From Pseudomonadota bacterium (GTDB taxonomy: Bacteria; Pseudomonadota; Alphaproteobacteria; Kiloniellales; J153): DNA of 38,239 nt. The stretch covers positions 1-38,239 of the forward strand of contig JACZVL010000006.1 of the NCBI GenBank assembly GCA_022572685.1, read 5' to 3'. Shown one piece after another: positions 1 through 38,239 of this stretch. Both the position numbers and the translations under genes were made by a program. Under the pieces are notes generated by a model. The model was not told where the DNA came from. It saw only the letters and a program-made list of their open reading frames with translations, and ran no database searches. Positions within the stretch are counted from its first letter, which is position 1. The number at the start of each line of letters is the position of its first letter.

Positions 1-89
1 TGCAGACCGCGCTTGAGCCCGCTTTATGAATAAATACCCTCGTGCTTCGGCCCAGGACCGCCGGCCAGGCTGGCGTGGTCGCGCTGTCC

Positions 90-1088
90 TCACTTGTTCA
101 CGTCCACAACCAGCCGGCCGCGCACTTGGCCTTTGAGAATCTGCTTGGCGAGGCCGGGGAGATCGCCTAACACCGCCTCCGAAGTCATGGCGTCGAGCTT
201 GTCCATGGGTAGTTCCTCGGCCAGCCGGGCCCAGGCCTGGCGGCGGCGCGGGGTGGGGCAGGTCGCCGAATCGATGCCGAGGAGGTTGATCCCGCGCAGC
301 AGGAACGGCAGCACCGTGGCCTCCAGCTTGATGCCGCCGGCGTTGCCGACCGCGGCGACCGAGCCGTGCAGCCGGGTCTGGGCCAGCACGCGGGCGAGGG
401 TGGTGCCGCCGACCGCATCGACGCAGCCGGCCCAGCGCTCGGATTCGAGCGGCCGCTTGGAGGGCTCGCTCAGCTCGGCGCGGTCGATCAGGGTCTGGGC
501 GCCGAGGCCGGTGAGGTAGTCGTGGGTCTCGGCGCGGCCGGTCGAGGCGGTCACCCGGTAGCCGAGCTTGGCCAGCATCGCGGTCGCGACCGAGCCGACG
601 CCGCCGGCCGCGCCGGTCACCAATACCGCGCCCTGATCCGGGGTCACGCCGTGGTCCTGGAGCGCCATCACCGCCAGCATGGCGGTGAACCCGGCGGTGC
701 CCAGCGCCATGGCGCGCTTGGTGGTCAGCCCCTCGGGCAGCGGCACCAGCCAGTCGCCCTTGACCCGCGCCTGCTGGGCGTGGCCGCCCCAACTCGCCTC
801 GCCGACCCGCCAGCCGGTCAGGATCACCGGGTCGCCGGGCGCATAGTCCGGATGGTCGCTGGCCGCCACCGTGCCGGCGAAGTCGATTCCGGGCACGTGG
901 GGGTAGTCGCGCACCAGCCGGCCGATGCCGCCCAGGATCATGCCGTCCTTGTAGTTGAGCGTGGTGTATTCGATCGCGACGGTGACGCCGCCCTCGCCCT
1001 CGAAGGCGGGCAGGCGCGCCTCGTCGAGTTCCCGCGGCGCGGCCTCGACCTTGCCGTCGCGCTCCTCCAGCAGAATCGCCTTGAACAT
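90..1088 (-). CDS. acuI: AcuI/YhdH-type acrylyl-CoA reductase (MDR family quinone oxidoreductase)
   Basis: The 332-residue protein is a zinc-independent medium-chain dehydrogenase/reductase of the AcuI/YhdH group, which reduces acryloyl-CoA to propionyl-CoA with NADPH. Visible are the family N-terminus (MFKAILLEERDGKV), the segment TTLNYKDGM, the PGIDFAGTV motif and the nucleotide-binding stretch VTGAAGGVGSVA near residues 157-168. Length is that of the family (about 325-330). The ATG at 1088 is preceded by GAGGA about 5 bases upstream. It stands alone on the minus strand, separated from the acetyltransferase by 226 bp that contain two strong hairpins. Family assignment is firm; the in vivo substrate (acryloyl-CoA from DMSP or 3-hydroxypropionate, or another enoyl compound) is inferred. 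Confidence 0.88.
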   Translation of the reverse strand: MFKAILLEERDGKVEAAPRELDEARLPAFEGEGGVTVAIEYTTLNYKDGMILGGIGRLVRDYPHVPGIDFAGTVAASDHPDYAPGDPVILTGWRVGEASWGGHAQQARVKGDWLVPLPEGLTTKRAMALGTAGFTAMLAVMALQDHGVTPDQGAVLVTGAAGGVGSVATAMLAKLGYRVTASTGRAETHDYLTGLGAQTLIDRAELSEPSKRPLESERWAGCVDAVGGTTLARVLAQTRLHGSVAAVGNAGGIKLEATVLPFLLRGINLLGIDSATCPTPRRRQAWARLAEELPMDKLDAMTSEAVLGDLPGLAKQILKGQVRGRLVVDVNK

Positions 1089-1196
1089 GGATGGTCCTCG
1101 TTGGCTTTAGACGCGGCATTTTTGCACCGCGACAGGCGGCTCGCAAGATGTAGTGCGCGGACGCTGTTGCGCAACCGCGGACGGCGACCCATATGC

Positions 1197-1310
1197 TGCA
1201 TTGCGGCAAGCGAATGGACATCCGTCCGCGGTTGCCGCCGCGCCCCTTCTCGGGGCGCTTCCTCCCTAAACTCCGGGCCGCGCGGCTTCGCGCGGCCCGA
1301 TCTTTTTTTT
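1197..1310 (+). ncRNA. Possible small RNA ending in an intrinsic terminator
   Basis: Within the 226-bp gap between two minus-strand genes, the plus strand shows a hairpin with a perfect 7-bp stem (GCGCCCC 1240-1246 with GGGGCGC 1252-1258). It is followed by a perfect 10-bp stem (1275-1284 with 1289-1298, loop GCTT) and a run of eight T at 1303-1310. This is the form of a Rho-independent terminator reading on the plus strand, where no protein gene lies upstream. A weak promoter-like pair (TTGCGC at 1167, CATATG at 1190, 17-bp gap) precedes it. Alternatively the hairpin serves as a 3' structure for the minus-strand acetyltransferase mRNA, whose stop codon is at 1315. Confidence 0.25.
1275..1310 (+). 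terminator. Rho-independent terminator
   Basis: Perfect 10-bp GC-rich stem with a 4-nt loop followed by T8 (1303-1310). Orientation is plus strand, although both flanking genes are on the minus strand. On the minus strand the A8 tract precedes the stem and only TTT follows shortly after, so termination there would be weaker. Confidence 0.7.
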
Positions 1311-1314
1311 CGGC

Positions 1315-1851
1315 TTACTTTCCTGGCTCGGGCGGGGTCTGGTCGCCGCCGCCGAGCGCGCGCTGCAGGATCACGCTGTCGACCCAGCGCCCGAACTTGA
1401 AGCCGACCGCGCGCAGCGTGCCGACCCGGGTGAAGCCCAGGGATTCGTGGAACGCGATCGAGGGCAGGTGGCCGCTGTCGCCGACCACCGCGATCATCTG
1501 GCGCCGGCCGAGCGCGGTGCAGCGCGCGATCAGCTCCTCGAGCAGGGCGCGCCCGACGCCCCGGCCCTCCCGCCCGGGCGCCACGTAGACCGAGTTTTCG
1601 ACCGAGAAGCGGTAGGCCGGGCGCAGCCGGTACGGGCCGGCGTAGGCATAGCCCTGGACTTCAAGCTCCGCCTCGGCGGCCAGGTAGGGCAGGCCCTGGG
1701 CCCGGGTCGCCTCGAAGCGGCGGGTCATCTCCGCAAGGTCGGGCGGCGTCTCCTCGAAGGAGGCGAGGCCGTTGAGCACGTGGTGGACGTAGATCTCGTG
1801 GATGCGCGGCAGGTCTTCGGGACGCGCGGGGCGCACCGTGATGTTTGCCAT
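1315..1851 (-). CDS. GNAT family N-acetyltransferase (phosphinothricin acetyltransferase-like)
   Basis: A 178-residue single-domain GNAT enzyme that transfers acetyl from acetyl-CoA to an amine. The acetyl-CoA pyrophosphate loop is visible as GREGRGVGRALL (Q/RxxGxG/A pattern). The beginning (VRPARPEDLPRIHEIY) and the end (FKFGRWVDSVILQRAL) resemble the Pat/Bar/MddA subgroup, which acetylates phosphinothricin or methionine sulfone/sulfoximine. Its ATG overlaps the TGA of the upstream N-formylglutamate amidohydrolase by one base (TGATG), so the two are translationally coupled. The acyl acceptor cannot be read from the sequence. Confidence 0.85.
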   Translation of the reverse strand: MANITVRPARPEDLPRIHEIYVHHVLNGLASFEETPPDLAEMTRRFEATRAQGLPYLAAEAELEVQGYAYAGPYRLRPAYRFSVENSVYVAPGREGRGVGRALLEELIARCTALGRRQMIAVVGDSGHLPSIAFHESLGFTRVGTLRAVGFKFGRWVDSVILQRALGGGDQTPPEPGK

Positions 1852-2804
1852 CAGGCCCGCATGGTTACCGGGTCGAGCTTGCCGAGCGCGGCGATGACGC
1901 TGCGCATGTCGCGCGCGAGCCGGGACAGCCCTTCGCTTCGTCGGATTCTGGACTCGTCCATGTAGAGCAGGCGGTTGACCTCGATCTGCAGGCCGTGGAC
2001 GCCGTCTTCGGGCTTGCCGTAGTGGCGGGTCACGAAGCCGCCCGAATAAGGCCGGTTGCGGGCCACGTGATAGCCGAGCTCTCGAAGCGCGGCCTGGACC
2101 GTCTCGATCACCGCCGGCGCGCAGGAGGTGCCGTGGCAGTCGCCGAGCACGAAGTCGACCCGCTTGGCCCCGGCGTCCGGGTCGCCCAGGCCACCAGTCG
2201 AGGGCCCGCCGGTCGAGGGCATGGAGTGGCAGTCGACCAGGATGCAGGCGCCGAAGCTTGCCTTGGTGCGCTCGACCAGCTCGCTCAGGCTCTTGTGGTA
2301 GGGCCAGTAGTGGCGGCGGATGCGCCCCAGGGCCTCGGTGAAGTCGAGCTTGCCGCGGTAGATGTCGGCGCCGTTGGCGACCACGCGGGCGATCGTGCCG
2401 AGCCCGGCGGCGACCCGCGGCGAGCGGGTGTTGGCGTAGGCCGGCAGTTCGCCCTCGAACATCGCCGGGTCGAGCTCGAAGGGCTCGCGGTTGGCGTCGA
2501 CGAAGGCGCGTGGGAACAGGGCCCGGATCAGCGGCGCGCCGAGCCGGGGCGCGGCCTCGAAGATCTCGTCGACGAAGCTGTCCTCCGAGCGTCTGAGCGC
2601 GAGCGGGTCCAGGCGCGAGGCGGCCAGGAAGGCTGGCGGATAGTCGCAGCCGCTGTGCGGCGAGGCGAACACCAGCGGCAGCAACTGACGTGCCGGCGCG
2701 ACCACCTCGTGGGAGGCGCCGTTGGCCTCGGCCACCGGCTCCGGCTCGAGGTTCGGCTCCAGGTCCATGCCGGGTAGAGCGTCCATGCTGGGAAGAGCAT
2801 CCAT
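1851..2804 (-). CDS. N-formylglutamate amidohydrolase family protein
   Basis: A 317-residue zinc-dependent amidohydrolase of the N-formylglutamate deformylase family, which releases formate from N-formyl-L-glutamate at the end of some histidine degradation routes. The family signatures SPHSGCDYP near residues 50-58 and VDCHSM in the middle are present. The first ~20 residues are a low-complexity repeat (MDALPS MDALPG MDLEP) with no good ribosome site, so the true start could be one of the in-frame ATGs at 2804, 2786 or 2768. The protein is co-transcribed with the GNAT gene (1-base overlap). No other hut genes are in the window, so a role in another N-formyl amide pathway is possible. Confidence 0.8.
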   Translation of the reverse strand: MDALPSMDALPGMDLEPNLEPEPVAEANGASHEVVAPARQLLPLVFASPHSGCDYPPAFLAASRLDPLALRRSEDSFVDEIFEAAPRLGAPLIRALFPRAFVDANREPFELDPAMFEGELPAYANTRSPRVAAGLGTIARVVANGADIYRGKLDFTEALGRIRRHYWPYHKSLSELVERTKASFGACILVDCHSMPSTGGPSTGGLGDPDAGAKRVDFVLGDCHGTSCAPAVIETVQAALRELGYHVARNRPYSGGFVTRHYGKPEDGVHGLQIEVNRLLYMDESRIRRSEGLSRLARDMRSVIAALGKLDPVTMRA

Positions 2805-2852
2805 GAGCTTACGTTCATAAAAGAAAGCGGCGCGCCTGTCATCGGTCTTTCT

Positions 2853-2891
2853 CGGCCCCGGGGGGGCGCTCCCGGAGGCGCCCAGGGGCCG
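2853..2891. repeat. GC-rich intergenic inverted repeat
   Basis: Outer stem CGGCCCC with GGGGCCG, and inner stem GGGCGC (2864-2869) with GCGCCC (2878-2883) around the loop TCCCGGAG. No T-run follows on either strand. It lies between the divergent amidohydrolase and cpdR. It may be a REP-like element or an mRNA leader structure. Confidence 0.45.
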
Positions 2892-2944
2892 GGAAAGCCC
2901 CAGGCTCGCGGAAAAGGCCTAATTCGGCCTCAATTCGGACTTTG

Positions 2945-2982
2945 TTAATCACTATTTTAGACAAAGCTTCATAGGGTATAAT
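2945..2982 (+). promoter_or_regulatory. cpdR promoter with CtrA-like box
   Basis: A perfect TATAAT stands at 2977-2982, 62 bp before the cpdR ATG. Upstream, TTAA (2945-2948), 7 bp, TTTA (2956-2959) matches the alphaproteobacterial CtrA site TTAA-N7-TTAA with one mismatch. No good -35 hexamer is visible at 16-18 bp, consistent with an activator-dependent promoter. The CtrA reading is an inference from the motif and from CpdR's known place in the CtrA network. Confidence 0.4.
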
Positions 2983-3044
2983 CCGATTCCGGTGCCGCGA
3001 TCCGGGCGCCGGACGGGGGGCACGTTCTGGGAAGACATGGGCTG

Positions 3045-3407
3045 ATGGCGCAAATCCTGCTGGCGGAAGACGACGACTCGATGCGCGAGTTCCTGGCCAA
3101 GGCCTTGCGCCGGGCCGGCTACCAGGTGGTGCCGGTCGGCGACGGCCTGGACGCGCTGGCCCAGCTCTCCGAGAAGCCCTTCGACCTGCTGCTCGCCGAT
3201 GTGGTCATGCCCGGGCTCGACGGCATCGAGCTGGCGCGCCGCGCCACCAAGAAGCAGCCCGGCATCAAGGTCATGTTCATCACCGGCTTTGCGGCGGTCG
3301 CGCTGCGCGCCCGGGAGCAGAGCCCCAAGGACGCCCGGGTCCTGTCCAAGCCGTTCCACCTGCGCGACCTGGTCGATCAGGTCGACGTCATGCTCCGGGC
3401 CTCCTGA
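3045..3407 (+). CDS. cpdR: Single-domain response regulator CpdR
   Basis: A 120-residue stand-alone receiver domain. The acidic pair is in AEDDDS, the phospho-acceptor is Asp52 (LLADVVMPG), the Thr/Ser switch is in FITGF and the conserved lysine is in SKPFHLRDL. It has no output domain. Sequence and size match CpdR, which in its unphosphorylated form brings ClpXP substrates such as CtrA-pathway proteins to the protease and is controlled by the CckA-ChpT phosphorelay. It is monocistronic and precedes a tRNA-Val, an arrangement I associate with Rhodospirillales genomes. Confidence 0.88.
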   Translation: MAQILLAEDDDSMREFLAKALRRAGYQVVPVGDGLDALAQLSEKPFDLLLADVVMPGLDGIELARRATKKQPGIKVMFITGFAAVALRAREQSPKDARVLSKPFHLRDLVDQVDVMLRAS

Positions 3408-3503
3408 ACCGGCTCCCAAAGCGCCCCGAATCTCGATCACCGCGGCCCGCTGGCTGCCGGTCTTGAAAAAGCCGGGGGATGGTGTTACTTGGCCCGCATT
3501 GAA

Positions 3504-3578
3504 GGGCGCATAGCTCAGCGGGAGAGCGCCTCGTTGACATCGAGGAGGTCCCTGGTTCAATCCCAGGTGTGCCCACCA
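3504..3578 (+). tRNA. tRNA-Val (anticodon GAC)
   Basis: Cloverleaf readable by eye: acceptor GGGCGCA with TGTGCCC (one G-U pair), D arm GCTC...GAGC, anticodon stem CCTCG/CGAGG around loop TTGACAT (anticodon GAC), and T arm CCTGG-TTCAATC-CCAGG. Discriminator A and an encoded CCA end at 3578. The island with the integrase scar begins directly downstream, so this tRNA is the probable attachment site. Confidence 0.95.
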
Positions 3579-3596
3579 TTCGTTCAAGGGGTTAAC

Positions 3597-3770
3597 TCAG
3601 GCCTTGGCGCGGCGTTCTGACAACTTGTTGTCGGAACGCGACAATTTATTGCCCGGCAGGACGGTTTCGGCGGCCGATTCGGCGAGGCCGGCCAGATAGT
3701 CGGGGCTGAACTTTCGGTAGATGCGGCGGGCGATTTTGGGGTCCGTGTCGGTCATGTCCGGCTTCCCGCG
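3597..3770 (-). pseudogene. C-terminal remnant of a tyrosine recombinase (integrase)
   Basis: The frame ends with about 58 residues containing GKPDMTDTDPKIARRIY and RKFSPDYLAGLAESA. This is the form of the C-terminus of phage/island tyrosine integrases (pattern GH.xPDMT..Y.xxSPDYL), with the Tyr of RRIY as the likely nucleophile. Everything before GKPDMT is missing: the catalytic Arg-His-x-x-Arg region is absent and the reading frame upstream belongs to a different protein. It lies 18 bp from the tRNA-Val 3' end with its 3' end toward the tRNA. The last codons include the repeat NKLS-RSD-NKLS and a near-perfect 11-bp inverted repeat (3613-3636). Family is inferred from motif memory, not from a search. 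Confidence 0.6.
3613..3636. repeat. Inverted repeat inside integrase remnant
   Basis: Arms GTTCTGACAAC and GTTGTCGGAAC separated by TT; one mismatch in 11 bp (a G-U pair in RNA). Located 35 bp after the tRNA. It could be an integrase arm or core site, or a transcription stop after the tRNA without a T-run. Confidence 0.45.
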
Positions 3771-3780
3771 GCCCCGATCG

Positions 3781-3885
3781 GCCGACGCCAAGCTCGATGT
3801 CGGTGATGCCTCGCTCGGCGCACCAGTCAAACCAATCACCCCGTCCGAACTTGGGGAGGGAATCCGAATAGACGCCGATTCCTAT
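3781..3885 (-). pseudogene. N-terminal fragment of a sugar phosphate isomerase/epimerase
   Basis: On the minus strand, directly after the dehydrogenase stop codon, one frame reads IGVYSDSLPKFGRGDW then FDWCAERGITDIELGVG. This resembles the first strand-helix unit of the AP-endonuclease-2/xylose-isomerase-like TIM-barrel proteins that accompany inositol genes (IolE/IolI/IolH type). The homology stops at about 3781, where integrase sequence begins in another frame. No normal start codon is in frame (the codon before is ATA-GGA), so the fragment is probably dead. It shows that the island operon once continued further. Confidence 0.55.
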
Positions 3886-4979
3886 GCCACCGCCTGGCGG
3901 AACGCGGAGGTGAGAAGTTCGATGTCGCGGCGCGCCTGCTCGGCCGTGGTCAGCACGGGCGCCTGGCCGGTGGCGGCCGCGTGGAAGGCGCGCAGTTGCT
4001 CGCGGAAGGCGTCTTCGTGGCTCACCCGGTGCTCCTGCACCTCGAGCGCCTGACCGCCGCCGCGGCGGCGCACCCTGAGCCGGGTCGGCAGGTGCCGGAG
4101 ATAGGGCGAGGGAAATTCCAGCTCGACGATCCGGTCAGTGCAGAAGATCGTGATGCGCTCGTGGTAGTCGGGCACGCCGTGGAGATTCAGGTAGGTCATG
4201 GCGACCCGCCCCCCTCCGGGCAAGGCGAACGCCAGCTGGACGCCGCGGCCCTGGTCGAACAGCGCGCCCTGGTCGGCCGAGGCCGGCAACTCGCAGCCTA
4301 GATGCGCGAGCATTCCGTGCACCACCGCCACATCGTGCACCAGTGCCGACAGGAACCCACCGCCCAGCGCACGGGCGCCAGCCTCGTCGAGCGCTCCGCC
4401 GGCCGCCTCCTGAAGCTGCGCCGCGTGTTGCGCGCGGGTCCGATCGCGCAGCGCGGCGGGAACGTCATCGGCCGCCGTGATCGGCAGATGCGCTACAAAC
4501 GGCTCGTGATCCGGATCGTTCACCTCGACCGAGATCAGCTTGATATCCTCGACGCGCTCCGGGAGGAGGTCAAGCGCGGACCGGTAGGCGGGGTCGTAGC
4601 GCTTCATGTAAGCGACCTGCAGGACGCGGCCGGAACGATCGCGCGCGGCCGCGATCCGGTCGCAGCCGGAGACCGTGAGAGAAAGCGGTTTTTCACACAA
4701 AACGTGCAGCCCGGCCGCGAGCGAGGCGGCGGCGAGAGCCGGATGCAGCGGGTCGGGAGCGGCGATCACCACAGCGTCGAGTTCACAGGCCAGCAGGTCA
4801 TCGAGACCGGCGTGCAACTCGGCAATATTGTACCGCGCACCCATGGCCGTTCGGACCGACGGCGAAGGGTCGGCGAGCGCGACCAAGTCGAAGCGCTCCC
4901 GGTCCTGCCAAAGATAGAACGCGTGGGCGGCCTGTCCAACGAGTCCGGCGCCCACCAATCCGACACGCAGTCGCCGCAT
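3882..4979 (-). CDS. Gfo/Idh/MocA family dehydrogenase (distal gene of the moc operon)
   Basis: A 365-residue NAD(P)-dependent oxidoreductase. The N-terminal Rossmann motif VGLVGAGLVGQAAH is followed by the domain-linking CEKPLSLT motif near residue 95 and a C-terminal alpha/beta substrate domain. Members oxidise or reduce hydroxyls of cyclitols and sugars. The start is ATG 4979, which begins directly before the Rossmann strand (MRRLRVGLVGAG); the open frame extends further upstream without family sequence. It is the last intact gene of the operon that begins at the binding-protein gene, 65 bp after iolD. Likely substrates are an inositol/inosose or a methylated or amino derivative; the exact one is unknown. 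It is diverged from the other three family members in the window. Confidence 0.82.
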   Translation of the reverse strand: MRRLRVGLVGAGLVGQAAHAFYLWQDRERFDLVALADPSPSVRTAMGARYNIAELHAGLDDLLACELDAVVIAAPDPLHPALAAASLAAGLHVLCEKPLSLTVSGCDRIAAARDRSGRVLQVAYMKRYDPAYRSALDLLPERVEDIKLISVEVNDPDHEPFVAHLPITAADDVPAALRDRTRAQHAAQLQEAAGGALDEAGARALGGGFLSALVHDVAVVHGMLAHLGCELPASADQGALFDQGRGVQLAFALPGGGRVAMTYLNLHGVPDYHERITIFCTDRIVELEFPSPYLRHLPTRLRVRRRGGGQALEVQEHRVSHEDAFREQLRAFHAAATGQAPVLTTAEQARRDIELLTSAFRQAVA

Positions 4980-5044
4980 AATACCCAAGGTCCTTAATAT
5001 TGGCCCACAGAGACCGGCGCCACGCCCAAGCGGATCGCCATGGC

Positions 5045-6889
5045 TTACACTCCGACGCGCTGCTTTCCGCGGCCCTTCGCGTGCTCGGCGGTGCCTTTCA
5101 GCACCGCTTCGCGCTGGCTGACCTGCGGTACGCCAACGTCCCACCAGGCATCGCCCGGCGTCCACTCGTTGGGGTGCACCTTGATGACGATGACGTAGGT
5201 GCGGTCGGCTTGCTTCGCGCGCTCGAAGGCGCGCTCGAACTCGGCGATGCCGTCGACGGTTTCGGCGTTCGCCCCCATGCTCTCGGCATGCTTGGCGAAG
5301 TCGACCTCGACCCGGTTCCGAATGCGGCAATGCTCGAAAAGATTGTTGAAGGACGCGCCTCCCTTGAACCTCTGCAGCCGATCGATAACCGCGAAGCCGC
5401 CGTTGTCGCAGACCACGACGATCAGTTTGTGGCCGGTCAGGACGGAGCTGTAGATGTCGGAGTTCATCATCAGGTAGGAACCATCGCCGACGAAGACGAT
5501 GACGTCCTTCTCCGGGTTCGCCATTTTTGCGCCCCAACCGCCGGCGATCTCATAACCCATGCAGCTGAAACCGAACTCGCAATCGAAGTTGCCCACCGAC
5601 CTCGCGCGCCAGTTCTTGTTGAGCTCGCCGGGCAGTCCGCCGGCGGCGGTGAGCGCGATGTCGGTCGGGTCGCACATGCGGTTTACGGCGCCGACGACAT
5701 GGGCGTAGGACGGCAGGCTGGCGTTGGTCGGGCCACTGAATTTGTCGACCACCCGGTTCCACTCGGCAGTCTCGCTGGCGGCGCGCCGGGTCCACGCTTC
5801 CGGCCCACGCCAGTCGGTCAGCGCGGCGCCAAGCTCGGTCAGCCCCGCCTGGGCGTCGCCGACGACCGATAGCGCGCGGTGCTTGATGGCATCGAACCGC
5901 GCGGCGTTGAGGGCGATGAGCCGCAGGTTCGGGTTCTGGAACACCGTCCAGGAGCCGGTCGCGAAGTCCTGCAGACGCGTGCCCACGGCCAGCACCACGT
6001 CGGCCTCGGCCGCCAGTGCGTTGGCCGAGGCGCTGCCGATGACGCCGATCGGACCGGCGTTGAGCGGGTGATCCCAGGGCAGCACCGCGCGACCCGCGAT
6101 GGTCTCGACCACGGGGATGTTGTGGCGCTCGGCGAACACCGCGAGCTCGGCCGTCGCCAGCGCGTAGTGCACGCCGCCGCCGGCGATGATCAACGGCTTC
6201 ACCGCGCCTCGCAACAGCGCCGCCGCGGCGATCAGCTCCTCGGTGTCCGGGCGCGGCCGGCGGATGAGATGAACCCTGGGCTCGAAGAAGCTCACCGGAT
6301 AGTCGTAGGCCATGCCCTGCACGTCCTGAGACAGGCCCAAGAAGGCGGGCCCGCAATCGGCCGGATCGAGCATGATCGCGATGGCCTCGGGCAGCGAGGA
6401 GATGATCTGCTCCGGCCAGGTGATCCGGTCCCAGTAGCGGGTCACCGCCTTGAAGGCGTCGTTCACCGTGGTCGTCGGGTTGTCGAAGTGCTCGACCTGC
6501 TGCAGGACCGGGTCGGGCACGCGGTTTGCGAAGGTATCGCCCGACAGCAGCAGGACCGGCAGGCGGTTGGAATGGGCCACGCCCGCCGCGGTCACCATGT
6601 TGGTCGCGCCGGGGCCGATCGAGGAGGTTGCCACCATGATCTGCCGGCGCCGCTTGGCCTTGGCGTAGGCAACGGCGGCCAACGCCATCGACTGCTCGTT
6701 CTGCCCACGCCATGTCGGCAGCACGTCCTTGACGCTCTCCAGCGCTTCGCCCAGACAGGTGACGTTGCCGTGGCCGAAGATGGCGAAGACGCCGCCGAAC
6801 AGAGGCGCCTCGGCACCGTCGATCACCGTCCTCTGGACGGTGAGATACTTCACCAGCGCCTGAGCCATGGTGAGGCGAACAGTCTTCAT
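5045..6889 (-). CDS. iolD: 3D-(3,5/4)-trihydroxycyclohexane-1,2-dione acylhydrolase (decyclizing) IolD
   Basis: A 614-residue thiamine-diphosphate enzyme that hydrolytically opens the cyclitol diketone made by IolE, giving 5-deoxy-D-glucuronate. Features: N-terminal PYR domain with FGHGNVTCLGEAL and the ThDP-activating Glu in WRGQNEQSM; a central domain; and a C-terminal PP domain with the GDGSYLMMNSDIYSS...CDNGGF motif that binds Mg-ThDP. Length fits IolD (about 610-640). Start chosen at ATG 6889, with GGGAGGAG 9 bases before. It follows the aminotransferase gene by 82 bp in the same operon. IolB, IolC, IolJ and IolA, needed to take the product to central metabolism, are not in the window. 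Confidence 0.92.
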   Translation of the reverse strand: MKTVRLTMAQALVKYLTVQRTVIDGAEAPLFGGVFAIFGHGNVTCLGEALESVKDVLPTWRGQNEQSMALAAVAYAKAKRRRQIMVATSSIGPGATNMVTAAGVAHSNRLPVLLLSGDTFANRVPDPVLQQVEHFDNPTTTVNDAFKAVTRYWDRITWPEQIISSLPEAIAIMLDPADCGPAFLGLSQDVQGMAYDYPVSFFEPRVHLIRRPRPDTEELIAAAALLRGAVKPLIIAGGGVHYALATAELAVFAERHNIPVVETIAGRAVLPWDHPLNAGPIGVIGSASANALAAEADVVLAVGTRLQDFATGSWTVFQNPNLRLIALNAARFDAIKHRALSVVGDAQAGLTELGAALTDWRGPEAWTRRAASETAEWNRVVDKFSGPTNASLPSYAHVVGAVNRMCDPTDIALTAAGGLPGELNKNWRARSVGNFDCEFGFSCMGYEIAGGWGAKMANPEKDVIVFVGDGSYLMMNSDIYSSVLTGHKLIVVVCDNGGFAVIDRLQRFKGGASFNNLFEHCRIRNRVEVDFAKHAESMGANAETVDGIAEFERAFERAKQADRTYVIVIKVHPNEWTPGDAWWDVGVPQVSQREAVLKGTAEHAKGRGKQRVGV

Positions 6890-6971
6890 GGCGATCTCCT
6901 CCCGCCAACGCCGTCCGGCCGGATCGCGGCAACGGCGGCCCGAGCACCTCGGATATGCGGTTTTCGCGGAC

Positions 6972-8225
6972 CTAGGCCGCCGTATCTCCGAGATCGAATT
7001 TCTGCGCGTCCACCGGCGCCGCATTCCGGATGTCTACGTCGTCACGCGCCAGGCCGTCCAGGGCAACTCGTGCGGCAGCGACAATATTGTGAATGGTCTC
7101 GTCGATCTGCTGCTGCGCATGTTCCGGATGCATCGGCACCAGGATGGTGCGGTCCAGGATATCCAGGGAGCCGGCGCACATGTCCTTCGAATACTCGCGC
7201 CGGCAGCCGGAGTTTTGCGGCATCTCGTAAGGGTTCAATCCGGGGTGTGCCGCCCCGGCGCACATCAGCACCTGATCCCACTCCGTATAACTGTGGCGGC
7301 CCGTCTTGCCGGCAATGACGCTGGGAAAGACCTCGGCGAAGGTCTGGGCCTGCCCGGCGGACGGCATCGTGTACATCACGTGGGCGGCACAGTCGTGGTC
7401 CGGACTGTTCATGGGGGTCTGCCGCATGCCGAGGTTGGCCAGACGGGAGGTGCCCTCGAGGATCTGTTTCTTCTCGGCCCGCATGGCCGAGATTATGCCC
7501 GGCAGGCGATCGAGCTGTACATTCAGCATCGCGCCCATGATCTCGGAGGCGCGCGCGCCGTTGCCCGCGAACGGCTTCATGGTGTCACTCCGGCCTTGCC
7601 AGTAGAAGTGACACGGATCGATCGCGCACTTGGCCCGCTCCGCGATCCGCGGGTCGTTGGTGACGACGGCGCCACCCTCGCCGGCCGTCATATTCTTGTA
7701 GTAGTTGAAGCTGTAGGCGCCGGCATGACCGATAGAGCCGAGCATTCGCCCTTCATAACCGCCCCCCACGGCCTGGCACGCGTCCTCCAGGACCAACATG
7801 CCGTGCTTTGCGGCGACTTTCATGATCGCGTCCATGTCGCAGGCCGCGCCCCACATATGGACCGGGATGACGGCCCTGGTCCGCGGCCCGGCCGCCGCGT
7901 CGATCGCCGCGGGATCGATCGTGATCGTCTCGTCGATATCGACGATCACCGGAATCGCACCCACCGCGAGGACCGACGTGGCCGTCGCCATGTAGGTGTG
8001 CGCCGGCACCAGAACTTCGTCACCCGGGCCGATGCCCAGTCCGACCAGCGCCGCCGACAGGGCATAGGACCCGCTGGTCGCCAGGCAGGCATGCTTGACA
8101 CCAAGATAGTCGGCATAGCGGCGCTCGAATCGGTCGCATTCGGTGCCGACGCCGTAACGGAACAGCGTGCCCTGGCGGATGACCCTCGCAATGGCGTCGA
8201 TCTCTTCCTGTCCAACGATATACAT
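6972..8225 (-). CDS. DegT/DnrJ/EryC1/StrS family aminotransferase, candidate scyllo-inosamine/scyllo-inosose aminotransferase
   Basis: A 417-residue PLP-dependent sugar/cyclitol aminotransferase. The fold signatures are ACLATSGSYALSAAL (cofactor phosphate loop), VLEDACQAVGG (Asp contacting the pyridine nitrogen) and SFNYYKNMTAGEGG, where Lys177 is the PLP lysine. Length matches the glutamine:scyllo-inosose aminotransferases (StsC/BtrR type). Start ATG 8225 has TTGGAGGAA just upstream. In this operon, between the transporter and iolD, the natural reaction is removal of the amino group from scyllo-inosamine to give scyllo-inosose, the substrate of MocC/IolE. The direction and substrate are inferred from context; such enzymes are not part of the classic mocABCDEFR set. 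Confidence 0.8.
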   Translation of the reverse strand: MYIVGQEEIDAIARVIRQGTLFRYGVGTECDRFERRYADYLGVKHACLATSGSYALSAALVGLGIGPGDEVLVPAHTYMATATSVLAVGAIPVIVDIDETITIDPAAIDAAAGPRTRAVIPVHMWGAACDMDAIMKVAAKHGMLVLEDACQAVGGGYEGRMLGSIGHAGAYSFNYYKNMTAGEGGAVVTNDPRIAERAKCAIDPCHFYWQGRSDTMKPFAGNGARASEIMGAMLNVQLDRLPGIISAMRAEKKQILEGTSRLANLGMRQTPMNSPDHDCAAHVMYTMPSAGQAQTFAEVFPSVIAGKTGRHSYTEWDQVLMCAGAAHPGLNPYEMPQNSGCRREYSKDMCAGSLDILDRTILVPMHPEHAQQQIDETIHNIVAAARVALDGLARDDVDIRNAAPVDAQKFDLGDTAA

Positions 8226-8332
8226 ACGTTCCTCCAAGCAACTTGGCCGTCTGCGTCGATGCTCGCCGGCGTCGTTCAGGATACCGGCATCAGGCAATAG
8301 GAATTGCGGCCTGCCCTGGCCTTGGTTCCGGC

Positions 8333-9133
8333 CTACTTGATATGTTCACCGCCTTGGGCCCCATCCAGCTCCGCGGTAAGCTGCTCCAATTCTCGACCGC
8401 CGGCCATCATCAACATGACCTGCTCGCGAGTGATCTCGGCTTTCTCGAACGTCCCCTCGCTGCGGCCGCGATTGAGTATCGTAAAACGGTCTCCGACGGG
8501 ATAGGCGTGGTGAACGTTGTGGCTGATAAAAATCACCGCGAGACCCCGCGCCTTCGCCTCCATCACATAGCGCAGGACGACAGCCGCCTGATGAACGCCC
8601 AGCGCCGAAGTCGGCTCATCGAGGATCAGCACCTTGGCACCGAAGTATATGGCGCGCGCGATGGCCAGGCATTGGCGTTCACCGCCGGACAGTGTGCCGA
8701 CCGCCTGGCCGGGATCGCGCACGTCAATGCCGATATTCAGCATCTCCCGCTGCGCGATTTTATCGCTGGCCGCTATGTCGAAACGCTGAAACGGCCCCCA
8801 ACCGCGCACCGGTTCGCGGCCCATGAAGAAGTTTCGCGTGATGCTCATCAAGGGGACCGTGGCCAGGTCCTGATACACGGTGGCAATGCCCCGATTCAGA
8901 GCGCTTCTGGGCGACTGGAAGACGACCTCTTCGCCGTCCAGCAGGATTTTCCCGGCGTCGGGCTTGTGCATGCCCGACAGCATCTTGATCAGTGTCGACT
9001 TGCCGGCCCCGTTATCGCCCAGCAGGCACATCACCTCGCCCGCGTAGCAGATCATCGAGATGTCCTTCAGCGCGATGACCGAACCGTAATACTTGGTGAT
9101 CGAACGCACTTCGATGAGAGGCACTGCCGACAT
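8333..9133 (-). CDS. Sugar/cyclitol ABC transporter ATP-binding protein
   Basis: A 266-residue single-domain ABC ATPase of the FrcA type (one nucleotide-binding domain rather than the double RbsA form). Walker A is GDNGAGKST near residues 40-48, the Q-loop is in ATVYQDLA, the signature is [14 protein letters not shown], Walker B is [11 protein letters not shown] and the switch His is in FISHN. Start at ATG 9133, whose A/T/G shares one base with the permease stop (TGATG); a GTG at 9136 is also possible. It powers uptake with the adjacent permease and binding protein. The cargo is inferred to be rhizopine or an inositol-like compound. Confidence 0.88.
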
Positions 9134-10248
9134 CACCGCGCCTCCGTCATTCGTCTACGAATGAAATTGTTGAACAGCACCGCGACCAGCACCATGGTGC
9201 CCACGAAGACCTTGAACCAATCCGTGTTCACGCCGGTGAAGAAGATGCCCATTTGAACCGTACCGAAGATAAGGGCTCCCAGAGCCGCGCCGACCGCCGA
9301 GCCATAGCCGCCGGTCAGCAACGTGCCGCCGACAACCACCGCGATGATCGCCTCGAATTCCTTCAGCAGACCGCGCTGAGTGTCGGCGGAACCGGCATCG
9401 AGAACCTGGATCGCCGCAAACAGCGTGGCCCCGCAGGCCGTGCCAATGAAAAGCAGAATCTTGACGCGCTCGACGGGGACGCCGGCGTTGCGGGCGGCCA
9501 ACACATCGCCCCCGGTGGCGAAGATCCAATTGCCGAACTTGGTTCGCAGCAGCAACCAGGTGGCCAGCGCCGACAGCACGAGCCACCAGATGACGGAGAC
9601 CGGCACGCCGGGAGCCAGTGGCAGACCGTCGGTGCGCGTCCGAATCGCATCGACGCTGGCCAGCCACAGAAACAGCGATTGGAAAACGTCGCCGGCAAAC
9701 AGAGGCGCCAGCCAGTCATCTTCGAAGAGCGGCCTTAGCCCCGAAACCTGCGTGCGCCCGGTCATCAACCGCGTGATGCCCAACGTGAGCCCCCGCAGGA
9801 TGAACAGGGCCGCGAGCGTGACGATGAAGGACGGCAGCTTCGTTCTCACGACGATCAGTCCGTTGATGTATCCAACCACCACGGCCAGTCCGAATGCCAA
9901 TGTGATCGCGGCCCAAAGCGGCCAGCCGAATTGCTGCATCGGGATGGCGATCGCCACGCCGGCAAATCCGATCATGGATCCGACGGACAGATCGAACTCG
10001 CCGGCGATCATGAGCAGGGATACGAACACCGCAAGGATGCCCAGTTGGGCCGACACCTCCAGGAAGATCATAATGCCCTTCATACTGAACATGCCGCTGT
10101 CGCCCGCGACGATGCCGAAAAACAAGAAGATCAGTATCGTGCCGGCGAGGGCGCCGAGTTCTGGCCGACTCAAGATCTTGACCAGCAGCCGGACTTCTCG
10201 GACTCGCTCGTCGGCATCACGGGCGACGGGGAGGTCTCGCTCAGCCAT
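9133..10248 (-). CDS. Sugar/cyclitol ABC transporter permease (RbsC/FrcC type)
   Basis: A 371-residue inner-membrane protein of the branched-chain/ribose permease family. About ten hydrophobic segments are readable, among them [18 protein letters not shown] and [17 protein letters not shown]. The family motif [14 protein letters not shown] stands near residue 115, and [19 protein letters not shown], typical of the RbsC C-half, follows. It overlaps the ATPase start. The start at ATG 10248 has only a weak, distant purine stretch before it. Together with the binding protein at 11326 and the ATPase it forms a complete CUT2-type importer. Confidence 0.87.
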
Positions 10249-10304
10249 TTTTTCTACAACCGTTCCCTATCTGCCTTTTGCAGCGTCCGAAGTCCGCGTC
10301 GAGA

Positions 10305-11204
10305 TCATGTGTGATGGCGATGCGTCAATGGCTCGCCGAACAGATCCGTCCGGACGAACGGCTCCGTGACGGCGGTGTCCGCCAGCGGGGTGTATACCGA
10401 TGGGCGCCGAAACGCGTCGCCCCAATACTTCGTTCGGCGCCAGGTCCGGATCCAGTCCAGATCGAAGCTCGCCATGCACACATCCTCGGTCTCGCCCGCC
10501 ATTGCGACGACGGAGCCGTCGGGATTGCAGGCAAGGGAATGTCCATCGTGCTGCGGCGCCGCATAATTCGTCATCGCCGTCGCCACCATATTCTCGAACG
10601 CGCGGGCGCGGAACTGGTGGATGCGGATTCGATCGTATTCGGTCAGACTGCAGGCGTTGGGCGTCAGGATGAGCTCCGCGCCCTGGATCATCAGCAGACG
10701 CGCGGACTCCGGGAACTCGCGATCGTAGCAGATCATGGCGCCGACCCGCACGGGTCCGACGCGGGTGTCCAGATCGGCGGTGTAAAAGTCGGTCCCGGGG
10801 GTGCAGACGACTTCGGGATTTTCGTAGCAGCAGGTATGGACCTTCCCGTAGGTGAACAGGACCTCGCCGTGCCGGTCGATCAGGGATACCGAATTCCTCG
10901 GCTGCCCGGGCCAGGTCTCGAGGTAGGTTACCGCCAATGCCATATCGAGTTCGCGGGCGAGTTTCCGGTGGTGCCGGATGAAGTCGCTGTCGCCATCGAT
11001 GGACTGGCCCATCCACGAGTCCCGCGCAGACTCGATTGTCGGGTCGTAGCATTGGTAGCCAATGTTCCACATCTCGGGGAACAGCGCGATATCGGCGCCC
11101 TGTTCCGCCGCGCGACGGCAAAACGCCTCCCCTTTCTCGAGATTGGCCACCTGGTCTCCGCCCTGCGCCGCCATCTGCAGCAGCGCAACATTGAGATGTG
11201 TCAT
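10305..11204 (-). CDS. Carbon-nitrogen hydrolase (nitrilase superfamily)
   Basis: A 299-residue amidase-type enzyme with the Glu-Lys-Cys catalytic triad visible: Glu in LFPEMWNIG, Lys in FTYGKVHTCC and Cys in MICYDREFPES. Such enzymes hydrolyse linear amides, N-carbamoyl groups or omega-amides. The start ATG 11204 (MTHLNVALLQ) fits the family beginning and has GAGG 8 bases upstream; an in-frame ATG exists at 11231. It sits between the binding-protein and permease genes, so it is part of the operon. It has no known counterpart in the described moc loci. One attractive possibility is an omega-amidase that removes 2-oxoglutaramate made by a glutamine-dependent aminotransferase; another is deacylation of an N-substituted aminocyclitol. 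Neither can be decided here. Confidence 0.82.
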   Translation of the reverse strand: MTHLNVALLQMAAQGGDQVANLEKGEAFCRRAAEQGADIALFPEMWNIGYQCYDPTIESARDSWMGQSIDGDSDFIRHHRKLARELDMALAVTYLETWPGQPRNSVSLIDRHGEVLFTYGKVHTCCYENPEVVCTPGTDFYTADLDTRVGPVRVGAMICYDREFPESARLLMIQGAELILTPNACSLTEYDRIRIHQFRARAFENMVATAMTNYAAPQHDGHSLACNPDGSVVAMAGETEDVCMASFDLDWIRTWRRTKYWGDAFRRPSVYTPLADTAVTEPFVRTDLFGEPLTHRHHT

Positions 11205-11325
11205 CCGAGCCTCGCGAAATTTCTCCGGCATGCCGGTCGTGGGCTTGCGTCCCTCGGTATTAGGGGCCGCGCGACGCGCGACCCCTTGATACCACGGTTA
11301 GGCAAACGCCGCCGGTTTTCGACAC

Positions 11326-12282
11326 TTACCGATAGCCTTTTTTCGCCATCTCGATGACCTCGGCGGCGGTGTTCTTCATCACGAACAACGGACCTGTCAT
11401 CACGTTGGTAACCGGGATCATACCGACTTTGTGGTGCAACGCCAAGAACACCACCGGCAGATAACCGGTCAGATACTGCTGGGCATCGATCGCGAACATC
11501 GCCTCGCCTTTGTCGATCGCCTGGAGCAGCGTCGGGGACAGATCGAACGACCCGATCTGGATTTTTTTCCGATTCGGATCGCCGTCAGCGATTCCCTTGA
11601 GTGCTTCCAGCGTTGGGTCGAACGCCTCGGCACAGCACGTGAGCACGGCGTCCACGTTCGGATGTTGTCCAAGGTATGCCTCGACCCCGTTGCGGATCTC
11701 GGTCGGATCGGCGGAGGTCGCGATCACCACTGAATCGCCGCCAAGGCCCTTCTGGAAGCCCTCACACCGCAGGTCGAGCGCGACATTGCCGATCTCCATG
11801 TTGATACAGGCACCGACCGAAAGTCCGGCCGCCTTCATCCGTTGGCCGGCCTCAAGTCCGGATTGGTACTCGTTGATGCCCATATGGAAAACCGCACCGA
11901 GTTCCTTGCTGACCTCCTCGCCGGAGTCCATTGAGATCACGGGGATGTCGGCTGCCACGGCGGCGCGGATCGCATCGCCGAGCGCGTCCGCGTCCGGGAT
12001 CGACACCACCAACCCGTCAGGATCGGTCGCGATCGCCGCTTCGATCAACTGTGCCATCGCGACCACGTCGAACACCTGGGGCGACAGGTACTGTACCTCT
12101 GCGCCCATCAGTTCCGCCGCGTCGTCAACGCCTTTCTTCACGGTCGACCAGAAGGCGCTGGTGGCGCTGGCGTGGGTGACAAATACGATCCGCGCCGGAT
12201 CGTTGTTCTGCGCCTGGGCTTGGACGGCCCAAAAGCCGAGTAAAATCGCTGCGCCGATCAAAGCCTTTTTTAGAGTATGCAT
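11326..12282 (-). CDS. mocB: Periplasmic sugar-binding protein of the ABC importer (MocB-like)
   Basis: A 318-residue type-I periplasmic binding protein (RbsB/MocB class). The signal peptide is clear: positive MHTLKK, hydrophobic ALIGAAILLGFWAV, and cleavage after AQA near residue 24. The mature part begins with RIVFVTHASATSAFWSTVK, typical of the family, and contains the hinge pattern VISMDSGEE. Start ATG 12282 has GGAGGG 7-8 bases before. It is the first gene of the seven-gene minus-strand operon and lies 218 bp from operator copy 1. Assignment as the rhizopine-binding MocB rests on context with MocR, MocA, MocC and MocD/E; an inositol or other cyclitol ligand is the alternative. Confidence 0.75.
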   Translation of the reverse strand: MHTLKKALIGAAILLGFWAVQAQAQNNDPARIVFVTHASATSAFWSTVKKGVDDAAELMGAEVQYLSPQVFDVVAMAQLIEAAIATDPDGLVVSIPDADALGDAIRAAVAADIPVISMDSGEEVSKELGAVFHMGINEYQSGLEAGQRMKAAGLSVGACINMEIGNVALDLRCEGFQKGLGGDSVVIATSADPTEIRNGVEAYLGQHPNVDAVLTCCAEAFDPTLEALKGIADGDPNRKKIQIGSFDLSPTLLQAIDKGEAMFAIDAQQYLTGYLPVVFLALHHKVGMIPVTNVMTGPLFVMKNTAAEVIEMAKKGYR

Positions 12283-12500
12283 CCCTTTACCCTCCATGGT
12301 TTCCTCATGGTTGACGGTTTCCCCTGGTCGGCAACCGCGAAGCTCGTAAGACGATTCGCCTCAACGCACACCGGGCAGCCCAACCGCCGCAATCCGGGTG
12401 ATCTCTCAAGAACCCGCATCGCCGGAACCTGAACATCTGTGCGCCGTGCGCAGCTTCGGACCTTGCCGTTTTGGGGCCCCGGTTCTTAACTATGCCGGTA

Positions 12501-12545
12501 TTGATCCCAACACTAGGGACAATTCGTGACATTCTATAGGGTACA
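12501..12545. promoter_or_regulatory. Predicted MocR operator, copy 1 (transport/degradation operon)
   Basis: Composite 45-bp element: TTGATCCC (12501-12508), GGGACA (12516-12521), 17 bp, GGGTACA (12539-12545). It matches copy 2 at 34 of 45 positions with identical spacing. It lies in the 278-bp gap upstream of the binding-protein gene, just after the mocC stop codon. Two direct GGG(T)ACA boxes plus an opposed half-site is the kind of layout known for MocR/PdxR/GabR-type regulators. Confidence 0.7.
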
Positions 12546-12560
12546 ATTTGAATGCCAGAC

Positions 12561-13475
12561 CTATCGGGAAGCTGTCTGGTCCTGGACCACAAAACCAGCG
12601 GCCCGCGCCATCGCGGCAAGGTTGTCATGACCCATCCTGGCGAAAGTCAGGGGGTGGGCCTTTTCGGGATCCTGCTCCGCCTCGACGACCAGCCAGCCAG
12701 CGAAATCGGCCTCGCACAACGTCGCCAAGATGGCGGGAAAATCGAGGCCGCCATCTCCAGGCACCGTAAAGAGGCCGTCGAGCACCGAATCCATGAAGCT
12801 CATGTCGGTTCGCCGGGCCTGCCGCAATTTCGCTAGCCGTACATCCTTGCAGTGAACGTGAACGATCCGCCGCGCATGCCGGCGGGCCAGGGCCACCGGC
12901 TGACCGCCTGAAAAGGCGCAATGGCCGCTGTCGTAGAGCAACCCGACGGCGGGGCCGGTCACCGACATCAGCCGATCCACTTCGTCATCGGTTTCGACCA
13001 CCGTGCCCATGTGGTGATGGAAAGCCATCCCAACCCCGAATTCGGCCATCCGCTCCGCAAGCGCCGTCAGCTTGCGGCCATAGCCCGGCCAATCACCATC
13101 CATCAGCCGCGGCCGCTGGGAGATGGGCCGCCAGATGGCGTCGTGGCGCCCGCGCGATGTGTCGGCGTAGACGACCAGCTCGGCTCCCAGATCGCGCAGA
13201 AGGCTCAGATGCGGTAACACCGCCTCGAACTCCGCGTCGACGTCACGGTCCAGGATTCGGCCATCCCACCAACCGGAAACCACCGCCAGGCCGTACGGCA
13301 GCAGAGCGGCGCGAAGGGCCGAACTCTCGCGCGGAAACTTGTACCCCAGTTCCGTGCCGAGATAGCCCGACTGCCGGATTTCGGACAGACAGGTCGTCAA
13401 GGGCGTATCGCCGCCGAGCTCCGGCACGTCGTCGTTGGTCCAGCCGATCGGATTGACGCCGATCTTGATGGTCAT
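12561..13475 (-). CDS. mocC: Inosose dehydratase MocC/IolE-like
   Basis: A 304-residue TIM-barrel enzyme of the xylose isomerase-like family. The N-terminus (IGVNPIGWTNDDVPELGG, then LGTELGYKFPR) is the diagnostic start of IolE and the rhizopine protein MocC. It removes water from scyllo-inosose (2-keto-myo-inositol) to give 3D-(3,5/4)-trihydroxycyclohexane-1,2-dione, the IolD substrate. Metal-site candidates are the Glu of GTELGYK, HHHMGT, LLYDSGHC, HVHCKDV and VVEAEQD. Its ATG overlaps the stop of the upstream dehydrogenase by 4 bases (ATGA), so both are translated from one mRNA. Distinguishing MocC from IolE by eye is not possible. Confidence 0.88.
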   Translation of the reverse strand: MTIKIGVNPIGWTNDDVPELGGDTPLTTCLSEIRQSGYLGTELGYKFPRESSALRAALLPYGLAVVSGWWDGRILDRDVDAEFEAVLPHLSLLRDLGAELVVYADTSRGRHDAIWRPISQRPRLMDGDWPGYGRKLTALAERMAEFGVGMAFHHHMGTVVETDDEVDRLMSVTGPAVGLLYDSGHCAFSGGQPVALARRHARRIVHVHCKDVRLAKLRQARRTDMSFMDSVLDGLFTVPGDGGLDFPAILATLCEADFAGWLVVEAEQDPEKAHPLTFARMGHDNLAAMARAAGFVVQDQTASR

Positions 13476-14656
13476 CGGCCCACGGCCTCCCTATCGGTGA
13501 CGGGCGCGGCCGGGCCGGGCGCCTGCTCCGGCGCCGTGATGGTCGTGCCGCCCTCCGCAGAATCGATGATGGCCTCGCAGACCCGGGCGATACGGCATGC
13601 CTGCTCGAGATCCGGATCGACGTTGCGTCCGGCGGCGACGGCCACAATGAACTCACGCAGCTCGATCGTCTTCAGATCGTTGAAGCCCAGGCCATGGGCC
13701 GGCGCCGGGACAAAGGCGCCATAGTCCGGATGCGCGCTGTTGACATGGATCGTTCTGAACCCCGACTCGCCGACCGGATCACTGTCGATGTACAGCTGCA
13801 ATTCATTGAGCCGTTCGCCCGCGAGCGCGAGCGTGCCGTTTTCGCAAACCAACTCGAAAGCGATGTCCATCTTGCGGCCATGCGCGATCCGGCTCACCTC
13901 GATCGTGCCGACGGCACCGGTGCCAAATTGCAGTAAAGCGCCGGCCCAATCCTCGTTCTCAACCTCGCGCCGCGGCTGGACTCCCTCCGCTTCCGGGCGC
14001 GTGCGATGAAAAGTCCCGGTGAGGCCGCTGAGCGAGGATATCGGCCCACATAGATAGCGGGCAATGGCGATGATGTGCCAGCCGAGATCACCCAAGGCGC
14101 CGCAGCGGCCGGCCAGTTTCGCGTCGAGCCGCCAGCTGAAAGGCGCGTCGGCGTCGGCGAGGTAGTCTTCGGCGTGACGGCCGCGAAAGTGAATCGGGCG
14201 GCCCAAGTCACCGCGATCCAGAAGCGTCTTGGCATGCCGTATCATCGGCGCCCGTAGGTAGGTGAAGCCGACCGCAGAGGTAATTTCCGCCGCGGCGGCC
14301 GCGGCGGCGATCCGTGTCGCCTGGTGGCTGGAAAGTCCCACCGGCTTCTCACAGAGAATATGCTTGCCGGCGGTGGCGGCCGCGACCGCGATCTCCATAT
14401 GCATGAAGCTGGGGACGGCGATGATGACCGCGTCCACTGCCTCCAGGGCCTCGCGCCAATCCACCGTCCAGCGCTCGAAGCCGAGGCGCTCGGCCTGGGC
14501 GCGTGCCCGGCGCTCGTCGAGGTCGGCCAGGACCGTCGCCACCGCGCGCAGCGGGCGGGGGCCGAAGACCCGATTGACGGCGTTGATCGCCAGCCCGTGT
14601 GACTGGCCGATAAAACCGGCACCGATCAGGCCGAAACGCAGGCTCTCGTTGGTCAC
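13472..14656 (-). CDS. mocA: Gfo/Idh/MocA family dehydrogenase (MocA-like)
   Basis: A 394-residue NAD-dependent dehydrogenase. Rossmann motif GLIGAGFIGQSHG at the start, CEKPVGLS near residue 106, and AEDYLADADAPFSWRLD followed by GALGDLGWHII in the substrate domain. These C-terminal features match rhizobial MocA and related inositol dehydrogenases that act on rhizopine or inositols. No ATG precedes the Rossmann strand; GTG 14656 is chosen, with GGGAGG about 8 bases upstream. It heads a two-gene operon with mocC, divergent from mocR across operator copy 2. Its C-terminus (APEQAPGPAAPVTDREAVGR) is a short disordered tail. Confidence 0.82.
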   Translation of the reverse strand: MTNESLRFGLIGAGFIGQSHGLAINAVNRVFGPRPLRAVATVLADLDERRARAQAERLGFERWTVDWREALEAVDAVIIAVPSFMHMEIAVAAATAGKHILCEKPVGLSSHQATRIAAAAAAAEITSAVGFTYLRAPMIRHAKTLLDRGDLGRPIHFRGRHAEDYLADADAPFSWRLDAKLAGRCGALGDLGWHIIAIARYLCGPISSLSGLTGTFHRTRPEAEGVQPRREVENEDWAGALLQFGTGAVGTIEVSRIAHGRKMDIAFELVCENGTLALAGERLNELQLYIDSDPVGESGFRTIHVNSAHPDYGAFVPAPAHGLGFNDLKTIELREFIVAVAAGRNVDPDLEQACRIARVCEAIIDSAEGGTTITAPEQAPGPAAPVTDREAVGR

Positions 14657-14709
14657 CTGGAGCGCCTCCCGAGCTTCTCTTGGTCGCCGTCCCTGTGATA
14701 GGATGGCTA

Positions 14710-14754
14710 TTGTCCCCATCGCTAGGGACACTTTCAAACATTCAATTGGGTACA
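14710..14754. promoter_or_regulatory. Predicted MocR operator, copy 2 (mocR/mocA divergent region)
   Basis: Same 45-bp layout as copy 1: TTGTCCCC (14710-14717), GGGACA (14725-14730), 17 bp, GGGTACA (14748-14754). TGTCCC and GGGACA form a perfect 6-bp inverted repeat with 8 bp between. It ends 19 bp before the mocR start codon and 54 bp from the mocA start, which suits autoregulation of mocR with control of mocAC. Confidence 0.75.
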
Positions 14755-14773
14755 CTAATCTGGAAGCAGGTTG

Positions 14774-16234
14774 ATGCGTGCGAGTTATCCCCTGGATTTT
14801 TTGCGGTTGGACGCAGGCGTGCGCGAGCCCCTTCATCGGCAGCTTTGCGACCAATTGCGGGAGCTGATCCTCGAAGGAACACTGCCCGGCGGCGCCGGCC
14901 TGCCGTCGATTCGGGCCCTCGCCCACACACTGGGGATCGGGCGGAACACCGTGATTTCGGCCTATGACCAGTTGGTTGCGGAAGGATATCTGGAAAGCCG
15001 TCAGGGGTCCGGCACCCGCGTCGTCAAGCTTTGCGAACACCTGTTGCGGGTCATGGGACCGGGGCAACAGCAGAGCCCGCGGCCCACGCCCGCCCTGTCA
15101 TCGCGTGGCGTGATGATGACCGAGCAGCCGCGCGTGCGATCGTTTCCCGGCAAGCCCGCCTTCCATCCGGGGACCCCGGAGTTGGCCAGTTTTCCATTCA
15201 AGGTCTGGAGCCGCTTGCTGGCGCAAAAAGCACGCTTCGGCGGCGAGGATTTGTTCGGTTACCACTATCTCACCGGGCTGCCGGATCTGCGGCGGTCCAT
15301 CGCCTCCTATATCGTGGGATCGCGACGGGTACGCTGTACCGCCGATCAAATCGTCATAACCACGGGGGCCCAGGCGGCGCTCGACCTGCTGGCGCGCCTG
15401 CTGCTGGACGAAGGGGATGGCGTCTGGATGGAGGAGCCCGGCTATCTGGGGGCGCAAAGCGCGTTCCTCGGCGCCGGGGCGCGGCTGATTCCGCTTTCGG
15501 TCGATCGTGACGGGTGGCGCATCACCGCCGATGTGTCGCCGAAGCCGCGCCTGATATATCTCACCCCGTCCTGCCAGCAACCGTTGGGAATAACGATGCC
15601 CCTGGAGCAGCGTCTGATGGTTCTGGAAGTGGCGCGCAGGGAGGGAATCTGGATCATCGAAGACGATTTCGACGGGGAGTACCCGTTTCGCGGACAGCCG
15701 GTACCGGCGATTCAAGGCTTGTCCGAGAACGCGCCGGTGATTTACGTCGGAACTTTCGCAAAGACCCTTTTCCCGTCGATGCGGCTTGGCTTTATCGTGC
15801 TGCCGGTGAACCTTGCGGAGCGCGCAAAGCTGGCCATCAACGTCACCGGCCAATTCCCTCCGCTCATCCTTCAGGCGGCGCTCGCCGACTTCATGGCGCA
15901 AGGCCATTTCTTTTTACACCTCAACAGAATGCGCCGACTCTATGGCCATAGACGGCGACTCTTTCTGAAGCTTTGCGAAGACTATCTGGGCGAGTGGCTG
16001 GAGCCCTTGGACGGACGCACCGGAATCCAGATCACGGCTTTTTTGAAAACGCCGGCCGACGACCGGGCGATCGCCGAACAAGCCGTGCGCAGGGGCGTGA
16101 ATCTCGTGCCGCTGTCACAGTATTACCGGACCTCGCCGCCACGGCCGGGATTCGTCATGGGATACGCGGCGTCGTCCGATTCCACCACGGAGGAATCGTT
16201 CAAGACCCTGCGGGAAGTCTTTCTTCAGTTCTAG
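14774..16234 (+). CDS. mocR: MocR-type transcriptional regulator (GntR winged helix fused to aminotransferase domain)
   Basis: A 486-residue two-domain regulator. Residues about 15-84 form a GntR-type winged helix-turn-helix (HRQLCDQLRELILEG, LPSIRALAHTLGIGRNTV, YLESRQGSG). A linker follows, then a class-I aminotransferase fold from about residue 120 with ITTGAQAALDLLARLLL, PSCQQPLG and GTFAKTLFPSMRLG, in which Lys330 is the PLP lysine. Such proteins sense an amino compound or its PLP adduct; MocR of the rhizopine locus gave the family its name. ATG 14774 is preferred over an adjacent TTG. It is the only plus-strand gene of the island and faces mocE, ending 7 bp before the mocE stop. Confidence 0.88.
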   Translation: MRASYPLDFLRLDAGVREPLHRQLCDQLRELILEGTLPGGAGLPSIRALAHTLGIGRNTVISAYDQLVAEGYLESRQGSGTRVVKLCEHLLRVMGPGQQQSPRPTPALSSRGVMMTEQPRVRSFPGKPAFHPGTPELASFPFKVWSRLLAQKARFGGEDLFGYHYLTGLPDLRRSIASYIVGSRRVRCTADQIVITTGAQAALDLLARLLLDEGDGVWMEEPGYLGAQSAFLGAGARLIPLSVDRDGWRITADVSPKPRLIYLTPSCQQPLGITMPLEQRLMVLEVARREGIWIIEDDFDGEYPFRGQPVPAIQGLSENAPVIYVGTFAKTLFPSMRLGFIVLPVNLAERAKLAINVTGQFPPLILQAALADFMAQGHFFLHLNRMRRLYGHRRRLFLKLCEDYLGEWLEPLDGRTGIQITAFLKTPADDRAIAEQAVRRGVNLVPLSQYYRTSPPRPGFVMGYAASSDSTTEESFKTLREVFLQF

Positions 16235-16257
16235 AGCGGATTCACGCAGTCGATTCG
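16232..16257 (+). repeat. 26-nt dispersed repeat, copy 1
   Basis: Shares 23 of 26 bases with 26521-26546 (TAGAGCrGATTCACGC, then rGTyGATTCG). In this copy the repeat supplies the mocR stop codon (TAG) and, on the other strand, the last four residues and the TGA of mocE. Confidence 0.6.
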
Positions 16258-16616
16258 GCGAAGGTTCCGTCCGGCAGCTCGATCAACACCATCCCGTCCT
16301 CGATCTTTACGGCGTAGGTCTTCAGGTCGACGCAGGCCGGCGCGCTTTTCGCCTTGCCGGTCGGAATGTGAAACCGGCCCTGATGCATCGGGCATTCGAT
16401 GATGTCGTCGATCACCAGCCCCATGGACAGATCGGCGGCCTCGTGCGTGCAGACACCGGCGGTCGCATAAAAACCCGAGGCCGTGTTGTAGATGGCGTAT
16501 TTTTCGCCGCGGCATTCAAATCCCAAGACGTCTTTTTCGTCGATCTCGTCGGTGCGGCAAACTTCGATCCAGGTTCCGCTCAAGTTCTTCTCCCGAATTA
16601 TTCCACTCTTCGGCAT
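16242..16616 (-). CDS. mocE: Rieske [2Fe-2S] ferredoxin (MocE-like)
   Basis: A 124-residue single Rieske domain. The cluster ligands are Cys56-x-His58 (VCTHEA) and Cys75-x2-His78 (ECPMHQGRFHI). It carries electrons to the partner oxygenase MocD. Start ATG 16616 lies 5 bp after the mocD stop, so translation is coupled. The pairing of a soluble Rieske ferredoxin with a desaturase-type membrane oxygenase is what is known for rhizopine MocD/MocE, which turn 3-O-methyl-scyllo-inosamine into scyllo-inosamine. The third component, a ferredoxin reductase (MocF), is not in the window. The stop codon lies inside a dispersed repeat, so the last residues (ESTA) may be acquired. Confidence 0.82.
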   Translation of the reverse strand: MPKSGIIREKNLSGTWIEVCRTDEIDEKDVLGFECRGEKYAIYNTASGFYATAGVCTHEAADLSMGLVIDDIIECPMHQGRFHIPTGKAKSAPACVDLKTYAVKIEDGMVLIELPDGTFAESTA

Positions 16617-16621
16617 CGCGG

Positions 16622-17680
16622 CTACACCGCGGCCGTTTCCGGCAGCGCCCGCCTTATGTAATGGTCGGGATCCGTTCTCGCCTGCCGAATCAATACCGGA
16701 ATCAGTTCGCGGTAGACCGCCCACAGACCGTCGTAGGCCGGTGGTGTCCGATCCCCGATCTCTTCATGAAGCTTCGGCAGCGCATGGAACGGCACCATCG
16801 GGAAGACGTGGTGTTCGACGTGATAGTTCATGTTCAGGTAGAGAAAGCGGAACACCGGGTTGATGGTGACCGTCCGGGAGTTGAGGCGATGGTCGGCCAC
16901 GTTCTCGGCCAGTCCCGCATGCTGCGTCATGGCGAGCAGGTGATGCAGCCAGCCGCCATAAAAGCGCGGCGTGGCGACAAACATCATCGGCAAAAAGCTT
17001 TCGATCGCCAGCGACCAGACCCCGACGCCAGCGATGATCGCGACATAGACCCGGCTCGACCAGATCATCTTGGCCCGCTCGCCCTCCGGTACGAAATCGC
17101 GCACGTCGCCGTCGAGCACGCCGAAGGCATGACGAACGATCCGCGCGAGTTCGGACGGCCCGCCGCGCAGGTACAGGAAATCGGCGATGATGCCGGGCAG
17201 ATTCGCCGGTCGCTGTATGTCGATCTCGGAATCCCGGCCGACCATGAGAGTGTAGGTGTGATGGCGCGCATGGCTCCAGCGCCATAGATAGCCCTCGCGC
17301 AGGGTCATGAACGAACAGAGATGATAGAAGAGCTCGTTGACCCAGCGGGTTCGAAACGGCGTGCCATGCCCGCATTCGTGCCAACGCGCGTCGCTCGACG
17401 AATAGATCGTGCCGTAGACGAAGAAGGCGGGAACCGCCCACCAGCTGTTCCAGGACAAGGCGGCGATCAGGCCGCTCGCGCCGAGAAGCAGCAGCCAGGG
17501 AGCGAAATTCCACCAGGCCTCCCGATCACCGCGCCGCGTCAGTTTCTTGAGGGTCGCGCGCGGGATTTCGGGCGACCACCAGCGTTCCTCGACGCGGCGC
17601 TCGATGCGTTCGCCGTCGAGCGCGACGGCATCGGCCACGCCGCCGGACAGGCTGTAGTCTCGACGTTCAAACGAAGGCAT
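16622..17680 (-). CDS. mocD: Membrane di-iron oxygenase/fatty acid desaturase family protein (MocD-like)
   Basis: A 352-residue integral membrane protein with the three histidine boxes of the desaturase/hydroxylase family: HECGH (101-105), HARHH (137-141) and HVEHH (287-291), plus DHR near 263-265. Hydrophobic stretches lie at about 58-78, 80-96, 210-236 and a shorter one near 243-251. In the moc setting it would hydroxylate the O-methyl group of rhizopine so that it is lost as formaldehyde. ATG 17680 has no clear ribosome site, but a 36-codon open frame with a GGGAGG site overlaps its start by 14 bases and could deliver ribosomes. It begins the mocDE operon behind operator copy 3. A lipid desaturase role is the alternative, made unlikely by the neighbours. 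Confidence 0.8.
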   Translation of the reverse strand: MPSFERRDYSLSGGVADAVALDGERIERRVEERWWSPEIPRATLKKLTRRGDREAWWNFAPWLLLLGASGLIAALSWNSWWAVPAFFVYGTIYSSSDARWHECGHGTPFRTRWVNELFYHLCSFMTLREGYLWRWSHARHHTYTLMVGRDSEIDIQRPANLPGIIADFLYLRGGPSELARIVRHAFGVLDGDVRDFVPEGERAKMIWSSRVYVAIIAGVGVWSLAIESFLPMMFVATPRFYGGWLHHLLAMTQHAGLAENVADHRLNSRTVTINPVFRFLYLNMNYHVEHHVFPMVPFHALPKLHEEIGDRTPPAYDGLWAVYRELIPVLIRQARTDPDHYIRRALPETAAV

Positions 17681-17777
17681 GTGCCGGTCTCGCCGGACGT
17701 CCGACGGACGCCGCCAACGCGAAAGTCCGTTCGATGGAACCGGCGCCGCTCGGACCAGCGTCTTTCGGCCTGTCCAT
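17667..17777 (-). CDS. Possible 36-residue leader peptide of mocD
   Basis: ATG 17777 to TGA 17667 on the minus strand, with GGGAGG 11 bases upstream of the ATG. It overlaps the mocD start by 14 bases in another frame. Residues are ordinary (MDRPKDAG to HAFV) and no family is recognised. Its value would be translational coupling. Real translation is unproven. Confidence 0.25.
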   Translation of the reverse strand: MDRPKDAGPSGAGSIERTFALAASVGRPARPAHAFV

Positions 17778-17836
17778 CTTTTCACCCGCCTCCCGAGCCA
17801 GGGATTCGATCGAGCCCCGGCAGCTATAAACCAATA

Positions 17837-17881
17837 CTGACCCCGTCAAAAGGTACATTCGGCAGGTTATCCATGGGTGCA
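17837..17881. promoter_or_regulatory. Predicted MocR operator, copy 3 (mocDE operon)
   Basis: CTGACCCC (17837-17844), GGTACA (17852-17857), 17 bp, GGGTGCA (17875-17881). Weaker sequence match than the other two copies but exactly the same spacing of all three boxes. Lies 157 bp upstream of the mocD start. Confidence 0.6.
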
Positions 17882-17972
17882 CTTGACGCGAGATCGAGCC
17901 GATCGGCCGGTCCCTAGGGAGGCCTGTCGCTACCGAATTTGATGCCGAAGGTCCTAATCAGCGAGACCTGTA

Positions 17973-19100
17973 TCAGACCTCGGCGATACCCACCCAGCGG
18001 CCGTCCCTGGCCGAGCCCACGACCGCGTCGACCACGCGCTGCACCTCCCACGCCTCCCGGAAGTCGGGCCAGGGCGCGCCGCCGTCCGCCAGCCCCACGA
18101 TCAGGTCGCGCACCTCGATCGTCTTGGTGTCGTTGAAGCCGAGTTGGTGTCCGGGTGCCGGGCAGAAGTCGGCGTAAGGCGGATGGTCCGGCCCGGCGAC
18201 GATGGTCTTGTAGCCCTCGCGGCCGCTCGGCTGGCCGAGGGTGTAGAGCTTAAGCTCGTTCATCCGCTCCTGGGTGAAGGCGAGCGAGCCCTTGGTCCCG
18301 GTGATCTCGTAGTCCAGCTGCGACTTGCGGCCGGTCGCCACCCAGCTCGCCTCGATGCTGCCGCTCGCGCCGCCCGCGAATCGGACCAGACACCGCGCCT
18401 GGTCGCTCACCTCCACGGCCCGCGTCTCGGCGGCGCCGGGGCCGACCGGGCGCTCCTTTACGATGGTCTCGAGGTGGCCACAGACGGCGGCGATGTCACC
18501 GACCAGGAAGCGCGCCAGGGAGATGATGTGGCTGCCGAGGTCGGTCACCACACCGGCGCCCCCGGAGGGTTCCAGCCGCCAGGTGTACGGCGCCGCCGGG
18601 TCGGCCATGTAGTCCTCGGCGTGGATGCCGCGGAAGCCGATGACCTCGCCGATCTCGCCGCTCGAGACGATCTCCCGCGCCAGGCCGGTAATCGGGTTCT
18701 TCAGGTAGTTGAACCCGACCATGGTCTTGATACCCGCGGCCTCCGCGCCGTCCACGAGGATCTTGGCGGCGGCGGCGTCCGGGGCCAGCGGCTTCTCGCA
18801 GTAGACCGGTTTGCCGGCGGCGATAGCCGCCAGCGCGATGGGCTTGTGCAGGACGTTCGGCGCGGCGATGTCGACCAGGTCGACCTTCGGGTCGGCGACC
18901 AGCACCCGCCAGTCTCCGGTCGAGCGGGCGAAGCCCAACCCTTCGGCGCCGCGCCGCGCCACCTCGTCGTCGACGTCGGCCAGCAGCTCCAGCATTGGCT
19001 GGGCCGGGAGGTCGAAGATGCTCGAAGCGGCGCGGAAGGCCAGCGCGTGACACCGGCCCATGAAGCCGCTGCCGATCAGGCCGATGCCGAGCCGTTGCAC
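17973..19100 (-). CDS. Gfo/Idh/MocA family dehydrogenase (inositol dehydrogenase-like)
   Basis: A 375-residue oxidoreductase with Rossmann motif GLIGSGFMGRCHALAF, CEKPLAPD near residue 100, AEDYMADPAAPYTWRLE and TDLGSHIISLARF. It is clearly close to the mocA product (same AEDYxAD-AP-WRL and GxxGSHII motifs), so the two probably act on similar cyclitols. GTG 19100 (VQRLGIGLIG) is preferred, with GGGAGAG about 10 bases upstream; an earlier ATG at 19163 would add 21 residues without family match. The gene follows the SDR by 173 bp and precedes operator copy 3. Confidence 0.83.
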   Translation of the reverse strand: MQRLGIGLIGSGFMGRCHALAFRAASSIFDLPAQPMLELLADVDDEVARRGAEGLGFARSTGDWRVLVADPKVDLVDIAAPNVLHKPIALAAIAAGKPVYCEKPLAPDAAAAKILVDGAEAAGIKTMVGFNYLKNPITGLAREIVSSGEIGEVIGFRGIHAEDYMADPAAPYTWRLEPSGGAGVVTDLGSHIISLARFLVGDIAAVCGHLETIVKERPVGPGAAETRAVEVSDQARCLVRFAGGASGSIEASWVATGRKSQLDYEITGTKGSLAFTQERMNELKLYTLGQPSGREGYKTIVAGPDHPPYADFCPAPGHQLGFNDTKTIEVRDLIVGLADGGAPWPDFREAWEVQRVVDAVVGSARDGRWVGIAEV

Positions 19101-19273
19101 TGGTTCGCTCTCCCGATAGGCAGGGTCAAATCGACGCCCTGAACGCGGCGCAATCCGAACCATCGTCCGTCATGGGCTGGATAAGCTCGGCCGAAAACGA
19201 TGGCGCTTGCGGCAAATCCGTTTTATCCGCCGAAACCGCAGCGAATCGATAGGCGGGTCCAGGTGTCAACTTG

Positions 19274-20101
19274 TCAAGGCGCCAGGGCCGGCTGCGGCGC
19301 CGCCTCGTAGGCCCCCAGCACCGACTGATCGAAGTCGACCAGGCTACCGGTCATCAATCCCGACTCGTCGGACGCCAGGAAGGCGATCGCCCGCGCCACC
19401 TCGTCGGGCTTGATCAGGCGCCCGAATGGCTGGCTTTTCTCCGCCGGCGCGAGCCAGGAGTCGTCCGCGCCGTGATAGGTCTTCTGGATGCGATCCTCGC
19501 CAGGGGTGTCCATCCAGCCGATGTTGAGCCCGTTGACGCGAATGCGGTGGCGCAACAGTGCGAAGGCGACGTTGCGGGTGAGCGTGGCCAGCGCGCCTTT
19601 GGAGGCGCAGTAGGCGGTGATGAATGGCTGGCCGCCGTGACTGGACATGCTTATGACATTGACCATCGCGCCCGGCGTGCCCTCGCGTTTCATGATCTTT
19701 GCCGCCTCCTGCATCAGGAAAAACGGCGCCCGGACGTTGACGTCGAAGATGCGATTCCACAGCTCCGGGGTGGTGTCCCAGATGGTTCCCCGATCGGTCA
19801 TGGCGGCGCAATTGATCAGGCCGTGAAGGTTCCCGAACGCCGCGTCGGCTTCCGCGATCACCTTGCCGCAGTCGTCGAGGTTCGCCAGGTCGGCCCGCAC
19901 GAAACGGGTTTCACACCCGGCGGCGCTCAGCTCCGCGGCAACCGCGCGGCCGCGCTCGGCGGTGCGGCCGCAGATCACCAGGCCCGCCGCGCCCCGTCGG
20001 GCGAACAGCCGCGCCGTGGCCTCGCCTAGGCCCTGGGTGCCGCCGGTGATGACCGCATATCGGCCCGCGAATTGGCCGGAAATCTCGCCGGTCGCCGTCA
20101 T
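19274..20101 (-). CDS. Short-chain dehydrogenase/reductase
   Basis: A 275-residue classical [11 protein letters not shown] (19-26) binds NAD(P), NCAA (97-100) replaces the usual NNAG, Ser lies around 151-154 and the YCASK motif gives Tyr164 and Lys168. SDRs in inositol-type islands oxidise secondary hydroxyls of sugars or cyclitols. The start at ATG 20101 fits the domain; an ATG at 20122 with seven more residues is possible. A ribosome site (GGAG, GAGACC) lies between them. The substrate is unknown. It lies between two Gfo/Idh/MocA genes in the same direction. Confidence 0.85.
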
Positions 20102-20287
20102 CTTTCTTGGTCTCTTCTCCATGGCGCGCGCGAGTGTTGGCGGAAATCGGTTTTCGGCGTAGCACCCGATCGCGATGGTTGCTCAATCAGGTGGCGAGGT
20201 CAATCGGCCGCTTGACCGGCGTCTCATGGGAGTGGAGGCCTGTGCCTCGGCGCGCCATCGGGCTCGGAAGCCGCGGTTCGATCCCGC

Positions 20288-21478
20288 CTAGATCGAAATC
20301 CGGGCGTCGACCCAGACGCCGCCGCGCGCGCTCGACTCAACCGCCGCCTCGATAAACTTGACCCCGCGGACGCCATCCTCGACGCTCGGGAAGTCACAGG
20401 CGCCGGGGTCGGGATCGCGATCCTCGAGGCGCGCGCTGACGACCTCGGCGATGTCGAGGTAGATATTCGCGAAGCCCTCGAGATAGCCTTCGGGATGCCC
20501 CGCCGGGACGCGCGTCACCCGCCCCGCCGCCGGGCCCGCGCCGGCGCCGCCGCGGGTGATCGTTCGGGGCGGCTGGCCCAAGGGGCTGTGGTGCAGGTGG
20601 TCCGGATGCTCCTGGTGCCATTCGAGACCGCCTTTTTCGCCGTAGACCCGAATCCTCAGGGCGCACTGGTTGCCCGCGGCGACTTGGCTCGACCACAGCT
20701 GACCCCGGGCGCCGCCCTCGAAACGCAACAGCATGTGGGCGTTGTCGTCGAGCGCCCGGCCGGGCACGAAGGCGGTCAGTTCGGCGCAGAGCTCGGTGAC
20801 CTCGAGGCCGGTGACGAAGGTGGTCAGATGGTAGGCGTGGGTGCCGATGTCGCCGACGCAGCCCGCCGGCCCGGCCTGCTTGGGGTCGGTGCGCCAGGCC
20901 GCCTGCTTGTGACCCGTATCCTCGATTTTCTCGCTCAGCCAGTCCTGGGCGTACTCGACCTGGACCACCCGGATGGCGCCGAGCTCGCCCGCCAGCACCA
21001 TCTCGCGCGCCTGCCGGACCATGGGATAGCCGGTGTAGTTGTGGGTCAGGCCGAACACCAGGCCGGTCCGCCGCACCGTCTTGGCCAGGTCCATGGCATC
21101 GTCGAGCGTGGTGGTCAGCGGCTTGTCGCAGATGACGTGGATTCCGGCCTCCAGGAACGCCGTGGCGGGCCCGTGGTGGAGGTGGTTCGGCGTCACGATG
21201 GCGACGATGTCGATACCGTCGCCGCGCGCCGCCTCCGCCGCCGCCATCTCGGCGTAGCGACCGTAGGCCCGTTCGCTCGACACGCCGAGTTCGGCGGCCG
21301 AGGCCCGGCTGCGGTCGGGGTCGCTGGAGAAAGCGCCGGCGACCAGCTCGTAGCGGTCGTCGAGGCGCGCCGCGATCCTGTGCACCCCGCCGATGAAGGC
21401 GCCCTGTCCGCCGCCGACCATGCCGAGCCGCAGGCGCCGGCCCAGCGCCTCGCCGTTGGTGGCCGCGTCGGTCGCCAT
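20288..21478 (-). CDS. Gfo/Idh/MocA family dehydrogenase
   Basis: A 396-residue oxidoreductase with Rossmann motif [37 protein letters not shown] (the EKP motif here is DKP), and [19 protein letters not shown] in the substrate domain. The GGGQGAFIG start places it in a subgroup distinct from the MocA-like proteins; related enzymes act on scyllo- or chiro-inositol and on keto-sugars. Start ATG 21478 has GGGGAG 9 bases upstream. It is the first gene of the island on the minus strand, followed by the SDR after 186 bp. Confidence 0.83.
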
Positions 21479-21847
21479 GATCCGGTCTCCCCATTCAGCG
21501 GCTTCGGCGCGGACCCCGAGCGTGCGCAAGATTGCCGGCCTCGTCGGTGCCATCGGCGAAGTCGTCGAAGGCCTTCTCGGTGGCGCGGGCTCGGTGGCGC
21601 GGGGGGTGCGGTCGCGCACGAACCGGGCACCCTCGCGCGCGCCGTTCTCGGGATGCTTCAGGCAGCCGTGCCGCGTCAAAACCCCATCTGCCACGGGAAT
21701 CATAGCATTCCCGGTCACCGCCGGCTACCGTCGTCGGCAGGCACACGACCATCCTGATGCTCGTCGCCACGCTTGCGCGAGACCAGGAGGCGGGCCCACC
21801 ATATCCTTCGAAAGCGTGGTCGGATTCGGTTTCGCGCGTGGCGCGGA
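21479..21847. other. Non-coding stretch at right border of the island
   Basis: No reading frame here resembles a known protein. The only notable sequence is GCCCACCAT at 21794-21802, identical to the tRNA-Val 3' end plus its next base (3571-3579), preceded by a CCAGG that also occurs in the tRNA T arm. This could be a decayed attachment-site copy, but nine bases are weak evidence. Confidence 0.3.
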
Positions 21848-22090
21848 TCACTGGATGGCGATGGCGACCCCGTCGAGGATCGGCTCGAGCACGAGGACAT
21901 CGCCTGGCGTCTCGGCGCTCGGCATGCCGGCGGCGACCGCCATGTCGTCGTTGACCTGGGCATAGGCCCGGTCCACGGAGTCGCCCAGGCTCATGACCGA
22001 GGCGAGAATCGCGATCGAGATCAAGCCGGCGATGAACGCGTATTCCATCGCGGAGGCGCCGGAGTCGTCTTTCAGGAAGGCCTGCAACAC
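21848..22090 (-). CDS. Flp/Fap-type (type IVb) pilin with extended C-terminus
   Basis: An 80-residue prepilin. The leader MLQAFLKDDSG is followed by ASAMEYAFIAGLISIAIL. The processing Gly precedes the mature N-terminus, with Glu5 and Tyr6 as in Flp pilins cut by a TadV-type peptidase, and a single hydrophobic helix follows. The start is taken as GTG 22090, with GGAGG 9 bases upstream; a GTG at 22117 would add nine residues. Usual Flp pilins have 50-60 residues; this one carries about 25 extra (SAETPGDVLVLEPILDGVAIA). No other tad genes are adjacent, so it may be a dispersed or minor pilin. Confidence 0.82.
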   Translation of the reverse strand: MLQAFLKDDSGASAMEYAFIAGLISIAILASVMSLGDSVDRAYAQVNDDMAVAAGMPSAETPGDVLVLEPILDGVAIAIQ

Positions 22091-22535
22091 GCTGGTTATC
22101 CTCCGATGCGAGTTCACAAAGTCTTAAGCAATGTTGAAAAAATACTAACATAGTATTTAGAAATGTCAAGCAATTGTTTCTTTATTATTAATAATCTACT
22201 AATAATGAACGAAATTTAGTTAAAATTGTTACTATTGTCCTCGCGAAACATGGCCCCTCCCCACTTCCCTCGGTTTCGGCACGGGAGCGCTCCGGGGGCA
22301 CCCCCGTGCCGCCGGCCGGGCGCCAGGAGAGCGCCGGGGTTTGACGGCGCCCGGGAAAATCCATTTGCGGTCCTACAAACCGGCGCGATCTGTCCTTTCC
22401 GCCGGGGCCTCTGGGCCTTACATAGTAGCGAGAAGCTAGAGCGTGGACGGCAGCGTCGGCGCGGGCGCCGCGGCCCTGCCGAAACGGCGCTTGCAGGCGT
22501 CGGGACTTGCCGAAGCGGGTAGGAAAAGGAAACTC
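22091..22535. promoter_or_regulatory. Divergent regulatory region, pilin and molybdenum hydroxylase operon
   Basis: The left part (22118-22250) is strikingly AT-rich with TTATTATTAATAAT-like runs, in contrast to its surroundings, and probably holds the pilin promoter. The right part holds two GC-rich hairpins: CGGCACGGG (22277-22285) with CCCGTGCCG (22303-22311), and CCGGGCGCC (22316-22324) with GGCGCCCGG (22346-22354). No T-run follows. They would be in the leader of the downstream operon if transcription starts in the AT-rich part. Confidence 0.4.
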
Positions 22536-23405
22536 ATGAACGATATGCGTTACGAGGCCCCGGACACGATCGATGGGGCGGTGGCTCTGCTTGCCGGGGG
22601 GCGCGGCGAGGTGCGGGCGCTGGCCGGCGGCACCGACCTCCTGGTGCAGCTGCGCGCCGAGATGATCGCCCCGGAGCTGGTGGTCGACCTGAAGCGGATT
22701 CCGGAACTCCGGAGCATCGCCGCCGAGGACGGCGGCTTCCGGGTCGGGGCCGCGGTGAGCGGCGCCGAGTTGGGTGAGCACCCGGGGGTCAAGGCGCTGT
22801 GGCCCGGCGTGGTCGAGGCGGTCGAGCTGATCGGCTCGACCCAGATTCAAGGCCGCGCCAGCCTGGGCGGCAACCTGTGCAACGCCTCGCCGGCGGCGGA
22901 CAGCGTGCCGGCGATGATCGCGGCCCGGGCGGTGGCCCGGGTCGCGGGACCGGCGGGTACGCGCGAGGTGCCGGTCGAGGAGATCGCCATCGGCCCCGGC
23001 AAGACCTCTCTCGCCAAGGGCGAGATCGTGGTTTCGGTGCTGCTGCCGGCGCGGCCGGCGCGCTCCGGCGACGCCTATTTGCGATTCATCCCGCGCACCG
23101 AGATGGACATCGCGGTGGTCGGCGCCGGGGTCAGCCTGACCTTGGACGAGAGTGGCGTCTGCAGCGCGGCGCGGGTTGCGCTCGGCGCGGTGGCGGCGCT
23201 CGCGATGCTGGTGCCGGAGGCGGCCGCGGCGCTGGTCGGCACGACGCTCGACGAGGCGGCGCTGGAGCGCCTGGCGGCGGCCGCGAGCGGCGCCTGCCGG
23301 CCGATCGACGACAAGCGCGGCACCAAGGAATATCGGATCAAGGTGGCCGGCGTGCTGGCGCGGCGCGCGGCCCTGATCGCAGCCGAAAGGGCGGGACGGA
23401 GCTAA
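22536..23405 (+). CDS. Molybdenum hydroxylase FAD-binding subunit (CoxM-like)
   Basis: A 289-residue medium subunit of a xanthine-oxidase-family enzyme. The FAD sites are ALAGGTDLLVQLR near residues 29-41 and GRASLGGNLCNASPAAD near 108-124. It passes electrons from the iron-sulfur subunit to its acceptor. ATG 22536 follows AGGAAA and starts with MNDMRYEAPDTIDGAV, the normal family beginning. Its stop overlaps the start of the next gene by one base (TAATG), so the three subunits are translated together in the order FAD, FeS, Mo. Confidence 0.9.
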   Translation: MNDMRYEAPDTIDGAVALLAGGRGEVRALAGGTDLLVQLRAEMIAPELVVDLKRIPELRSIAAEDGGFRVGAAVSGAELGEHPGVKALWPGVVEAVELIGSTQIQGRASLGGNLCNASPAADSVPAMIAARAVARVAGPAGTREVPVEEIAIGPGKTSLAKGEIVVSVLLPARPARSGDAYLRFIPRTEMDIAVVGAGVSLTLDESGVCSAARVALGAVAALAMLVPEAAAALVGTTLDEAALERLAAAASGACRPIDDKRGTKEYRIKVAGVLARRAALIAAERAGRS

Positions 23406-23881
23406 TGGCGAAGATTCACGTATCGACGACCATCAACGGGGACGCGGTCGAGTTCCTCTGCGAACCGGAGGAGACCCTGCTCGACGTGTTGCGCGACGGG
23501 CTGGGGCTGACCGGCAGCAAGGAGGGTTGTTCCTCGGGCGACTGCGGCGCGTGCAGCGTGCTGCTGGACGGCCGCCTGGTCTGCGCCTGCCTGGTGATGG
23601 GCGCGGAGCTGGGCGGCTGCGAGGTCGAGACCATCGAGGCGATGGCCCATGGCGACGTGCTGCATCCCCTGCAGAGCAAGTTCATCGAGCACGCGGCGCT
23701 GCAGTGCGGCGTCTGCACGCCGGGCATTCTGGTCGCGGCCAAGGCGCTGTTGGACAAGAACCCGGACCCGAGCGAGACCGAAGTGCGCTACTGGCTGGCC
23801 GGCAACCTGTGCCGTTGCACCGGCTATGACAAGATCGTCCGGGCCGTGCTCGACGCGGCCGCCGACATGAGGGGGAGCTGA
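23405..23881 (+). CDS. Molybdenum hydroxylase [2Fe-2S] subunit (CoxS-like)
   Basis: A 158-residue subunit with two [2Fe-2S] clusters. The plant-ferredoxin-type site is GCSSGDCGACSVLLDG and the second site is CGVCTPG with LCRCTGY. It links the molybdenum centre to FAD. Length and motifs are standard for the family. It overlaps the FAD subunit gene by one base and lies 2 bp before the large-subunit ATG. Confidence 0.93.
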   Translation: MAKIHVSTTINGDAVEFLCEPEETLLDVLRDGLGLTGSKEGCSSGDCGACSVLLDGRLVCACLVMGAELGGCEVETIEAMAHGDVLHPLQSKFIEHAALQCGVCTPGILVAAKALLDKNPDPSETEVRYWLAGNLCRCTGYDKIVRAVLDAAADMRGS

Positions 23882-23883
23882 CC

Positions 23884-26196
23884 ATGGCGAAGGATACCGA
23901 TACCGGCGCCGACACCGGCTATATGGGGGGCGACAAGGAACTGAAGTGGGTCGGCACCCGGCCGCCGCGGCCCGATGGGGTCGACAAGGTGACCGGGCGG
24001 GCCAAGTTCGGCGCCGACTTCTACGTGCCGGGCATGCTGATCGGCAAGGTGCTGCGCAGCCCCCATCCCCATGCCCTCATCAAGTCGATCGACACCTCGA
24101 AGGCCGAGGCCCTGACGGGCGTCAAGGCGGTGCTGACGCGGGATGATTTCGGGGACCGGTCGTCGGAGTTCGTGCCCGCCGGCGAGATGATGGTCAACTA
24201 CCGCGACATCGTGCGCAACGTCATGGCGCGCGAGAAGGCACTGTACGAAGGCCACGCGGTCGCGGCCGTGGCGGCGACCAGCAACGCCATCGCCAAGCAG
24301 GCGCTCAAGCTGATCGAGGTCGACTACGAGCCGCTGCCCCACGTCATCGACGCGGTCGAGGCGATGAAGCCGGACGCGCCGCTGCTGCACGAGGACATGA
24401 TCACCGACGGGGTCGAGCCGGCGCCGACCAAGCCCTCCAACGTGGCCAAGCGCGTCGAGTTCACCATCGGCGACGTCGAGGCCGGCTTCGCCGCCGCCGA
24501 CGTGGTGATCGAGCGCGCGTTCGATACCTCTCCGGTGCACCAGGCCTACATCGAGCCCCATGCCTGCGTCGCCAGCGTCTCCGAGGATGGTCAGGCCGAG
24601 CTCTGGACCACCACCCAGGGCCACTACGTGGCACGGGCCCACTGCGCGCGCCTCCTGGACATGGACATCTCCAAGATCCGGGTGACCGCTTCCGAGATCG
24701 GCGGCGGCTTCGGCGGCAAGACCGTGGTCTACCTGGAGCCGCTCGCGCTCGGGCTGTCGCGCAAGGCCTGCCAGCCGGTCAAGATGGTGATGAGCCGCGA
24801 CGAGGTGTTCCGCGCCTCCGGGCCGACCTCGGGCGCCCACATGAAGATCAAGGTCGGCGCCACCAAGGACGGCAAGATCACCGCCGGCCAAGCGGAGCTG
24901 ATCTACCAGGCCGGCGCCTTTCAGGGTTCGCCGGTGCAACCGGGCGCGATGTGCGCCTTCGCGCCCTACGACCTGGAGAACGTCAAGGTGGTGGGCTGGG
25001 ACGTGGTGACCAACCGCCCCAAGGTGGCGGCCTACCGGGCGCCGGGCGCGCCGATCTCGGAATACGCGGTCGAATGCGTGATCGACGAGCTGGCCAAGCG
25101 GCTCGGCATCGACCCGATCGACCTGCGCCTCGCCAACGCCGCCAAGGAGGGCACCCGCGCCGCCTACGGGCCGAAGTTCGGCCCGATCGGACTGGTCGAG
25201 AGCCTGGAGCAGGCCAAGGCGCATCCGCACTACCAGGCGCCGCTCGGCCCCAACCAGGGCCGCGGGGTCGCCTCCGGGTTCTGGTTCAACATCGGCGGCG
25301 AGACCTGTGCGTCGCTGATCGTCAACGAGGACGGCACCGCGGCGCTGACCCTGGGCACCCCCGACATCGGCGGCTCGCGCGCCTCGCTGTGCATGATGGC
25401 GGCCGAGGAGCTCGGCATCGAGTACGATCGGGTGCGGCCGATCATCGCCGACACCGCGTCCCTCGGCTACACCTTCCTGACCGGCGGCAGCCGGGCCACC
25501 TTCTCCAGCGGCCTGGCGGTGATCGAGGCGGCGCGCGACGTGGTCCGGCAGCTCTGCGAGCGGGCCGCCAAGATCTGGGAGATCCCGACCGATGCGGTGG
25601 AGTGGGCGGACGGCACCGCCAAGCCGGCGGGCGCCAATGCCGGCGACTTCGAGCCCATGTCCCTGGCCGCGATCGCCGCGATCGCCGGCAAGACCGGCGG
25701 GCCGGTGGTCGGCCACGCCCAGATCAACGCGCAAGGCGCGGCCCCCAGCTTCGGCACCCACCTGGTCGACGTCGAGGTCGACCGGGAGACCGGCCGGGTC
25801 ACGGTGCTGCGCTACACCGTGTTGCAGGACGCCGGCAAGGCGATCCATCCCGCCTACGTCGAGGGCCAGTTCCAGGGCGGCGCGGTGCAGGGCATCGGCT
25901 GGGCGCTCAACGAGGAGTACATCTATGGGCCGGACGGGAAGCTCGAGAACGCGGGCTTCCTCGACTACCGCATCCCGGTCGCCTCCGACGTGCCGATGAT
26001 CGACACGGTGATCGTCGAGGTGCCCAACCCGCGCCATCCCTATGGCGTGCGCGGGGTCGGCGAGACCCCGATCATCCCGCCGATGGCGGCGATCGCCAAT
26101 GCCATCGAGAACGCGCTCGGCATCCGCTTCACGGAGCTGCCGATGTCGCCGCCCCGGGTGCTCAAGGCGATCGACGAGATGGCGGCGGCCGAGTAG
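23884..26196 (+). CDS. Molybdenum hydroxylase large (molybdopterin) subunit, xanthine oxidase family
   Basis: A 770-residue catalytic subunit. It shows the fold beginning RPDGVDKVTGRAKFGADFY, the molybdopterin loop EIGGGFGGKT near 271-280, and AYRAPGAPISEYA at 383-395. The catalytic glutamate is in GVRGVGETPIIPP near 725. The active-site loop reads AYRAPG, not AYxCSFR, so this is not a form I carbon monoxide dehydrogenase; it also differs from the AYRGAGR of form II enzymes. The substrate is unknown: an N-heterocycle, aldehyde or purine-like compound is possible. It is followed by a MoaD-like gene. Confidence 0.88.
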   Translation: MAKDTDTGADTGYMGGDKELKWVGTRPPRPDGVDKVTGRAKFGADFYVPGMLIGKVLRSPHPHALIKSIDTSKAEALTGVKAVLTRDDFGDRSSEFVPAGEMMVNYRDIVRNVMAREKALYEGHAVAAVAATSNAIAKQALKLIEVDYEPLPHVIDAVEAMKPDAPLLHEDMITDGVEPAPTKPSNVAKRVEFTIGDVEAGFAAADVVIERAFDTSPVHQAYIEPHACVASVSEDGQAELWTTTQGHYVARAHCARLLDMDISKIRVTASEIGGGFGGKTVVYLEPLALGLSRKACQPVKMVMSRDEVFRASGPTSGAHMKIKVGATKDGKITAGQAELIYQAGAFQGSPVQPGAMCAFAPYDLENVKVVGWDVVTNRPKVAAYRAPGAPISEYAVECVIDELAKRLGIDPIDLRLANAAKEGTRAAYGPKFGPIGLVESLEQAKAHPHYQAPLGPNQGRGVASGFWFNIGGETCASLIVNEDGTAALTLGTPDIGGSRASLCMMAAEELGIEYDRVRPIIADTASLGYTFLTGGSRATFSSGLAVIEAARDVVRQLCERAAKIWEIPTDAVEWADGTAKPAGANAGDFEPMSLAAIAAIAGKTGGPVVGHAQINAQGAAPSFGTHLVDVEVDRETGRVTVLRYTVLQDAGKAIHPAYVEGQFQGGAVQGIGWALNEEYIYGPDGKLENAGFLDYRIPVASDVPMIDTVIVEVPNPRHPYGVRGVGETPIIPPMAAIANAIENALGIRFTELPMSPPRVLKAIDEMAAAE

Positions 26197-26206
26197 GAAA
26201 TCGCCA

Positions 26207-26281
26207 ATGGCGCAGAAATCGGGGACTCGGAAATCCGGGGCGCAGAAATCCGGGGCGCGGGCGGAAGGGCGCATGCCATGA
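26207..26281 (+). CDS. Possible 24-residue repeat micro-ORF
   Basis: ATG 26207 to TGA 26281, 10 bp after the large-subunit stop and overlapping the next ATG (ATGA). It encodes the repeat AQKSG-TRKSG-AQKSG followed by ARAEGRMP, caused by a 15-bp DNA repeat (AAATCsGG units at 26211-26256). GGA lies upstream. It may be translated only to couple translation to the MoaD-like gene, or may be a by-product of repeat expansion. Confidence 0.25.
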   Translation: MAQKSGTRKSGAQKSGARAEGRMP

Positions 26282-26523
26282 TCCGGGTGGTGCTGACCGG
26301 CAATCTGCGGCGCCTGGTGGGCGGCGCGAGAGAAATCGAGCTGGAGGCCGGCACCATCGGCCAGCTGTTCCGGGCGCTCGACGCACGCTATCCGGGGATC
26401 GCGCCGCACCTCGAGGAGGGCGTGGCGGTCGCCATCGACGGCGAGATCTTCCAGGACGCCCTGTTCGAGCCCATCCCGCCGGGCGCCGAGGTCCACCTGA
26501 TGCCCCAGATCGCCGGCGGCTAG
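26278..26523 (+). CDS. MoaD/ThiS family sulfur-carrier-like protein
   Basis: An 81-residue beta-grasp protein ending in IAGG, the C-terminal Gly-Gly that is thiocarboxylated in MoaD and ThiS. It contains LEAGTIGQLFRALDARYPGI and MPQIAGG, both typical. It follows the molybdenum hydroxylase operon and may be dedicated to sulfuration or assembly of its cofactor, or supply sulfur to an associated pathway. The TAG stop lies in a dispersed repeat whose other copy carries the mocR stop. Confidence 0.85.
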   Translation: MIRVVLTGNLRRLVGGAREIELEAGTIGQLFRALDARYPGIAPHLEEGVAVAIDGEIFQDALFEPIPPGAEVHLMPQIAGG

Positions 26524-26546
26524 AGCAGATTCACGCGGTTGATTCG
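26521..26546 (+). repeat. 26-nt dispersed repeat, copy 2
   Basis: 23 of 26 bases identical to 16232-16257. The first three bases are the stop codon of the MoaD-like gene. The right end includes the palindrome GATTCGAATC (26541-26550). Confidence 0.6.
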
Positions 26547-26612
26547 AATCGCCGACGGCGATCCGACCGACCCTGATCCGGTCCAGCAGGGTTGGGAGCG
26601 ACGGCCATGTGC

Positions 26613-28163
26613 TCAGTCTGAGCGACTCGCCGGGCTCCGGATGCGCATCGACTCGATCATGCGATTTGGAGGAAAGCGCAGCGTGACGGTGGTGCCGACG
26701 CCGACCTCGCTTTGGATATCCAAGGTTCCTCCATGAAGTTCGACCAGAGCCTTGGTCAGCGGCAGGCCAAGACCGGTCCCAGCGTGCTCGCGACTGAGCT
26801 TGCTGTCGATCTGCTGGAACGGGGCCAGCGCTTTCGGAATATCCTCAAGCGCAATCCCGATGCCGGTATCGGCGACTTGAAACACATGGCCACTGTCTGC
26901 GTCGAACCAGGATCGTAAGGAGACTTTCCCCCCGGCCGGCGTAAACTTGATTCCATTCGATAGCAGGTTGGCGAGAATTTGCTTGAGCTTGCGCCGGTCC
27001 GCGAGCATGTCCGGCAGGTCGGCGGCATGATCCAATTCGATCTCGATAGCGTTCTCTCTCGCACTTTCCCGAACCAGCGTGACGACGGAATCAACCAACT
27101 TGACGATCTCGATTTCCTCCTCACAAAGCCGGCTCTTGCCGGATTCGATCTTGGAAAGGTCCAGTATGTCGTTGATGAGGTCGAGCAAGTGCTGCCCGGA
27201 GGCATGTATGTCGTCCGCGAACTCTCGATATCTGGCGCTGCCGATCGGCCCCAGGGCCTCGGTCTTCATGATCTCCGAGAAGCCGATAACCGCATTGAGC
27301 GGCGTCCGCAGTTCATGGCTCATCATGGCGAGGAATTCGGATTTGGCACGATCCGCGGCCTCTGCCTGATCGCGGGCATGGGCCAGGTATTCCATCGTCT
27401 CCTCAAGCTCGAGCGCCTCTTGCTCAAGACGCGCATTGGATCTCAAGGTTTGCTCCTCGACGCGCTTGCGCTCGGTGATGTCGGTGTGGATGGCGCCGAT
27501 CGCGACGACCTTGCCCCCGGCGTCCGTGATCGGGAACTTGACCGTCAGAAAGGAATGGGCGCGACCTGCCACGTCGAGGCTCTCCTCGCGCGTGCTCGCT
27601 TGCCCGCTTCGCAGCACTTCCCGATCATGGTCCACCCCCGATCGGGCGAAGTCCTCGGGAAAGATTTTGTCGGACTTCTTGCCCTTGATGTCGTCCCTGG
27701 AAAGTCCGGCCAGCTTCTCGAACTGGCCGTTGACCATGAGATAGCGACCATCGGCGTCTTTGAGGGAAATGCCGGCCGGCGAGTTCTCGACGATCCCGCG
27801 AAGCCTCTGCTCGCTTTCGCGGAGCCGCTCGACGACTTGCGCTCGTTCGCGGGAGCCGCGCAGCAGAGCCATCGTAGGAAGAATCAACGCCACTCCGGCG
27901 AGGACCGTGGAGGTAACGACATACTCCCAGTGATCGCGCAGGGACTCTTTCTCGCCTTCGATCCCGAGAAGCGGACCGACGAGCTGCTCCAACCCGTATT
28001 CCCAGGCGACCGAGATCGAGAATATTCCGAACAGGCTAAGTCCCGCCAAGCGCAGGATCGCCGTCTTGCCGATTTTTCGTCCCCGCAAGCCTCGCGCGCT
28101 TCGACCGTCGGCTCGCCGGAAGACGGGACCTATCGGCCAACCCGCGAATGTTGTCCTGGTCAT
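26613..28163 (-). CDS. Membrane-bound PAS-domain sensor histidine kinase
   Basis: A 516-residue kinase. Two likely membrane helices lie near 33-55 and 80-101. A PAS domain (about 116-232: LRGIVENSPAGISLKDADG to IHTDITERKRVEE) is followed by a coiled coil and the HisKA domain with SHELRTPLNAVIGFSE (phospho-acceptor His283). The ATPase has the N box LSNGIKFTP, the G1 box DTGIGI and the G2 box GTGLGL. There is no receiver domain and no response regulator gene beside it, so it is an orphan kinase, possibly feeding a distant phosphorelay. The start ATG 28163 is the only good one before the first helix. It converges with the MoaD-like gene. Confidence 0.88.
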   Translation of the reverse strand: MTRTTFAGWPIGPVFRRADGRSARGLRGRKIGKTAILRLAGLSLFGIFSISVAWEYGLEQLVGPLLGIEGEKESLRDHWEYVVTSTVLAGVALILPTMALLRGSRERAQVVERLRESEQRLRGIVENSPAGISLKDADGRYLMVNGQFEKLAGLSRDDIKGKKSDKIFPEDFARSGVDHDREVLRSGQASTREESLDVAGRAHSFLTVKFPITDAGGKVVAIGAIHTDITERKRVEEQTLRSNARLEQEALELEETMEYLAHARDQAEAADRAKSEFLAMMSHELRTPLNAVIGFSEIMKTEALGPIGSARYREFADDIHASGQHLLDLINDILDLSKIESGKSRLCEEEIEIVKLVDSVVTLVRESARENAIEIELDHAADLPDMLADRRKLKQILANLLSNGIKFTPAGGKVSLRSWFDADSGHVFQVADTGIGIALEDIPKALAPFQQIDSKLSREHAGTGLGLPLTKALVELHGGTLDIQSEVGVGTTVTLRFPPNRMIESMRIRSPASRSD

Positions 28164-28464
28164 CGCGACAGCCCCATAACGGTGGCAGGTATTGTCGAAC
28201 GTGCTGAAACGTAGGGTTGCATGATTAACAACTCACTAACGGTGGATATGGACAGGTAAAGTTTAACAGAATACGGGCATATACTTATATCGGCGTATGT
28301 GGATATTTGCCGTTTTACTGTTTAATAGCCAAGTTCGCGCAGGTTGATAAAGGTTACGTTAATTCTCTCTGCTTATGGTTGGGTCTATTGCCCTCATCCG
28401 TTCGCCAATAATCCTAGAATTGCTTCGATGATGTTCGATGAGGGTGGGTCTCGGAGTTGTAAAG
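28164..28464. promoter_or_regulatory. AT-rich divergent promoter region
   Basis: A 301-bp gap between the kinase (minus) and the DUF2336 gene (plus), notably AT-rich from 28220 to 28380. TTAA-N7-CTAA (in GATTAACAACTCACTAAC, near 28223-28240) resembles a CtrA half-conserved site. No clear -35/-10 pair is assigned. Confidence 0.35.
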
Positions 28465-29598
28465 ATGGCCGCAGTTGGCGCCTTGGGGCTCGATGAACTC
28501 GTCAGACTGGCGCGGGACAAGTCCCAGAAGAGCCGGTCCATCCTGGTCGCGGCCATAAACGACCTCTATTCCGACGAGACGGAGATCCTCACGGAACAGG
28601 ATCGGGCCGTCATGGTCGATATCATTCGCGTGCTGATCCACGAGGTTGAAGTGTCTGTGCGCCGCACCCTGGCGGAACGCCTGGCGAAACAGGGGGATGC
28701 GCCAGAGGACCTGGTGGTGACGCTGGCCAATGACGAGATCGAGGTGGCCCATGCGATCTTGGTCAAGAGCGAGGTGCTCAAGGATCCCGAACTGATCGAG
28801 ATCGTTCAGCATCGCACCATGGAGCACCAGGTCGCCATTGCCATACGCCCCAAGATAAGCGAGCAAGTTTCCGACGCCCTGGTGGAAACAAACAACGAAG
28901 AAGTGATCACCACGCTTCTATCGAACGAAGGTGCATCGATCTCCAACACCACCATGGGTCACCTGGTCGCGCAATGCGGCCGAGTGATCGGCTATCAGAA
29001 GCCGCTGGTGCGGCGCCGCGACCTCTCTAACGATCTGGCGAAGAAGCTGTATTGGGCCGTTTCGGCGGCCCTGCGCACGCACATCGTCGCAAACTTCGAC
29101 CTGGGCGCAACCGACATCGACGAGGCCATGGAAGCCGCGGTCAACGATGCCATGGGAAATGAGACCGACCCTGTCCGAGAGCGAAGTGCGCGCTCGAAAT
29201 CGACCGAGCAGATATGCGAGCGGGATATACAGGACCTGATCGGACTGTTGCGCAAGGGCGAGGTCTCGAGGTTCTTGGACAAGTTCACGAGCCTCAGCAA
29301 GCTGCGCCTGACGCTGGTCCGCAGGCTGTTGTTCGAATCCGGTGGCGAAGGCCTGGCCATCGCCTGCAAGGGCATCGGCCTGGACAAGGGTACCTTCGTC
29401 TCGATCTTCATACGCTTCCGCCAAGGCCGATTGGGCGACAAGGAGGTTGAGGCGGAAGAACTGTCCCGCGCTCTATCGTTTTTTAGCCAGACCAGCCCCG
29501 ATACGGCCAGGGCGCTGATGCGCCGTTGGCAGAGGGATCCGGACTATCTGAACGCGCTCCGACAGGTCGAGGAGGCCGGGTCGTTGCAGACCCAATAG
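28465..29598 (+). CDS. DUF2336 domain protein
   Basis: A 377-residue soluble, helix-rich protein of the DUF2336 family, which is common in Alphaproteobacteria and of unknown function. Segments such as DIIRVLIHEVEVSVRRTLAE and LSNEGASISNTTMGHLV show the HEAT-like helical repeats of the family; the C-terminal half (LLRKGEVSRFLDKFTSLSKL) is also helical. The start ATG 28465 has GGAG 8 bases before; an ATG at 28438 would add nine residues. It is monocistronic and divergent from the sensor kinase, which may hint at a regulatory link. Confidence 0.8.
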   Translation: MAAVGALGLDELVRLARDKSQKSRSILVAAINDLYSDETEILTEQDRAVMVDIIRVLIHEVEVSVRRTLAERLAKQGDAPEDLVVTLANDEIEVAHAILVKSEVLKDPELIEIVQHRTMEHQVAIAIRPKISEQVSDALVETNNEEVITTLLSNEGASISNTTMGHLVAQCGRVIGYQKPLVRRRDLSNDLAKKLYWAVSAALRTHIVANFDLGATDIDEAMEAAVNDAMGNETDPVRERSARSKSTEQICERDIQDLIGLLRKGEVSRFLDKFTSLSKLRLTLVRRLLFESGGEGLAIACKGIGLDKGTFVSIFIRFRQGRLGDKEVEAEELSRALSFFSQTSPDTARALMRRWQRDPDYLNALRQVEEAGSLQTQ

Positions 29599-29892
29599 CT
29601 TGGATAATCCACGCGACCGACGTCTCGACTGGAGGCATGCGGGCGGTTGGGTATGCCTGAATTCGGCGCCATTCCGCTCCCGGGGCTGGATGATTATTTG
29701 CGGTTGAGAAGGCGCTTGGGGTAGGTCTTTACTTAAGGTTTTGATCCTGTTGATTTTGGATGGCGAATGGCCCATTTTCTCGTCGGATGGTTGCGAAACT
29801 TTACACCTCTAACAGATTTTTTCTTGCTATAGTGCAACATCAGGTTGCGGGTGGCGGGGGTGACAACGACCGAGGTCAAGGAGAACTCAAAT

Positions 29893-30312
29893 ATGGATCA
29901 GTCAGTTAGGGCGCCCAATCCCGTGGACGTCCATGTCGGCACGAGGGTGCGGTTGCGCCGAACCCTGCTTGGAATGACCCAGACCGGGTTGGGGCAGGCC
30001 ATCGGTTTGACTTTCCAGCAGGTGCAGAAATACGAACGTGGGGTGAATCGCATCGGCTCGAGCCGGCTCTATGATCTGGCCCGGGTCCTCGAAGTTCCGG
30101 TGAATTTCTTCTTCGACGAGATGCCCGAGGCGATCGCGTCCGGGTCCGGCGCGACGTCGCGCGGCGCGCCCGACGGCGCCGAGATGTTCGATCCGGATAT
30201 CGTCAGCAAGCGGGAAACCTTGGAGCTGGTGCGCGCCTACTACAAGATCGAAAATCCCCAGGTCCGCAAGCGCCTGTTCGAGATGGTCAAGGCGCTGGGC
30301 AAATCCGCCTAG
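29893..30312 (+). CDS. XRE-family regulator (PraR/PhrR-like)
   Basis: A 139-residue DNA-binding protein. The helix-turn-helix covers about residues 18-72: VGTRVRLRRTLLGMTQ, LGQAIGLTFQQVQKYE, RGVNRIGSSRLYDLARVL. The motif NPVDVHVGTRVRLRR and the C-terminal ELVRAYYKIENPQVRKRLFEM resemble rhizobial PraR/PhrR, regulators of quorum sensing, biofilm and stress genes. ATG 29893 has AAGGAGAAC 7 bases upstream. The 294-bp upstream gap is AT-rich near 29800-29840 (TTGCTATAGTG as a possible -10 region). Targets here are unknown. Confidence 0.85.
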   Translation: MDQSVRAPNPVDVHVGTRVRLRRTLLGMTQTGLGQAIGLTFQQVQKYERGVNRIGSSRLYDLARVLEVPVNFFFDEMPEAIASGSGATSRGAPDGAEMFDPDIVSKRETLELVRAYYKIENPQVRKRLFEMVKALGKSA

Positions 30313-30388
30313 GGTCTTGTATCGCCTTGGATCGAAAAGATTCAAGGCGTGAATAAGCCCCTGACTATATGACTTAAATGGCGATTCG

Positions 30389-30415
30389 CGTTTCGAATGG
30401 ATTCGATTCGAAACG
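30389..30415. repeat. Inverted repeat after the XRE gene
   Basis: Perfect 10-bp stem CGTTTCGAAT (30389-30398) with ATTCGAAACG (30406-30415), loop GGATTCG. It lies between convergent genes (XRE ends 30312, TadG-like ends 30483). No T-run; perhaps a factor-assisted stop or a dispersed element. Confidence 0.45.
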
Positions 30416-30482
30416 ATCGTGCTTCTAGCGGCGCGCCCCCCGGCCACGCCGGTCGCGGCCCGGCGGGGACGCGGCCGGACGA

Positions 30483-31730
30483 CTACTCCAGCAGGGTCGC
30501 TTGGGCGAGCAGGGGGTTGGTGGTGGTGACGTTGTTGAGGTCGACCACGGTGCTGCCGGTGAACTCCACGGTATCGGCGATGATCATGACCTGGGAGTCG
30601 TTCAGGTTCGAGCCGCCGGAGAAACTGAGGGTCTGGCTCGGGAAGTAGAGCACCCCGCTCAGCTCCATGTTGGCGCCGCCGGTGAAGCGGTGGGTCACGT
30701 TGCCGGCCGAATTCCGGTCGTGGTAGAACAGGATCCCGGGCAGCGGGCCGCCGTCATCGGCGCTGAGCGTGACCGTGGCCCCGCCGCTGATGGTGATCGC
30801 GTCGGGCACCCCGGAATTCTGCGTCAGGTAGAAGCTGACGTCGGTGCCGGTGACGGTGCCCTGGCCGCTGACGTCGAGGCCGGCGCCGTCGAGCACGTAG
30901 AGCCCCGGATCGAATTCCAGCGTGCCATTGGCCGAGACCTTGATCTTGCCGCAGTAGGTGCCCGGCGTCAGCCTCCGGGTATCGCCGCCGTTGACCGTGA
31001 TGTTGGCCGAGAAGTCGCAGGCCCCATAGGTCGGCGCCGGCAGCGCCGCCAGCGGGTCCTGGAAGGCGGTCACCCCGGCCAGGGGGTTGGGGTCGGCGCA
31101 GGCCACGGAGTAGCCGCCGACCACCTTGATGACGCTGGCCTCGATGCAGCCGCTACCGCTCTGAAACAGGCCGGTGGCGCTGGCTGAGTTTATCAGGATG
31201 CCGCAGTTGAGCAGCACCTGGGCGTTGCCGGAGACCCTGAGCGAGCTCGGGCTGGAGGGGTTGAGCGCCCAGACGCAGCTGTTGTTGATGTCGGCCGTGG
31301 CGACCGCGCGGGCGACGATGTTGGTGTTGCCGCCGAACAGGACCTGGGACAGCAGGCGTCGACCGGGGCGCGAGACGATGACCTCGACGGCGACGGTCGA
31401 GCCCACGTTGGGCCCGGAGGCCGGCGGGTAGTTGACCGTGATGGTGTCGCCGCGGCCGGTTGTGAAGCCGTTGGTGGCCGCGTTCGAGAGCGCGATGGCG
31501 GATATCAGACTCGCGTCGCCGCCGGACCTGATGACCTCCAGCGATCCGGCCAGCGCCGCGGAATCGGCGGCGCTCTGCGCCAGCCGCTTGTTGGCGTACC
31601 ACAGCCCGATATCGACCGAGAGCGCGGCCGCGCCGATGAGCACGGGCGCCGCGATGGCGGCGTAGACGAGCACGCTGCCGACGCTGTCGCGAAGCAACCT
31701 GGCCAGAACGGCCCGAAACCGTCGTGTCAT
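30483..31730 (-). CDS. TadG-like Flp pilus/secretion-associated protein
   Basis: A 415-residue protein. It has a short basic cytoplasmic start (MTRRFRAVLARLLRD), then the TadE/TadG-type membrane helix VGSVLVYAAIAAPVLIGAAALSVD with GLWYANKRLAQSAADSAALAGS directly after, the signature of the TadG N-terminal domain. The rest is a periplasmic, Gly/Ser/Thr/Asn-rich region with beta-helix-like repeats and five cysteines that could form disulfides. Start ATG 31730 has GAGGGG 12 bases before. TadG-like proteins usually accompany Tad pilus assembly genes, but none are adjacent; the Flp pilin is 8.4 kb away. Confidence 0.82.
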   Translation of the reverse strand: MTRRFRAVLARLLRDSVGSVLVYAAIAAPVLIGAAALSVDIGLWYANKRLAQSAADSAALAGSLEVIRSGGDASLISAIALSNAATNGFTTGRGDTITVNYPPASGPNVGSTVAVEVIVSRPGRRLLSQVLFGGNTNIVARAVATADINNSCVWALNPSSPSSLRVSGNAQVLLNCGILINSASATGLFQSGSGCIEASVIKVVGGYSVACADPNPLAGVTAFQDPLAALPAPTYGACDFSANITVNGGDTRRLTPGTYCGKIKVSANGTLEFDPGLYVLDGAGLDVSGQGTVTGTDVSFYLTQNSGVPDAITISGGATVTLSADDGGPLPGILFYHDRNSAGNVTHRFTGGANMELSGVLYFPSQTLSFSGGSNLNDSQVMIIADTVEFTGSTVVDLNNVTTTNPLLAQATLLE

Positions 31731-32182
31731 CCTTTGTATGCCCCTCAAGCCCGGACCTTCGAGACCGGGCGCCAACCCGGCGTGCCAGATGGTGCTGGAT
31801 TCACTGATTCAAGACACGAGTTTGCCACGGGATTGGTTTACAATAAGATTATCGGTAGTGTGAATTTTTGGTTGCGATGCTTTGTACGGAGTTCGAAGTA
31901 ATAACGATGTATTTCGAGCACTCTGTCGAATTTTATCGCGCAACCACCCGCCGGAAGAAGGGGCCAGGCTGTCCGCGGCAACTCGAACGTCGCGTGGGGT
32001 TCCGTGAAAAATTGGAGGATGGGAAAAATTAGTGGACGGATTAAGAATCCGCGTAAAAGAACCCATGGATAGAAATATTATTTACTCTATATAGTAAATA
32101 AGTATAGTTAATAATATATTTTAATGTTTGATTAATATTTCAAACGATGTATAATGACGCCGTTCTATGGGGAGTGAGAATA
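31731..32182. promoter_or_regulatory. AT-rich intergenic region with two palindromes and a strong promoter
   Basis: Contains TATTTACT-N6-AGTAAATA (32079-32100) and GTTTGA-N8-TCAAAC (32126-32145). TATAAT at 32150-32155 lies 16 bp after TTGATT (32128-32133), a good promoter for the small gene at 32183; the second palindrome covers its -35 region. The left part (31731-32066) has no supported gene. Confidence 0.5.
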
Positions 32183-32404
32183 ATGAAGACGATTGTTTTT
32201 TGCGCCATCGTTATCGCTGGTTCCACCTTCACCATGGCGGTGGAGGACGTCTACGGATGGTCCAAGGTGCGTCCTCATGCGGAGGCCGCCTGGGACTACG
32301 CCTACCAGCTAGGCGCCGAATTGGCGGGAATCGAAGCGCGCGCCGACGCCGCTATCGAGGCGCGGCGGGAGCCGGGTTCGGTTTCGACGGAGGCCGGCGA
32401 GTAA
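32183..32404 (+). CDS. Small exported or membrane-anchored protein
   Basis: A 73-residue protein, family not recognised. A hydrophobic N-terminal stretch (TIVFCAIVIAGSTFTMAV) acts as signal or anchor. The rest is hydrophilic and helical (AEAAWDYAYQLGAELAGIEAR, then ADAAIEARREPGS). ATG 32183 has GGGGAG 8 bases before and a well-formed promoter with palindromes upstream, so the gene is probably real and regulated. Confidence 0.6.
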   Translation: MKTIVFCAIVIAGSTFTMAVEDVYGWSKVRPHAEAAWDYAYQLGAELAGIEARADAAIEARREPGSVSTEAGE

Positions 32405-32442
32405 AACGCCGGGCCGGTTGGGTTGATCCGGACGGCCGGTCC

Positions 32443-32676
32443 TCAGCCCATGCCGGTAGCGGTCTCGGCGATCAGTTCGTAGTACGCGCGGTCGCGCAGG
32501 GCAAAACAGGAAATCGTCTTGGTCTGCAGCGGATCCGCCACGTTGATCAGGCGGGCATGCGGGATGCTGGGATCGGTCTCCAGGATGGCCCCGACCTTCC
32601 AGATGCTGGCGCGCTTCTGGACGCTCACGCGTTGCGCGTAGCGCTGCCCTTCCTTGACGTTGAACCTCTGCACCAT
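32443..32676 (-). CDS. Small conserved-type hypothetical protein
   Basis: A 77-residue soluble protein beginning MVQRFNVKEGQRYAQR. No family recognised. It has an even mix of charged and hydrophobic residues (VGAILETDPSIPHARLINV, CFALRDRAYYELIAE), like a small beta domain. AAAGGA lies 9 bases before the ATG. It converges with the small exported protein gene (38 bp between stops). Confidence 0.55.
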   Translation of the reverse strand: MVQRFNVKEGQRYAQRVSVQKRASIWKVGAILETDPSIPHARLINVADPLQTKTISCFALRDRAYYELIAETATGMG

Positions 32677-33031
32677 GCTTTTCGTCCTTTCTTCCCCTTG
32701 GCTCGGATCGGTGCTTAGGATTTCCACAATATGATTAAGAAAGGTTTGAGCCGCGGACGCCGTCCGCGATGCGCGCGGGCCGGACGGCGCGCGACGACGG
32801 CCAAGCGCCGGCCGAGCAGCGCCCGGGCGCGGGCGAGCCCATACCAGCCCCCCCGGGGGATCAGGGAAACCGGGACCGGGATCGTTATCAAACGGTTCTT
32901 GGTATCGGCGCGTTAAGGTTGGCTTTACCCTGGGGAAGGTACAAAACACATGAAATAGTGGGCTTTTCCTGAGTGCGGACCGCCGTGGCCCGTGGGAACC
33001 GCCAGCTCGTGGGAACCGCCAAAGGAGCGGC
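32677..33031. other. Intergenic region with direct repeat
   Basis: No gene seen. CGTGGGAACCGCCA occurs twice (32991-33004 and 33008-33021), ending just before the ribosome site (GGAG) of the methyltransferase. The middle is very GC-rich (32740-32880). Confidence 0.4.
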
Positions 33032-33994
33032 ATGGTCGCCAACTCGAAAACCGACCAGGAGACCCAGGACGACAAGGGCGCCTTCTCCTTGCGCGAGCGC
33101 CTGACGGCGTGGTGGGAAGGCTACGACCTTCTGGAAACGCCCGCCGAGCCGGCGCCCGCCGCCGAGCCCGAGGCCACGCCGGTCCACTACGAGCCGCCCA
33201 AGCAGCGCTGGGAGACCTCGCGCGTGACCCTGGTCCAAAAGGTCTGGGGCGAGGGTTTCGCGAGCCCGGGCGACCGCAACCACATCCTCACCATGGTCCA
33301 GATCTTCGGCCTCGATCCGGCCATGACCGTTCTCGACCTGGGCGCGGGCCTGGGCGGGGCGGCGCGCATCATGTGCGAGAAGTTCGGCGTCTGGGTCACC
33401 GGTTTCGAGGTCGACGAGGCCCTGGCCGAGGCCGGCATGGCGCTCTCGGTCAAGTATGGCATGGGCGAGAAGGCGCCGGTCCACACCTTCGACCCCGCCA
33501 CTTTCGAGCACAAGCAGGGCTCCGTCGACTGCGTGTTCTCGAAGGAGTTCCTGTTCACGGTCGCGGACAAGCGGAAATTCCTGAAGGCGGTCGAGAACCT
33601 GATGAAGCCCAAGGGCCAGTTCCTGTTCATCGACTTCATGCTGGCCAAGCGCCACCTGCGCTCGCCGACCCTGGAGACCTGGACGGAGAACGAGCCCCTG
33701 CGGCCCCATCCCTGGGCGCTGGAGGACTATCAGGAGGCGCTCGGCGAGCTGCGCCTCGACATCCGGGTCGCCGAGGACGTCACCAAGGCGTTCCGCGCCA
33801 TGGTGATCAAGGGCTGGGCCGACTACACCGATTCGGCCGGGCCCGGCAGCGTCGGCATGGAATCCGCGCCGACGCTGGTCGACGAGGTCGAGCTCTGGAC
33901 CCGCCGCATCCAGGCCATCGACAGCGGCGACCTCAAGGTCTGCCGGATCCACGCCTTCAAGAAAGACAGCGGCCTGATGATGTCGAACTGGTAG
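33032..33994 (+). CDS. SAM-dependent methyltransferase
   Basis: A 320-residue class I methyltransferase. After an acidic, proline-rich N-terminal ~50 residues, motif I is VLDLGAGLGGAARIM near 99-113. Acidic FEVDEALAEAG follows, and DCVFSKEFLFTVADKRKFLKA takes the post-I/II position. The C-terminal part contains WTRRIQAIDSGDLKVCRIHAFKK. The pattern resembles small-molecule methyltransferases of the phosphoethanolamine/sarcosine type but the substrate cannot be told. The ATG has AAAGGAG 5 bases upstream, inside the second copy of a direct repeat. Confidence 0.8.
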   Translation: MVANSKTDQETQDDKGAFSLRERLTAWWEGYDLLETPAEPAPAAEPEATPVHYEPPKQRWETSRVTLVQKVWGEGFASPGDRNHILTMVQIFGLDPAMTVLDLGAGLGGAARIMCEKFGVWVTGFEVDEALAEAGMALSVKYGMGEKAPVHTFDPATFEHKQGSVDCVFSKEFLFTVADKRKFLKAVENLMKPKGQFLFIDFMLAKRHLRSPTLETWTENEPLRPHPWALEDYQEALGELRLDIRVAEDVTKAFRAMVIKGWADYTDSAGPGSVGMESAPTLVDEVELWTRRIQAIDSGDLKVCRIHAFKKDSGLMMSNW

Positions 33995-34020
33995 GCGCCC
34001 CCTGGCCGGGCGCCTCCCGG

Positions 34021-34049
34021 TTGACAGATCGGAGCCGGGCCCCTATTTT
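34021..34049 (+). promoter_or_regulatory. rpmJ promoter
   Basis: TTGACA (34021-34026), 17-bp spacer, TATTTT (34044-34049). A near-ideal sigma-70-type promoter 100 bp before rpmJ. Confidence 0.65.
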
Positions 34050-34093
34050 TCCGGCCTTCCCGTGGCTTCCCGCCCCGGGAGCCGGTTCCACAG

Positions 34094-34129
34094 CCCGCGC
34101 TAAGCCTACTGCCCGCGCTAAGCCCACTG
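34094..34129 (+). repeat. 18-bp tandem duplication in the rpmJ leader
   Basis: CCCGCGCTAAGCCyACTG twice in tandem (34094-34111 and 34112-34129), differing at one position. It lies in the predicted 5' untranslated region of rpmJ. Confidence 0.7.
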
Positions 34130-34150
34130 CCCACCCAAGAAGGTCATGCC

Positions 34151-34276
34151 ATGAAGGTCGTCAATTCGTTGAAAACCGCCAAATTGCGGGACAAGGGCTG
34201 CCGTGTGGTGCGCCGCAAGGGCCGCGTCTACGTGATCAACAAGCGCAACCCGCGTTTCAAGGCGCGCCAGGGCTGA
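34151..34276 (+). CDS. rpmJ: 50S ribosomal protein L36 (type B)
   Basis: A 41-residue basic protein, [20 protein letters not shown] then [21 protein letters not shown]. This is the C-minus type of L36: it lacks the four zinc-ligand Cys/His residues of the C-plus form, retaining one Cys. It is the last-assembled small protein of the 50S subunit. AAGAAGG lies upstream of the ATG, a strong promoter precedes it and a terminator follows at 34349-34382. Confidence 0.95.
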
Positions 34277-34348
34277 TCCCGGCTGGGCCCCCCGGCGGGG
34301 GCTCGTCACCGCCACCCCGGCGCCACCCCGGCGCCACCGCGCGATCCC

Positions 34349-34382
34349 AAGCCGCCCTTTCCCCCGGGGGAGCGCGGCTTTT
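34349..34382 (+). terminator. Intrinsic terminator after rpmJ
   Basis: Stem AAGCCGC with GCGGCTT and an inner CCCCC/GGGGG pairing, followed by TTTT at 34379-34382. It lies 72 bp after the rpmJ stop; the gap contains the tandem GCCACCCCGGC repeats (34311-34335). Confidence 0.7.
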
Positions 34383-34457
34383 GCATGGCCAGGCCGCCCA
34401 TCTCCAGGCTGCGGTAATTAGGGCGCAGTAGGGCCCCGGGGGTGGTGCAAGCCGTCG

Positions 34458-34506
34458 TTGACCCCCATTCTGGCGCGGTCCATAGTGCCTGCAAGTGGTA
34501 CTACCA
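34458..34506 (+). promoter_or_regulatory. glcD promoter with FadR/GlcC-type operator
   Basis: TTGACC (34458-34463), 17 bp, CATAGT (34481-34486). Immediately downstream is the palindrome TGGT-ACT-ACCA (34496-34506) in the context AGTGGTACTACCAAT. TGGT-N3-ACCA is the recognised core for the FadR subfamily of GntR regulators (GlcC, LldR, PdhR). Position over the start site suggests repression. No such regulator gene is in the window. Confidence 0.5.
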
Positions 34507-34567
34507 ATTTGACGAACCGGCCGAATCGCCCGGCCGGAACCCCCCGATTGGGAACCCGGAAGCCGCC

Positions 34568-36055
34568 ATGCGCATGCCCGAGCCGGAACAGGGGATCATC
34601 GCCCGCCGCGCCGAGATCGTCCGGGCGCTGCGCGGGATCGTGCCCGGCGAGGGCGTGATCGACGATATCGACGCGTTGCGCGCCTACGAGAGCGATGGCC
34701 TGACCGCCTACCGCCAGGTTCCGCTGATCGCCGTCCTGCCGAGCACCACCGAGCAGGTCAGCCGGGTGCTGGCCTACTGCAACCAGGCGAGCGTCAAGGT
34801 GGTGCCGCGCGGCGCCGGCACCTCGCTCTCGGGCGGGGCGCTGCCCTTGGCCGACGGGGTGCTGCTGGCCATGACCAAGTTCAACCGCATCCTCGAGGTC
34901 GATTTCGACAACCGCTGCGCCGTGGTCCAGCCCGGGGTCACCAACCTGGGCATCACCGACGCGGTGGCCCACGCCGGCTACTACTACGCGCCCGACCCCT
35001 CGAGCCAGATCGCCTGCACCATCGGCGGCAACGTGGCCGAGAACTCGGGCGGGGTGCACTGCCTCAAGTACGGCCTGACCACCAACAACCTGCTCGGCCT
35101 CGAAATTCTGCTGATCGACGGCACCGCGATCCGGATCGGCGGCAAGCACCTGGACTCCGAGGGCTACGACCTGCTCGGCCTGATGACCGGCTCGGAGGGG
35201 CTGTTGGGCGTGGTCACCGAGGTCACGGTGCGGCTGCTGAAGAAGCCGGAGACCGCGCGCGCGATCCTGCTCGGCTTCCCCAGCGCCGAGCAGGCCGGGG
35301 ACTGCGTGGCCGCGATCATCGGCGCCGGCATCGTGCCCGGCGGCATGGAGATGATGGACCGGCTCGCGATCCACGCCGCCGACGACTTCGTCCACGCCGG
35401 CTACCCGCGCGACGTCGAGGCGCTGTTGATCGTCGAGCTCGACGGCCCGCGGGTCGAGGTCGACGATCTGATCGCGCGGGTCTCCGAGATCGCGGAATCC
35501 AAGGGCGCGACGACCAGCCGGGTCTCCAACAGCGAGGCCGAGCGCGACGCCTTCTGGGCCGGCCGCAAGGCGGCCTTCCCGGCGATCGGGCGCATTTCGC
35601 CGGACTACTACTGCATGGACGGCACCATCCCGCGCCACAGGCTGCCGGTGGTGCTCGCGCGCATGCGCGAGATGAGCGAAAGGTACGGCCTGCGCGTGGC
35701 CAACGTGTTCCACGCCGGCGACGGCAACCTGCATCCGCTGATCCTTTACGACGCCAACGAGACCGACGAGCTCGACCGCGCCGAGCGCTTCGGCGCCGAG
35801 ATCCTCAAGCTCTGCGTCGAAGTGGGCGGCGTGCTGACCGGCGAGCACGGCGTCGGCGTCGAGAAGCGCGACCTCATGGGGGTGATGTTCTCCGAGGCCG
35901 ACCTCAAGCAGCAGCAGCGGGTCAAGTGCGCCTTCGATCCCCAATCGCTGCTCAACCCGGGCAAGGTGTTTCCCGTGCTGCACCGCTGCGCCGAGCTCGG
36001 CCGCATGCACATCAGCGGCGGCAAGCTGCCGTTCCCGGATCTGCCGCGGTTCTAG
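34568..36055 (+). CDS. glcD: Glycolate oxidase subunit GlcD
   Basis: A 495-residue FAD-linked oxidase. The FAD-binding half contains PRGAGTSLSGGALPL, PGVTNLGITDA and CTIGGNVAENSGGVHCLKYG. The C-terminal domain has FHAGDGNLHP and the ending GVLTGEHGVGVEKRDLMG with NPGKVFP, both typical. GlcD oxidises glycolate to glyoxylate together with GlcE and GlcF at the membrane. Start ATG 34568 is chosen (GGAAG upstream); ATG 34574 is also possible. In most relatives glcE follows directly; here a methyltransferase gene stands between. Confidence 0.92.
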   Translation: MRMPEPEQGIIARRAEIVRALRGIVPGEGVIDDIDALRAYESDGLTAYRQVPLIAVLPSTTEQVSRVLAYCNQASVKVVPRGAGTSLSGGALPLADGVLLAMTKFNRILEVDFDNRCAVVQPGVTNLGITDAVAHAGYYYAPDPSSQIACTIGGNVAENSGGVHCLKYGLTTNNLLGLEILLIDGTAIRIGGKHLDSEGYDLLGLMTGSEGLLGVVTEVTVRLLKKPETARAILLGFPSAEQAGDCVAAIIGAGIVPGGMEMMDRLAIHAADDFVHAGYPRDVEALLIVELDGPRVEVDDLIARVSEIAESKGATTSRVSNSEAERDAFWAGRKAAFPAIGRISPDYYCMDGTIPRHRLPVVLARMREMSERYGLRVANVFHAGDGNLHPLILYDANETDELDRAERFGAEILKLCVEVGGVLTGEHGVGVEKRDLMGVMFSEADLKQQQRVKCAFDPQSLLNPGKVFPVLHRCAELGRMHISGGKLPFPDLPRF

Positions 36056-36073
36056 AAGACGCGGGTCCCGAGC

Positions 36074-36832
36074 ATGACGATGGTCAACTACGACGGCTTG
36101 GCACGCGAATACGCGCAGCATCGTGGCGCCTTGCCGGCGGTCACCGAAGCGTTGCTCGAGGGTAGCTCGCTGTCCCGCGACTCGCGGGTACTCGAGCTGG
36201 GCTGCGGCACCGGCAACTACATCCGCGCAATCAACGATGCGGTCGGCTGCGCCTGTTGGGGCATCGATCGTTCGGAGGACATGCTTGGCCACGCACGGCT
36301 GCGCGCTGGCGACGTCGCGTTCGCGCGCGGTGACGCGACGCAGCTCGATTTCGCCGACGGAAGTTTCGACCTGGTGTTCAGCGTCGACGTGATCCACCAC
36401 ATCGATGCCAAGGCGAATTTCTACAAGCAGGCTTATCGGGTGCTCGGTCCCGGCGGCCGGCTCTGCACCATGACCCACTCCGAGGAGCTGATTCGCGTCT
36501 CGCCGTTGCTGAGCCGCTATTTTCCGGAGACCGTACCGGTCAATATCGCGCGCTACCCGACCGTGGATGCGCATCGCGAGTGGATGACGCGCGCGGGCTT
36601 CCGGGAATTTTCCAAAACCGTGGTTTCTCAACCGGTTTCGGTCACGGACAGCGGGTGTTACGCCAGCAAGGCCGATTCGACGCTGCACATGATCCCGCAA
36701 GATGCCTTCGAGCGCGGGCTCACGCGTCTGGAACGCGACCTGGCGTCTGGCCCGATTACCGGTTTGCGCCGTTACTTGGGACTTTGGGGCACGAAGGCGG
36801 CGGCGGGACCGGGGACGAGGGCGCCAAGGTGA
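36074..36832 (+). CDS. Class I SAM-dependent methyltransferase inserted between glcD and glcE
   Basis: A 252-residue methyltransferase. Motif I is VLELGCGTGNYIRAI near 39-53, the acidic residue is in GIDRSEDML, GDATQLDFADGSFDLV covers motif II, and VIHHI with RVLGPGGRLCTMTHS covers motif III. This is the UbiE/Methyltransf_11 type; the acceptor is unknown. It starts 18 bp after the glcD stop, and its stop overlaps the glcE GTG by 3 bases (GTGA). Its codon use looks less GC-extreme than glcD or glcE. The last residues (AAAGPGTRAPR) look like read-through into former glcE leader sequence. Confidence 0.8.
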   Translation: MTMVNYDGLAREYAQHRGALPAVTEALLEGSSLSRDSRVLELGCGTGNYIRAINDAVGCACWGIDRSEDMLGHARLRAGDVAFARGDATQLDFADGSFDLVFSVDVIHHIDAKANFYKQAYRVLGPGGRLCTMTHSEELIRVSPLLSRYFPETVPVNIARYPTVDAHREWMTRAGFREFSKTVVSQPVSVTDSGCYASKADSTLHMIPQDAFERGLTRLERDLASGPITGLRRYLGLWGTKAAAGPGTRAPR

Positions 36833-37698
36833 CCGACACCTTCAGGCCCGAGAACGCCGATCAGGTGGTCGAGGCGGTCGCCTGGGCGGCGGCCGAGGCC
36901 CAGCCGCTCGAGGTCGCCGGGCGCGGCTCCAAGCGCGGCTTCGGCCGGCCGGTGGAGGCGGCCCACGCCATCGACCTCTCGGGCCTGAGCGGGATCACGC
37001 TCTACGAGCCCGAGGAGCTGGTGCTCTCGGCGCGCGCCGGCACGCCCCTGGCCGAGATCGAGGCGACACTGGCGGCGGAGCGCCAGCAGCTCGCCTTCGA
37101 GCCCGGCGACCTGGGGCCGCTGCTCGGCGCCGGGGCCGGGCAGGGCAGTATCGGCGGCGTGCTGGCCTGCAACCTGGCCGGACCGCGGCGCATCAAGGCC
37201 GGGGCGGCGCGCGATCATTTCCTGGGCGCCCGCGCGGTCTCGGGCCGGGGCGAGGCCTTCAAGTGCGGCGGCCGGGTGGTCAAGAACGTGACCGGCTACG
37301 ACCTCTGCAAGCTGCTCGCCGGCTCCTACGGCACGCTCGCGCTGCTCACCGATGTCACCGTCAAGGTCATGCCGGCGCCGGAGAAGACCCGGACCGTGCT
37401 GCTGCTCGGCCTCGACGACGTGGGCGCCCGCGCCGCCATGACCCGGGCCCTGCAATCGTCCCACGAGGTCTCCGGCGCGGCCCACTTGCCGGCGCCGGTG
37501 GCGGCGCGCTCGGCCGTCTCCTACGTCGCCCAGGCCGGCGGCGCGGTGACCGCGCTCCGGGTCGAGGGGCCGGGACCTTCGGTCGCCTACCGCTGTGCGG
37601 CCCTGCGCCGCACTCGGTCTTCGCCCAATGAGCCCGTCGAACTGGGGCTGTTACCTGTCGTTCACTCATCGTTTTTTCTCCAAAAAGTTGAGCCGTGA
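36829..37698 (+). pseudogene. glcE: Truncated glycolate oxidase subunit GlcE
   Basis: From GTG 36829 the frame reads TDTFRPENADQVVEAVAWAA, then VAGRGSKRGFGRPV, QGSIGGVLACNLAGPRRI and GRVVKNVTGYDLCKLLAGS, all typical of the FAD-binding GlcE subunit. After SVAYRCAALRR (about residue 261, position 37613) the family sequence stops and about 28 unrelated residues lead to a stop at 37698. A normal GlcE has roughly 350-400 residues and a C-terminal substrate domain, absent here. The product would not be functional unless the cut is an assembly artefact. Confidence 0.75.
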
Positions 37699-38239
37699 TA
37701 CCTTCGATACTTGCAACACGCTGATGCACCGACGGACAGCCGGCCTACTGCCCCAACGCACATGTCCTATTCGCGATTCGCCCGAGTGACGCAAGGGCGA
37801 ATCCTGCCTCGCCCGGCTGCGAATCGATGCTCGCTCCGCCGGCATCTGTTCCTCCTATCTGTTGGGTAAGTGGTGTCTACCACGAGAATCGTGTCTCCAT
37901 CTTGCGCCGCGAAGATCACCTCCGCTAAACGGAAACCAGGCCGCGGTGTCACATGGCGGAGCGATTCCCTCCGAGTTTGCGCTGATCGCTGCGGTTGTTT
38001 CACAATGTTCGCTCCTGACCAACCGTCTCCCGTCGCCGTCAGACCCGCTACCCCATAGCCGTAATTCGGCGAGCTTACTCACGCAGAAATTTGGATTTTT
38101 TTCTTTGTGACCGACCTGTTCTCTCGCTCCCGGCATGTGCCCTCACAACTCGACGGAATACCAAACCGCCCAACGTTCTTCAAGTCGGATGATTATCTGA
38201 CAGGTGCGCGCCTGACACCTGGCTTGGGGGCGTCGCCGA
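37613..38239. other. Unassigned right-end sequence, lower GC
   Basis: From the glcE break to the window end no convincing gene is seen on either strand, and base composition looks clearly lower in GC than the flanking genes. Near the end, CTGACA-GGTGCGCGC-CTGACACCT (from 38198) has a direct repeat of CTGACA around a near-palindromic centre and could be the terminus of a mobile element. GTGGT-N4-ACCAC (37870-37883) is another inverted repeat. Reading frames of 60-90 codons exist but have no recognised motif. Confidence 0.35.

Follow-up and report, generated by a model that had tools for sequence, protein, structure and literature searches.

Three 45-bp elements in the stretch of DNA analysed here (38,239 nucleotides, referred to as the window) are very probably functional and form the operator set and regulon of MocR. 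It is highly likely that they are the operators of the adjacent rhizopine-type MocR, each serving one minus-strand transcription unit in an activator scheme, in which binding, the inducer, activation and the role of an inverted box are what we infer from sequence comparison. By their layout the sites would be moc operators; in sequence they vary from this known operator type, and their anatomy is fuller than the published rhizobial one. The initial annotation had already interpreted the elements as a MocR regulon, and this interpretation, with binding as a prediction, is supported by the conserved layout in related clusters and by the rhizopine type of the MocR protein.

Architecture of the three elements

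All three elements lie at the coordinates first given for them (Table 1), and on the window strand each copy has the same order of inverted box, 8 bp, direct box, 17 bp and direct box. Copies 1 and 2 are identical at 34 of 45 positions when recomputed, and copy 3 is weaker as had been described, with 23/45 matches to copy 1 and 24/45 to copy 2 and the same three-box spacing. The pattern originally written as TTGnCCCC-N8 needs correction, because the first gap is 7 bp after the eight-letter TTGnCCCC and 8 bp only after the seven-letter TTGnCCC, and the actual reading in copy 1 is TTGATCCC. The direct repeats GGGACA and GGGTACA are present as proposed, but two boxes are an incomplete description, since the TGTCCC of box1 is an inverted copy of GGGACA and the element thus has three boxes. 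The spacing of the direct repeats, previously put at about two helical turns, has a period of 23-24 bp, which is about 2.3 turns. Read from its target gene, copy 2 is TGTACCC - 17 bp - TGTCCC - 8 bp - GGGACA (-> -> <-).

Table 1. Predicted operators and genes of the moc cluster, with positions in the window.
Feature	Position	Strand	Description
Putative operator copy 1	12501..12545	+	box1 TTGATCC 12501-12507 (inverted), box2 GGGACA 12516-12521, box3 GGGTACA 12539-12545
Putative operator copy 2	14710..14754	+	box1 TTGTCCC 14710-14716 (inverted), box2 GGGACA 14725-14730, box3 GGGTACA 14748-14754
Putative operator copy 3, weaker	17837..17881	+	box1 CTGACCC 17837-17843 (inverted), box2 GGTACA 17852-17857, box3 GGGTGCA 17875-17881
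mocR	14771..16234	+	GntR-type winged HTH and fold-type-I aminotransferase-like domain
mocB-like ABC substrate-binding protein	11326..12297	-	first gene behind copy 1; best NCBIfam is rhizopine SBP NF052284
Carbon-nitrogen hydrolase	10305..11231	-	PF00795; mocB gene run
ABC permease	9133..10248	-	PF02653; mocB gene run; 62% to permease of Roseateles sp. XES5 cluster L118
ABC ATPase	8333..9136	-	PF00005; mocB gene run; 65% to L118
DegT/StrS-type aminotransferase, candidate inosamine transaminase	6972..8297	-	PF01041; mocB gene run; substrate suggested by the neighbours
IolD, TPP-dependent trihydroxycyclohexanedione hydrolase	5045..7024	-	last gene of mocB run; TIGR04377
mocA-like Gfo/Idh/MocA dehydrogenase	13472..14656	-	first gene behind copy 2; only 30% to rhizobial MocA
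mocC/iolE, myo-inosose-2 dehydratase	12561..13475	-	second gene behind copy 2; TIGR04379; 69% to rhizobial MocC
mocD-like fatty-acid-desaturase-type oxygenase	16622..17785	-	behind copy 3; PF00487
mocE-like Rieske ferredoxin	16242..16583	-	behind mocD; TIGR02377; 51% to rhizobial MocE

When all 45-mer pairs of the window were compared, copies 1 and 2 were the sole non-coding pair with at least 34 of 45 identical positions; the other three such pairs fall inside two paralogous Gfo/Idh genes, and none was seen in three Markov-1 shuffles. The host genome (3.23 Mb, 81% complete) was also scanned by pattern. In this 81% complete assembly, GGGACA-N17-GGGTACA occurs only as copies 1 and 2, and the full pattern with up to 3 mismatches gave the three copies at 0 mismatches and three further matches at 3. 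A reversed control pattern gave 8 matches in the same scan, indicating that the three extra matches are at chance level and that unrelated matches of the same spacing do not rise above the control, and no further operator copy was found by the pattern scan elsewhere in this assembly.

Conservation in related mocR loci

An independent matrix of 54 positions was derived from 13 related mocR loci, including those of Kaistia, Mesorhizobium, Microvirga, Roseateles sp. XES5 and Sinorhizobium, with the window excluded. Among the 76,372 positions of the window, copies 2, 1 and 3 took ranks 1, 2 and 3 with 19.2, 18.1 and 7.8 bits, respectively, and the next position scored 1.5 bits. This ranking was robust to broader and thinned matrices. 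With box-only matrices copy 3 fell to ranks 6-9, and a boxes-only search with free spacing did not single out the sites, because the window boxes deviate from the core of the relatives. After copies 1 and 2 were added to the matrix, copy 3 scored 17.2 bits versus 6.5 for the next position.

A score like that of copy 3 would turn up about 0.03 times in each shuffled window and 0.25-1.0 times per window when real DNA of other MocR loci is the background. Many of these real-DNA matches at the score of copy 3 are probably true operators, given that, across the 1.09 Mb of other MocR loci, a MocR-type gene follows 50-100 bp downstream of most high-scoring matches; the reading of these matches as false positives was dropped. 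When about 1.09 Mb of other loci were scanned on both strands, the broader full-length matrices gave no match as good as copy 2. Copy 3 is weak by itself, and its assignment as an operator would draw on its position and on the related clusters.

The spacings of 8 and 17 bp upstream of mocR are shared by the 13 related loci, and the region upstream of the Kaistia mocR, which reads CTGTCCCCATCGCGAGAGCCAGTTT...GGATCCAGTT, aligns without gaps to copy 2 of the window. A total of 21 operators could be aligned without gaps, with both spacings constant and the CA of the inverted box invariant (21/21), and most of them continue, 7-10 nt past the inverted box, with a TA-containing stretch that resembles a -10 element by eye. 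Conservation of the motif in homologous clusters, on which the initial annotation had staked its reading, was thereby confirmed, the layout being kept upstream of mocR and, in rhizobia, before mocB, mocD and mocC. The relatives, with 46-53% identity, were found in other Alphaproteobacteria and on plasmids, and one comes from a record that bears the label Roseateles. The search of the host's own order recovered no equally strong orthologue; the best matches there reach 44% and score below the rhizopine-type relatives.

The regulator MocR

MocR scored 700 bits against the NCBIfam model of rhizopine MocR (NF052281, cut-off 650), and the Pfam domains GntR (PF00392) and Aminotran_1_2 (PF00155) were both above their cut-offs. 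The PLP-binding lysine K331, in GTFAKTL, is invariant (35/35). The domain architecture and the PLP lysine are those of the MocR/GabR subfamily, and phmmer matched GabR and 7pq9; by sequence, MocR is alike in domain architecture to Bacillus subtilis GabR and to the MocR-type protein of PDB entry 7pq9. GabR and 7pq9 have different ligands and box sequences. In the tree, MocR groups with the rhizobial MocRs at a support of 99/100, inside a clade of rhizopine-type proteins and their close relatives; its branch is long, and its identity to any relative is at most 53%.

Predicted targets and the catabolic cluster

Each element precedes a different transcription unit, as had been noted before, with copy 1 upstream of the mocB run, copy 2 upstream of mocA-iolE and copy 3 upstream of mocD-mocE. 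The orientation of the operator is tied to the catabolic gene, with box1 nearest the target, in the window as well as in rhizobial moc clusters, and this rule of the related clusters points to mocB, mocA-iolE and mocD-mocE as the window targets. Copy 1 is predicted to control the minus-strand run that begins with mocB and encodes transport proteins, the transaminase and IolD. Copy 2 does adjoin mocR, as first described, but points with its box1 to the divergent mocA; placed between mocR and the mocA-iolE operon, it most likely serves mocA-iolE rather than mocR. Autoregulation of mocR via copy 2 was considered less likely, since the orientation follows the catabolic genes and the mocR promoter of S. 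meliloti is constitutive (PMC10107442), which fits copy 2 pointing to mocA.

Operators precede mocB and mocD in the rhizobial clusters L119, L120, L121 and L126 and also mocC in L120, L121 and L126, and copy 3 occupies the same place as the rhizobial mocD operator. Among the clusters compared, a single catabolic run has one strong operator and split units have one each. A constitutive mocC promoter, as reported for S. meliloti (PMC10107442), is at odds with an active mocC operator, yet in L120 an operator-like site precedes mocC by 333 bp.

By its family content, the cluster is one for inosamine (rhizopine-type) uptake and breakdown, with the substrate as predicted from these families; rhizopine is a sugar-amine of plant symbiosis. 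IolD (887 bits, TIGR04377, cut-off 715) and mocC/iolE (370 bits, TIGR04379, cut-off 290) were assigned above the cut-offs, and the mocD product is 44% identical to rhizobial MocD over 351 residues. MocB scored 359 bits against NF052284, under the cut-off of 420, MocE scored 116 bits against TIGR02377, under the cut-off of 136, and rhizobial MocF gave no tblastn match in the window, indicating that the cluster does not simply replicate the rhizobial gene set. The mocB leader in the window would be about 180 nt, a length that was counted against the explanation, and an Rfam scan of this leader found nothing.

Proposed mechanism and alternative explanations

We infer that MocR is an inosamine-responsive activator with a slightly shifted DNA specificity. 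In S. meliloti, PmocB and PmocD are 58-fold and 93-fold inducible by scyllo-inosamine, respectively, and transcription starts 46 bp upstream of mocB (PMC10107442), a start that puts the boxes at activator-like positions. Placed on L120, which is a different strain, this start gives calculated box positions of about -63, -40 and -25, and the geometry was transferred to the window from another strain and species. A PLP-holding MocR dimer would bind the two direct boxes at about -60 to -66 and -37 to -42, and inosamine or rhizopine would react with PLP, upon which MocR would activate a promoter whose -35 is poor. As long as inducer is absent, the inverted box, at about -22 to -28, may keep MocR in a pose that does not activate. 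This role is suggested by the reported behaviour of other MocR proteins, as direct repeats are reportedly preferred by apo-PdxR, and inverted repeats by its PLP-bound form (as reviewed in PMC5320631); no PdxR cryo-EM paper was found in the literature search. If the mocR start used for S. meliloti is the annotated ATG (L120:8022), a 27-bp deletion keeps box3 and a 42-bp deletion removes it, a geometry that matches the reported loss of activity and favours activation from two direct boxes.

MocR could instead be a repressor or dual regulator that occupies box2 together with the inverted box1, covering the promoter core, until the inducer releases it, as with EnuR, a MocR-type repressor whose operators overlap -35 and -10 (PMC8739950). 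The predicted geometry, in which box1 falls between -35 and -10, and the CA kept in every aligned operator agree with such a repressor, but deletion of the distal part of PmocB in S. meliloti, with its distal box, abolished activity and did not free the promoter (PMC10107442), and the operator promoters show no good -35 by eye, so that repression is rated unlikely. It is also improbable that only copies 1 and 2 are operators, with copy 3 resembling them by chance and mocDE under some other control. The low identity of copy 3 and its drop in rank with box-only matrices would agree with chance; its third rank with full matrices, its clear lead over the following position when the matrix includes copies 1 and 2, and its spacing, strand and place upstream of mocD, which are as in rhizobia, argue against it.

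That the sites belong to another regulator acting in the cluster by coincidence is very improbable. MocR binding is a prediction and the boxes are one core base off the MocR boxes elsewhere, but the site adjoins mocR in the 13 related loci, the high-scoring background matches likewise lie mostly just upstream of other MocR-type genes, and the next MocR-like protein of the genome is only 31% identical and encoded on a different contig. The window does hold a similar Gfo/Idh gene pair, which might point to the similarity of copies 1 and 2 as a functionless leftover of DNA duplication. This origin is hardly credible, as the similarity stops at the site borders and the relatives' matrix recovers both copies independently; the 48-bp flanks match at 12-15 of 48 positions, which is chance level, indicating that sites 1 and 2 are not a duplicated segment. 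Operators of the adjacent MocR thus stay the preferred reading for the three sites.

Comparison with known systems

The rhizobial moc-boxes in PmocB and PmocD were described as a pair of AAAGYGGYTCT boxes separated by 13 bp (Haskett et al. 2022, PMC10107442). Like these, the window operators have a pair of direct boxes that repeat every 24 bp (an 11-bp box plus a 13-bp spacer), lie upstream of mocB and mocD beside a rhizopine MocR, and align in register to AAAGYGGYTCT (AAAGTGTCCC in copy 2); the window adds an inverted box, a TGT core and an operator before mocA-iolE. Suvorova and Rodionov (2016, PMC5320631) describe -> -> <- for 103 regulogs, more than any other MocR layout, and the window operators, with two direct boxes and one inverted box at constant spacing, resemble the operators described there in box number, orientation, near-constant spacing and TGG/TGT core. 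Rhizopine has only two mentions in the text of that paper, and no rhizopine regulon was found in the sections consulted. EnuR, the ectoine regulator, is likewise a PLP-domain MocR-type regulator of the uptake and catabolism of a nitrogenous compound, and differs in its inverted repeat ATTGT-N6-ACAAT over the promoter core and in being a repressor (PMC8739950).

MocR gave its name to the subfamily and serves as the sensor in engineered plant-to-bacterium rhizopine signalling. Its operator has so far been published as two loosely conserved boxes, and the present comparison sharpens this to three boxes with fixed spacing and orientation and predicts mocC/iolE as a third regulated unit.

Core base change and HTH residue 47

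The core of the direct boxes is TGG in all 36 boxes of 18 related operators, whereas the six direct boxes of the window read TGT, once TGC. The third core base is T, T, C and T, T, T, and with T or C at this base in 6/6 the window boxes depart from the published moc-box core AAAGYGGYTCT. HTH residue 47 is Ile in the window MocR and Thr or Ser in 34/34 nearest relatives. Ile47 adjoins the conserved recognition arginine, and the PxxR motif equates it with FadR Glu34, a neighbour of the base-contacting Arg35 (PMC4494728). When the core was read across some forty MocR loci, with the core columns left unscored, GG was usual and nearly always accompanied by Thr or Ser at 47, and TT together with Ile47 occurred only in the window.

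One protein and three operators suggest a shift in DNA specificity. Tentatively, a one-base change from TGG to TGT (one TGC) may have been fixed regulon-wide with the spacing kept and with Ile47 as its determinant; if so, rhizopine signalling would gain a MocR and promoter that work orthogonally to the rhizobial pair. With this natural core-base variant, what the inverted box and HTH residue 47 do can be tested directly. In Rhizobium altiplani, the second mocR (L057) encodes Ser at 47 and yet has one TGT-type box, and residue 47 as a proven sole determinant was therefore set aside.

Gene content and leader of the copy 1 unit

In the gene run behind copy 1, the predicted MocR operator upstream of the mocB-like gene, the mocB-type transporter is adjoined by IolD, a carbon-nitrogen hydrolase and an aminotransferase of the DegT/StrS type. 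In this the run differs from rhizobial mocBA, and it has the appearance of an inosamine pathway complete in itself. The mocB leader would be of unusual length, about 180 nt from the predicted start to the ATG (window 12298-12480), and no match was obtained in an Rfam search of it. The mocR-mocD region is bordered on both sides by paralogous Gfo/Idh/MocA dehydrogenases, both similar to levoglucosan dehydrogenase, yet under its cut-off score.

Features of the window and of rhizobial moc clusters (L120, L121, L126)
Feature	Position	Strand	Rfam
mmgR/suhB small RNA	window 1236-1313		RF00519
tRNA gene	window 3504-3575
Gene run behind copy 1	window 5045-12297	minus
Gfo/Idh/MocA dehydrogenase	window 13472-14656
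Gfo/Idh/MocA dehydrogenase	window 17973-19163
Operator-like site upstream of mocC (iolE)	L120:1188	minus
Operator-like site upstream of mocC (iolE)	L121:1684	minus
Operator-like site upstream of mocC (iolE)	L126:1661	minus

Operator-like sites at other MocR loci

The operator-like sites at rhizobial mocC contrast with the mocC promoter of S. meliloti L5-30, which was reported to be constitutive (PMC10107442). At the Rhizobium altiplani locus (L057), 1.4 kb separates two mocR paralogues, and operator-like sites lie at four positions (9875, 11473, 14335 and 15599); one of these sites has a GGGACA box, as in the window. At the loci of a sister group of MocR regulators (L052-L055, L122-L127), AGGTCCACTTT-like direct boxes were observed with the 24-bp period of the moc operators, and several of these regulator genes adjoin acetamidase, aminotransferase or pyridoxamine-oxidase genes.
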